47,801 bases of DNA from Candidatus Latescibacterota bacterium. GTDB taxonomy: Bacteria > Krumholzibacteriota > Krumholzibacteriia > WVZY01. The translations under genes and the position numbers were made by a program. The stretch spans positions 3,599,089 to 3,646,889 of the forward strand of contig CP070677.1 in NCBI GenBank assembly GCA_020352495.1, read 5' to 3'. Positions 1 through 47,801 of this stretch are shown here, piece by piece. Each line of letters starts with the position of its first letter. Position 1 is the stretch's first letter. The notes below the pieces were generated by a model that saw only the letters and a program-made list of their open reading frames with translations, was not told the DNA's origin and made no database searches.

Positions 1-190
1 AACCACCCCGACCCATTGGAGGCTGTCTGTTCTCTCGCATACCGTTACTCCGTGTGGTTTATTTTTCGAAGCTCACTTTGCCCGATGACTCTCCCCTCTT
101 GGGTGCGTGTCGACCACAAAAGCCGCCGTGCGAATCCATCACGACGAGGCGACACGGTGGTCGACGTCGTCCCGCCGAAAGCTCGAATCA

Positions 191-562
191 TTACCGTTCA
201 CAACCCCTTTCCGGGTGATCTGTGAGGGCGTTTCGCAGATACAAACTCAGCGCTTCCGAGGCATCGGTCTCGTTTACGACGAACGCTTCGATTCCCACGG
301 CTCTCAGATCCGCATAGATGCGTCGTCCCATACCGTGTGAGATAACCGCATTGCAATCCTTCAATGCCTGCAAAATGGGACCGTGCCGGTCGACGGCATG
401 ATCCGCGCCGCTCAGTCCTCTTGCGTGCCCCGTGAACGTGTTTTCGACAAATTTCTCGCTCTGTACCTTACCGTCTTCGACGTCGTAGATGATGAACCCG
501 CGCGCCTTTCCGAAATGCGGTGCGATTGTTTTCCCATCATCCGACGCGATAGCGACTCGCAT
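191..562 (-). CDS. NifX/NifB-like metal-cluster-binding protein (distal copy)
   Basis: A 123-residue protein of the dinitrogenase iron-molybdenum cofactor family (NifX / NifB C-terminal / orange-protein fold). It opens with the family signature MRVAIASDDGKTIAPHFGKA and keeps the central 'VISHGMGRRIYADLRAVGIEA' type of glycine-rich strand-turn. Known members bind Fe-Mo or Mo-Cu sulfide clusters; no nitrogenase gene is present here, so a nitrogenase role is not supported. The start is fixed by a strong GGAGGAGGAG ribosome site a few bases before the ATG. It is the last gene of the minus-strand operon that begins with the DUF134 regulator, 56 bases after the DUF5320 gene. The C-terminus (DHPERGCER) carries one Cys. 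The cluster type is unknown. Confidence 0.88.
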   Translation of the reverse strand: MRVAIASDDGKTIAPHFGKARGFIIYDVEDGKVQSEKFVENTFTGHARGLSGADHAVDRHGPILQALKDCNAVISHGMGRRIYADLRAVGIEAFVVNETDASEALSLYLRNALTDHPERGCER

Positions 563-618
563 GGTCTCCTCCTCCGGTCGTTAACCAACATCCTGTTCGA
601 TCGCCCCAACGAAGGATT

Positions 619-1035
619 TTACTCGTCGGCCTTTTTTTCTTGTTGTTTTTTCTCAGCCACCTCGAGACGCTTCAAAAGACCATTGAGTCTCGATCGGAGA
701 CTGCCTATCTCGTTCTTGAGATGAGCAATCTCGGTCTGGCCAATGTCCTCCCGAATGGGATACGGTTCCTCTCCGGGAAGGGTCCTACCCCACCCAAACC
801 CTCTTCCCAGACCTCCTCCGAAACCCGGGCCAAAGCCTCGCCCAAGGCCCCTCCCAAGACTTCTCCCATGGCCTCTCGCAAAGCCGCCGCCGAAACCTCG
901 TCCAAAACCCCATCCCCCCCACCATCCACCACCGCGATACATGGCGCCGGGCGCGTCACCCCCGGCGCAGTAGCCCAAACCGCGTCCTGTCATTGGACCT
1001 CGGGCCTGTGGTCCTGTACGATCTCCTCCTGGCAT
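619..1035 (-). CDS. DUF5320-type glycine/arginine-rich protein with C-terminal coiled coil
   Basis: A 138-residue protein with the DUF5320 head: PGGDRTGPQARGPMTGRG followed by a Cys (residues about 2-23). Residues about 34-85 are low complexity, built of GFGRGFGG/GRGLGRGF repeats. Residues about 97-135 are a heptad-rich coiled coil (IAHLKNEIGSLRSRLNGLLK) ending in a lysine-rich tail. Proteins of this type are recurrent neighbours of NifX-like and MinD/ferredoxin genes in anaerobes; their role is not established. I infer an assembly or scaffold role for the metal-cluster proteins on either side. The start is supported by AAAGGAG seven bases upstream. The repeat makes long open frames on the other strand; these are shadows. 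Confidence 0.8.
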   Translation of the reverse strand: MPGGDRTGPQARGPMTGRGLGYCAGGDAPGAMYRGGGWWGGWGFGRGFGGGFARGHGRSLGRGLGRGFGPGFGGGLGRGFGWGRTLPGEEPYPIREDIGQTEIAHLKNEIGSLRSRLNGLLKRLEVAEKKQQEKKADE

Positions 1036-1058
1036 TGTCTTCTCCTTTCACTCAAGCG

Positions 1059-1400
1059 TCACACGCTCAATTCGTACAACTCCCCGTCTCGGAAACGCTG
1101 ATACACTTCTTCGACGGTAGTCAAATCGTCTCCGGTCATCACTCTCACACCGGCGGCTCTGAGCACAGAACCCGCTTTGGGCCCTACTCTCCCCGTGATG
1201 ACTACGCGTACTCCGGCATTCACGATCGACTGTGCGGCGCTCGTTCCTGCACCATGTGCTACATCCACATTCTCGTGGTTGTCGATGTATGTCGTCTCAT
1301 TGGTATCCGTATCGCAAACAAAAAAGCCCTCGGCCCTTCCGAAGCGATCGTCGACACGCTCTTTCCAACCATCGGCACATGCCGATATTGCGATTCTCAT
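1059..1400 (-). CDS. NifX/NifB-like metal-cluster-binding protein (proximal copy)
   Basis: A 113-residue protein of the dinitrogenase iron-molybdenum cofactor family, paralogous to the gene at 191-562. The signature runs MRIAISACADGWKERVDDRF with GRAEGFFVCD following; later segments VVITGRVGPKAGSVLRAAGV and EEVYQRF match the fold. The ATG at 1398-1400 overlaps the stop of the preceding MinD-type gene as ATGA and has GGGGGAG upstream, so translational coupling is likely. An upstream in-frame extension is open but buried in the neighbour. Known relatives carry Fe-Mo or Mo-Cu-S clusters or act as cluster carriers. Pairing with two MinD/ferredoxin ATPases points to cluster loading by those ATPases (inference). 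Confidence 0.88.
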   Translation of the reverse strand: MRIAISACADGWKERVDDRFGRAEGFFVCDTDTNETTYIDNHENVDVAHGAGTSAAQSIVNAGVRVVITGRVGPKAGSVLRAAGVRVMTGDDLTTVEEVYQRFRDGELYELSV

Positions 1401-2278
1401 GCTGCTCCCCCTATCTTCTGCAGGTGATTCCAAACTTCTTCGACTTTTGTTTTGATCTCTGCATCGTTGGTCTCGACCAGTGTTTTTTCAGCCCGTAAGG
1501 CTTCATAAAACACTCTGTCGTAGGGAATTTGACTGACCACCTCGATCTGACGTTTCTGGCAAAAACGTACGATCTCGCCGCCGACTCCTGGATCGATATC
1601 GAATTTGTTCACAATACAGGACGCGTTTACTTTAAAAAATTCGAGCAGACTGACCAATCGCTCGACATCGTGCAACCCGGATCGCGTAGCCTCCGTGACT
1701 ATCAACACATGGCTGGCACCGGATAATGAGGCAATCGCCGGACATCCAATACCGGGCGGTCCATCGATGATGACATACGGGACCCCTTCTTTCTCCGCGA
1801 GCTGTTTAGCTTCTTGTTTGACCTTGCTCACGAGCTTGCCCGAATTTTCCTGCCCGATACCGAGCTTGGCGTGGACGAACCAACTGCCAAAGCGGCTCTT
1901 CGAGACGTACCAGTGACCGGCGCGGTTGTCGATCATCACAATCGCTTTTTCAGGACACAGATGATGACAAACCGAACAACCCTCGCAATCGACTCCGTTC
2001 ACGACGAGGTGTCCGTCCTGTTCGTGAATCGCGTCAAAACGACACTTTTCTTCGCAGATTCCACATTCCACACATGACTCGTGATCGATGACCGCAGTTT
2101 TGCCGCTCCAAAACTCGTTGGCTTCCCGATTTTCCGGTTCATACAGGAGGTGCAAGTTGGCGGCATCCACGTCGCAGTCCGCCACAACGGCTCCAGTACC
2201 CGCCAGCACTCCCAAGGCCGCTGCAATGGAGGTCTTTCCCGTTCCTCCTTTTCCGCTCATGATGACGATTTCATTCAT
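1397..2278 (-). CDS. MinD-superfamily P-loop ATPase with inserted two-cluster ferredoxin domain (copy 2)
   Basis: A 293-residue ATPase. The deviant Walker A is at the N-terminus (SGKGGTGKTS, residues 8-17). A ferredoxin insert at about residues 65-115 carries two 4Fe-4S motifs (CVECGICEEKC and CEGCSVCHHLCP). The switch segment IIDGPPGIGCP lies at about 170-180. The architecture matches the MinD/Mrp-like ATPases found in pairs beside NifX-like proteins in strict anaerobes, including the two ATPases of the Desulfovibrio orange-protein complex. The proposed role is ATP-dependent assembly or transfer of a metal-sulfur cluster. The start overlaps the end of its paralogue by 8 bases and the stop overlaps the next gene by 4, so the three are almost certainly co-translated. 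Confidence 0.92.
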   Translation of the reverse strand: MNEIVIMSGKGGTGKTSIAAALGVLAGTGAVVADCDVDAANLHLLYEPENREANEFWSGKTAVIDHESCVECGICEEKCRFDAIHEQDGHLVVNGVDCEGCSVCHHLCPEKAIVMIDNRAGHWYVSKSRFGSWFVHAKLGIGQENSGKLVSKVKQEAKQLAEKEGVPYVIIDGPPGIGCPAIASLSGASHVLIVTEATRSGLHDVERLVSLLEFFKVNASCIVNKFDIDPGVGGEIVRFCQKRQIEVVSQIPYDRVFYEALRAEKTLVETNDAEIKTKVEEVWNHLQKIGGAA

Positions 2279-3131
2279 GCGCCGACCCCACGGTTATCTG
2301 CCGAAGCCTCTTGAACGTTCGACCAAACAACTCTTCCAACTCGGGCATCGTTTCCGTTACCAGTTCACCCCTTGCGTATGCGACAGCAATATCGGAGCGC
2401 TCCGGAATCCTAACAATGACATCGATCTCTTGTTCTCGGCAGTAATCCTCCAAAAGGTGATTTTGTTCTGCCGCCTTATTGATAATCACACCAAAGTGCC
2501 GGTCAAGCTGCTTGAGGGTTTGAACCATGAGGTCCAGATCGTGGAGTCCAAACCGCGTCGGTTCGCCCACGAGGATCACATAATCGACGTCTTTGACCAC
2601 CTCGATCACGGGACAGGAAGTACCCGGCGGCGAGTCGTAGAAAGTGACATCGACATTGGTGTCAGCCTCGTCTTTCGTCGCTCGAACCAACGCGGTCGTC
2701 GCGGGTTGACCTATTCTCAATTTGCCGGTGACCAGAGTCATGGAACGGTGTTCCGAAACGGTGATGGTGCCGATATCCTTGAACCCCTCCGTGATGGCCT
2801 CTTCGGGACACATCTCCAGACATCCGTAACAGCTGTGACACAGCTCGGGAAAGACGAGCACATCGGTCGGGAGACTCACGATCGCGTGGAATTCGCACAC
2901 GTCGCTGCATGTGCCACAGTGGAGACACTTCTCCCCGTCAACCACCGGAATCATCGTCTTCACCGTTTCGACGGCCTCATGATCCCGATTGAAAAACAGG
3001 TGACAATTGGGTTCGTCGACATCCAAGTCATACAAAGCCACCCGCACCGCTTTGCTCGCCACGTTTGCCAGGTTCGTGGACACAAAGGTCTTGCCCGTTC
3101 CACCCTTACCACTTGCCACCGCGATCTTCAC
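2271..3131 (-). CDS. MinD-superfamily P-loop ATPase with inserted two-cluster ferredoxin domain (copy 1)
   Basis: A 286-residue paralogue of the next gene. The N-terminal deviant Walker A is ASGKGGTGKTF, followed by a DLDVDEPNCH strand. Two 4Fe-4S motifs lie at about residues 70-115 (CLHCGTCSDVC and CHSCYGCLEMCP). The switch segment is FYDSPPGTSCP. The start codon is GTG (GTG AAG ATC), chosen because TAAGGAGAGG lies a few bases upstream and the Walker strand begins right after it. It sits 12 bases after the DUF134 regulator and overlaps the next ATPase by 8 bases. A heterodimer of the two ATPases is the simplest reading, as for the paired ATPases of orange-protein operons; this is inference. 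Confidence 0.92.
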   Translation of the reverse strand: MKIAVASGKGGTGKTFVSTNLANVASKAVRVALYDLDVDEPNCHLFFNRDHEAVETVKTMIPVVDGEKCLHCGTCSDVCEFHAIVSLPTDVLVFPELCHSCYGCLEMCPEEAITEGFKDIGTITVSEHRSMTLVTGKLRIGQPATTALVRATKDEADTNVDVTFYDSPPGTSCPVIEVVKDVDYVILVGEPTRFGLHDLDLMVQTLKQLDRHFGVIINKAAEQNHLLEDYCREQEIDVIVRIPERSDIAVAYARGELVTETMPELEELFGRTFKRLRQITVGSAHE

Positions 3132-3143
3132 CGTTGCCTCTCC

Positions 3144-3590
3144 TTATCTAATTCGCCCTCTTCTTCCCCGGTGCCTTCCGGAAAAATGCCAAGCAAGGTC
3201 TTCGACATTTGGTGACCCGCAATCCGGGCAGTCCTCTGCGTCCTCGTCGACGGACCGAGGTGAGACCTCGCCACACTCACGGCAATGGTGAAGCGTGTTG
3301 ACGAAATCGATGTTGCCGCCCTCGATGACGAGTTCTTTGCCTTCGATAATCGCCGCCGCCACTTTACCTCTCGCTTTCTCGATCAGACGTGTGAAGGTTG
3401 GTCTTGAGATGTTCATCTTTTCCGATGCCTCGAGATGTTCGAGCTGCTCGTAGTCGGCCAGCCGGATCGCCTCGAATTCATCGACGGTGAGGTCGATTTT
3501 TTCAAGGAACCTCTTGGGGACACCTGCCGGTTTGAAGTGGCCAAATCGCGGCGGAAGCTGGATTCGGCGTTTGCGATACGATCCTCTCAT
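3144..3590 (-). CDS. DUF134 family DNA-binding regulator with zinc-ribbon tail
   Basis: A 148-residue DUF134 protein. Residues about 10-95 are the DUF134 domain with the family signature DEFEAIRLADYEQL and a sigma-70 region-4-like helix-turn-helix (MNISRPTFTRLIEKARGKVA). Residues about 100-130 form a Cys4 zinc ribbon (CREC and CPDC). The tail is Arg-rich. DUF134 proteins are presumed regulators and commonly sit with NifX-like genes. The ATG is preceded by AGGGGG at a good distance. It is the first gene of a six-gene minus-strand operon. A promoter and a long inverted repeat lie directly upstream, so autoregulation is likely, possibly with a metal or redox signal sensed by the Cys ribbon (inference). 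Confidence 0.9.
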   Translation of the reverse strand: MRGSYRKRRIQLPPRFGHFKPAGVPKRFLEKIDLTVDEFEAIRLADYEQLEHLEASEKMNISRPTFTRLIEKARGKVAAAIIEGKELVIEGGNIDFVNTLHHCRECGEVSPRSVDEDAEDCPDCGSPNVEDLAWHFSGRHRGRRGRIR

Positions 3591-3601
3591 CGATACCCCC
3601 T

Positions 3602-3653
3602 AAATGCACATAGGTTCACATCTGATTTGATAATAATGAACATAAGTGCATTT
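3602..3653. repeat. Inverted repeat: candidate operator of the DUF134 operon
   Basis: Two 17-base arms, 3602-3618 (AAATGCACATAGGTTCA) and 3637-3653 (TGAACATAAGTGCATTT), are reverse complements at 15 of 17 positions with an 18-base gap. The upstream arm fills the -35/-10 spacer of the minus-strand promoter. The other arm lies just past the predicted transcription start, so an RNA hairpin is not the likely function because only one arm would be transcribed. Centre-to-centre spacing is 35 bases, a little over three helical turns, which fits two dimers or a bridged tetramer. The likely ligand is the DUF134 protein encoded next to it (inference). Confidence 0.7.
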
Positions 3654-3658
3654 GTCAA
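3630..3658 (-). promoter_or_regulatory. Sigma-70-type promoter of the DUF134/MinD/NifX operon
   Basis: On the minus strand TTGACA (3658-3653) is followed after exactly 17 bases by TATTAT (3635-3630), a 6/6 and 5/6 match to consensus. The predicted start of transcription is near 3623, giving a leader of about 33 bases to the DUF134 ATG. The candidate operator overlaps it. Confidence 0.72.
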
Positions 3659-3966
3659 GGCAAATCAGCCCCCAGTCGCCTGACATATGTTTAATATTTT
3701 TAGTATGTTATTTCCGGACAGACAAACGGTTCAGCATTCGCGGCTATGCTGGTACCTTTGAGATTGGTAAACGGCGCCGGCTCGAGGGTTTGAGAAGAAG
3801 TGGAGGTCGAATCGGCGGCGTCGGCATATCGGGGATCGAATCCGTGTTTTGGCGTGGTTTCGGGTTACAATGACAACGCGGACTGTTCTTGTCCCGACGA
3901 GCCCTGGATTCGCGCGAAGCCTGCGGTGCGGGAATTCACTATCAAAACTTCCGATGGCGAGCTTAG
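3659..3966. other. Intergenic region upstream of the MFS gene
   Basis: This is the stretch between the divergent DUF134 operon and the MFS transporter. It is AT-rich near 3680-3720 and GC-rich after that. I found no convincing coding frame and no well-spaced plus-strand promoter. Confidence 0.5.
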
Positions 3967-5151
3967 GTGCATAAAAAGAAACCACAGCCCAACACGTACC
4001 AACGATTCCATACCAACCGCGTGATCACCATCTCAGCAGGACACGCACTGCACGACACCTATACGACTTTTCTGCCGCCACTCTTGCCAGCCTTTATCGA
4101 GCGTTACCTGCTGTCCAAGACCGAGGCCGGTCTTCTTTCGGTATTCCTCCAGGTGCCGTCGCTTTTCCAACCTTTCATCGGCCTTCTGGCTGACCGGGTC
4201 AATCTCCGTTATATCGTCATCCTGGGGCCGGCGGTATCAGCAACCGCGATGAGCTTACTGGGCGTGGCTCCTGGTTACGCGATGCTCGCGCTGCTCTTGT
4301 TGACCGCCGGCATTAGCTCCGCGGGTTTCCATGCCGTCGCACCGGTTATGACGGGAACGCTCTCGGGACGGAGTCTCGGGAGGGGAATGGGGTTCTGGAT
4401 GCTGGGCGGCGAGCTCGGTCGTACGCTGGGTCCGATCGTGGTGGTCAGCGCCGTGGGGATTCTCACTCTGCGCGGCCTTCCGTGGCTGATCATAGTCGGT
4501 TTGGCCGCTTCGGTGGTTTTCTATTTCCGTCTGAGAGATGCGCCGGTGAGACCGGTCGGTATCGGACCGGGACTGCCTTGGAGACCGGCGCTTCGCAGAA
4601 TGAAACCCATTATGATGCCGCTAAGCGGTGTGATCGCCGTTAGGGCACTCATGTTGTCGGCGCTCATCACGTACCTTCCCACTTTTCTCACCGAAGAGGG
4701 CTCGGGCTTTTGGCTGGCGGGCGCCTCGCTCTCACTGTACGAAGCAGCGGGCGTGGCAGGTGCACTGTGTGGTGGATGGATCAGTGATCGACTGGGGCGA
4801 AGAGTCGTTTTGCTGGTCTCCATGCTTACCGCGCCATTTGTCATGTTGATATTTGTCGTAGTCGAAGGGTGGGTTCGATATCTTATTTTGCCGGCGCTTG
4901 GTTTCACGGCGTTGTCGATCGCTCCCGTGATCACGGCGCTGGTGCAGGAAAGCTTTCCCGAGAACCGCGCGTTAGCAAACGGCATCTATATGTCACTCAG
5001 TTTTGGCCTGCGGTCGGTGGCGGTGGTTGTTGTGGGAGCTTGCGGGGATTTCTTTGGGTTGTCCATCGCGTTTGTGACCAGCGCGGGTTTGATGCTGCTT
5101 GGGATCCCGCTCGTTTTCCGGTTGCCGAGCGACAAAGCGAGGCGCCGATAA
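3967..5151 (+). CDS. MFS transporter, fosmidomycin-resistance (Fsr)-like
   Basis: A 394-residue inner-membrane protein with about 12 hydrophobic segments. The N-terminal TM1 is typical of Fsr-like MFS exporters (ISAGHALHDTYTTFLPPLLP), followed by the loop-2 motif GLLADRVN and the matching second-half loop GGWISDRLGRR. The family exports small molecules by proton antiport; the substrate here is unknown. The start is GTG at 3967; an internal GTG at 4021, just before the TM1 sequence, is an alternative and would shorten the protein by 18 residues. No clear ribosome site decides between them. It stands alone, divergent from the metal-cluster operon and convergent with the M16 gene, with a shared terminator downstream. 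Confidence 0.88.
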   Translation: MHKKKPQPNTYQRFHTNRVITISAGHALHDTYTTFLPPLLPAFIERYLLSKTEAGLLSVFLQVPSLFQPFIGLLADRVNLRYIVILGPAVSATAMSLLGVAPGYAMLALLLLTAGISSAGFHAVAPVMTGTLSGRSLGRGMGFWMLGGELGRTLGPIVVVSAVGILTLRGLPWLIIVGLAASVVFYFRLRDAPVRPVGIGPGLPWRPALRRMKPIMMPLSGVIAVRALMLSALITYLPTFLTEEGSGFWLAGASLSLYEAAGVAGALCGGWISDRLGRRVVLLVSMLTAPFVMLIFVVVEGWVRYLILPALGFTALSIAPVITALVQESFPENRALANGIYMSLSFGLRSVAVVVVGACGDFFGLSIAFVTSAGLMLLGIPLVFRLPSDKARRR

Positions 5152-5212
5152 AAATAACTGCATGCGGTCCACCTCCAGGGATCGCCAAAACCCGGCTTAT
5201 CCAACTCAACAA

Positions 5213-5244
5213 AAAGAGGCCCCCATACAATTGGGGGCCTCTTT
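5213..5244. terminator. Bidirectional intrinsic terminator
   Basis: A perfect 12-base-pair stem, AAAGAGGCCCCC (5213-5224) and GGGGGCCTCTTT (5233-5244), with an 8-base loop. It lies between the convergent MFS (plus) and M16 (minus) genes. The stem ends in T-rich sequence on both strands, so it can serve both transcripts. Confidence 0.85.
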
Positions 5245-5266
5245 GCCACATGATTCCAGGTGACCG

Positions 5267-6775
5267 TCACTTCGTTTCCAGCGTCATCGGATCGCGAAGC
5301 GGCAGGATCGTGATGCCACCAAAATCGCCAAAACGTTCGTCGTGTTTATCCGACCCCTTTTGTACCGCCTCCGGGTCTCCGACGACCAAAAATACGAGCT
5401 TATCCGGATGGAGGTATTTTTTGGCAACGGCAAGGACATCATCCGGTGTTACGGCCTCGATATTCTTTGTGTAGTTCTGCCAGTAGTCATCCGGCCGGCC
5501 CGTGTAATCGTCATCCGCGAACGTGTTGACGATGTTTCTCTTGCTGCTAAAGGGATTGACCACGTTGCTGACGAAACTGGCCTTGGAATTATCGACGATC
5601 TCCGCCTCGCATTTTTCGGCACGGATGCGTTTGATCTCGTCGACGATCAGCCTGGTGCCAAACGCCCCCGTGGCATGCTTTGTCTGGAACCACGCCCGAA
5701 ACGTTCCGGGATACAAAACGGGACGTTCGAATGCGCTACCCGCATTGTAGGCGAGGCCTTCATCCGAGCGCACTCGGCGCACGATCCGAGAAGTGAACCC
5801 GCCGCCGCCGAGAATGTCGTTCATTACGATCAGGGCATACTGATCGGAAACATCGCGCTTGACGCCGATGTGTCCCACACGGATGCGTGACTGGTTGACG
5901 TCCTCTTTCTTGATCATATAGATCCCGGGTTTTGGATCGGGGATCTCATCGGAGACCGCTGGCAGATTGAGTTCCTGATCGGGCCATCCATCGAGCATGT
6001 CGTCCAGCTTGGTGATAATGTCATCGGTCTTGAAATCCCCCGAAACGGCGAAGACAAAGTTACCCGGGAAAAAGTACTTCTTGTGAAAGGCAATCATGTC
6101 TTCCCGCGTGATCGAGTTGACGGATTGCTCGGTTCGACGGTATGGGATCGTGCACGGGTGATCGCCGTACATCAAAAACTGCCACTCGCGGGCTTCGATG
6201 GCGGAAGTGGAAGCATTGCGTTGTTCCAACTCGGAGAGGACATCAGTGCGATAGCGGTCGATGGCCTCTTGATCAAAAGTCGGAGTACGCAAGACTTTTT
6301 TCAACAATTCCAGACCTTCGTCGATATCCTTCGACAGGCAGAAAAGGCTCGCCCGGCCGCGCGAGCCACTGATGTTGACGGAGATTTCCCCAGCCAGAAA
6401 GGCAAGCCGCTCGTTGAGCTCTTTTACACTCATCCCTTCGACACCGCCGTTTCGCATCAGGTGGCCGGTCATATCCGCCAGCCCAGCCTTTTTAACCGTT
6501 TCATACATCGAACCGGTGCGAACCAGCACCGTCAAATCAAATGTTGGGACTTCCCGGTTTTCCGCCACGTAGGCGGTCGCACCGCACTTCAAGGTGTGCC
6601 GGTAACCATCCGGTTTGGGCGGCTGATACTTGAGCTCCTTGAATTTCAGTTTGTCGGGATGATCAACAATCTTTTCCGCCGACGCGATGGAGGCGGAAAC
6701 CAAGACCGAAGCCACCGCCAGAATAGTCACCAGCGACATCGTCCGGCCGAAGAGCAAATTGAAAAACGTTCTCAT
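5267..6775 (-). CDS. M16 family peptidase-like protein, catalytically dead partner
   Basis: A 502-residue secreted protein with an N-terminal signal peptide (hydrophobic stretch about residues 14-33). It has the two-domain M16 (insulinase / processing-peptidase) fold. Where the active enzyme has HXXEH this protein reads D101-MTG-H105, so the first His and the catalytic Glu are replaced (Asp and Gly) and only one His is left. Zinc hydrolysis is therefore not expected. It lies 24 bases downstream of an intact M16 gene, and active/inactive M16 pairs are known to form clamshell heterodimers. The ATG has AGGAGGAG eight bases upstream; an internal ATG at residue 13 would still leave a signal peptide. 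It is the last gene of the run, before the terminator. Confidence 0.9.
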   Translation of the reverse strand: MRTFFNLLFGRTMSLVTILAVASVLVSASIASAEKIVDHPDKLKFKELKYQPPKPDGYRHTLKCGATAYVAENREVPTFDLTVLVRTGSMYETVKKAGLADMTGHLMRNGGVEGMSVKELNERLAFLAGEISVNISGSRGRASLFCLSKDIDEGLELLKKVLRTPTFDQEAIDRYRTDVLSELEQRNASTSAIEAREWQFLMYGDHPCTIPYRRTEQSVNSITREDMIAFHKKYFFPGNFVFAVSGDFKTDDIITKLDDMLDGWPDQELNLPAVSDEIPDPKPGIYMIKKEDVNQSRIRVGHIGVKRDVSDQYALIVMNDILGGGGFTSRIVRRVRSDEGLAYNAGSAFERPVLYPGTFRAWFQTKHATGAFGTRLIVDEIKRIRAEKCEAEIVDNSKASFVSNVVNPFSSKRNIVNTFADDDYTGRPDDYWQNYTKNIEAVTPDDVLAVAKKYLHPDKLVFLVVGDPEAVQKGSDKHDERFGDFGGITILPLRDPMTLETK

Positions 6776-6799
6776 TTTTGTTTCTCCTCCTGTGTCGTA

Positions 6800-8593
6800 T
6801 TACTGTTCCTCGGCCTTTTTGAGTGCCTCGAGACGTTTGTTGGCGATCTCCAACAGTTTTTCCATTCGTGCTTTCCGTTCGGGGTCATCGACCTGATCCA
6901 GCCGCGAGGCGAACATGCCGATCATCTGCTCCAATCGGGCGGCGTCGTCTATCGACTCTATCATCTGCACCGCTTGTGCAAACCGCGGGTCTTCACCGCC
7001 TTCGCCTTCGCCCTCCGCTCCGGCCTTTGTGTTGACAATCATCACGTTCTTTTGGTCTTTCGCAAAATACGTGTTGGCCACGCGCTGAACATCTTTGGCC
7101 GTTACCTTATCGCACATCTCGGGGTTGTTGTTCGCCTCGGTCCAGTCACCCAATGCGGCGTTTTGACCAAGGTAAAACAGGATGCCGATTCCCGACATGA
7201 TGTCCATGAACCGGATCTTTTGCACACGCAGTTGATTTTTTACCTTTTGAAGTTCCTCTTCGGACACCGGATCGGTCTTCAAGTCCTCGATGACTTCGAT
7301 CATTGCCTCTTCCAGTTGTTCGGCCTTCACACCGGAGACCCCGTCGGCCGTGATCTGAAACGCGCCCGCGTACTCCTTCGAATCCTGGTTGGCACCGACC
7401 GCCAGATCGCCACCACCAAACATGCGCATTCGCCCACCACCCGCGGAACTCTTGGCGATACCCTTCTCCTCGACCAGTTTCTTGTACAACCGTCCCGTCT
7501 TGCCGCTCATGATCCCGGCAAGGACCTCCAGCGGATAGCTGTCGGTGTGCTTCCAAGCGACCGTGTGGTACCATATCTCGGCCTTTGGATTGGTCTCCGC
7601 TTCGGCGACCAATCGTTTTTCTCCGTACTGTTTTTCTTCGAGGGTCACCACGTCCGGTGGATCTATTTCGCCACGGGGAATACGCTCAAAGTACTTCTTG
7701 ATCAGCTTGATCATCTTGTCGGGTTCGAGGTCCCCGACCAAGATCATCGTCAGATTGTTGGGAGCGTAGTAGGTATCATAATACGCGTTGGCCTGTTCAC
7801 GCGTAATGCTGCCCAGATCTGAAGGCCAGCCGATGACATCCCAATGGTACGACGATGATTTCCAGAACATCGCCCGGAAGTCCTCTTCGATCAGCCCGGT
7901 CGGTGTTGAATCCACACCACGCCGACGTTCCTCACGCACGACATCGCGCTCGGAGTAGAATTCCCGGAATATCGGTTTCTTGAACCGGTCGGATTCGAGC
8001 CACATAAACAGCTCTATTTTGTTTTTGGGAAGACGGATAAAATACCCGGTCATATCATCCGACGTAAAGGCATTGAGGAAAAATCCGCCATGCTTGGTGT
8101 AGAGCTCATCGAGATGATCTTTTATGATCAGCTCGCGTTGTTCGAGGATCAAGGCGTCAAACTCCGCGTCGAGCTCCCGGTACCGCGGGGTTTTGGCCTC
8201 GGGATCCAGCATGTCGCTGATTTCCCCTCGGCGAAGTTTTTCGCGCATGACCCGCTCCTCGGCCCGCATCAACACCCTGAGCGAGTCGAGCTGCGCCATG
8301 ATCTCGCGATCGCGTTTTATGTCCTTGGTTCCGATTGTTTCGGTCCCCTTGAACATCATATGTTCAAAAAGATGGGAAATGCCCGTAATACCTGTCGTTT
8401 CGTTTGACGAACCGACCCGGGCAAAAATCGCGGCCATGATGGTCGGGGCTTCGTGCCGTTCGACCATCAAAATCTGCATGCCGTTGTCGAGCCAGTACTC
8501 GCTGGCATCGATGTTTTGTGCGGCCACTGGAAACGCGGTGGCAAACAGCATCACCGCACAAGCGAAGACCGCACACGTGCTGCGTTTGTTCAT
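6800..8593 (-). CDS. M16 family zinc metallopeptidase, active subunit
   Basis: A 597-residue secreted M16 peptidase. The signal peptide covers about residues 1-25 (cleavage near PVAAQ). The inverted zinc motif is H74-LFE-H78, with the third-ligand region VVREERRRG further on. An unusual charged, probably helical insertion of about 90 residues (about 88-175) follows the zinc motif before the typical 'FMWLESDR' segment. The N- and C-terminal M16 domains are both present, with a charged helical tail. It probably acts in the periplasm or at the cell surface on peptides or unfolded proteins. Its inactive partner follows after 24 bases. It is part of a minus-strand run that begins with an ABC exporter. 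Confidence 0.93.
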   Translation of the reverse strand: MNKRSTCAVFACAVMLFATAFPVAAQNIDASEYWLDNGMQILMVERHEAPTIMAAIFARVGSSNETTGITGISHLFEHMMFKGTETIGTKDIKRDREIMAQLDSLRVLMRAEERVMREKLRRGEISDMLDPEAKTPRYRELDAEFDALILEQRELIIKDHLDELYTKHGGFFLNAFTSDDMTGYFIRLPKNKIELFMWLESDRFKKPIFREFYSERDVVREERRRGVDSTPTGLIEEDFRAMFWKSSSYHWDVIGWPSDLGSITREQANAYYDTYYAPNNLTMILVGDLEPDKMIKLIKKYFERIPRGEIDPPDVVTLEEKQYGEKRLVAEAETNPKAEIWYHTVAWKHTDSYPLEVLAGIMSGKTGRLYKKLVEEKGIAKSSAGGGRMRMFGGGDLAVGANQDSKEYAGAFQITADGVSGVKAEQLEEAMIEVIEDLKTDPVSEEELQKVKNQLRVQKIRFMDIMSGIGILFYLGQNAALGDWTEANNNPEMCDKVTAKDVQRVANTYFAKDQKNVMIVNTKAGAEGEGEGGEDPRFAQAVQMIESIDDAARLEQMIGMFASRLDQVDDPERKARMEKLLEIANKRLEALKKAEEQ

Positions 8594-8684
8594 CAGTCAC
8601 TCCTCGTAATAATTTGATGATTTGAGTCTCATGGGCGGGTCGCCCCAACCCACATTCCCTTCCCGGTCCAGCAAAGCTACAATA

Positions 8685-10352
8685 TTAGTCTATTGGAGAG
8701 TGAAATTCAATCCGAATGGCTACGGCGTCGGCGCCGACGGTCATTACTCCCTCGCCCTCGGCCGTAATACGCAGACCGTCACCTGAGACAGCCAGCTTTT
8801 CGAACGTGTATCGGACGGGAGTAGCAAGAGGGATCACCGTCCCATCCACCGTGACCTCATTGAGCGCGGCAACACGAAACGATACCCGCTTGCTTGTTTC
8901 CCCAATCCGTTCTTCCAGGACTCCTGTATTTTCGACTTTCAAAAAAAACGGGGGATCCGATCTTCTCAACGTATACACAGCATACCGTTCTCCGAATACC
9001 TTGTTCCCACCGTCCATGGTCCAACGCGTGCCGCGTGACGATCGTGATCGTGACAACCCGGATGAGGGAACCTCTACGTCGATACGGAGCCCTTGCTGCG
9101 ACTCAAAAGCGGCCATCGCTTCCTCGAACTCTTGGTTGTAGCGCTCGACAAGGTTCCGGCTTTCCGTGACAATACGATCGAAGTCATATCGGGTTTTTGC
9201 CTCATGCACCAATTTGTCCAGGTCCGAGTCCGGGACACCGAGCGATTCCCGTAAAAGCCCCGCCAGGGTGAGTTCCGTTTTGCCCTCTTCCACTGGATCC
9301 TTCCAGGGAACGTTCAAGAAGTCCAATAGGATGAACAAGGAAGCCCCTGTCGGATAGATGCGGTTTCGGGGAACGTCCGCGGGGCTGAGTGCTCCGTCAA
9401 TAAGACGTCTTTCGAAATCATCCTCCAGGTACGCGGTTGTGGAGAGCGAGGTAAAATACTCACACATTCCCGTGGCAGCATCCGCATTGGACCGACAAAG
9501 ATCCGCCATGATCCCGACATATCTCGCTTCCACAAACTTCGCGGAACCCTCCTGGAGCTCTTTTGCCCGCTCCACCATATGAACAATCGGGATGGTCCGG
9601 CGCCAGCGCGTCTCCCGCACCGCAACGAACATCTTTCCAAGGTGACGGACAGCGGCGCCGTCGCCGAGTTCGGCTTGGCGGATGGCGTCTTTCAAAATGA
9701 GCATCTCCAGGACAATCAACACGTTGTTTTCGATATCGAGAATCGGATATTTCTCCTCGGAGAAAGACTCCATATCTCGAAAGACAGACCGTTGAAACTG
9801 ATGAAAGGCTTCGTGAATGATGAACGCAAACATCGCAAGCGGGGCAGGTCCCAGCTCATCGGGAACCTCCGTGTAGATCGGAACGGCCACGGTTGTCACC
9901 GGTCCAATTTCGTAATTAAAGTAGAGCTGACCAGCCAGCTCTTCGATCTCTCCCCAATAGAACAATGCCGGCACCAAAACAGCGGGCCAGTGACTCGGAT
10001 ACGCCGAGTAGCCGGGAACGCGGGAGTCGTGATTGAGCAGTACCGCCCAACGCCCCGGCATATAGAGTAACGTTGGCTGGGTTGCGAGATCGTAACCCGG
10101 CCAAACCGGTGTGTCGGTGTTCTCGAATACACCGATCACGGCGTTAATGATCTCGACAGCGAGCGAGTCTTCCGCTGTGGGCGTCGGAATTTCCTCGGCC
10201 AGGGCTCCCGGCGTTGCGATCCACAACAAAAGGATCACGGCGATAAACACCCGAGTTTTCGTTGCCTTGATGGAGGTCAGGTCTGTCTTTGCCTCAACGC
10301 GGCCTACCGGCCCTTGGTCGCGAGGCCCGAAAGCAACTGTGCAGCTTGGCAT
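8685..10352 (-). CDS. Putative secreted HEXXH zinc metalloprotease, family not recognised
   Basis: A 555-residue protein that I do not recognise as a named family. A hydrophobic export segment lies at about residues 34-51 (RVFIAVILLLWIATPGALA). The zincin motif H180-EAF-H184 is followed 84 residues later by EGSAKFVEARY, whose E268 or E275 could be the third ligand as in gluzincins. The C-terminal 150 residues look like beta-sandwich sequence. The start is uncertain: the ATG used leaves 33 residues before the hydrophobic segment and has only a weak ribosome site. A GTG just before VFIAV would give a shorter N-terminus. It follows the FG-GAP lipoprotein by 15 bases and precedes the M16 pair by 91, so it is probably co-transcribed. 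Confidence 0.72.
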   Translation of the reverse strand: MPSCTVAFGPRDQGPVGRVEAKTDLTSIKATKTRVFIAVILLLWIATPGALAEEIPTPTAEDSLAVEIINAVIGVFENTDTPVWPGYDLATQPTLLYMPGRWAVLLNHDSRVPGYSAYPSHWPAVLVPALFYWGEIEELAGQLYFNYEIGPVTTVAVPIYTEVPDELGPAPLAMFAFIIHEAFHQFQRSVFRDMESFSEEKYPILDIENNVLIVLEMLILKDAIRQAELGDGAAVRHLGKMFVAVRETRWRRTIPIVHMVERAKELQEGSAKFVEARYVGIMADLCRSNADAATGMCEYFTSLSTTAYLEDDFERRLIDGALSPADVPRNRIYPTGASLFILLDFLNVPWKDPVEEGKTELTLAGLLRESLGVPDSDLDKLVHEAKTRYDFDRIVTESRNLVERYNQEFEEAMAAFESQQGLRIDVEVPSSGLSRSRSSRGTRWTMDGGNKVFGERYAVYTLRRSDPPFFLKVENTGVLEERIGETSKRVSFRVAALNEVTVDGTVIPLATPVRYTFEKLAVSGDGLRITAEGEGVMTVGADAVAIRIEFHSPID

Positions 10353-10367
10353 AGGGAAATCCGTAGT

Positions 10368-12617
10368 CTATTGCCTGGGGTTCTCGTAGAGGACGACCCA
10401 GCTGTGGGTCCAACCGATCGAAATAACGTCGAGGTCTCCGTCAACGTCGACATCCACAAATTGTGTGCCGTCGTGGTGTTCGAGACGGTCGTCGATGATT
10501 CTCGTTTTCCACGTGGCGCCTTTGCCGCCGTTCAAGTAGAGGATTGTCCTGCCATAGAGGACATCGTTATTGTTATGTTCACCGACGACGATGTCGATGT
10601 CACCGTCCCCATCGACGTCTCCCGCATCCATGCTCATGCCATATAAGTCATCCGCCAAATAATGCTCCGTCCAGCCATCACGCGGGTCTTCGGGAGCCTC
10701 TCCCCAGATCACGCCCATCGAATGTTCGAAACCAACAAAGACATCGAGATCCCCGTCACTATCGATGTCTGCTAGCTCGACTCGATCTGGATCGGCGTTC
10801 GGATCGCTGAGTTCCATCACCGAGTGGTGGACCCAGTCATCTCCAGCCCGCTCCAACCAGTCGGTCCCCAAATGAATATCCAAATCCCCGTCTCCGTCGA
10901 CGTCCCCCACCGCCACCTGTTCGCCGTTGGTTACCGGACTGATCTCACTCCACGTCCATGTCGCGGTCGCTGGGTCGGATACAACGTACATCTGTGTGCT
11001 CGTGGCGTTGTGCCATGAGAGGATTACTCCCACTCCACCACCGGGGGCCACGTTCGCCGCCCGCGCTCCCTGCAAAAAGTCGCCCCTGGCCGTCGGGAGA
11101 TTGTCGTGAAGCACAAACGCGCCTCCCCCGTCATTCTCGGCCCACACGAATTGGTCGCTCGTCACCCTTCCCGTGGTTCCAAGAATGTCCAGATCGCCAT
11201 CGCCGTCGAGATCATGGACCACCGCCATGTTGTTGAGTTCTCCTCCGATCGGGGTTCGCTCCCAAGCGTCGCCGAGCCGTCTCGGGTTTCTGTACCACCA
11301 CCCGCCGGTAATCACATCGGGGAATCCGTCGCCGTCGATGTCTCCTCCATCGATGAACACCGCACGCCACGGCCGGTCGTAGTCGATCACGTAGCGCGGC
11401 CACATGTCCTTCAGTGGCGTTGGCGTTGCATTCCTGCTCAACCACAAATCGACTCTCAGAGGCTCCGCCCCCGCCTCGTAGTTTTTGCCAACGATATCCG
11501 GAGCACCGTTACCGTTGACGTCCGCGACCCTCGCATTGTGAGATCCGACCGTGCTCACGACGTGTTCCATCCACCGGTTCGAAAGGATGTCGAGACTTTC
11601 GAACACGACAACTTTGTCGGGGTCCTCCCCGTGATGCATCTCGGCCACAAAAACATCCCTGTCACTGTCTCCATCAAAATCCACGACAGCGAGAGAGTGG
11701 ATGCCCTCATAGCCCTTTGAAATGATCTGACGTCGTTTCCACTCGTCACCCGACGGTGTCGCATTGGGATGCGAAAACCACGCGACACCTATGTCTTCCT
11801 CCTCACCGGTAAGGACCACATCCGGCCAGCTGTCATCGTCCAGGTCTCCGACCCAGCCACGCGCCTCCGACGGCCAATCCCGATCGATGATATGGCTGTT
11901 CCACGGCGTCGTCGTTGGGTCACCCGGGTTTTCGAACCACGCGTTTCCCCAGAGAATGTCCAAGTCGCCATCCATGTCGACGTCGCCCAAGGCACCGCCG
12001 GTTCGTCGACTCGCATCCTCCGCAAGGATGTAAAACATCCAGGTCCCTTTTGGATCCGTGGGGCCAGGAAGAAATCCCAACTCGTTTTTGGTGGTAAACA
12101 CGATATCCAAGCGACCGTCGCCGTCGAGGTCACCGAGGTGGTAGAGGTCCGGGGTCATGTGAATGCCAAGTGGGTACGTCGGCCAATCCCCGCTCGCCGG
12201 TGTGCCATCGTTCTCGAACCAGGCATCACCGACGACGATATCGAGATCTCCGTCCCCGTCAACGTCACCAATGTTTCCATATTTGAAATCACCTGGGGCG
12301 ATTGGGAACCGCGTCCATTTCGGGTTTTTGTACCAGACCATCTGGTACGCCGAAGACCCTCCTCCCCGCCCGGTCGTGAAGATATCCAAACGCCCGTCAC
12401 CATCGATGTCTCCGACATGAATATCGTTCATCCGGTAAGTCGCGGGCGGCTGATCGTCGACGATTACATGGTCAAACGACCAGCGTGCGGCAGGCCCCGG
12501 CTCATCGATTACAGGTGCTCCGGGATCGTCTTGGCACGCGGAGAGAAGCCAAGGACCGGCAAGGATCATCACCAGCAGCTCAATGTACCAAGCTCGGGTT
12601 TTCAACACGGTAGACAT
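10368..12617 (-). CDS. FG-GAP/VCBS-repeat beta-propeller lipoprotein
   Basis: A protein of about 749 residues with a lipoprotein signal (hydrophobic run, then LLSAC as lipobox, Cys near residue 28). The rest is made of FG-GAP/VCBS repeats: at least 13 calcium-binding DxDxDG loops such as GDIDGDGRLDI, GDVDGDGDLDI and ADVNGNGAPDI. A beta-propeller at the cell surface or periplasmic membrane face is expected, binding ligand or protein with structural calcium. The frame is open far upstream, but the lipoprotein signal fixes the region of the start. The ATG at 12617 has AAGGGGG directly against it, so GTG at 12608, nine bases from that site, may be the real start. It sits 20 bases after the kinase gene. 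Confidence 0.88.
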   Translation of the reverse strand: MSTVLKTRAWYIELLVMILAGPWLLSACQDDPGAPVIDEPGPAARWSFDHVIVDDQPPATYRMNDIHVGDIDGDGRLDIFTTGRGGGSSAYQMVWYKNPKWTRFPIAPGDFKYGNIGDVDGDGDLDIVVGDAWFENDGTPASGDWPTYPLGIHMTPDLYHLGDLDGDGRLDIVFTTKNELGFLPGPTDPKGTWMFYILAEDASRRTGGALGDVDMDGDLDILWGNAWFENPGDPTTTPWNSHIIDRDWPSEARGWVGDLDDDSWPDVVLTGEEEDIGVAWFSHPNATPSGDEWKRRQIISKGYEGIHSLAVVDFDGDSDRDVFVAEMHHGEDPDKVVVFESLDILSNRWMEHVVSTVGSHNARVADVNGNGAPDIVGKNYEAGAEPLRVDLWLSRNATPTPLKDMWPRYVIDYDRPWRAVFIDGGDIDGDGFPDVITGGWWYRNPRRLGDAWERTPIGGELNNMAVVHDLDGDGDLDILGTTGRVTSDQFVWAENDGGGAFVLHDNLPTARGDFLQGARAANVAPGGGVGVILSWHNATSTQMYVVSDPATATWTWSEISPVTNGEQVAVGDVDGDGDLDIHLGTDWLERAGDDWVHHSVMELSDPNADPDRVELADIDSDGDLDVFVGFEHSMGVIWGEAPEDPRDGWTEHYLADDLYGMSMDAGDVDGDGDIDIVVGEHNNNDVLYGRTILYLNGGKGATWKTRIIDDRLEHHDGTQFVDVDVDGDLDVISIGWTHSWVVLYENPRQ

Positions 12618-12637
12618 CCCCCTTGAGTGATCGTGTA

Positions 12638-13720
12638 TTATACCATATCCAGGGCCCTGATGGCAGCGTGGAGGGATCCTTCGATATGGCGCGCGAGATC
12701 GAGCCGGGTTTCTCCCGGTCCATCCACCGCTTGAACGGCGAGAAACGCGGCGTCGATCAGACTCCTCTCCAGCTGGCAGGACCGGTAGATCCGGACGTGT
12801 TCGTGGGGACTCAGTTGAGGATTTTCTCGAGCGTAGACCTGCAGCGCCTCCGACTCGACGGCATCGGATATCTTCTTGAGAAGAGAAGCGAGATCGGCGT
12901 GAGGGAGCCCCCATCCCGCCCACTCCCAGTCCACCATCTTCAATTTGCGAGGATCGTTGCGATGAAGGAAGAGGTTGGACCGATTGAAATCACCATGGAT
13001 CGGCTGGATCAATGAGGCGTCAAAAGTGTCGTCGCCCAGTCCCACATCGAGGATTCTCGGCCACAGCGCAATCACTTTGGAAATCGCCTCGCCCGGCACC
13101 ACCTCCGCGTATCGCTCGAGGTTTGTCCGCGCGTAATCGTAAACGGATGTCGAGAATTCGCGATCGTAACGGAGCAGACAGTCCTTTTCGAAAGCGGTGG
13201 TGGATTCGCTCATCGCGGCGTGAAACGTATTTAGAGTCGCTGCGAGGCCAATCGTCGTCCTCTCGTCACTGGGACCACGGTAATCCCGACCGAGGTCCTC
13301 AAAGATATAGTGGTAGTGTCGATCCTCCTCAACTTCCTCGCAGAGAAGAACCACGGGCAGGTATTCACGAAGGGGTCCCGGGTTGGCATGATAGACCGCG
13401 TACTCGGGCGGGCCGGGTCGAACGGGAAAACTCTCCAGCGCGGGTATTTGTGAGCGACTGTAGACGGCGTTTTTGTAGACAAGTTGCCATGTCGCGCCAC
13501 TCCTCAGCTTTAGTACGAGGCGGTAGGCCCCGGACGCCTTCCATCCCGACAAATGAAAATGGCTGACTCTTTCTAAAGGGTCGCCGCGGTGGTCCGTGCA
13601 AAGCTTTGATAAGGTCTCGAAGGACAATCCGTCCGGGACGCCCCTGACGGCCCGTGGGGGTTTCTTGCCCCTCAGCAGCCACTTCGCCCTTCTGAGGAAA
13701 GCCTTGATGGGGGCTCCCAT
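12638..13720 (-). CDS. APH-fold phosphotransferase (aminoglycoside/choline kinase superfamily)
   Basis: A 360-residue small-molecule kinase. The Brenner motif is HGDFNRSNLF (D244 catalytic), followed by the metal-binding segment MVDWEWAGWGLPHADLA. A nucleotide-lobe strand LVYKNAVYS and hinge segment YHYIFEDLG are visible. Members phosphorylate hydroxyls of aminoglycosides, sugars, choline or similar compounds. Placement between a Wzt-like ATPase and a surface lipoprotein suggests modification of an exported glycan or lipid rather than drug resistance (inference). The start at 13720 (MGAPIKAFLRR) was chosen because CCGGGG lies six bases upstream. A longer frame reaches into the ABC gene but overlaps it by 176 bases. 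Confidence 0.85.
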   Translation of the reverse strand: MGAPIKAFLRRAKWLLRGKKPPRAVRGVPDGLSFETLSKLCTDHRGDPLERVSHFHLSGWKASGAYRLVLKLRSGATWQLVYKNAVYSRSQIPALESFPVRPGPPEYAVYHANPGPLREYLPVVLLCEEVEEDRHYHYIFEDLGRDYRGPSDERTTIGLAATLNTFHAAMSESTTAFEKDCLLRYDREFSTSVYDYARTNLERYAEVVPGEAISKVIALWPRILDVGLGDDTFDASLIQPIHGDFNRSNLFLHRNDPRKLKMVDWEWAGWGLPHADLASLLKKISDAVESEALQVYARENPQLSPHEHVRIYRSCQLERSLIDAAFLAVQAVDGPGETRLDLARHIEGSLHAAIRALDMV

Positions 13721-13784
13721 AGTCATCCCCGGCCCGACATGTGTGCCCACATTGGCCTCTCCGCCACGCAACGTGTCGAGATCA

Positions 13785-15062
13785 TCATCCTTCCCCCTCC
13801 CCGCGATCCGGATCGGGCAGTTGTCTGTAGGTCCAACGCCCCGGCATGTACATGACACCCCAACGGCCGTCCAAGCCCCTTCCGGTACCATATACATCCG
13901 CCGCTTCGACATCAAAAACGGCACAGTGATCGAGGATGTCATAACGTAGACGGCCAACACTCTGGAGGCTCAATGACACGTAGTACCGGGCGGGCATGAG
14001 ATTGAGAAAATCCACGTGCAAGTCGATGTAATCTTCACCGGGTGTCAACTGCGGGATCTCCAGCCTCGTGGCCCAGGTGCTGATCGTGGTAACGAGCGCG
14101 CCGGTATCGGAGAAGATCTTGAAACCAAAGTGCGGATGTTTGACCGTTTCATTGACCCGGAAGTGGAGTCTAACCGTCATCTTCTCGCCACTCCGGATCA
14201 GACCGGTCGGGTTTCCCTGATCGTCCAAAAATTCGATTGCGGTAAATCGGGCGGCACCGTTTCCACTCCGGCTCTCGATTTGACTCAGATCGTAGCCGCT
14301 TTTTGCCTCCTGCGCGAAGGTCGAGAGATAGTTGTGGATCACCGTTTTTGCCTCACCATCCTCCACGATTCGTCCCCCCTCGATCCATATCGCCCTCGGG
14401 CAGAGATTCTCGACGGCTGACATGTTGTGCGACACAAAGAGCACCGTTCTTCCACCCGTTCGAAGGTCATCCATCGCCCGCAGACACTTTCTCTGAAAAT
14501 CGGCGTCTCCCACGGCCAAAACTTCATCGACCAACAGAACGTCGGCCTCCAGATGCGCAGCAACGGCGAAGCCAAGACGTAATTTCATACCCGATGAGTA
14601 ACGCTTCATCGGTGTGTCCACGAATTTTTTGACGCCGGCAAAATCGATGATCGCATCCATCTTCCGGACGATCTCCTTCTTTTTCATTCCCAGGATCGAG
14701 CCATTCAAGAAGACGTTCTCACGACCGGTCAATTCCTCGTGAAACCCCGTGCCGACCTCGAGGAGCGATGAAACGCGTCCCTTCACCGTTGCGGAGCCGG
14801 TTGTTGGATAGGTGATCCTGGAGAGAACCTTGAGTAGCGTGCTCTTGCCCGCGCCGTTTCGCCCGATGATTCCCATCACCTCCCCCGTATCGACCTCGAA
14901 CCCGACGTCCCGAAGCGCCCAGATGAACTCCTTCTTTGGTCTTATCCGGCTAAAGGGGTGCTTGATCATGCCGACAAGCACCTCACGCAACATCGTCTCG
15001 TGCTGCAGCATCCCGATCCGGAATCGCTTTGACAAATTATCTGCTTTTATGGCCCGTGCCAT
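13785..15062 (-). CDS. Wzt-like ABC transporter ATP-binding protein with C-terminal substrate-binding domain
   Basis: A 425-residue ATPase of the polysaccharide/O-antigen export (ABC-2, Wzt/TagH) type. Walker A is GRNGAGKS (67-74), the signature YSSGM (155-159) carries the export-family variant, Walker B is VLLVDE (175-180) with AVGD following, and the H-loop is VSHNMSAV. Residues about 270-410 form an extra beta-sandwich like the carbohydrate-recognition domain of Wzt proteins that read a terminal cap on the glycan. It lies 20 bases after the permease gene. No glycosyltransferases lie next to it, so the exported polymer must be made elsewhere. This last point is what the window shows; the substrate is inferred from the family. 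Confidence 0.93.
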   Translation of the reverse strand: MARAIKADNLSKRFRIGMLQHETMLREVLVGMIKHPFSRIRPKKEFIWALRDVGFEVDTGEVMGIIGRNGAGKSTLLKVLSRITYPTTGSATVKGRVSSLLEVGTGFHEELTGRENVFLNGSILGMKKKEIVRKMDAIIDFAGVKKFVDTPMKRYSSGMKLRLGFAVAAHLEADVLLVDEVLAVGDADFQRKCLRAMDDLRTGGRTVLFVSHNMSAVENLCPRAIWIEGGRIVEDGEAKTVIHNYLSTFAQEAKSGYDLSQIESRSGNGAARFTAIEFLDDQGNPTGLIRSGEKMTVRLHFRVNETVKHPHFGFKIFSDTGALVTTISTWATRLEIPQLTPGEDYIDLHVDFLNLMPARYYVSLSLQSVGRLRYDILDHCAVFDVEAADVYGTGRGLDGRWGVMYMPGRWTYRQLPDPDRGEGEG

Positions 15063-15082
15063 TTCGATCTCACCAAAGTCGT

Positions 15083-15868
15083 CTAAATTACGTCAGCGAA
15101 CTCTCTCTCCGTTCGGCGAAAGTAAATCGCCCCAGCCGTGAAAATCACAAAGATGATGCCAACCGACATCCAAACCATCTCGAAATCGATACTCCGAGTC
15201 GGAAGCATCGCACCACGGAACCCTTCGACCATTCCGGTCAGAGGATTCAACGACAGCAGGAATCTGAACCGTTCGGGTACAACACTCGTGGGATAGATGA
15301 TGGGTGTTATGAAAAGCAACGACTGAATGAAAAACGGGATCGCGTATTTGACATCACGGTATTTCACATTCAGGGAAGACAAGATCATCCCGAGCCCAAG
15401 CGTCAAGATAACCATCGGCACCATAAAGACCGGCCAAAGAAGAAGTCCAAAGCTTAGTGGGATCTTGTAGTAGAACAGCATCCCGATGAGCACAACGAAC
15501 GCAATCGAAAAGTCAACCAGCCCACCGAGGGCGGATGCAGCCGGTATAGCCACACGTGGAAAATACACCCGTCGGATGAGGTTTGCGTTTGCCACCAGGC
15601 TATTCCCCGACAGCCCCAGCGATGTCGAGAAATATGTCCACGGCAGAAGAGCACTGTAACTGAACACAGGATAAGGAATCCCGTCGCTCGGCATCTTTGC
15701 CATCCGGCCAAAGAATATCGTGAATATGATCATCGTGGCGAACGGTTGGATGATCGCCCAAAGCGCCCCCAACGCGGTCTGTTTGTACCGGATCTTGACG
15801 TCACGCCACACGAGAAAGAGAAAGAGCTCGCGGTATTCCCAAAATTCTCTCAGCCAGGTAAATCTCAT
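15083..15868 (-). CDS. ABC-2 type polysaccharide export permease (Wzm-like)
   Basis: A 261-residue inner-membrane permease with six predicted membrane segments. Family features are the N-terminal amphipathic stretch FLVWRDVKIRYKQTALGALW, the segment 'NLIRRVYFPR', and the C-terminal NPLTGMVEGFRGAM motif seen in Wzm/KpsM/RfbA-type permeases. It pairs with the Wzt-like ATPase that follows after 20 bases to form a homodimer-plus-homodimer exporter of a lipid-linked glycan. It is the first gene of the minus-strand run. About 120 bases separate its ATG from the SRPBCC gene on the same strand. Confidence 0.93.
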   Translation of the reverse strand: MRFTWLREFWEYRELFLFLVWRDVKIRYKQTALGALWAIIQPFATMIIFTIFFGRMAKMPSDGIPYPVFSYSALLPWTYFSTSLGLSGNSLVANANLIRRVYFPRVAIPAASALGGLVDFSIAFVVLIGMLFYYKIPLSFGLLLWPVFMVPMVILTLGLGMILSSLNVKYRDVKYAIPFFIQSLLFITPIIYPTSVVPERFRFLLSLNPLTGMVEGFRGAMLPTRSIDFEMVWMSVGIIFVIFTAGAIYFRRTEREFADVI

Positions 15869-15990
15869 GATGTGCCTGCAGACGCCCTCAGAACGTGGGG
15901 AGTTTGTTACCCCGTTCTCGGTATGTCTGCGTTCCGTTCGAAGACGTCATAAATACCAGGAAAATGTGGCGATTGGTGACATGCCCATCG

Positions 15991-16470
15991 TCATTGTAGT
16001 CCGTCGTGCCCCTCTCGGCTAGTCTTTTCCGGAGAATACCTTTTGAGTTTTTGGGTTCGATAACGGAATATTTTCTGGACGTCCCGTGCCACAAATAGCC
16101 TGTTTATCAACGCTCCTCCCGGCACCGCGTATTTCACCTCATCGGTGACAAGGGTCCCGCCGTCCTTTTCTTCGAACCGGTGTTCGTGCACCCACATACG
16201 GTATGGCCCCCGGCGCTGCTCATCCACGAACCGCCAAGGTGGCTCCCAGATCGTTATCTCGCTTTGCCAACGGATTGGAATACCGTGAACTCGGAGCTTG
16301 TAATCGATGATGGCACCGCGTTTCAACTCGATCTCCCCCGGTGTCACCACACGGAAATCCAACCACGGTGGTGTGATCGACTGAAGGTTACGCGCCTCGG
16401 CGAAAAAAGGGAAAACGCTCTCGACGGGTCGAGGCAACCACACTTCTGATTCAAAAAAGTAGACTTTCAC
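15991..16470 (-). CDS. SRPBCC-fold (START-like) ligand-binding protein
   Basis: A 159-residue SRPBCC/polyketide-cyclase-like protein. Landmarks are the first strand and helix (VWLPRPVESVFPFFAEARNLQSI), the ITPPWLDFRV segment, the IRWQSEI strand, the WRFVDEQRRGPY turn and the final helix. Such proteins bind hydrophobic ligands in a deep cavity; this subgroup is often annotated as a cyclase/dehydrase-like or cell-division-inhibitor-related protein without proven chemistry. The start is GTG at 16470, with GGGAGG five to six bases upstream; the longer ATG frame adds only five residues. The last 10-20 residues are polar and may be a read-through tail. Its link to the exporter downstream is only positional. 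Confidence 0.8.
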   Translation of the reverse strand: MKVYFFESEVWLPRPVESVFPFFAEARNLQSITPPWLDFRVVTPGEIELKRGAIIDYKLRVHGIPIRWQSEITIWEPPWRFVDEQRRGPYRMWVHEHRFEEKDGGTLVTDEVKYAVPGGALINRLFVARDVQKIFRYRTQKLKRYSPEKTSREGHDGLQ

Positions 16471-16647
16471 TAGGCCCTCCCGCACGGCCGATCATGCACA
16501 GCGGTAACAAATCTAAAAGCCGATTGATGATCGATGTCGCTCGTTCGGTTTCGATCACCACGCCAATCGTTGTCGGTTGGGTTTGTATAGTTCCGAAAAA
16601 TAGCGAATTGTCCGATTTTCGTCAAATACGACATAAAAACGATCGAC

Positions 16648-16676
16648 TTTACAAACGGAACACAACCGGGTATATT
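16648..16676 (+). promoter_or_regulatory. Sigma-70-type promoter of cydAB
   Basis: TTTACA (16648-16653), a 17-base spacer and TATATT (16671-16676), each 5/6 to consensus. The predicted transcription start near 16683 leaves a leader of about 30 bases. It rules out the more upstream TTG at 16675, which lies inside the -10 box. Confidence 0.68.
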
Positions 16677-16716
16677 GACGTCATCGACGAACGGCCAGGG
16701 AGATCGGCTCTTGGAA

Positions 16717-18165
16717 ATGGATGCGCTTCTCTTATCTCGCTTACAGTTTTCCCTCACGATCTTGTTCCATTATATATTTCCACCGCTCACCATAGGGCTC
16801 GGCGCCTTGCTCGTAGTGATGGAGACGACGTACTTGGTGACCAAGGACCAACGGTACCGCGCGATGGGCAAGTTTTGGACAAAGATCTTCGCCGTCAATT
16901 TCGCGATGGGTGTCGCGTCCGGGATTGTCATGGAGTTCCAGTTCGGGACCAACTGGGCAACGTACTCCCGATATGTCGGAGATGTATTTGGGTCGGCACT
17001 CGCAGCGGAGGGCATCTTTGCCTTCTTTCTCGAGTCGGGTTTCCTTGCCGTCTTGGTGTTTGGCTGGGACCGTGTCTCGGATAGGATGCACTTTTTCTCG
17101 ACGTGTATGGTTGCGCTTGGCGCCGTATTTTCCGCGATATGGATCGTCGTTGCGAATTCGTGGCAGCAAACACCGGCGGGCTTTCATATCGTAGGTGAGG
17201 GTCTTCTCGCCCGCGCCGAGATAACGGATTTTTGGGCAATGGTACTGAACCCGTCGAGCGTCCACCGTCTTCTCCATGTGTTGATTGGAGCCTACCTTCT
17301 CGGCGGTTTCTTTGTGATGAGTGTTTCCGCTTACTATCTCCTCAAAGTACGTCACGTGGACTTTGCCCGAAAGACGTTTTTTCTCGGACTGATCATGGCC
17401 ACGATCTTTTCGTTTGCCGCTCCCCTCTCGGGCCATTTTCAAGCGATGACGGTTTCACAAACACAACCGGCCAAGCTAGCCGCATTCGAGGGACACTACC
17501 AAACCGGGACGGGTGGTAGCCCACTTGTCGCTTTCGGATTGATCGACGAAAACGCGGAAGAAATCCGTTGCGAGGTCGCCATTCCCGGTTTGCTGAGCTT
17601 GCTGGTTCACGGAGACACCCAAACCCCGGTCACCGGTCTCGACGGGTTCCCGGAAGCGGATCGACCTCCCGTTGCGATTCCCTTCTATACTTATCATCTC
17701 ATGCTTGGACTGGGTGGCTACTTCATCTTCATTTGTCTGGTGGCGTGGTTGTTCTATTTGCGGCGTAGGCTTTTCTCGACACGGTGGCTGCTTTGGATTT
17801 TCGTCTTTTCCGCAATCGCTCCCTTTGTTTCCAATCACGCAGGATGGATCGCAGCCGAAGTCGGTCGTCAGCCGTGGATCGTATACAATTTGCTACGGAC
17901 AAGTGACGCGGTTTCCAAAGCCGTCCGGGGCGAGCAGGTGCTTGTCTCGATCGTGCTGTTTACGATCGTCTATCTTCTTCTGTTCTTCATCTGGTTGACG
18001 ATTTTGAACCGCAAAATCAAAACAGGTCCCGAGGACGAATTGACCGAAGTCGCTCACGAGCCATATCGATCGAGCTGGATCGACACGGTGACGGGCTTGG
18101 CCGAACCGGGTGGTGCTTCCATGACCGAAGCACGGTCGGAAACAACAAGAGACGAGGAGGGCTAG
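16717..18165 (+). CDS. cydA: Cytochrome bd quinol oxidase subunit I
   Basis: The heme-bearing subunit of the bd oxidase, 482 residues, integral to the inner membrane. It oxidises quinol and reduces O2 with high affinity. Visible are the N-terminal [18 protein letters not shown] (H18, heme ligand position), [20 protein letters not shown] of the quinol-oxidation region, the second heme-ligand helix around [11 protein letters not shown], a Met-bearing helix [10 protein letters not shown], and GRQPW near the C-terminus. The Q-loop looks short, not the long E. coli type. The start is ATG at 16717, or TTG at 16711, which is better spaced from GGGAG at 16698. cydB follows after 7 bases. No cydX or cydDC is seen. 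It suggests microaerobic respiration or oxygen scavenging in an anaerobe. Confidence 0.96.
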
Positions 18166-18172
18166 CAAGACA

Positions 18173-19189
18173 GTGGATCTCAACTTGCTGTGGTTCGGAT
18201 TACTTGGCGTCTTGCTCACCGGCTATGCGATCCTGGACGGCTTTGATCTGGGTGTCGGAATGCTCCATTTGAACGCCAAGACGGACGCCGAGCGCCGCAT
18301 CTTTATGAATTCCATCGGGCCCCTTTGGGATGGCAACGAGGTCTGGCTCGTCACGTTTGGCGGGGCGCTTTTTGCCGCGTTTCCTCACGCCTACGCAACC
18401 GCCTTTTCGATGTTTTATCTGCCCTTCATGGTATTGCTGTTCGCCCTCATATTTCGCGCGGTATCGATGGAGTTCCGAAGCAAACGCGTGTCCGTCGCGT
18501 GGAGAAGGATGTGGGATGTCGCATTCTTCGCCGCGAGTACTGTCGCCACGTTTCTTTTTGGCGTCGCGGTTGGTGATTCGATGGTCGGACTACCCATTGG
18601 AGCGGACATGGAGTTCCAGGGCGGTTTACTAGACCTGTTGCAGCCCTATGCCCTTCTCGTCGGCGTGCTGGCGGTGACAACTTTTCTCATGCACGGCTCG
18701 ATATATCTCTATCTCAAAACCGAAGGTGAATTGCAGGCCCGGATTCATCGATGGATGTGGAGAACCTTTTGGGTTTTTCTCGTTACCTACTTGATAACAA
18801 CGGTTGCGACCCTAGTGACGGTGCCCCACGCCACGGATAATTTCACTCGATACCCATGGGCGGCGGTCGTCGTTGTGTTGAACGTGTTGGCGATCGCAAA
18901 TATTCCAAGAGCAATTCATCACGGGAGTCCCTTTTACGCTTTTCTGTCGTCCTCGGCTACGATCGCCGCGCTCACGTTTCTTTTTGGAATGGCCTTGTAC
19001 CCCAATCTTATTTTCTCCAGCATCGACCCGGAGTCGAGTCTGACCATCTACAATGCTGCGTCGTCACAGAAGACGCTATCCATCATGCGGAACATCGCCT
19101 TTATCGGTATGCCGTTTGTCCTCGCCTATACGGCGATCATCTACTGGACATTTCGGGGAAAGGTCGATCTGGGCAAGTTCAGTTACTAA
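18173..19189 (+). CDS. cydB: Cytochrome bd quinol oxidase subunit II
   Basis: A 338-residue subunit II with eight to nine membrane segments. The N-terminus is diagnostic: GYAILDGFDLGVGML, then GPLWDGNEVWLVTFGGALFAAFP. The start is GTG at 18173, supported by GAGGAGGG 9-14 bases upstream, inside the cydA end. The gene is complete and ends with VDLGKFSY. It lies seven bases after cydA and must be co-transcribed from the promoter at 16648. The next gene (ferritin-like) is convergent. Confidence 0.96.
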   Translation: MDLNLLWFGLLGVLLTGYAILDGFDLGVGMLHLNAKTDAERRIFMNSIGPLWDGNEVWLVTFGGALFAAFPHAYATAFSMFYLPFMVLLFALIFRAVSMEFRSKRVSVAWRRMWDVAFFAASTVATFLFGVAVGDSMVGLPIGADMEFQGGLLDLLQPYALLVGVLAVTTFLMHGSIYLYLKTEGELQARIHRWMWRTFWVFLVTYLITTVATLVTVPHATDNFTRYPWAAVVVVLNVLAIANIPRAIHHGSPFYAFLSSSATIAALTFLFGMALYPNLIFSSIDPESSLTIYNAASSQKTLSIMRNIAFIGMPFVLAYTAIIYWTFRGKVDLGKFSY

Positions 19190-19301
19190 TACGGCTATGG
19201 ATCATCGGTTGTGTTCGGTTCGAATCATGCCACAAGACCTCGGTTCCCCATCGGCAACCTCTCATTGTGTGCTTTGAGATTCCGAGTTGGCGAATGCGCG
19301 G

Positions 19302-19808
19302 TCAAGGCCCGAGGGACAACAGACCGTCGCTCTCGAGGAACTTGGCTGCATCCTCCGTCTTGAGCATCTCGATCTGCTTCCATTCCGCTTCAAGGATCGC
19401 GTAATGGCTACGTTCCATGTTGGCCATATACGTAAGAATCGACCTCGCGTTCATATCATTGGATTTCTCGGCCAGTCCCGAGTAGAACTCCCCGGCCATC
19501 TTCTCGGCCTGCATACCGGCATCGAAGAGCTCTTTCAGGCTTGCCTCTTTGCCCAATACCTCGTCTATCGCGGGGACGACCGATTTGGGGGGAAGGGTTA
19601 GTTTCGTTTCCGGAAACCTTTTTTCATATACTTCCTTCAAGATTTTCTCGTGTTTTTCCTCCTGAGCGATCAGAAAATCCATTTTCTCTTTCAGGTCCTT
19701 ACTGCCAACTACTTCCTTCATTTTCGTATAAAGCCTCACTGCGTCGATCTCCGACCGAATTGCTATGCTGAGTATCTCCAGTGTGGTGAGGCCGTTGTTG
19801 TCTTCCAT
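19302..19808 (-). CDS. Ferritin-like / rubrerythrin-fold diiron protein
   Basis: A 168-residue four-helix protein. The diiron ligand pattern is visible as EIDAVRLY, EEKHEKIL, AEKMAGEFY and MERSHYAIL (two ExxH motifs plus two lone Glu). There is no rubredoxin Cys domain, so it is a 'ferritin-like domain' or short rubrerythrin relative. It probably handles peroxide or iron in the cytoplasm, which fits placement next to the bd oxidase (convergent). The start at 19808 (MEDNNG) has AAAGGA seven bases upstream; a start eight residues further out lacks a site. Confidence 0.87.
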   Translation of the reverse strand: MEDNNGLTTLEILSIAIRSEIDAVRLYTKMKEVVGSKDLKEKMDFLIAQEEKHEKILKEVYEKRFPETKLTLPPKSVVPAIDEVLGKEASLKELFDAGMQAEKMAGEFYSGLAEKSNDMNARSILTYMANMERSHYAILEAEWKQIEMLKTEDAAKFLESDGLLSLGP

Positions 19809-19849
19809 AATTCGATCCTTTCGAGAACTCACTCGTAACGTCTAACGCT

Positions 19850-19889
19850 GAACCTGGAGGCACCTCAAGAATTCGGTACCCCCAGGTTC
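19850..19889. repeat. Inverted repeat upstream of the ferritin-like gene
   Basis: GAACCTGG (19850-19857) and CCAGGTTC (19882-19889) are perfect 8-base inverted arms around 24 bases. The repeat lies between the S9 peptidase stop and the ferritin-like start, both on the minus strand. It could be an operator or an mRNA stem; there is no T-run to make it a standard terminator. Confidence 0.3.
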
Positions 19890-19941
19890 GTCAAAGAGCC
19901 TGACCCGACCTCTCAGCGGTATGCGAGATGCCGGTGTTTTT

Positions 19942-22680
19942 TTACTCGGCCGCTTGGAGCTCCGAGGTCACGGTCCCGCCACCCATCATCGGCGGTAGCT
20001 GCATGACCGACCGGACCATGTGGTGTTTTGCGTCGTTGCTAATATAGACCGTACCGCCCCCGGGCTCTCCATCCATGTTTTTCAGTTCGATCTTGAACGC
20101 CTCGAACGTACCGGCGGGAACAGTGACGCTCTCCATCCCTGCTACTTCGAGAGACATGATCTTGACCGACTGCGAAAGTATGTCAAAGGTCCTAAGCGTG
20201 GTCTTGTAACCCGGAGCAAGCGGCAAGGAGCACATCACCACATCGAGTGCCGTATCACTTCCGTAAACCGGTGCCTCGAGTTCACTGTTCAGAGGCATTT
20301 CCCTGCCACTCATCGCGATCATACCCTTGATCGCCGTTTCCGAGTAGTTGACCGTTACAGACGCGCCCCCCTGTTTGGCGCCTCGGTATACGGGTATCAA
20401 AGTCTGATCGTCGACATCGAACGTGTCGATAGCCGTGCCCATCATGCTCGTTTGCTCGGAGATGATCCGCCAGACATCCTGGTCACCACGCTTCGTCTTG
20501 GAGAGGTTGACGGCAACCTCCAAATCAATCTCCTGTCCTTGAACCGCTGCTTTACCCTTGTATTTCAGATTCTGCGGTTTGAGATTGGCCGTGTCTACCG
20601 CCGGCAGTGGAGCCGTCTTGGCCGCCTCGATGTCCCCCTCGGGCTCTTCCAGAACAACGCTCTCTACCGGGACCCGCATATCATCGAGCGCCGCCTGGAC
20701 GCTTTCCTTCACGTCCTCCTGGTAGCGTCCTCCCAGGTGCTTCGAGAAGAACTTTTCCATCGCCACCCTAAAGCCGGTCCGGTTATCCGCTCCAGCGAAC
20801 CCGTGTCCCTCGTCCGCGGCAACGAGATACTCGACCTCGCGACCGAGATCACGCATAGCGATCACGATCTGTTGAGATTCGGGCATTTTACAGCGTGGAT
20901 CGTTGGCGCCCTGAACGACGAGGAGCGGTGCCTTGATCTTGTCGGCCGAAAAGAGAGGCGATTGTCTTTTTAGGCGTTCCACGTCTTCCGGATCCTCGGG
21001 ATCGCCGATCTGTTCGTTGAAGAACTTTCTCATCGGCTCCCAGTAAGGAGGAATTGACTTGAGCAGGGTGATCAAGTTGCACACACCGACATAATCCACC
21101 CCGCAGGCATACAGGTCAGGTGTAAATGCAAGACCCGCAAGAGTGGAATACCCGCCAAAAGAACCACCATAGATGGCAACCTTGTTGGGGTCGGCGATAC
21201 CCTCATCGATGAGATACTTGACCCCATCGGTGATATCGTTCTGCACCTCTTCGCCCCACTTCTTTTTTCCAGCGTTGAAGAAGGCCTTTCCGTATCCCGT
21301 CGAGGCACGGAAATTCATCTGCAAAACGGCATAGCCCCTGTTGGCAAAGAACTGGGCTTCGGGGTTGTAGCCCCAGTAGTCACGCGCCCAAGGACCGCCG
21401 TGCGGGTTGATGATAACGGGGAGATTCTTGGCCTTGATGCCTTTGGGAACGGTCAGATAACCGTGGATGGTGAGACCGTCGCGTGACTTGTACTTCACCG
21501 GTTTCATCGTGGCCAGGTGTTCGTTTGGAAGCTTCGGACGAGGATTGTAAAGAAATTCGGTCTTGCCCATATCCATATTGTAGAGGTAGGCGAGACCAGG
21601 ATTGACGTCGCTTGTTACGACAACGATGTGCAACCGGTCATCGAGCGTCGAGGAACCGAGATAGAGATCGCCGTCGCCTATCTCTTTTTTGAGTTCCTTC
21701 TTGAGCTTTTTGTAGGCATCCTCCCACTTCTTGTCTTTCCAGTAGATTCGAAGCCTTTCGGCCGTATATGTTGTCGCGATCAGCTCCTTGGTTACGTTCG
21801 AGAACATCGCGCTTCCGAAGTCGACCTCTTTTTCCGGGTCGGATTCGACATATTCTGTTTGGCCCGTCTCAGGGTCGAACAGCACCAGCTGCGTAAGATC
21901 CCTGTCGTCGCCTTTGTTCGTCACCATATAGGCGCGTTTGCCCTCCTTTTGGAAACGGATGATGTAGGCGATTTCCTCGTTGGTAACACTATAAACCGAT
22001 ACGAGCTCTTTACCCTCCACGCGGAAAAACTCGGTGCCACCGTCGTCGGTTTCCCTCGTCGCCATTCTCAAGTCCCCGTCGAGATCGAATTCGAATCCGC
22101 TCATCTTCTCCGTGTTTTCCCAGACGAGTTCGCGTTCGCCCGTGGAAACCGTCACACGATAGACATCGTGGTAACGTTCATCACGGTCATTGAGACCGAG
22201 GTAAATGACATCGGGCGTTTTTTCGGGGAAAGAATAAAAGTAGACACGGATGCCCTCGATGGGCGTGAGGTCCCTCGCGTCGGGGACATCCTGACCTTCT
22301 TTGAGTTTTTCTGCGGGATCGATGACATAGGCGTGGTAGTTTTCGTTACCGCCCTTGTCCTGGATATAGAGGATGTATTTGCCATCCCGTGTCCACGTGT
22401 AACGGAAAACGGGACGTGTCGTATCCGCGCTCATCGGCCGGGCGGCATCGAAGGGTTCACCGATACCTTTGACCCATATGTTGAGATGTCCCTTGTAGGT
22501 TTTGAGAAACGATATGTATGTCCCATCGGGTGAGATCCGTCCCCCGGCGATTTCCGGATCGCCAAAAAAGAGCTCCCGGTCGATCAGCGGTGGAAGCTTG
22601 TCAAGGTACTCGAGCTGTTCCGCCGCCACACCGCTCACTAGCAGACCGAGAGCGAGCAGTAATAACAGGGCTTTCCTCAT
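19942..22680 (-). CDS. S9 family prolyl-oligopeptidase-like serine peptidase with extra C-terminal domain
   Basis: A 912-residue secreted peptidase. The signal peptide covers residues 1-20, the beta-propeller about 30-380 (ISPDGTYISF and similar blades) and the alpha/beta-hydrolase domain about 385-660. The catalytic serine is S507 in GGSFGGYS; D594 (QGANDPRC) and H626 (DEGHGFA) complete the triad. The oxyanion region is NPHGGPWARD. Residues about 690-912 are not part of a normal S9 enzyme and resemble DUF3108-like beta domains (VTVPAGTFEAFKIEL). Function: cleavage of short peptides in the periplasm or outside, presumably for nutrition. The ATG has AAGGAGG. Transcribed alone, from a promoter about 100 bases upstream. 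Confidence 0.93.
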   Translation of the reverse strand: MRKALLLLLALGLLVSGVAAEQLEYLDKLPPLIDRELFFGDPEIAGGRISPDGTYISFLKTYKGHLNIWVKGIGEPFDAARPMSADTTRPVFRYTWTRDGKYILYIQDKGGNENYHAYVIDPAEKLKEGQDVPDARDLTPIEGIRVYFYSFPEKTPDVIYLGLNDRDERYHDVYRVTVSTGERELVWENTEKMSGFEFDLDGDLRMATRETDDGGTEFFRVEGKELVSVYSVTNEEIAYIIRFQKEGKRAYMVTNKGDDRDLTQLVLFDPETGQTEYVESDPEKEVDFGSAMFSNVTKELIATTYTAERLRIYWKDKKWEDAYKKLKKELKKEIGDGDLYLGSSTLDDRLHIVVVTSDVNPGLAYLYNMDMGKTEFLYNPRPKLPNEHLATMKPVKYKSRDGLTIHGYLTVPKGIKAKNLPVIINPHGGPWARDYWGYNPEAQFFANRGYAVLQMNFRASTGYGKAFFNAGKKKWGEEVQNDITDGVKYLIDEGIADPNKVAIYGGSFGGYSTLAGLAFTPDLYACGVDYVGVCNLITLLKSIPPYWEPMRKFFNEQIGDPEDPEDVERLKRQSPLFSADKIKAPLLVVQGANDPRCKMPESQQIVIAMRDLGREVEYLVAADEGHGFAGADNRTGFRVAMEKFFSKHLGGRYQEDVKESVQAALDDMRVPVESVVLEEPEGDIEAAKTAPLPAVDTANLKPQNLKYKGKAAVQGQEIDLEVAVNLSKTKRGDQDVWRIISEQTSMMGTAIDTFDVDDQTLIPVYRGAKQGGASVTVNYSETAIKGMIAMSGREMPLNSELEAPVYGSDTALDVVMCSLPLAPGYKTTLRTFDILSQSVKIMSLEVAGMESVTVPAGTFEAFKIELKNMDGEPGGGTVYISNDAKHHMVRSVMQLPPMMGGGTVTSELQAAE

Positions 22681-22783
22681 TCAGATTCCTCCTTGTTGAT
22701 CCAAATGAAAGATTGATGGAGAAGGTGGGTTATAACGGCTTCTCTTCTGTACGATTTACTGGGGGTGTGGTTTCAGACAATCA

Positions 22784-22811
22784 ATAATACCCCAACTCGC
22801 CCGTTTGGCAA
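22784..22811 (-). promoter_or_regulatory. Candidate sigma-70-type promoter of the S9 peptidase gene
   Basis: On the minus strand TTGCCA (22811-22806), 16 bases, then TATTAT (22789-22784), both 5/6 to consensus. It would give a leader of about 97 bases before the ATG at 22680. Confidence 0.5.
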
Positions 22812-22960
22812 CCGCTTTCGATTCGCCACGGCGAGGTTCGCTTGGTCTCTCCATGCCCTTTTCAACACATACCTTGGCGTGATATGATGGTAGAGCGGAA
22901 TCTGCCCACCGCAACCGAACCCCACGTGACCAAACGCCAATTCCCTGGAGGGTTCCGAAC

Positions 22961-24535
22961 ATGCGTTCTCGCTCCCCGTTCTCGATGACGACCTTGCCCA
23001 GACTCTGCAAACAGCTCCTCGGGGTGGGATGTGCCGGTCTATTTGCCTTGGTGATTGTATCAGTCATCGGTCCGTCGTCTGTCGTTGCGGTAGATGCCCC
23101 ACCGGTCGCCGATCGATGGGCGAACCACCCGGCGTTGGAGCCGTATGATCTTACCTGGCAAGAACTTCCGTCTGAACTCTTCCTCGTGCGAACGCGGGGC
23201 GAACTGCCCGAGGCAGCGGGGGTCGTGGTCCACGGTGTCCATCACGGTGTGTTTCTCGTCTCGGGAGATATGACGACGGTAACTGATTTGACGAAAAGGG
23301 GTTGCGCTGTCATCCCCTTGAAGAGTCCACCCGCCGCTCCCCGCTCGGCTTCCAGGAGATGGGCGTGGCTTGACACCCCCGACACCACCATCGCGGCCAT
23401 GGTTGCCGAGGTGGACTGGACCGGGGTCAGCGCCAGGATCCAGTGGTTGGTGGATTTTGGCACCCGATACAGTTTTGCCGCAAACCACTTTACCGTCGCT
23501 GACGGCATCGCGGGTGTTTTCACGAGCCTGGGTCTCCAACCGGTGCTTCGTGACTTCCAGTACGGTGGGTCGACGATGTGGAACGTCGAGGCAACTCAGT
23601 TGGGTACCGTCTACCCCGACTCGTTTTATATCATCTGCGGCCACTTTGATTCGATCAGCGAAAGTCCCATGGTTTCGGCACCGGGGGCCGACGACAATGG
23701 TACCGGTACGGCAACGGTGTTGACAGCCGCCGAGATCCTCACCCAACACGATTTCGAATACTCCATCCGCTACATTTGCTTTGCCGGCGAGGAACAGGGA
23801 CTTCGAGGAAGCGAGACCTACGCCAGCTGGGCGGCGCAGGTCGGTCTCGGGATTGTCGGGGTTCTCAACTTCGACATGATGGGGTACTGGGTGGACGGCG
23901 TAGAAAAAGATCTCGAAATCGAAACCAACCCCGCCTCGCAGTGGTTGGCCGAAGCGATAGTCAATGCCGCGGATTTGTATACCGACACGCCGTATGAGCT
24001 CCATGTCTTCGACGGCGCCTGGTGGGGTGATCACGCCTCCTTCTGGGACGAGGGGTTTGCCGCGGTGAACCATGAGGAGGCGTGGGACTGGGGTGATCCC
24101 GACTTCAACCCCTACTACCACACGACAAATGACCTGTTGAAACACGTTGATCCCGATTTTACGGTCGGAAATATTCAGATTGGTGTGGCGGCTCTCGCGA
24201 CGTTGGCCGGTCTCGTTCCCGAGGGGACCGGCGTGGATGTTCCGATCACACCCCCTAGTTTTGCAGGTTCTCTTAGCGCTTATCCCAACCCGTTCAACGG
24301 GCGGGTGAATTTCACCGTCACGGGTCTGGCGGACCGGGCCAGCGTAAGGGTGCTCGTCTACGATGCACGAGGTCGTTTGGTGGACGCTGTTCCCGTGGTT
24401 CTCGAGAACGGTCAGGGTACCACCCGATGGAGCATCATCGACGGCGCGGCCCGGCGCATCGGGGCGGGCGTGTACTTTGGGAGACTGGAGGGGTTGCCAA
24501 ACGTTCCTCCAGTAAAGATCGTTTACGTGAAATAA
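22961..24535 (+). CDS. Secreted M28 family aminopeptidase-like protein with C-terminal secretion domain
   Basis: A 524-residue metallopeptidase. A hydrophobic export segment lies at about residues 22-45. The M28 domain spans about 150-430, with dinuclear-zinc motifs GHFDS (H228, D230), PGADDNGTG, AGEEQG (E277/E278), NFDMMGYW and a final His in YYHTTND. Residues about 435-524 are a FlgD/type IX-like C-terminal domain opening with YPNPFNGRV and ending IVYVK, so the protein probably crosses the outer membrane. The ATG is preceded by CTGGAGG. A close paralogue begins at 46624, with the same 5' context and the metal ligand at the same residue number. The PocR gene follows after 24 bases. Confidence 0.93.
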   Translation: MRSRSPFSMTTLPRLCKQLLGVGCAGLFALVIVSVIGPSSVVAVDAPPVADRWANHPALEPYDLTWQELPSELFLVRTRGELPEAAGVVVHGVHHGVFLVSGDMTTVTDLTKRGCAVIPLKSPPAAPRSASRRWAWLDTPDTTIAAMVAEVDWTGVSARIQWLVDFGTRYSFAANHFTVADGIAGVFTSLGLQPVLRDFQYGGSTMWNVEATQLGTVYPDSFYIICGHFDSISESPMVSAPGADDNGTGTATVLTAAEILTQHDFEYSIRYICFAGEEQGLRGSETYASWAAQVGLGIVGVLNFDMMGYWVDGVEKDLEIETNPASQWLAEAIVNAADLYTDTPYELHVFDGAWWGDHASFWDEGFAAVNHEEAWDWGDPDFNPYYHTTNDLLKHVDPDFTVGNIQIGVAALATLAGLVPEGTGVDVPITPPSFAGSLSAYPNPFNGRVNFTVTGLADRASVRVLVYDARGRLVDAVPVVLENGQGTTRWSIIDGAARRIGAGVYFGRLEGLPNVPPVKIVYVK

Positions 24536-24559
24536 CGGGCACGTGCAGAGGTGGCAAAC

Positions 24560-25075
24560 ATGGCAACAGGTTTTACCGACATCGCCCCAATGGAGAAATG
24601 GGTCGAGCTTGCCCGTGAGGTCTACGACCGGTTCGGGTGTAACGCCGTGACCATGGATCGAGACAACAACCCGGTCCATCCCCCACCCTCTTGGGCCAAT
24701 CAACTCTGCAAGCAGATCAAAGCGCACCGCGAAGGATCCAAATACATCTGCGCCGTTTCACAACAAAATCTCGCCGCGGAGGCAAAACAACTCAAAGAGT
24801 CCGTTATCGAGGAATGCAACGGCGGCTTTCTCAAAATCGTCGTACCTGTTTTTTTGGGCGACGAGTTTGTTGGCACCGTAGGTGGATGCGGGCTGCTCGA
24901 CGAGGAAGGGGAGATCGACAGCCTTCTCATTGCCGACACCCTCGGTGTTTCTCAAGAGGAAATAGAGGATCTGCTGGGCGACCCGAAGCGGGTGACCAAC
25001 GACGAAGTTGACGAAATGGGCAGTTTCATCGAGAGACGGGTGGGCGAGATTCTTTCATCGAGAGCTGGATCCTGA
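24560..25075 (+). CDS. PocR-domain sensory protein
   Basis: A 171-residue stand-alone PocR ligand-binding domain (PAS-like fold seen in PocR and in many sensor kinases of anaerobes). Landmarks: the Cys-containing strand FGCNAVTMDRD, LCKQIKAHREGSKYIC, a second Cys cluster IEECNGGFLKIVVPVF, and GTVGGCGLL. PocR domains have been linked to small alcohol or corrinoid-related signals; several Cys suggest metal or redox sensing here (inference). No output domain is present, so it must act through a partner. The start ATG at 24560 has AGAGGTGG upstream; GTG at 24551 is less good. It is 24 bases after the M28 gene and 123 before the CGGC gene. Confidence 0.85.
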   Translation: MATGFTDIAPMEKWVELAREVYDRFGCNAVTMDRDNNPVHPPPSWANQLCKQIKAHREGSKYICAVSQQNLAAEAKQLKESVIEECNGGFLKIVVPVFLGDEFVGTVGGCGLLDEEGEIDSLLIADTLGVSQEEIEDLLGDPKRVTNDEVDEMGSFIERRVGEILSSRAGS

Positions 25076-25198
25076 TATTGACAAATTGTGGACTTGTCCC
25101 TTCGGTGGTTTTCGTTCTCGAGGTCGGGAACCGAGAGCTCACGGTGTGTGGAATTCCAATACAGTCTAATTCTCGTTTGAAAACTCAAGGAGGATACG

Positions 25199-25555
25199 AT
25201 GAAGAAGGTGGCAATCGTTGCTTGCGGCGCTTACATGGATAGCGGGTACGGCTGTGCCGGCGAATGGCGCTGTCTCAAGGCGGCGGCACTGGGTGATGGC
25301 CAATACGAGGAGCCTTCACACGTCGTAGGATTTGTCAAATGCGAGTGTCCCGGCCGGACCTTTTTGCCCAATCTGGGTATGACGATGCAGTTGTCCGGGA
25401 TAAAACCCGACGTCATTCACCTCAGTACTTGTCTGGCCAGTGCCAAACCAGAATGTCCTTACACCAATGCAGAAGAAATGGCCAAAATGATCCATACGAA
25501 GACAGGCATCCCGGTTGTTCAGGGCACACACGAGTATCATGTGACGTTTGACTAG
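25199..25555 (+). CDS. CGGC-domain protein
   Basis: A 118-residue protein of the CGGC family, named for conserved Cys and Gly and thought to bind metal. Features are the N-terminal Rossmann-like strand KKVAIVACGAY, Cys residues at GYGCAGEWRC, the FVKCECPGR motif, HLSTCLAS, and CPY near a C-terminal QGTHEYH. Eight cysteines in 118 residues point to a metal or Fe-S site. It has a perfect AAGGAGG site before the ATG. It is same-strand with the PocR sensor 123 bases upstream, and both are families of anaerobes. The biochemical role is unknown. Confidence 0.85.
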   Translation: MKKVAIVACGAYMDSGYGCAGEWRCLKAAALGDGQYEEPSHVVGFVKCECPGRTFLPNLGMTMQLSGIKPDVIHLSTCLASAKPECPYTNAEEMAKMIHTKTGIPVVQGTHEYHVTFD

Positions 25556-25773
25556 GTTGCCTGGAGGGTTCGTGGCTAGTGGATCCGCTCCGACTGGCAG
25601 TGCTTTGGGTTAAGGGCGACCCTCTGAACCTCTATAATCGGTCGAAAATAACAAGCTTGTCGATCGGCGACGCCGACCGCTCAACGACGTCGCCGAGGAC
25701 TGTAGAAACCGGCCAGACTTTGGTCTAACCGGCGATGGGAAACCGGTCAGAGCTCACTCTCACCAGTGAGTGG

Positions 25774-28275
25774 CTATTGTTGGGTGCCGCCGTGTTCTCC
25801 CGCCGGGCTTTTTGAAGCGGCCCTCACCTGCGCCCTCTTTTTCCAGAGGCGAATCGTCTGATAGACCAAGCTCAGCCAAAACAGGAAGAAGAACAACACC
25901 GTAAGGTGTCCCGAGAGATTCCAAAAAACCACGACCAATCCGAACAACACAAACGGTGTCATAACAGACTGTGCATATCTCTTTATGACGCTTTCGTGTC
26001 TTCTCACCCATCCGGCAATATCATTCAGTCTGTTAACCGACGACCGTCCGATCTTCCCGAGACGTTTTCTGTTCAGATAGACGATCAATGCGACAAGCGC
26101 AACAACCACCCATTTGAGCAGACTGAGTATCCACAACCGTGTGTAGACGACACTGAACTCCAGCGGATCATCCGGTCTGATGATCGTCTTGGCAAATCGA
26201 TAAACCTGCCCACCGGTGGGAACCCGAATTTGAATCGGTAGCACACCGGTGGTAACCGCTCCGCCCGAGATCAAAACATGAGGAGTCTCAACACCGGCAA
26301 GCGCCTCCAGACGACCGCCAAACTCAAGCTCGGCGTTCATCTGATCGGTCAGTTGCGCTTCTCCCATGGGGACATTCCGAAACTGACTCCCGTAAGCCAC
26401 ACCCCTGTAGGCTTTCTGCATTTCGTCCAGACTCTTCTTGTCGCCCACGCTGAGTTCTTTCATGGCGTCCTGATCAAACTGTCTCCGTGCGCCGGAGAAA
26501 ACGTTCACACCGCGTATGATTTCTTCCTTTTCCAACGTGCTCTTGAAATAGACATAGGAATAGTCATTGGGGAGATATACCGACCAAATGAGCTGACTCG
26601 TCATCAGGTCCGCGGATGGCAGAGCTGACACCTGCGAGCCAAACGGAGAAAACCTGTTTTGCACGGTACAATAGATGACTTCGACGGGAAAGGCGTCCAA
26701 CCGATTGTCTACAGAGCGGGAGCGTATCAGCGGTACGAGCAGCTTCCCTTTTCCGTTCATGGATGACTCAACCGGCCGGCTACCCACAAACACGCTCCAC
26801 ACATCCGCCTTTTCGGGAAGCTGAATCTCCAGAAATTGTTTGGCGCCGTTTTTTACCTGATAGACCAATCTGTGCACGATCTTTCCGTCTTCCGTGAACA
26901 GCGTGACAACACTCGCGGAGTTGATGGTCGCAACGGGCACGGCAATCTTCTCATGCTTTTTTATGTCGAACACCAAACTGTATGGATGTTTCAGATATTT
27001 GAACCCCATGATCAGCGGTCTGACCGACTTATTTACCAGCGGACGGGGGAGCTTTTGGATCACGACCTTTTCCAAGCCGTCACTTTCCGTTACGACAACC
27101 TCGGCACTTGTGGCGAGTTCGATTCCAATGAACCCGGTCTCTCGAACGGTGTCGAGTGTTCGAATCCCGGAAAACGAGTTTGTGATCCCTGATTCCAAGA
27201 ACGCGGTCTCAGTCGTCACGCTGACTGTAGCGGTGCCCTTCTTTCCGTAGGTAAAAGGAATCAAGAGTATGCGCTGATCCGCTTGTGACGTTTCCTGCCA
27301 CTCCCCGACTCCCTCGCCCGATACGGTGAGCACATTCAGGTCCTCCGGAATGACGAGTCGAACCGCGTCGATTTCGCTGTGATGAATCGTGTAATTGATG
27401 TCCGACTTGGTTCTCAGCGCATCGTCTTCGATTGAAATAAGGTGATGGACCTCGCTGTAGATCTTTGCGGGAATCCTCTCGGCGACCGCGACCTCTTTCC
27501 TCCAACGAACACTAATAGAAGACCCCTGACCGATCACGGCAGACACAACGGTTGTGTCGTCTTTTTTGCTCGTCAGCACTTGTTGCGCTTGGGGAATTTC
27601 CACATCGATGTTCTTGAGTGGCATTTCGAGCGTCAAGAGTGTGATCGGTGTCTGCTGGATGGCCAGATCGATCTTGTGCGGCCCCTTCTCGAGAGATGAC
27701 TTGACGGAGTACGAAGCCGTGACCGCGTATTCGCCGGCCTCCGGGAGAACGATGTTGTGATAACCGTTCTCAACAACCACCAACGCCTGTTCGTCGCCGA
27801 CCTTCATGTCCGCGAGCGCAACTCTCATGGGCAGAATTGGCACCTTCACATAGGCGTCGTTCTTTAGCACATGCACATTGAACACCGCGGTAAACACGGT
27901 GCTGTTTTTCTTCATCGTGCCCGAGTACACCGCCTTGGTTATCAAGTGGTCGAACGGAGGTATCGCATCCGTCGCCACGGGGGGTTTCATTTGATCGACG
28001 AGTTTCTTGAACTCCTCGCGTGTTAGAACGACGTTACCGTTCTTCATTGTGTGGGGTGGCGTGGTTCGCGCACCCGTCTGGGCCAGGAGCTTTTGAAACG
28101 TTTCCATCGAAATGACGATCTCATCTTCATCGAGATTGACGAGTCTCTTGAACTCATCCCACGGCATCGTCAACTTGCCTTCATCGTCCGGTTTGTCTTG
28201 GGCATGGGCGGTGACAAACAAACCACATACCACAAACATCACGATCATGATCGCACGTATTGAACTGCGTTTCAT
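25774..28275 (-). CDS. Large secreted/membrane-anchored protein of unknown function
   Basis: An 833-residue protein that I do not recognise. The signal peptide covers residues 1-26 (cleavage near AHAQ). Next come three short repeats of the form L-T/S-x-E-x-F-x-K-L (about residues 35-46, 55-66 and 84-95), a long beta-rich region (about 105-690), and three hydrophobic membrane segments in the last 120 residues, with a basic segment between the first and second. The topology is a periplasmic body held by a C-terminal membrane anchor with a short basic cytoplasmic tail. The start at 28275 was chosen because GGAGG lies nine bases upstream and the signal peptide begins there. It is monocistronic, convergent with the CGGC gene. 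Possible adhesin, sensor or envelope biogenesis protein; none is shown. Confidence 0.82.
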   Translation of the reverse strand: MKRSSIRAIMIVMFVVCGLFVTAHAQDKPDDEGKLTMPWDEFKRLVNLDEDEIVISMETFQKLLAQTGARTTPPHTMKNGNVVLTREEFKKLVDQMKPPVATDAIPPFDHLITKAVYSGTMKKNSTVFTAVFNVHVLKNDAYVKVPILPMRVALADMKVGDEQALVVVENGYHNIVLPEAGEYAVTASYSVKSSLEKGPHKIDLAIQQTPITLLTLEMPLKNIDVEIPQAQQVLTSKKDDTTVVSAVIGQGSSISVRWRKEVAVAERIPAKIYSEVHHLISIEDDALRTKSDINYTIHHSEIDAVRLVIPEDLNVLTVSGEGVGEWQETSQADQRILLIPFTYGKKGTATVSVTTETAFLESGITNSFSGIRTLDTVRETGFIGIELATSAEVVVTESDGLEKVVIQKLPRPLVNKSVRPLIMGFKYLKHPYSLVFDIKKHEKIAVPVATINSASVVTLFTEDGKIVHRLVYQVKNGAKQFLEIQLPEKADVWSVFVGSRPVESSMNGKGKLLVPLIRSRSVDNRLDAFPVEVIYCTVQNRFSPFGSQVSALPSADLMTSQLIWSVYLPNDYSYVYFKSTLEKEEIIRGVNVFSGARRQFDQDAMKELSVGDKKSLDEMQKAYRGVAYGSQFRNVPMGEAQLTDQMNAELEFGGRLEALAGVETPHVLISGGAVTTGVLPIQIRVPTGGQVYRFAKTIIRPDDPLEFSVVYTRLWILSLLKWVVVALVALIVYLNRKRLGKIGRSSVNRLNDIAGWVRRHESVIKRYAQSVMTPFVLFGLVVVFWNLSGHLTVLFFFLFWLSLVYQTIRLWKKRAQVRAASKSPAGEHGGTQQ

Positions 28276-28817
28276 GGCGCCAACCTCCTTCGGCGCGTGC
28301 GCACACCGACAGGATGTACTTGCACAGTGCCGATGAATCCGACCAGGTGGTTTCGTCTCCACGCACCGACTGGTGTGCACAGCATTATCACGTGTTTTTG
28401 TATCCCGACGCTTAGCACTGCATGCTTATGTGAAGTCGTCTTGTCTTTGGTACACCGCTCGCGCCTGCAAGTTTCGTCCCAACAAGGCGACATGCTCGCG
28501 TTTTGACTGCTAGGAGCTACAAGCTTGTCGACACTCCCATGTTAACGAGCTGCTAAAGAGGTGAATCGGGGATTATAGGTCACGATCCGGATCGTCCATC
28601 CCTTTTCGTCTACGGAAGGAAAGTACCGGATGTGTTATGGACAGGATCACCGTATTCGAGAAGATGGTGGAGGTCTTTCTTGGCATATGTAGGGATGAGG
28701 TTGATTTGGTGGGGAGCGACGTGGGGCGAGGCCATCCAACGCCGGACAAAGCCATCGCCGCCACGACACCCGGAGGCAAGCGGGGATTGTTCGCCGCTTC
28801 GAGAGCCGGTCCCTCGT
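28276..28817. other. Intergenic region without a supported gene
   Basis: About 540 bases between two minus-strand genes. Short frames exist on both strands (for example 72 codons from 28637 on the plus strand) but lack a convincing ribosome site and family resemblance. A 10-base palindrome ACAAGCTTGT lies at 28519. The large-protein gene presumably has its promoter here, but no well-spaced -35/-10 pair stood out. Confidence 0.4.
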
Positions 28818-29024
28818 CTACTTTACCGCTTTGTAGCCTGCGACACCGGCCATGACACCGGCGGACGCCACCTTTCCCTCTTCTTCGAGAGCCCTCAAAA
28901 GACGGGAACATTCTTTTCTCTTGACCCCAACGGCCTTCCCAATGTCGGTGGTGGTCACCACGCCTTTGCCTTCGAGATTCAAAAGGTAGTCCAGTATCTT
29001 CTGTTTGAGTTCATCGTCGGACAT
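28818..29024 (-). CDS. Small winged-helix DNA-binding protein
   Basis: A 68-residue protein that is essentially one winged helix-turn-helix: helix 1 (LKQKILDYLLN), helix-turn-helix VTTTDIGKAVGVKRKECSRL, helix LLRALEEEG and a wing with GVMAGVAGYKAVK. It has no sensor domain except a possible single Cys. A strong AAGGAGG site nine bases before the ATG supports it as a real gene. Its target is unknown; the large membrane protein gene lies downstream on the same strand, 542 bases away. Confidence 0.8.
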   Translation of the reverse strand: MSDDELKQKILDYLLNLEGKGVVTTTDIGKAVGVKRKECSRLLRALEEEGKVASAGVMAGVAGYKAVK

Positions 29025-29480
29025 CTCTGCTGCCTCCTTTTTCCGGGTCCTACCTCCCTGCGTGCATTTGTCATTTGAATTGGAAAAGAGGACGTCTTTG
29101 CCACATTCCGTCTTTTCCTGCCCCTCAGATTAAGCGAAGCACGTTGCGAATTCAACGGTTTCCTGTCGAAGACTCGTAGCGCGCCGACAAGATCATGGGC
29201 GTACGGCGGGCGGGGTTACGGTTGCATGTTTCCCTGGTTCTTCGCCTGGTCAACGTCGGATTTTCGAATTGCCTGAAACGTGTCGAGCCTCGAAGGTGTA
29301 AACCAACCATTCGTGAGATGAATCGCAACTTCCGGACGGATTTGCTCAAAGCCCACATTTGTGGTATCTTGCTTGTGATACGGCGTCCACAAGGTAAGCG
29401 CAGCGTTTTGATTGCCTGTCTCACGGGCCCCGACCCCACATCTTCTTTGCGCACGGCAGTCTCAAACCTGGCGGACCTGT
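29025..29480. other. Intergenic region between divergent genes
   Basis: About 456 bases between the winged-helix gene (minus) and the beta-helix gene (plus). Open frames here lead into the beta-helix gene but have no coding character before its signal peptide. I see no clear promoter, RNA gene or repeat. Confidence 0.4.
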
Positions 29481-30659
29481 ATGTGCTCTATACGATACGC
29501 GATTCTCCTGTCGGGCGCGGTGTTTTTCTCTCTCTTTTATACAGCCACCGCGTTTTCCCGGACTTGGTATATCCAGGTCGACGGGTCCGGCGATGTCCCC
29601 ACGATTCAGACCGCCATCGACTCGGCCAACCCGGGTGACGAAATACTCGTCGCGCCCGGTCGGTACACGTGGGCGAACCAGGGCGGGTGCGATTTTGGAC
29701 TCCTCTTTTTCCCACGTGACGTAGGGGGGTTTACGCTACGGAGCGAAGCCGGTCCCGACGTGACCATCCTCGACGCCCAAGGCCAAGGTCGCGTCGCGTT
29801 TGTCCAGGGGTACAACAATATAACGATCGAAGGCTTCACGATCACCGGAGGCAACGCGCCTGCTTATGGTGACTATATTGGCGGCGGGATCTGTGTGCAC
29901 ATCTCAGAGGACGACATCATTCGCGACTGTGTCTTCATCAACAACACCGCCGACATCGGCGCCGGATTCTGGGCGACATCGCGATGCAACACCCGGGTAG
30001 AGAACTGCACCTTTGTCGGTAACCACGCGCGGCGTTTCTCCGGAGGCGTTGGCGTGGGATACAGTCAAGATCTCGTGACGATTACAGGGTGCACCGTCAT
30101 CAACAACACCGCCGACGAATACGGCGCGGGTATGATCGCGCTTCGGAGTACCGTCTTGGTCGAGAACACGGTCTTCGCGGGGAACCAAGCGGGGATCAGC
30201 GGCGGCGGGCTCTACGCGTCCGACACCGAGGTGGCAACGTTCACGGGCACGACCTTCTCGGAAAACGGCGCCCCGGAAGGCGGCGGCGTGTATGTTGACG
30301 GAGTCTCGGTGCTCTCTATCAATCAAAGCATCATCGCGTTCTCGAGTGAGGGCGGCGGTCTCGTCGTCGATCCGGCAGCCCCGGTGACACTCGGATGTAC
30401 CGATGTGTTTGGCAACGAAGGCGGTGATGATTGGCCCACGTGGGTGATCGACACCGGTGGCAATTTCTCCGCGGATCCGTTGTTTTGCGGATCCCCGGGG
30501 TCATGGGACTACACGCTTCGCGCCAATTCGCCTTGCCTGCCGGGTCTCCATCCCGGCGGTCTCGACTGTGGCCTGATCGGCGCAAGAACGGTAGGCTGCA
30601 GCGGCGTCCCGGTGAAGCCGGTGACATGGGGCTCGGTCAAAATGTTGTATCTTCGATAG
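29481..30659 (+). CDS. Secreted right-handed parallel beta-helix protein
   Basis: A 392-residue secreted protein. The signal peptide is MCSIRYAILLSGAVFFSLF plus a short AxA-like end (cleavage near TATAFS). It is followed by the typical opening of pectate-lyase-like beta-helix proteins, VPTIQTAIDSANPGDEILVAPG, then about ten coils with N-N-T-A and GGG turns (FINNTADIGAGF, VINNTADEYGAG, ENGAPEGGGVYVDG), and the closing ADPLFCGSPG segment with several Cys. No type IX-like tail is present. Members degrade or bind polysaccharides or are surface decoration; no catalytic residues can be assigned. The start at 29481 is set by the signal peptide; the ribosome site (GGCGGA) is weak. Confidence 0.82.
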   Translation: MCSIRYAILLSGAVFFSLFYTATAFSRTWYIQVDGSGDVPTIQTAIDSANPGDEILVAPGRYTWANQGGCDFGLLFFPRDVGGFTLRSEAGPDVTILDAQGQGRVAFVQGYNNITIEGFTITGGNAPAYGDYIGGGICVHISEDDIIRDCVFINNTADIGAGFWATSRCNTRVENCTFVGNHARRFSGGVGVGYSQDLVTITGCTVINNTADEYGAGMIALRSTVLVENTVFAGNQAGISGGGLYASDTEVATFTGTTFSENGAPEGGGVYVDGVSVLSINQSIIAFSSEGGGLVVDPAAPVTLGCTDVFGNEGGDDWPTWVIDTGGNFSADPLFCGSPGSWDYTLRANSPCLPGLHPGGLDCGLIGARTVGCSGVPVKPVTWGSVKMLYLR

Positions 30660-30863
30660 CCGCCCCCGCACACGGACGATCGGGCTTTCCACCCACCTGC
30701 CAAACGGTCGACCCGACGAGCTTAAGATCCCTAGCCGTAACCCCTTTGAGATTTTTTGAGTTTCAGGTATCTAGATCCGCGATTTCGGAGAGGGGTGACA
30801 CACCGACCGAACAATGCTATTCTGGTACCGTCTGTTCAAGGGACCGTCAGACTGGAGATGGAG

Positions 30864-32810
30864 ATGCCGAAGCGGAACCCGAAGACTAACGAAAAAAAAT
30901 CTCGTTCAAAACGGAGAAGGGAACCGGTACCCGTATCCACGAAAATCGTCACCGAGGACGTGATATCGGAGGTCCTCGTACAGGAGAAACCTCGTTTCGT
31001 CGTCGACTACGACACGTATGTGCGGATGCTCTGGGAGGCCAACCCAGAGCTGCACGAGATTTTGGGGAGAGGCACTTCGCTTGAGCAGGCCCGCGATAGC
31101 GTATTTGCCTACCTCGAACGGAACGAACGCGCCGTCTTCAACCCTGACAATCCGTTTCACATCCTCGAGAAGGCGACGGTGCGCGACTGCATCCGCGTTT
31201 TCAAAAGCATCATCGGACCAATCAACGAGAAACGTGCCGAATTCAGTGCTCTCGAGTGTCTGTGGAAGCTGGCCAGCGGCCGCCGGGAGGAGCTCCCCAC
31301 CGAGGTCTCGGTGGGATTCCTCATGGAGTTCATCCATCTGTTCCGGGGCGTGGCGGGCAAGAGCAATCTGTACCGGGAAAAGGAGGAGGTGCGAAGGGGC
31401 ATACCCGATTTTCTGCGTTTGGACGGACGCAAGGCCGCTCTCGCACGTTCCGACATGCTCGATGAGATGGGCGGCACCCTCTGGAAATATTTCAAACGTT
31501 ACCCATCCGGTCTCGATGCCGAAGTGGTAACGTGGCGCAAACGAAACCGAAGACGGATTCTCAAATATTTTGGTGCGAGCGCGAAGGATTGGCGCGATTA
31601 CCGTTGGCACCTGAAGAACGTGATCAGAAGCCCCGATGTGGTGTTCGACTTGATTGATATGGCGCCCGAACGGAGAGCGGCGATGAAAAAGGCCCTGACT
31701 GCGCGTTTGCCGTTTGGGATCACCCCATACTATCTCAGCCTGATGGATCAAAACCCCGCCATTGGCTATGACCACGCGGTCCGCGCCCAGGTACTCCCAC
31801 CGCCAAAATACGTGGAGCAGGTGGCGCGTCACAGGAAGGACCGCGGTGTGCATCTCGATTTCATGGGCGAACACGCCACGTCACCGATCGACTTGGTGAC
31901 ACGGCGGTACCCGCTCATCTGCATCCTCAAGCCGTACAACACGTGTGCCCAGGTGTGTGTCTATTGTCAACGAAACTGGGAGCTCGATGAGGTGCTCTCC
32001 CCCCACGCGCAGGCCGGTTGGAACGAAATCGAAAAAGCCATCGAGTGGATCGCCGGTCAACAGTCACTTGGTGATGTGCTCATTACCGGCGGCGACCCCG
32101 GTATCATGAACGATACGATGGTGGAGAAGATATTTTCGCGTCTTGCCGAAATCGATCACGTTTACCGGATCCGTTTTGGCACACGCACTCCCGTTACCGT
32201 ACCTTTCCGTTTTACCGATGACTTCTGCAAACTCCTGGCGCGTTACCACGAACCCGGGCGGCGCGAGGTCGCGGTCGTCACGCATTTCGAGCACTCATAC
32301 GAGATCACGCCCGAGGCACGCGACGCGATTCAGCGGATCCGCCGGCAATGCATCGGCGTCTATAACCAGTGTGTCTTCACGGTGGAGAACTCGCGGCGTT
32401 TCGAAACAGCCAAGCTACGCCGTGACCTCCGGCTCATCGGTGTTGATCCCTACTACACCTTCAATATGAAAGGCAAAAAAGAGACGGGCGACTACATGGT
32501 TCCCATCGCCCGCATTCTCCAAGAACGCAAGGAGGAGGCGCGGCTGCTCCCGGGTCTCGACCGGACCGACGAGCCAGTGTTCAATGTGCCGCGTATGGGG
32601 AAAAATCATCTTCGGGCGATGCAGGACCGACGTCTGGTTATGATTCTCGCCGACGGGTCACGGGTCTATGAATTTCACCCGTGGGAGAAGAACATCTTGC
32701 CGATGCCCCCGTATGACTACGTGGACGTCCCGATCTACGAGTACCTCGAAGAGCTGGCCGTCAGGGGCGAGAAGGTCCGCGACTACCGCACGATTTGGTA
32801 TTACTACTAG
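30864..32810 (+). CDS. KamA-family radical SAM protein, extended (lysine 2,3-aminomutase-like)
   Basis: A 648-residue radical SAM enzyme of the lysine/glutamate 2,3-aminomutase family. The cluster motif CAQVCVYC (CX3CX2C; C361, C365, C368) is followed by ITGGDPGI, the SAM-binding glycine motif. K580 in RMGKNHL corresponds in position to the PLP lysine of the family (GKxP-like segment), so PLP binding is possible. Family enzymes are about 350-470 residues; here about 300 extra residues precede the radical SAM domain and begin with a Lys/Arg-rich stretch (about residues 1-30). The substrate is unknown. The start ATG at 30864 lies six bases after TGGAG. A longer frame exists upstream without a site. 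It is monocistronic, convergent with the kinase gene. Confidence 0.88.
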   Translation: MPKRNPKTNEKKSRSKRRREPVPVSTKIVTEDVISEVLVQEKPRFVVDYDTYVRMLWEANPELHEILGRGTSLEQARDSVFAYLERNERAVFNPDNPFHILEKATVRDCIRVFKSIIGPINEKRAEFSALECLWKLASGRREELPTEVSVGFLMEFIHLFRGVAGKSNLYREKEEVRRGIPDFLRLDGRKAALARSDMLDEMGGTLWKYFKRYPSGLDAEVVTWRKRNRRRILKYFGASAKDWRDYRWHLKNVIRSPDVVFDLIDMAPERRAAMKKALTARLPFGITPYYLSLMDQNPAIGYDHAVRAQVLPPPKYVEQVARHRKDRGVHLDFMGEHATSPIDLVTRRYPLICILKPYNTCAQVCVYCQRNWELDEVLSPHAQAGWNEIEKAIEWIAGQQSLGDVLITGGDPGIMNDTMVEKIFSRLAEIDHVYRIRFGTRTPVTVPFRFTDDFCKLLARYHEPGRREVAVVTHFEHSYEITPEARDAIQRIRRQCIGVYNQCVFTVENSRRFETAKLRRDLRLIGVDPYYTFNMKGKKETGDYMVPIARILQERKEEARLLPGLDRTDEPVFNVPRMGKNHLRAMQDRRLVMILADGSRVYEFHPWEKNILPMPPYDYVDVPIYEYLEELAVRGEKVRDYRTIWYYY

Positions 32811-32929
32811 GCCGATCAACGCCTGCGAAATCACGTACCCATTCTCGATACGTCAAATCTGAAAACGAAGTGAAGTTCCGGCTCAAGCGCAGTGGGATCG
32901 TGTATGGCAAAGGATCTAACACCTTTCAA

Positions 32930-35584
32930 TCATAAATCCGCTCCAGAATATTTTTTCAACAAACCTTGAAAATGCGGATGATCTCGCAGAGGATCCCAGA
33001 CTGGATCGATCCGCAGCAGAGGAACCGATATCTGCGAAGGGACGGCGAGCAGAATCTCCAGCTGATCGATCGCCAATTCGTATTCACCGACCTGGGAATA
33101 GACACGCGCGAGGACTTCGAGAAGGTCTGCACCGTCAGCCGCGTCCTTGGAAATCGGGAGCAGGTCAGTTCCTTTCTTGCATTCCTCAACCCCTCTTTCT
33201 TTGAAACCAAGTCCGGCGTATGCCTGCCCAAGATCGCAGTGAAGGTACGGTAGATGCGGTGAGGTGGGCATCTCCCGAATCGCCGACTCGAGCGAGACAC
33301 GCGCAGAATCATAATAGGCAGCGGCCAATGCCATCTGGTTCCTATGTTTGTTGGTCTCCGCCTTCGACAGATAGAAGACACCGATGTCATAAGTAGATGT
33401 CATCCCCGCCGACTGGGGTGTGAGCGCGTCGAGTATTTCACCACATTCATCGGACAGGATTCTCAATACAGGATTCAGTATGTCTGTTAAAGCTTGTGCC
33501 AATTCCGCCGCGGCGACATTGTGAGCGCCGTCCCGCAGCACCCGTCTCGCTTTTTCCACGTCACCGTCCCAGATCAGATGAAGGTGCGATTTGAACACAT
33601 AGGCGAGCCCTGCGTCTGGCGCCAGTGTTATCATTCGGCTCAGGTGCCGGTCCGCTTCGGGATATCGACGCAAACGACAGTATGTCCAGCCCAGCACATC
33701 TTCGACGAGGACAAAACTCCGCGGGTCCATCTCGAGTGCATTCTTCATGCGGGCAATGGCGTCTTCCCACTTCCCTTGTCTTCTCAGAATGAACCCGGCG
33801 GCTCCTGTAGCCTCTGCGTCACTCGGTCTCAGTTGCCGAGCGGTGTTGAAGTGTTCCAGTGCCTTCTCATAATCCCGGCGACCATAATAGTAGATATAGC
33901 CACGGGCGACGTGGGCTTCCGGCAGATCGGGGGCAAGCTGCAACGCCCTGTCGCTTGCCGCCTCGGCCATCGACAGCTCACCCATCTTATCAAAGGCCCA
34001 GTAGATCCATACCTGGGCTCTCGAGAGTGCGGCCCAGGCCAGGGCAAAGTCGGGGTCCAACTCGACGGCTCTCTCGTACATTCTCAAAGCCGCCCGTGCG
34101 TTTTGCTCCACCTCTGCTCGATCGAAATAATCCAGTCCGCGCATGTAATACTCGTATGCTTCGATATTCTCCGTAGGGTTCGCATCCAATCGTGTGCGTT
34201 CTGGATCGAGGAGCTTGACGTCCAGCTCCCGAGCGACACGCTCGGCGATCTCCGACTGAACACGAAATACCCCCGTCATGTTCTCGTCGTAGGTGGCCGC
34301 CCAGACGTGAAGATCATCGGACACTCTTATGAGCTGTGGAATAACCCGAACTCGGCTCTCCGGATCCTGTGGGCGCTCACGCTGAACCGTGCCTTCGAGG
34401 ATGTAATCCACACCAAGCTCGTTCCCGATCTTCTGAATGCTCCTGTCACTCCCCTTATACTGCATCGCACTCTGTCGCGATATGACCCCAAGTCCCCGTA
34501 TCCCTGCAAGACGTGCCGTGATTGCGTCGGTAATCCCATTGGCGAAGTATTCATCCTGGGGTGGCCCGAGGTTTTCGAAAACCAACACCGCCACCTTTTT
34601 GATATCCGATATCGACTCTCGCTCTGCGGGAGCGAAAAAGCGTGGATATATGGCAACAAACCCCAGGGCAATCACTACGGCGATCACCACGACGCCAAGG
34701 CCCCGACCGATGACACTCTTTATCGTCGTTGACTTGACAGTCCCAACTCGGCCGACTTTCGATGGTCCCGTCATTGAGGCTGCCATCTGTTTTAGATCCA
34801 CCATGAGATCATCGACATGCTGGTAGCGGCCTTGCGGATCCTTCTCGAGACACTTGCCCACGATCTTCTCGAGATCCATCGGCACGCCTGAGCGCACGCC
34901 CGTTAGTGGTACGGGGTTCTCATTCAGGATCGAGTACATCACCGCCTGTTCGTGGTCGCCCTTGAACGGCAACGACCCGGCAATCATCTCGTACAACACC
35001 ACACCCAGCGACCAGATGTCGCTTTTGTGATCAACCGCATCACCACGGCCCTGCTCGGGGGACATGTACGCGACCGTGCCGACCGTCGTACCGTCTTTTG
35101 TCAGCTGTGTCTTCCCAGGTGACTTCGCCAGACCAAAATCCATGATCTTTGCCTGACCGGTTTGCGTGACCATAACGTTGGCGGACTTGATGTCGCGGTG
35201 AATGATCCCCTTTTCGTGGGCCTCCCGTAGCCCGGCGGCGACCTGGAGGGCAATATCGATAACGGCGTCGATCTCCAACGGGCGCACTTCGATCTTTGCT
35301 TTTAGGCTTTGCCCGTCGATGTGTTCCATCGCGATAAAGGACTGCTCCTCGATCTGGTCGATTTCGTAAATCGTGCATATGTTGGGGTGATTCAAAGACG
35401 CCGCTGCTTGGGCTTCGTGGACAAACCGCGTTTTTTCCTCAGCGGTACCCACCGCTTGTGGCGATAGGAACTTGAGGGCAACAGTCCGTTTGAGCTTGGT
35501 ATCCTCGGCTTTATAGACCACACCCATGCCGCCTTCGCCGAGCTTCTCGAGTATCTTGTAGTGGGATATGGTTTTGCCGATCAC
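32930..35584 (-). CDS. Receptor-like Ser/Thr protein kinase with TolB/FlgO-like and TPR domains
   Basis: An 884-residue protein. The Hanks-type kinase domain covers about residues 5-265: G-loop GEGGMGVV, K38 in VALK, HRDIKSANV (D131 catalytic), DFGLAKS (D149) and MSPEQGRG. A single membrane segment lies at about 296-315. The outer part has a TolB-N/FlgO-like module (VAVLVFENLGPP ... LGVDYILEGTVQRE, about 330-430), then a long TPR array to the end. All catalytic residues are present. This architecture is common in multicellular or complex Gram-negative bacteria. The start GTG at 35584 was chosen since relatives begin IGKTISHYKIL; TTG at 35623 with AAAGG upstream is possible. The SUMF1-like gene lies 213 bases upstream on the same strand. 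Confidence 0.92.
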   Translation of the reverse strand: MIGKTISHYKILEKLGEGGMGVVYKAEDTKLKRTVALKFLSPQAVGTAEEKTRFVHEAQAAASLNHPNICTIYEIDQIEEQSFIAMEHIDGQSLKAKIEVRPLEIDAVIDIALQVAAGLREAHEKGIIHRDIKSANVMVTQTGQAKIMDFGLAKSPGKTQLTKDGTTVGTVAYMSPEQGRGDAVDHKSDIWSLGVVLYEMIAGSLPFKGDHEQAVMYSILNENPVPLTGVRSGVPMDLEKIVGKCLEKDPQGRYQHVDDLMVDLKQMAASMTGPSKVGRVGTVKSTTIKSVIGRGLGVVVIAVVIALGFVAIYPRFFAPAERESISDIKKVAVLVFENLGPPQDEYFANGITDAITARLAGIRGLGVISRQSAMQYKGSDRSIQKIGNELGVDYILEGTVQRERPQDPESRVRVIPQLIRVSDDLHVWAATYDENMTGVFRVQSEIAERVARELDVKLLDPERTRLDANPTENIEAYEYYMRGLDYFDRAEVEQNARAALRMYERAVELDPDFALAWAALSRAQVWIYWAFDKMGELSMAEAASDRALQLAPDLPEAHVARGYIYYYGRRDYEKALEHFNTARQLRPSDAEATGAAGFILRRQGKWEDAIARMKNALEMDPRSFVLVEDVLGWTYCRLRRYPEADRHLSRMITLAPDAGLAYVFKSHLHLIWDGDVEKARRVLRDGAHNVAAAELAQALTDILNPVLRILSDECGEILDALTPQSAGMTSTYDIGVFYLSKAETNKHRNQMALAAAYYDSARVSLESAIREMPTSPHLPYLHCDLGQAYAGLGFKERGVEECKKGTDLLPISKDAADGADLLEVLARVYSQVGEYELAIDQLEILLAVPSQISVPLLRIDPVWDPLRDHPHFQGLLKKYSGADL

Positions 35585-35797
35585 GCCAACGCCCCCGGTG
35601 TTGCCAAAAAACCGGTGCACCAACAGTGATCATACCTTTTATTGGTGATTCCGTAAACGTGGTGATATTGCTGATGTGATGGCGGGGCAAGCGCTTGGCT
35701 ACGCGCCCCAGAATGGATCACATGCAAGTCATTGCAGTTATGCAGTTTATGTGATGGTTTCGCGTGTACCTAGGCGACGACCGTGGTGTGAACGCAT

Positions 35798-36619
35798 CTA
35801 CTCGACGTCCTTGGCGCAGCGGAAGCCGACGTTGAAGTCACGCCAGTTGGAGGGGAGCGCGTTTCGGTAATGGACGCGGACACACCCGGGACCGGAGTGC
35901 CAACCACCACCGCGGAACACACGGAACTTCCCCTTCTCGGGTCCCTTCGGATTATTTGCCGGACTCTTCTCGTAATAGTCCCCGTCATACGCGTCGGCGA
36001 CCCACTCCGCCACATTACCGGCCATGTCATGGATTCCGTAGCCGTTTGGCGGGTAACTCCCGACGGGCATGAGTCCCTTACCGGTGCTTCGCAGCTCGGA
36101 CCATAACCAATAGTTCGCGGCCTCCGGTTCCAGTTTGTCGCCGGTTGGATAGTCAACACCAACCAATCCCCCACGGGCGGCGTATTCCCATTCCGCCTCG
36201 GTGGGCAACCGCTTCCCCGCCCACTCCGCGTAGTCGCGGGCCTCGGTCCAGCAAATGCCAACGACCGGATGGTCGGGGTAATCGGGCCCACAACGGAATT
36301 CCTCCATACCCCAGAATTCGGGGAGTCTGGCATCGGTTTGTTTGCAGTACTCCGAGTATTGCGCGTTGGTGACTTCGTGTTTATCCAGATAAAACGCATC
36401 GATGTGAACGTTGTGCGCCGGGCTGTGGTCCGCCGTCTTCCCTTCCTCGACGTCCTTGCCCATAACGAACTCGCCTGCGGGGATGAGCACCATTTCGGAA
36501 CTTGTGTCGTGCTTGGTTGATGGTTGTTCCCCGTCGGCTGAGAAACATACGACCACCCCAACGACACTGGGGACGACCAACGCCAACGCGACTTGTGGCA
36601 TCCGACGGACAAACGACAT
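35798..36619 (-). CDS. Secreted SUMF1 (formylglycine-generating-enzyme fold) protein
   Basis: A 273-residue exported protein. The hydrophobic segment is residues 10-25. The SUMF1/FGE-sulfatase fold runs from MVLIPAGEFVMG to GFRCAKD, with KHEVTNAQY, RLPTEAEWEYAARGG, GIHDMAGNVAEWVADAY and FRGGGWHS. True formylglycine-generating enzymes need two active-site Cys just after RGGS; here one position is Ser (WHSGPGC) and only one Cys is kept. A copper-dependent FGE activity is therefore doubtful, and the usual alternative is a binding or regulatory role. The start at 36619 (MSFVRR) lies eight bases after GAGGAGG; the ATG six bases earlier is too close. The kinase gene follows on the same strand; SUMF1-fold domains are recurrent partners of bacterial Ser/Thr kinases. 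Confidence 0.88.
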   Translation of the reverse strand: MSFVRRMPQVALALVVPSVVGVVVCFSADGEQPSTKHDTSSEMVLIPAGEFVMGKDVEEGKTADHSPAHNVHIDAFYLDKHEVTNAQYSEYCKQTDARLPEFWGMEEFRCGPDYPDHPVVGICWTEARDYAEWAGKRLPTEAEWEYAARGGLVGVDYPTGDKLEPEAANYWLWSELRSTGKGLMPVGSYPPNGYGIHDMAGNVAEWVADAYDGDYYEKSPANNPKGPEKGKFRVFRGGGWHSGPGCVRVHYRNALPSNWRDFNVGFRCAKDVE

Positions 36620-37017
36620 ATCCATGACCTCCTCGTGGCGAGTGTGGACGGTGTCACTCGCTGTAGACAAAGCTGTAGGGATCCCTCTCCGCGCCCTCGA
36701 ACTCGAGTACCGTATTTGGTAAATGGTACGGCAGTAGGAAACACGGAGTTCCGAAGTTAATTGATGAGCGTTAACGGGCTTGTACCCCATGCCCGACCCG
36801 TCCCCGTGTCACGGTTCCATCGTAACATCTGGCGTGCTTATTGCATTATCCTCTCTTTCGTGCACGGCGGTGTGTGGGGACAGCCAATTCAACGGCGTTT
36901 CCCGTGACCGCCCAAGTAACTTGCTCAAACACATTACATTACAGACAAAACCGGGCCGGCATCTGTCACCTTGGTCGTGCGCTCACCCACCCGGGGCTTC
37001 GCTTCAAGGAGAAGGAC
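36620..37017. other. Intergenic region between divergent genes
   Basis: About 400 bases between the SUMF1-like gene (minus) and the LVIVD gene (plus). Frames are open on both strands but lie outside the domain and signal-peptide boundaries. No well-spaced promoter pair was found in either direction. Confidence 0.4.
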
Positions 37018-40000
37018 ATGAGCCTCCGCAGTTGTTTTTTCACAATCTTGATATTCGCGATCCTGTTCTGTCTTTGCCTGCCGCCATCGATCGCGGGTCA
37101 GCATTCAGAGTCGTTTGATACGACGGCAAAGAAAGACACCCTCAACACGACGGCCAAATGGGACACCGTCGCCGGCGTGCTCGAGCTTTTTGACTTTGTT
37201 CCAGCACTGACCGGCAGTTGCCCAACGTCGGGCAACGCCAAAGGTGTTGTGGTTTCGGGCAACTATGCCTACCTCGCCGATTCCGGGTCCGGCGTCTTGG
37301 TGATCGACATCAGTAGTCCCGCGTTTCCGATGCCGGCCGGGAGCTTTCCGTCCGGGACGGTTTCTCGAGGTATAGACATATCCGGCGATCTTTTGTACGT
37401 AGCAAGGGGCGATGCAGGTCTTATGATCCTCGATATTTCAAATCCACCCTTCCCACTTGTTGCCTCGAACTACGACACGCCCGGCACTGCGACTTCGGTG
37501 TTTGTTTCCGGCGATTACGCGTACGTCGCGGACTACGCATCCGGGCTCCAGGTGATCGACATCAGTAACCCACTATTCCCAGCGAAGATCGGAGAGTACT
37601 ATACGCCCGACAATACTTCGGATGTCTTTGTTGACGGAGACCTTGCCTACCTCGCGGACGGTGTGTCGGGGCTCCAGATAGTCGACGTCAGCGACCCGAC
37701 AGCTCCGACGTGGGTCGCGAGCTTCAACACCCCCGGCGACGCGCAATACGTGACGGTTGCCGGCAACCGTGCCTATATCGGCGATGGAACGGCGATGATA
37801 GTGACCGACATCAGCAATCCGGCCGCGCCTAGTTTGGCGGGGAGCTATCCAACGCTGGATACCGCAAACGAGGTGTTCGTCGCGGGTGACCGTGCGTACA
37901 TAGCAGTTGACGAATATGGGCTCGAAGTCGTCGATATCACGGATCCGGACAACCCCGTGTCGATCGGACGATACGACACCGCCGGGTACGCCCACTGTGT
38001 TTATGTCGAGGGAGAATATGCGTATGTCGGGGACGATGTCGGCGGTTTCCATGTAGTCAACATCGCGGAGCACATAACACCATTCGAAATGGGCGCCTAC
38101 AACACTCCCGGAAACGCTCAAGGGGTTTTTGTCACGGGCGACCACGCGTACGTTGCCGATCACACCTCCGGTTTGCAGGTGATCGACATCACCAATCCAG
38201 GAACGCCCACGTTGGCGGGTTCGCTCGGCGGGATTGGCTACCCTCAAGGCGTCTTTGTCGCTGGCAATCACGCGTACGTCGCCGCTTACACGTCTGGTTT
38301 GAAAGTCATCGATATCGCTGACCCGACGACGCCTACGCTCGCCGGGAGCTACGACACACCGGGACATGCGAACGATGTTTATGTGGCCGGCGAGTACGCG
38401 TTTGTGACAGATGGCACCTTCGGTGTTCAGATAATCGACATCGCAGACCCGACAACACCTTCGTTGGCCGCGACGGAGGACACACCGGGGTATGCACAGG
38501 GTGTCTTTGTATCGGGCAACTTCGTCTTTGTGGCGGACAGAAACTCCGGCCTACAAGTGATCGAGATCATCGACCCAACCGTGCCGACACTCATGGGTGG
38601 AATAGACACTCCGGGAAGTGCGTACGGTGTGTACGTGTGGGGTGACGTTGCCCTCGTAGCAGATGGCAACTCGGATTTCCAAATATACGACGTTACAACT
38701 CCTTGGTTGCCTTCGCTGGTTGGACAATTCGATACGCCAAACGCAGCATACACAGTGACCGCTTCGGGAGATCGTGCGTATGTCGCCGGGTACCAGTTCG
38801 GGGTTCAGGTGTTAGATATCACGTACCCGAACACCCCGACACTGGTAACGAGTTACACATCCCAATTCGAGGGCGCTGGTCTCGTGGTAACGGGTCATCA
38901 GCTGTTCATGGCCGCCGAGAGCGCGGGGCTGCGTGTGGTCGCTCTCATGCAGGACCAGTCCAACACGGCTGACAACAAAGGGCAGTCGCTACCCGTCGAC
39001 GGTGCGGACAATTTCATTGCGCGAACACGCCTCACGACGACTCAGACCGACAATATCCTGTGGGAGGTCAGTGCCGACAGCATCAATTGGTCAACGGCGA
39101 CTCCGGGATCCTGGACCTCGCTGGCGCCGGGCAGTGATCTTCGTTGGCGCGCAACCCTCTCACTGGCCCCATCCTGGCCGATCGTAGGGCCAAATGTTTC
39201 ACAGCTCGATCTCGAATGGCAAAACGCGGAAGCAGTGATCGACTCGGTCGTTGATGTTCCGGACGACGAGGGTGGTGCAGTGCGCATACACCTGTCGCGG
39301 TCCGGATACGATTTCTCCGATGAGGTAGCGTACCCCATTGCGACATATTTTGTCTGGCGGCGGATCGATGACCCGGTGGTGGCATCCGTTTCTCCCAGCG
39401 CCGCCGCACCCGTTCCACCGGCGCTGTTGTCAAAACTGACAATCCCAACCGTCGAGCAAGATGGCCGTATCTTTTTGGATTCCGCAGGCGCCGCCGCATC
39501 GGCTTTTCCGCCGGGCACATGGGAAGTGGTCCAAAATGTCCCGGGACTTCAACAAGAGCACTACATTGCCTTCACCCCCACAATTGCCGATGCAAATCCC
39601 CCCGAGATTCCGTGGGAGACATACGTTGTCACCGCCCACACAACGACACCTTCGGTGTGGTTCATTAGCCTTCCGGACAGCGGTTACTCGATCGACAACA
39701 TCGCCCCACCGGTGCCGACGAATTTCACCGCTACATACAACACGGGCAGCGGTAATCAGCTTTCTTGGGACCCGTCGCCGGATGACGATTTTCATTGCTT
39801 CCGAGTCTACCGTGATACCGATCCGAACTTCGTCCCTTCGCCCGCAAATCGGGTGGGTGAAACAACGTCGAACAACTGGACGGATCCGGACTATGACGGG
39901 GGGGCGGTTTACTACAAGATCACAGCCGTCGACGACGTCGAAAACGAAAGCGATCCCGCCTCACCGGACACAGCAACGGCCACGGAGAAGCCGGTCATCC

Positions 40001-40284
40001 CGACAATGTACGCGCTCCATCAAAATCATCCCAACCCGTTCAACCCAACCACAACCATTCGGTATGATGTGCCGGCTGGTGGGGGGGATGTCACACTCCG
40101 CATCTATGATGTGAGCGGCCGGCTGGTGCGAACCTTGGTCGAGGGACGGCAGCCGGCGGGACAACTCGCGGTGACGTGGGACGGGAGAGACAACACAGGC
40201 AATCCAGTGGCCACGGGCACATACTTCTATCGCGCGCAGGCGAAGGGGTTTGAGCAGACACGTAAGATGGTGTTGTTGAAGTAA
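37018..40284 (+). CDS. Secreted LVIVD-repeat beta-propeller protein with C-terminal secretion domain
   Basis: A 1088-residue secreted protein. The signal peptide covers about residues 1-27. LVIVD repeats (about 80-645) follow with a period near 42 residues; each holds GDYAYVAD-like, GLQVIDIS-like and short P-rich segments. Fourteen copies can be counted, enough for two seven-bladed propellers. After a linker and beta domains (about 650-890) comes a fibronectin-III-like unit (PTNFTATYNTGSGNQLSW ...). The last 90 residues are a type IX-like tail: HPNPFNPTTTIRYDVP ... RLVRTLVEG ... GTYFYRAQA ... KMVLLK. The start ATG at 37018 has AAGGAGAAGG upstream. It is likely a surface or extracellular binding protein. 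No catalytic site is visible. It stands alone. Confidence 0.9.
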   Translation: MSLRSCFFTILIFAILFCLCLPPSIAGQHSESFDTTAKKDTLNTTAKWDTVAGVLELFDFVPALTGSCPTSGNAKGVVVSGNYAYLADSGSGVLVIDISSPAFPMPAGSFPSGTVSRGIDISGDLLYVARGDAGLMILDISNPPFPLVASNYDTPGTATSVFVSGDYAYVADYASGLQVIDISNPLFPAKIGEYYTPDNTSDVFVDGDLAYLADGVSGLQIVDVSDPTAPTWVASFNTPGDAQYVTVAGNRAYIGDGTAMIVTDISNPAAPSLAGSYPTLDTANEVFVAGDRAYIAVDEYGLEVVDITDPDNPVSIGRYDTAGYAHCVYVEGEYAYVGDDVGGFHVVNIAEHITPFEMGAYNTPGNAQGVFVTGDHAYVADHTSGLQVIDITNPGTPTLAGSLGGIGYPQGVFVAGNHAYVAAYTSGLKVIDIADPTTPTLAGSYDTPGHANDVYVAGEYAFVTDGTFGVQIIDIADPTTPSLAATEDTPGYAQGVFVSGNFVFVADRNSGLQVIEIIDPTVPTLMGGIDTPGSAYGVYVWGDVALVADGNSDFQIYDVTTPWLPSLVGQFDTPNAAYTVTASGDRAYVAGYQFGVQVLDITYPNTPTLVTSYTSQFEGAGLVVTGHQLFMAAESAGLRVVALMQDQSNTADNKGQSLPVDGADNFIARTRLTTTQTDNILWEVSADSINWSTATPGSWTSLAPGSDLRWRATLSLAPSWPIVGPNVSQLDLEWQNAEAVIDSVVDVPDDEGGAVRIHLSRSGYDFSDEVAYPIATYFVWRRIDDPVVASVSPSAAAPVPPALLSKLTIPTVEQDGRIFLDSAGAAASAFPPGTWEVVQNVPGLQQEHYIAFTPTIADANPPEIPWETYVVTAHTTTPSVWFISLPDSGYSIDNIAPPVPTNFTATYNTGSGNQLSWDPSPDDDFHCFRVYRDTDPNFVPSPANRVGETTSNNWTDPDYDGGAVYYKITAVDDVENESDPASPDTATATEKPVIPTMYALHQNHPNPFNPTTTIRYDVPAGGGDVTLRIYDVSGRLVRTLVEGRQPAGQLAVTWDGRDNTGNPVATGTYFYRAQAKGFEQTRKMVLLK
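37258..38950 (+). repeat. LVIVD tandem repeat array within the gene (14 copies, about 126 bases each)
   Basis: Fourteen degenerate coding repeats, recognisable by GDYAYVAD and VIDIS cores, spaced about 42 codons apart. Copies 8-9 are closest to each other; copies 2, 5, 12 and 14 have drifted most. Confidence 0.8.
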
Positions 40285-40363
40285 AGACAACAATAGGTTT
40301 TCTCGGGAAGCCGTCCGCTGGCCGGTTATTGCAGACCCACAGTGTGGCCTATCTCAGAACGTC

Positions 40364-40705
40364 CTAACGAAGAGAGAGAACGAGTCGAAGCCCCGCATCG
40401 ACGGCCCGCATCGTCTTTTCGTCAAGCCGCCCAACCCGCCCCTTGAGAAACGATTCGTCCAGCGTCACGATCTGCGAGACATTTACCACGGAACGCTTGG
40501 GGAGTTGACTCTGTTTTTCGGAGACTTCGACGTTGCCGGGCGCACGTGCCAGACGGAGATTGCTCGTCACCACAACGGCCATGATGGTCCGGATGCGACT
40601 ACGGTTGAACGCGTCGGACTGAACGATGAGCACCGGTCGACGAAAACCGGGTTCCGACTCCCTCGACGGCCGGAGGGTTGCCCACCAAATCTCCCCGCGT
40701 TCCAC
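40364..40705 (-). CDS. PemK/MazF-family toxin (mRNA interferase)
   Basis: A 113-residue toxin of the MazF/PemK family. It begins with the family signature GEIWWATLRP, then RRPVLIVQSDAFN, with the catalytic-region Arg and the VVVTSNLRLA strand carrying the conserved Thr/Ser. The family cleaves mRNA at short sites in the cytoplasm. The start is GTG at 40705, whose G is the last base of the antitoxin stop (TAGTG), so translation is coupled to the antitoxin. All conserved segments are intact, so it should be active. Confidence 0.92.
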   Translation of the reverse strand: MERGEIWWATLRPSRESEPGFRRPVLIVQSDAFNRSRIRTIMAVVVTSNLRLARAPGNVEVSEKQSQLPKRSVVNVSQIVTLDESFLKGRVGRLDEKTMRAVDAGLRLVLSLR

Positions 40706-40944
40706 TACCAGTCGTCCTCCCCGACCGACATTCCCTGCAGGTACTCGATCGCGGGGTCGATACCACCGGCGTCTTCTTTGTCGTAGAGCTCGTCCAGTGA
40801 CTCCCGAATGATATCGTGCCCCTGAGTTCTGAGATAATACTCGACCGCGCGTTGGTAGAGCTGACTGCGTGAGATTCCGAGCCGTCGCGCCAGATCCTCG
40901 GCAGCTTCGAACAGTTTATCAGGCATTGAGATAGCCGTTTTCAT
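40705..40944 (-). CDS. Ribbon-helix-helix antitoxin
   Basis: A 79-residue antitoxin: an N-terminal ribbon-helix-helix (KTAISMPDKLFEAAEDLARR, then LGISRSQLYQRAVEYYL) and an acidic, probably disordered C-terminus (ELYDKEDAGG ... GEDDW) that would bind and block the toxin. It binds DNA as a dimer and represses its own operon in known relatives. The ATG has no ribosome site; the -10 box ends only six bases before it, so the mRNA is predicted to begin at or next to the ATG (leaderless). An internal ATG at codon 7 also lacks a ribosome site. Confidence 0.92.
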   Translation of the reverse strand: MKTAISMPDKLFEAAEDLARRLGISRSQLYQRAVEYYLRTQGHDIIRESLDELYDKEDAGGIDPAIEYLQGMSVGEDDW

Positions 40945-40950
40945 ACCAAT

Positions 40951-40979
40951 AGTATAACCATAGTCATACTACCTGTCAA
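40951..40979 (-). promoter_or_regulatory. Promoter and operator of the toxin-antitoxin pair
   Basis: On the minus strand TTGACA (40979-40974), 17 bases, TATACT (40956-40951): 6/6 and 5/6 to consensus. Imperfect inverted half-sites TAGTAT and ATACTA cover the spacer and -10 box, as expected for a ribbon-helix-helix operator. Predicted transcription starts at the antitoxin ATG. Confidence 0.75.
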
Positions 40980-40999
40980 GGGGTACTGATCGTACCCCT
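40979..40999. repeat. Perfect palindrome upstream of the toxin-antitoxin promoter
   Basis: AGGGGTAC (40979-40986), five bases, GTACCCCT (40992-40999). It abuts the -35 box on its upstream side. It may be a second operator or the binding site of another regulator; as an RNA stem it could also end transcripts, but no T-run follows. Confidence 0.5.
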
Positions 41000-41186
41000 C
41001 GGTATTTCCCTATGCCGACACCACCGCGCGAAGGACGATGTTTAAACCCGCCAACCGCCAAACCGGCACCGGCCTCCCCATCGGCGGTGAGATATATGTA
41101 TGAAATGGAGCCCGGTATGCGATGTAATGGAAATGAGAACGAGGATTCCCGACAAGACGGCGTTCAAAAGATAGGAGATCCGTGTG

Positions 41187-42410
41187 ATGAAACGTGATTC
41201 GCTCACATCGCGAAGGGACTTTCTGCGAATTGGGACAACGGCTATCGCCGGAGCGGCATTGTTCCCTTCGGGCGCCTGCGCGCCCCAATCAAATAAAAAA
41301 ACGCAAAAGGACAGAAAGTATGTTTGCCGCACACTCGGTCGGACGGGTTTGAGGCTTCCCGTTGTGAGCATGGGATCGTGCTACGCCATCGATCTGGTTC
41401 GAACGGCGCTTGAGAAAGGGATCGTCTACATCCATACCTCCAGCGGGTATTCCGAGCAGAATCACGAGCGTTTGCTTGGCGAAGTATTCCGGGATCGCCG
41501 CAGGGATTCTTTTGTCATCGCAACCAGTCCCGACCTCCCTTATCCCTCTGGGAGAAGAGGGGGGCGATCACTGGGCCTCGGAAGAGACGTCAATCCCGAG
41601 CTCATCGGAGAATCAATCGAGGGGAGTCTGGGGCGCCTGGGCCTCGACTATGTCGATATTTACTACCTGTGTTCAATCAGTAGCCGGGACGTCACGCTCT
41701 TCGAACCCTACATGAAAGCCTTCGAAAGATTGAAAAAAGACCGGAAAACGCGTTTCGTGGGAATCGGGACACACGAGAACGAGCCGGAGGTGATACGGGC
41801 CGCCGCCGAAAGCGGCGTTTGGGACGTGGTTCTCACCGCTTACAACTTCAGACAGTCGCATCGCGAAGAGGTGCGGTCGGCCATCCACGAGGCGGCCAAA
41901 GCCGGACTCGGCGTTGTGGCCATGAAAACACAGGCGGGCGTGTACTGGGACAGGGGCCGTGCTGAAAAGATCAACATGAAGGCGGCGCTCAAGTGGGTAC
42001 TCCAGGATAAAAACGTCCACACCACCATTCCGGCGTTCTCCAATTACGATGAAATGGAGGAAGACCTGGCGGTGATGGCAGACCCGACGCTGACACCGGA
42101 GGAAAAGCGGGATCTGGAGCTGGGTGAGGAGTTGGGCTTTTCGGGTCATTACTGCCAGCAGTGCCGACGTTGTGTGGCGCAGTGCCCTGAGGGAATGGAC
42201 ATCCCCACACTCATGCGCAGCTACATGTACGCCTTTGGTCATCGGAGACCAAAAAAGGCAAGAGACACACTGCGATCGTGGACGTCCTCACAGATCGGCT
42301 GCAAGAGCTGCACTATGTGTGAAGTCACCTGTTCCCTCGGGTTCGATGTGAGATCAAGGGCGCTTGATATCGCACGTATTCTGGAGGTCCCCGAGGAATT
42401 TCTGGGTTGA
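41187..42410 (+). CDS. Tat-exported Fe-S aldo/keto-reductase-like protein with degraded catalytic tetrad
   Basis: A 407-residue protein with a twin-arginine signal (SRRDFLR at 8-14, then a hydrophobic segment and a Cys at 31), an aldo/keto-reductase barrel (about 45-310) and a C-terminal ferredoxin-like part with CQQCRRCVAQCP and CKSCTMCEVTC, so probably two 4Fe-4S clusters. At the positions of the AKR tetrad (Asp, Tyr, Lys, His) it has H83 (YIHTS), Y88 (GYSE), S114 (IATS) and C162 (YYLC): only Tyr is kept. Normal NADPH-linked carbonyl reduction is therefore unlikely. It probably works folded in the periplasm with its clusters. The start ATG at 41187 (or GTG at 41184) follows GGAG at 41174. 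TauE/SafE and DUF364 genes follow on the same strand. Confidence 0.88.
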   Translation: MKRDSLTSRRDFLRIGTTAIAGAALFPSGACAPQSNKKTQKDRKYVCRTLGRTGLRLPVVSMGSCYAIDLVRTALEKGIVYIHTSSGYSEQNHERLLGEVFRDRRRDSFVIATSPDLPYPSGRRGGRSLGLGRDVNPELIGESIEGSLGRLGLDYVDIYYLCSISSRDVTLFEPYMKAFERLKKDRKTRFVGIGTHENEPEVIRAAAESGVWDVVLTAYNFRQSHREEVRSAIHEAAKAGLGVVAMKTQAGVYWDRGRAEKINMKAALKWVLQDKNVHTTIPAFSNYDEMEEDLAVMADPTLTPEEKRDLELGEELGFSGHYCQQCRRCVAQCPEGMDIPTLMRSYMYAFGHRRPKKARDTLRSWTSSQIGCKSCTMCEVTCSLGFDVRSRALDIARILEVPEEFLG

Positions 42411-42613
42411 ACCGGTGTGAACTTCAAAAAAAGTCAGCGTGAGCGAGCCAATGGGTGTCTAAATGGGGCGATCTCACCGCTCCAGGTCCTCCCCTTTTCT
42501 CAAGCACCACGTGCCCATCCATCATGGAACAGCGGCTTTTTCCGTGGTACACTTTGTGCCATTCGATTCCTTCAGCTTGTTCGCAGGTTGTCAGCTCTCC
42601 GAGGATTACTGAC

Positions 42614-43402
42614 GTGAGTGAAATACTCATTATGCTGGGCGGGGGTCTAGCGGCAGGTGTCCTAGGTGGTTTTCTTGGTTTGGGGGGCGGCATCATTTTG
42701 ATGCCACTGTTGCGCTTTGGCGTTGGCATGACCCCGGCGCAAGCGGCGGGTACCTGCGTATTGGCGGTTTTTTTTACGACGCTTGGTGGGAGTTATCGCC
42801 ATTTTCGTCTTGGCAATGTGCGATTCAGACCCGCGGTGCCTGTGATTGTCGCCGGAGCCTTGGCAGCGATCGCAGCATCCCTCACATTCCATCATCTGGC
42901 AGCACGGGGATACTGGCTAGACCTGGGAATCGGGATCGTGTTTTCTCTGATCGCAATCCGCATGTTGAGCGAGGGTGTTTTCGACTTGATCCGGCGACCG
43001 CCCCGGGTGGAAAAGCACGACGGGATTCACGGTCCACTGGCGACAAAGCTGGGCATCGGTGCGGTCGCCGGAGCGCTACCCGGTCTCCTGGGTATCGGCA
43101 CGGGTGGTATCCTTGTTCCCGCCTTCACGTTTCTGCTCAAAACGCCGATCAAGGTGGCCATCGGTGTCTCGCTGGCGTGCTTCTGCCTGAACGCGATGAT
43201 CAGTAGCTCATTCAAGTTGGCCCAGGGTTACATCGATCTGCAGGCGGCGCTGCCGGTGTGCCTTGCCACCCTGGTTGGCGCCAACATAGGGGCGCTCTTG
43301 AACGGGCGCTTTTCACAGAGCACGATCAAGCTGGTTTTCGGTATCGCCTTTAGCTGCATCGCGTTGAAGTTCATTGGTCATGCATGGAGGGGGATGATGT
43401 GA
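42614..43402 (+). CDS. TauE/SafE family anion exporter
   Basis: A 262-residue inner-membrane protein with about eight segments and the two family motifs: GFLGLGGGIILMPLL in the first half and LPGLLGIGTGGILVPAF in the second. Members move sulfite, sulfonates or other small anions. The start is GTG at 42614, placed right before the first membrane segment with GAGG nine bases upstream; the open frame further upstream is not membrane-like. Its stop overlaps the start of the next gene (GTGA), so the two are co-translated. It lies 203 bases after the Fe-S reductase-like gene. Confidence 0.9.
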   Translation: MSEILIMLGGGLAAGVLGGFLGLGGGIILMPLLRFGVGMTPAQAAGTCVLAVFFTTLGGSYRHFRLGNVRFRPAVPVIVAGALAAIAASLTFHHLAARGYWLDLGIGIVFSLIAIRMLSEGVFDLIRRPPRVEKHDGIHGPLATKLGIGAVAGALPGLLGIGTGGILVPAFTFLLKTPIKVAIGVSLACFCLNAMISSSFKLAQGYIDLQAALPVCLATLVGANIGALLNGRFSQSTIKLVFGIAFSCIALKFIGHAWRGMM

Positions 43403-44160
43403 TTGCCGGAGCACTCGAGAGTACGCGACCGATATTTCGGCAGATCGTTGAGGAAGCTCGGCTGTCCGAGACCGAGGTCTCCGTGTTGGTCAAACCCCTG
43501 ACACCCGAGGAGGCCGTAGGTTCGCCGGGTCGCCGGGATTGCCCGATACTTCTCGGCAAAGAACGGGTGATCGAAGCCGAGGTAGCCGGAAACCGCGGTC
43601 ATGCCTTCACCGATACGGCCCAGGAGTTTCTTGGCCAGCTCAAAGAGGTGCTGGACCTGCCTCTGGACGGGAACGGTCACAGAGCGATTTACGCTGCTAC
43701 GTTGAACGCGACCCTCCGACATGTGGGCCGACTTAAGGAGACGTTGCACTGCCGGGACGAGGACCCGGAGCGTTGCGGCGCAACGATCCCTGAGACGCTT
43801 CGCCGGCGCTTTGTCGAACCATGTGTCGGTCTGGTTGGGCTCAACCCGGCGATCGCAGAACACCTTGTTGAGACGTTTGGTGTGGATCGCGTGCGCATAA
43901 CCGATCTCGATCCGGCCAACATCGGCAAATCGAAGCACGCGGTAGAGATTTGGGATGGCACGACGCACGCTGAAACGTTGATCGACACCGTGGATGTCGT
44001 GTTGCTCACCGGCACGACGTTGGTCAACGGCACTTTTGACCGGCTTTGGCAGCGGATAACAACCTGTGGCAAGACGGGTCTGGTGTATGGCGTAACCGCC
44101 GCAGGTGTTTGTGAGCTGCTTGGATACGAACGGATTTGCCCCTACGCAAGGGACCAGTAG
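43399..44160 (+). CDS. DUF364 (putative heavy-metal chelation) Rossmann-like protein
   Basis: A 253-residue protein of the DUF364/DUF4213 group. The N-terminal half includes YAATLNATLRH, typical of the first domain. The second half is Rossmann-like with VGLVGLNPAIAEHLVETFG, RVRITDLDPANIG and VVLLTGTTLVNGTFDRL. The family is implicated in binding metals or metal-chelates, without proven activity. The start GTG at 43399 has GGAGGGGG five bases upstream and overlaps the TauE/SafE stop as GTGA. An ATG at 43384 is in frame but lies inside that ribosome site region. Coupling to an anion exporter suggests joint handling of a metal, oxyanion or sulfur compound (inference). Confidence 0.82.
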   Translation: MIAGALESTRPIFRQIVEEARLSETEVSVLVKPLTPEEAVGSPGRRDCPILLGKERVIEAEVAGNRGHAFTDTAQEFLGQLKEVLDLPLDGNGHRAIYAATLNATLRHVGRLKETLHCRDEDPERCGATIPETLRRRFVEPCVGLVGLNPAIAEHLVETFGVDRVRITDLDPANIGKSKHAVEIWDGTTHAETLIDTVDVVLLTGTTLVNGTFDRLWQRITTCGKTGLVYGVTAAGVCELLGYERICPYARDQ

Positions 44161-44216
44161 TAGATCCCTCCCCGCTCATAAGCCTCATCGGAGTGTAAGG
44201 AGTTGCCAAAGAGAAA

Positions 44217-46202
44217 TCAGATGGCCCCGCGGACCGGACGATATGCAGAACTCTGATTATTCCCTCGCAGGTCACGCTCGGTCTGGACGCGTGGCAGGAC
44301 AATTGTGAAGGTCGAGCCCTTGCCGACCTCACTCTCGGTGTCGATTCTGCCACCATGTTTTTGGACGATATTGAGACTCGTCAATAGCCCCATCCCCGCC
44401 TTTACACGGTTCCCTTTTGTGCTGAATGCCGGGTCGAAAAGCCGCTGACGTATATCAGGCGCAATGCCTGGCCCCGTATCAGAAATTGCAACGAGAACGT
44501 CTCCGTCTTTTGACAAGGTCCGGATTGTGATCGATCCTTTGCCTTTGATCGCTTCCATCGCGTTCGTAAGGACGCTCATGAACACCTGGTTCATCTCTCC
44601 GGGAAAGCAGTCGACCGCCGGTATCTGGCCATATTCCTTGACGATTGTGACACGATCTCCATATTCGCTCTCGAGAAGCGCCAGGACACTTTCCAAACCC
44701 TCATGAAGATCCACGACCTTCTTTTCGCTGTCGTCAAGCCTGATAAAAGTTTTGAGGTTCGCGAGGATCCGCGAGATGCGCTCGTTCGCTTCACGTGTGA
44801 TCCGTTGGTTATTCTGGACACGCTCCAGCAAGGACTCCAGTTGACCATTGGCGCACATTTCCTCGATTGACTCACAAGTTTCCTTCAAGTCTGCGATCTT
44901 CTTTATACATCGGTCCGACACATCGATCGCGCTATTGCTGGCTCCAATCGGCGTGTTCATTTCGTGAACCACTCCGGCAACGAGCTTTCCGATCGCGGCC
45001 ATCTTCTCCGACTGGACGAGTTGACTCTGCGTCACCCGTAACTCTCTCAACAACTCCTCGAGACGCGCATTCTTCTCGTGTAGTTCCACATTTTTCAGAC
45101 GCGCAATCTCAGCTTCCTTTTCTGCCTTCTGCACCTCGAACCCGATTTGAAGTTTGCGAATCCGGTCAGCGGCGTTTTCGCTAAACACTTCCTCTTTCAT
45201 GTGATGGGACGTTTTGTGATGATCCAACGCCCTCTTGTGATCACCCTGAAGCTCACAGGCCTCCGAGATGAGGTGGTGGGCATCGTAGATATGAGGTTTT
45301 GATTTTGTTTCCTCGGCGATCGAGAGGGCCTCGTCGAGTATTTCCAACGCCCGTGCATGGTTCTTTTGTCGGACATGCACTTTCGCGATGTTCAATAGAC
45401 TGGTACACTGCGCGCGCCGTTGTCCGATGGTCTTCCGGATCGCAAGGCTCTTTGTGTGAAACGGAAGGGCCAGCTCGTGATCGCCGAGTTGCATATAGAT
45501 CGACCCAATATCGTCCAAGGCTCGCGCCTCGCCCATGGCGTGACCGATCTCCCTAAACAGCGCCAGACTTCGGTGGTGATAATGAAGGGCCTCCTCGTGT
45601 TTCTCCAGCTCGTTGAGTGCCTGTCCGACCCCGTTGAGTGCTCTCGCGACGAGCCACCGTTCCGGGAGATCCTTCATCACTTCGATGCACTTCCGGTGCT
45701 GCTCCAATGCCTGCTTGTAATCGCGTATCTCGTGATAGAGGAGACCAAGAGAGTAGTTGCAGTTCGCCTCCCAGTAACGATCTCCACATTTCTGAAAAAA
45801 GTCTAACGCCTCGTAAAGACCCGGCAGGGCTTGGTCAAAGCTCCCAATGCTCCGAAGGATGTTTGCCTTGAGCATGATCGCCTTGGCGACGCCGATGTCG
45901 TCCCCCATCGTCTCGAGCCTCGCTCGCGACTCGTCCACCCTTTGCAGGCCCCGCTCGTGATCGGCGATGAAGCAGCAGCTTAGGCCTTCGTACCACAGGC
46001 CATACGCCTCACCCTTCGGGTAATTCAGGCGATGCGCGAGTTCGAGAGCCTCGTTTGTCAGTTCGATCAGTCGTTGGGGATCATCACCTGAAAAGTGCTC
46101 CTCCGCCATCTCGAGAAGCAAGTCAACTCTCGCCTCCGAATTGGCTTCGTCGGGATTCATATCCCGGAGTTTCGTTTCGAGTTCTTTGAGTTTGTCGCTC
46201 AC
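44217..46202 (-). CDS. Orphan TPR sensor histidine kinase
   Basis: A 661-residue cytoplasmic sensor kinase. TPR repeats cover about residues 20-345 (blocks such as ALEQHRKCIEVM, LPFHTKSLAIRKT). A coiled coil follows (about 350-400), then the kinase core: H-box LVAGVVHEMNTP with H413, N-box SVLTNAMEAI, G1 ISDTGPGIAP, F-box LFDPAFSTKG and G2 GMGLLTSLNIVQ. All catalytic motifs are intact. There are no membrane segments, so the signal is internal and read by the TPRs. No response regulator is in the window. The start GTG at 46202 was chosen because the sequence further upstream has no domain character; GGGAG lies 11 bases before it, so confidence in the exact start is moderate. Confidence 0.88.
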   Translation of the reverse strand: MSDKLKELETKLRDMNPDEANSEARVDLLLEMAEEHFSGDDPQRLIELTNEALELAHRLNYPKGEAYGLWYEGLSCCFIADHERGLQRVDESRARLETMGDDIGVAKAIMLKANILRSIGSFDQALPGLYEALDFFQKCGDRYWEANCNYSLGLLYHEIRDYKQALEQHRKCIEVMKDLPERWLVARALNGVGQALNELEKHEEALHYHHRSLALFREIGHAMGEARALDDIGSIYMQLGDHELALPFHTKSLAIRKTIGQRRAQCTSLLNIAKVHVRQKNHARALEILDEALSIAEETKSKPHIYDAHHLISEACELQGDHKRALDHHKTSHHMKEEVFSENAADRIRKLQIGFEVQKAEKEAEIARLKNVELHEKNARLEELLRELRVTQSQLVQSEKMAAIGKLVAGVVHEMNTPIGASNSAIDVSDRCIKKIADLKETCESIEEMCANGQLESLLERVQNNQRITREANERISRILANLKTFIRLDDSEKKVVDLHEGLESVLALLESEYGDRVTIVKEYGQIPAVDCFPGEMNQVFMSVLTNAMEAIKGKGSITIRTLSKDGDVLVAISDTGPGIAPDIRQRLFDPAFSTKGNRVKAGMGLLTSLNIVQKHGGRIDTESEVGKGSTFTIVLPRVQTERDLRGNNQSSAYRPVRGAI

Positions 46203-46623
46203 GGCTTGATTCGCTCCCGGTTTCCATGCCACAGGCCGGTCAATCGGAGACGACGGCCGTAAAGAACGTGCCGTTGGTCGCGAGGTGTTCCGGATTGTCG
46301 CGGTTGCGCTCGCCGCATCAAACGAAACGCAGCGATGATAACGAAAGATACAACGCCGGAACCGGCCGCACAACCTTTTTAGTTGCAACAAGTTGTGAAC
46401 ATTTTCACAGACTCGAATCGGTGGAAATATGGTGCGACGAATTCTGGTTCGAACCGACGGCTGATCAAGCCGTTGCGACGGTTTGCACACTTGCAGCATT
46501 CGTTCAAACGCCTTATAATAGATGGCGCTTGGATATCCCCACGGAATTCCCGATTTCGTATTTCTGCCGTTTCGTTCGAGACCCCTCTCGTTTGACTACC
46601 AGTTACCTTGGAGGTTCTCGAAC
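46203..46623. other. Intergenic region between divergent genes
   Basis: About 420 bases between the TPR kinase (minus) and the second M28 gene (plus). Apart from the plus-strand promoter at 46491-46519 and the ribosome site before 46624, I see no coding frame, RNA gene or strong repeat. No clear minus-strand promoter was found. Confidence 0.4.
46491..46519 (+). promoter_or_regulatory. Candidate sigma-70-type promoter of the second M28 gene
   Basis: TTGCAG (46491-46496), 17 bases, TATAAT (46514-46519). The -10 box is perfect and the -35 box matches 3/6. The predicted leader is about 98 bases. Confidence 0.6.
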
Positions 46624-47801
46624 ATGCGCCGTACATCTCACCCGTCAGTCCCGACTTTCCTGAATTGCTTTAGTCCCCTGGGTTACGCTTGTTGTCTTGC
46701 TCTCACCGTGTTTCTTGTGGCCTCGATCATCGGCCCCGCGTTCGCGAACGAAACCACGGCTTTGCGAAACGTCGACCGGTGGGCGAAGCACCCGGCGCTT
46801 CAACCGTTTGATATAACCGGAAAGAACCTGCCCGATGAACTGTTCCTCGTGCGGACACGCGGCGAGCTACCCGAGGATGCCGATGTCGTCGTACACGGCA
46901 GGCACAACGGTGTGTTTCTCGTCTCGGGGGAACTGACAACGGTGTTGGATCTTGCTCGCAAGGGTTGTGCAATAGCCGCTTTGGACGACTCACCAGTGAT
47001 TCCTCAGCCCGTGGGTGGGAAATGGACCTGGATCGACACACCCGATCCCGACATCGAGGCCATGGTTGCCGAGGTCGAGTGGGCGGGGCTTAGTGACAAG
47101 ATCCAGTGGCTGGTCGACTTTGGCACACGCTTTAGCTTTGCCCCCAACCACTACGAAGTGGCCCAATCGATCAGTGATGTCTTCGCCTCATACGGACTTC
47201 AAACGACGTTGCATCCCTTTGAGTTCATGGGCGCGACGATGTGGACGGTCGAGGCGGTTCAACCCGGCACGCTCTATCCCAACTCCTGCGTGATCATTTG
47301 TGGTCACTTTGATTCGTTGAGTGAAGACCCCATGGTTTCGGCTCCCGGCGCCGACGACAACGCCACCGGGGCGGCGGCAGTACTGACCGCCGCGGAAATC
47401 CTCTCACAGCATTCCTTTGAGTACTCGATACGGTACATCTGTTTTGCCGGCGAGGAACAGGGCCTCGTTGGCAGCTATTTTTACGCGGCCCAGGCGTGGC
47501 TGGACAACCTCGACATCGTCGGAGTGCTCAACTTCGATATGTTGGGGTACTGGGAGCCCGGTATGGAGAAAGACCTCGAGATCGAGACGAACCATGCATC
47601 GCGGTGGCTGGCCACGGCCGTCATCAACGCGGCGGAGCTGTACACTGACACGCCGTACGAGCTGCACGTGTACGACTGGGCATGGTGGGGCGATCACTTT
47701 TGGTTCTGGCTAAGAGGCTACCCCGCCGTGAATCACGAAGAGGCCTGGGATTGGGGTGATCCCGATTTTAACCCGCACTACCACTTGAGTACCGATTTAC
47801 C
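46624..47801 (+). CDS. Second secreted M28 family peptidase, 3' end cut by the window
   Basis: An open frame of 392 codons with no stop before the window ends. It is a close paralogue of the gene at 22961, with export segment (about residues 22-43) and all M28 motifs at collinear positions: GHFDS with H228, PGADDNATG, AGEEQG, NFDMLGYW, NHEEAWDWGDPDFNP and HYH. The two share long identical blocks (for example FEYSIRYICFAGEEQGL) and a nearly identical ribosome-site context, TTGGAGG then TCTCGAACATGCG, so they arose by duplication that included the 5' leader. A C-terminal secretion domain like that of its paralogue is expected past the window edge but not seen. Confidence 0.93.
   Translation, partial: MRRTSHPSVPTFLNCFSPLGYACCLALTVFLVASIIGPAFANETTALRNVDRWAKHPALQPFDITGKNLPDELFLVRTRGELPEDADVVVHGRHNGVFLVSGELTTVLDLARKGCAIAALDDSPVIPQPVGGKWTWIDTPDPDIEAMVAEVEWAGLSDKIQWLVDFGTRFSFAPNHYEVAQSISDVFASYGLQTTLHPFEFMGATMWTVEAVQPGTLYPNSCVIICGHFDSLSEDPMVSAPGADDNATGAAAVLTAAEILSQHSFEYSIRYICFAGEEQGLVGSYFYAAQAWLDNLDIVGVLNFDMLGYWEPGMEKDLEIETNHASRWLATAVINAAELYTDTPYELHVYDWAWWGDHFWFWLRGYPAVNHEEAWDWGDPDFNPHYHLSTDL

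Follow-up and report, generated by a model that had tools for sequence, protein, structure and literature searches.

The window analysed here, a stretch of 47,801 nucleotides, carries a run of six genes on its minus strand (3590-191), which a whole-genome search found in single copy in the 4.31-Mb genome. All open reading frames are present and, together with the profile matches, they confirm the six gene families and the overlaps given in an earlier note on this DNA, eight bases being shared by ATP1 and ATP2 (2271-2278) and four by ATP2 and NifXa (1397-1400) (Table 1). Both ATPases are of the ParA/MinD type with 4Fe-4S dicluster domains in each, and two proteins of the operon match the Nitro_FeMo-Co profile PF02579 (E 6e-22 and 1e-20). 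The absence of a nitrogenase, also claimed earlier, was corroborated by a profile search in which no nitrogenase component (PF00148) was detected in the 4.31-Mb genome.

Table 1. Genes, promoter and candidate operators of the six-gene locus.
Feature	Position	Strand	Evidence
DUF134 protein, 148 aa	3144..3590	-	PF02001, E 2e-26, 92.9 bits; AlphaFold pLDDT 90
ATP1, MinD-type ATPase, two [4Fe-4S] motifs, switch-II Cys173	2271..3131	-	profile match, conserved cysteines
ATP2, MinD-type ATPase, two [4Fe-4S] motifs, switch-II Cys179	1397..2278	-	profile match, conserved cysteines
NifXa, ORP homologue, NifX fold	1059..1400	-	2wfb, E 9.8e-23, 48/107 identical
DUF5320, Gly-rich, coiled-coil-like C-terminal stretch	619..1035	-	PF17253, E 6e-19, 69.5 bits
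NifXb, second NifX-fold protein	191..562	-	PF02579, 73.9 bits
Sigma-70-type promoter TTGACA-N17-TATTAT	3630..3658	-	11/12 consensus positions
Candidate operator O1, -35/-10 spacer, core ATGCACTTATGTTCAT on minus strand	3634..3653		26.0 bits, best in 47.8 kb
Candidate operator O2, core GTGAACCTATGTGCAT on minus strand	3602..3621		14.0 bits, second best of window

NifXa is identical to the ORP of Desulfovibrio gigas (2wfb) at 45% of the aligned positions. The NifX fold (PF02579) of NifXa and NifXb is also that of NifX, NafY, the C-terminal domain of NifB and IssA; however, in contrast to NifX, NafY and NifB, the NifX proteins of the operon remain below the nif cut-offs and occur in a genome without nitrogenase. 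Against the profile of the nitrogenase NifX (TIGR02663), NifXb reached 43 bits at a cut-off of 112 and NifXa gave no match, so that, with PF00148 missing from the genome, a function as the NifX of nitrogenase cofactor synthesis was ruled out. Each ATPase has kept the eight ferredoxin cysteines and a cysteine located seven residues past the switch-II aspartate, the switch-II motifs being conserved as DxPPGTSC in ATP1 (91%) and as DGxPGxGC in ATP2 (100%). This cysteine presumably occupies the same place as the NifH cluster ligand Cys132 (D125+7), or one adjoining it. Most likely, the proteins would use ATP to load or transfer a metal-sulfide or Fe-S cluster, with NifXa as its recipient or source.

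The closest system is the ORP complex of Desulfovibrio, which is encoded by the operons orp1 and orp2 (Orp3, Orp4, Orp5, Orp8, Orp9/MrpORP). Orp8 is a member of the Mo-Cu-S cluster family, while Orp3 and Orp4 contain two [4Fe-4S] motifs apiece and receive Fe-S clusters from MrpORP (PMC6345978). Both systems have in common an ORP-type NifX protein and two paralogous MinD-type ATPases with two [4Fe-4S] motifs each, and to this extent the Desulfovibrio plan proposed in the earlier note applies. It does not extend to the MrpORP fusion of a P-loop NTPase and a NifX domain (Orp9), which in Desulfovibrio accompanies Orp5: none of the proteins encoded by the genome passes NF041136, and a stand-alone Mrp encoded elsewhere (308.8 bits) covers model positions 4-251 only. 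Furthermore, the Desulfovibrio genes form two divergent operons under the control of sigma-54, DVU2106 and IHF, whereas here a single operon is combined with DUF134 and a sigma-70-type promoter and additionally encodes DUF5320 and a second NifX protein. A sigma-54 -24/-12-like site with up to three mismatches was not found between positions 3591 and 3985. Due to the lack of the MrpORP fusion and of a sigma-54 site upstream of DUF134 the locus, as judged by its sequence, is ORP-like yet not a Desulfovibrio-type orp locus. Since the S2MoS2CuS2MoS2 cluster of the Desulfovibrio ORP is bound noncovalently, the metal cannot be told from the protein sequence.

A scan of GTDB based on similarity to DUF134 yielded 80 loci from Calditrichota, Neomarinimicrobiota, Cloacimonadota, Bacteroidota, Ignavibacteria/Chlorobiota, Spirochaetota, Krumholzibacteriota, Kiritimatiellota, Campylobacterota, Aminicenantes, Acidobacteria and other lineages, with DUF134-(DUF5320)-ATP1-ATP2-NifXa as the recurrent gene order. 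Among cultured relatives that have the operon, the nearest genus with a name is Caldithrix. Within the phylum of the window a DUF134 match was detected in 39 of the 80 genomes searched, and many of the loci fetched have the same partners nearby. The co-occurrence across genomes, a check which the earlier note had named, was determined for those 48 cross-phylum loci whose downstream sequence extends over at least 4.8 kb, and a partner was counted if it was encoded within 5 kb in the same orientation. The set proved to be conserved, with ATPases in 38 and NifX proteins in 37 of these loci; nine loci lacked the partner genes. The inclusion of DUF5320 in the set is supported by its presence in 28 of the 48, and many loci lack DUF5320 or NifXb. 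The arrangement is widespread in anaerobes of more than ten phyla and is not the unusual set that the earlier note presents. The gene set is an already known kind of anaerobic neighbourhood, to which a specific, testable operator and a proposed role of DUF134 are the added result. A small Gly-rich zinc-ribbon protein, so far undescribed, is encoded at 40 of the 80 loci.

The sigma-70-like promoter postulated earlier was recovered as TTGACA-N17-TATTAT at 3658-3630. It is overlapped by a 17-nt inverted repeat (3602-3618/3637-3653) that is absent from the earlier note and whose arms represent one operator each, O1 being situated in the spacer and O2, 32 bp further downstream, directly past the -10 box. 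A profile from whose training the window had been left out ranked the two first in 47.8 kb, and both scored above the top value from 20 shuffles (11.9 bits). O2 is a weak site at 14 bits. Two sites separated by exactly 14 nt, as one strict search required, were not detected because the actual gap is 18 nt. Close relatives also have two sites, the second at +34 or +35, and elsewhere it is found at +24, +26 or -32. Two further matches in the window were set aside: one located where the divergent MFS gene starts (3955-3974) is not claimed as a third operator, its 6.0 bits lying inside the shuffle range, and the other (8350-8369, 8.6 bits) is located inside a coding region.

The common operator core upstream of DUF134 genes is the 16-bp palindrome ATGNNCATATGNNCAT, which was first noticed in the upstream regions of the phylum and then scored on all loci, a locus being counted when no fewer than 10 of the 12 fixed positions matched in the 150 bp preceding its DUF134 gene. 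This level was reached by 27 of the 28 loci of the phylum (dinucleotide shuffles 0.5%) and by 66 of the 79 cross-phylum loci (shuffles 1.6%), the remaining 13 scoring below 10/12. The cross-phylum loci were picked by DUF134 protein similarity only, and the two sets overlap, at least L073 being common to both. L073 is identical over 3,282 bp to the phylum locus L010, which belongs to genome G062, a member of the same class as the genome of the window.

The core is situated in the spacer that separates the -35 from the -10 box. Of 40 scorable promoters, 28 have the start of the -35 box 7-8 nt ahead of the core, and 25 have a spacer of 17 bp, the most frequent length and one to which the scan gives a mild preference. 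At many loci of Bacteroidota the operator keeps the same place between TTG and a TAnnTTTG-like box, the promoter type of that lineage. The operator halves covary symmetrically (positions 3/12, p 1e-5; positions 4/11, p 0.002), and in four relatives DUF134 is divergent from NifXa-ATP1-ATP2 with a single operator in between. A palindromic switch in the promoter of the DUF134 gene recurs across more than ten bacterial phyla; in the literature searched, no report of a DUF134 operator was found.

The DUF134 protein exceeds the gathering score of PF02001 (27) clearly and consists of a sigma-region-4-like HTH followed by a C-terminal CxxC...CxxC ribbon, a feature missing from the earlier note which is kept in 79 of the 80 cross-phylum relatives. 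The HTH is that of the Pfam family DUF134/UPF0251, to which the protein belongs, whereas the ribbon marks the branch found here and a conserved operator is proposed for this branch. A search of the PDB with the whole fold gave no significant match; the HTH alone superposes on that of Bacillus subtilis DeoR (7bhy) with an rmsd of 0.7 over 40 residues and 38% identity. The HTH of SorC/DeoR repressors is followed by a sugar-phosphate effector domain, which DUF134 lacks, its effector part being, in this comparison, putatively the small cysteine ribbon. Matches to MCM and HypA folds were discarded at an rmsd of around 10 A. In the AlphaFold model, residue 64 of DUF134 lies at the beginning of the recognition helix, and it varies with the operator base, helices with SRPTF being associated with 39 AAC and 4 CAC half-sites compared to 23 AAC and 72 CAC for SRSTF. 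By plain counting this link is strong (Fisher 7e-14); with relatedness allowed for, it rests on four supported independent pairs and is not significant, about 3.3 independent pairs on the tree being in the expected direction and 0 opposed. The window itself is mixed: its DUF134 has SRPTF, and each of its operators has an AAC half-site as well as a CAC half-site.

Exact copies of the motif were found in 11 of 78 genomes of the phylum, several of them away from DUF134 genes, so that exact matching alone was considered unspecific and the looser, position-aware test was used. Apart from the operon, the genome of the window contains the motif at background level (27 matches, 25 in the control), and no extra targets are claimed. 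In a set of 18 genomes the exact motif occurs at 21 distinct sites, 15 of them at DUF134 promoters, with one control match overall, and one of these operons lies outside the seed set (DUF134-NifXa-DUF5320; G085:C51, L183). Furthermore, the spirochaete G083 has an extra exact operator with a clear promoter (L188), followed by genes for a Gly-rich zinc-ribbon protein, a NifX protein and YedF and then for a cysteine desulfurase-family protein, a 74-aa protein and SelD. As the Gly-rich zinc-ribbon and NifX families usually occur in the DUF134 operon, this site looks like a real second target, in one genome.

We consider it probable (about 0.68) that the locus is an autoregulated operon in which DUF134 represses an ORP-like complex of anaerobes that handles metal-sulfide or iron-sulfur clusters. 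The earlier note regarded DUF134 as the likely regulator, which the operator at its own promoter supports, and the mechanism it had left open can now be specified in a predicted form. A DUF134 dimer would bind the palindromes and, owing to their location in the -35/-10 spacer, block RNA polymerase and repress its own operon; the operator position favours repression over activation. The distance between O1 and O2 corresponds to three helical turns and may allow cooperative binding in this genome. The four-cysteine ribbon would read the metal, sulfide or redox state, the DNA being released when the complex is needed. The two ATPases, with two [4Fe-4S] clusters and the conserved switch-II cysteine in each, would load or move the cluster at the expense of ATP, the NifX-fold proteins, NifXa above all, presumably carrying it, and DUF5320 may serve as scaffold or partner.

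DUF134 might instead act as an activator which, bound to the same palindromes, recruits the polymerase or remodels it in the manner of MerR-type regulators in the spacer, since these also bind between the boxes and a sigma-region-4-like HTH could contact the polymerase. However, MerR-type promoters have long spacers of 19-20 bp, whereas 17 bp, mildly favoured by the scan, is the commonest length here (25/40). The promoter of the window, matching 11 of 12 consensus positions, seems not to need an activator, and O2 downstream of the -10 box is in a repressor position, which makes activation unlikely. Alternatively, the NifX-type proteins, ATPases and Cys-rich regulator could handle labile selenium or persulfide in place of a Mo, Cu or Fe cluster, in line with the genes behind the second exact operator of the spirochaete (Gly-rich zinc protein, NifX, YedF, desulfurase-family protein, SelD) and with two SelD genes in the window's genome. 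Yet that operator target is known from a single genome, no yedF scored above cut-off in the window's own genome, SelD occurs at one other of the 80 loci and there on the opposite strand, and NifXa is close to ORP, a binder of a Mo-Cu-S cluster. Delivery of selenium or sulfur therefore appears quite improbable.

The ATPases being MinD-type, the set might also position the division site or cell pole, with the clusters as mere sensors or structural elements; positioning of the septum has been suggested as a role of the orp genes of Desulfovibrio (PMC3897727), and MrpORP has a polar localisation (PMC6345978). This appears very unlikely, as the ATPases remain far under the MinD cut-offs (54.9 compared to 212.9 bits) and conserve metal-binding cysteines, and as the NifX proteins and the cysteine-ribbon regulator suggest metal or cluster handling.

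Beyond the single locus, the DUF134 zinc-ribbon proteins might be a hitherto undescribed family of repressors that spans phyla and whose operator code can be read, controlling the anaerobic ORP-type metal-sulfide machinery together with YedF, cysteine desulfurase and SelD genes and sensing cluster or S/Se supply by the ribbon; this extension is tentative and in its full scope doubtful. No function has been agreed on for the metal-sulfide protein ORP or is known for the widespread family DUF134; the cross-phylum operator links the two and makes the role of DUF134 cheaply testable. It also allows the regulon to be listed in any anaerobe, the scan having already provided one operon outside the seed set and one selD operon, and the latter could hint at the purpose of the ORP machinery. 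At locus L021 a putative DUF134-DUF5320 fusion was noted as a lead only, its DUF5320 part scoring 23.4 against a gathering score of 27, and a third class of NifX proteins is encoded at 15 of the 80 loci.

The closest relatives found for the operon of the window lie outside its own phylum, in the Calditrichota (L055 and L057), with identities of 68% for the DUF134 protein, 60% for NifXb and 62% for the ATPase ATP2; the identity to members of its own phylum is about 50% or less. Since the Calditrichota operons are the closest and a DUF134 match was absent from three of the four same-family genomes outside the genus, sequence comparison suggests an acquisition of the operon by horizontal transfer.

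A small protein of about 75 aa, combining a glycine-rich N-terminus with a zinc ribbon, recurs in the DUF134 operons (40 of the 80 DUF134 loci). No Pfam family reached the cut-off for this protein, which is undescribed. The C-terminal stretch of the L021 DUF134 protein (MPNNDRTGPQGQGPRSGRGQGRC) resembles DUF5320 at 23.4 bits, below the Pfam cut-off, and the protein is possibly a fusion joining both families.

In the spirochaete locus L188 an exact DUF134-type operator was detected together with a promoter. The genes behind it may indicate that the ORP-type system is connected with selenium or sulfur delivery. One of the two SelD genes in the window's own genome, immediately preceded by a YedF/TusA-like gene, contains an in-frame TGA and possibly encodes a selenocysteine-containing protein.

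Approximately 1.2 kb past the operon end lie genes of multihaem cytochrome and of outer-membrane beta-barrel-like type, as read from the sequence, which suggest that this bacterium can transfer electrons extracellularly.

Coordinates of the features discussed
Feature	Location	Strand
Window operon	191-3590	-
DUF134 protein	L021 1-564	-
Small glycine-rich zinc-ribbon protein (example)	L111, 849 bp past DUF134 start	
DUF134-type operator; behind it Gly-rich zinc protein, NifX, YedF, cysteine desulfurase-family protein, 74-aa protein, SelD	L188 (G083:C5:86000-97000), 3195	
SelD	G000:C1:57158-58081	
Multihaem cytochrome and beta-barrel-like genes (outside window)	L002 6345-8998	-
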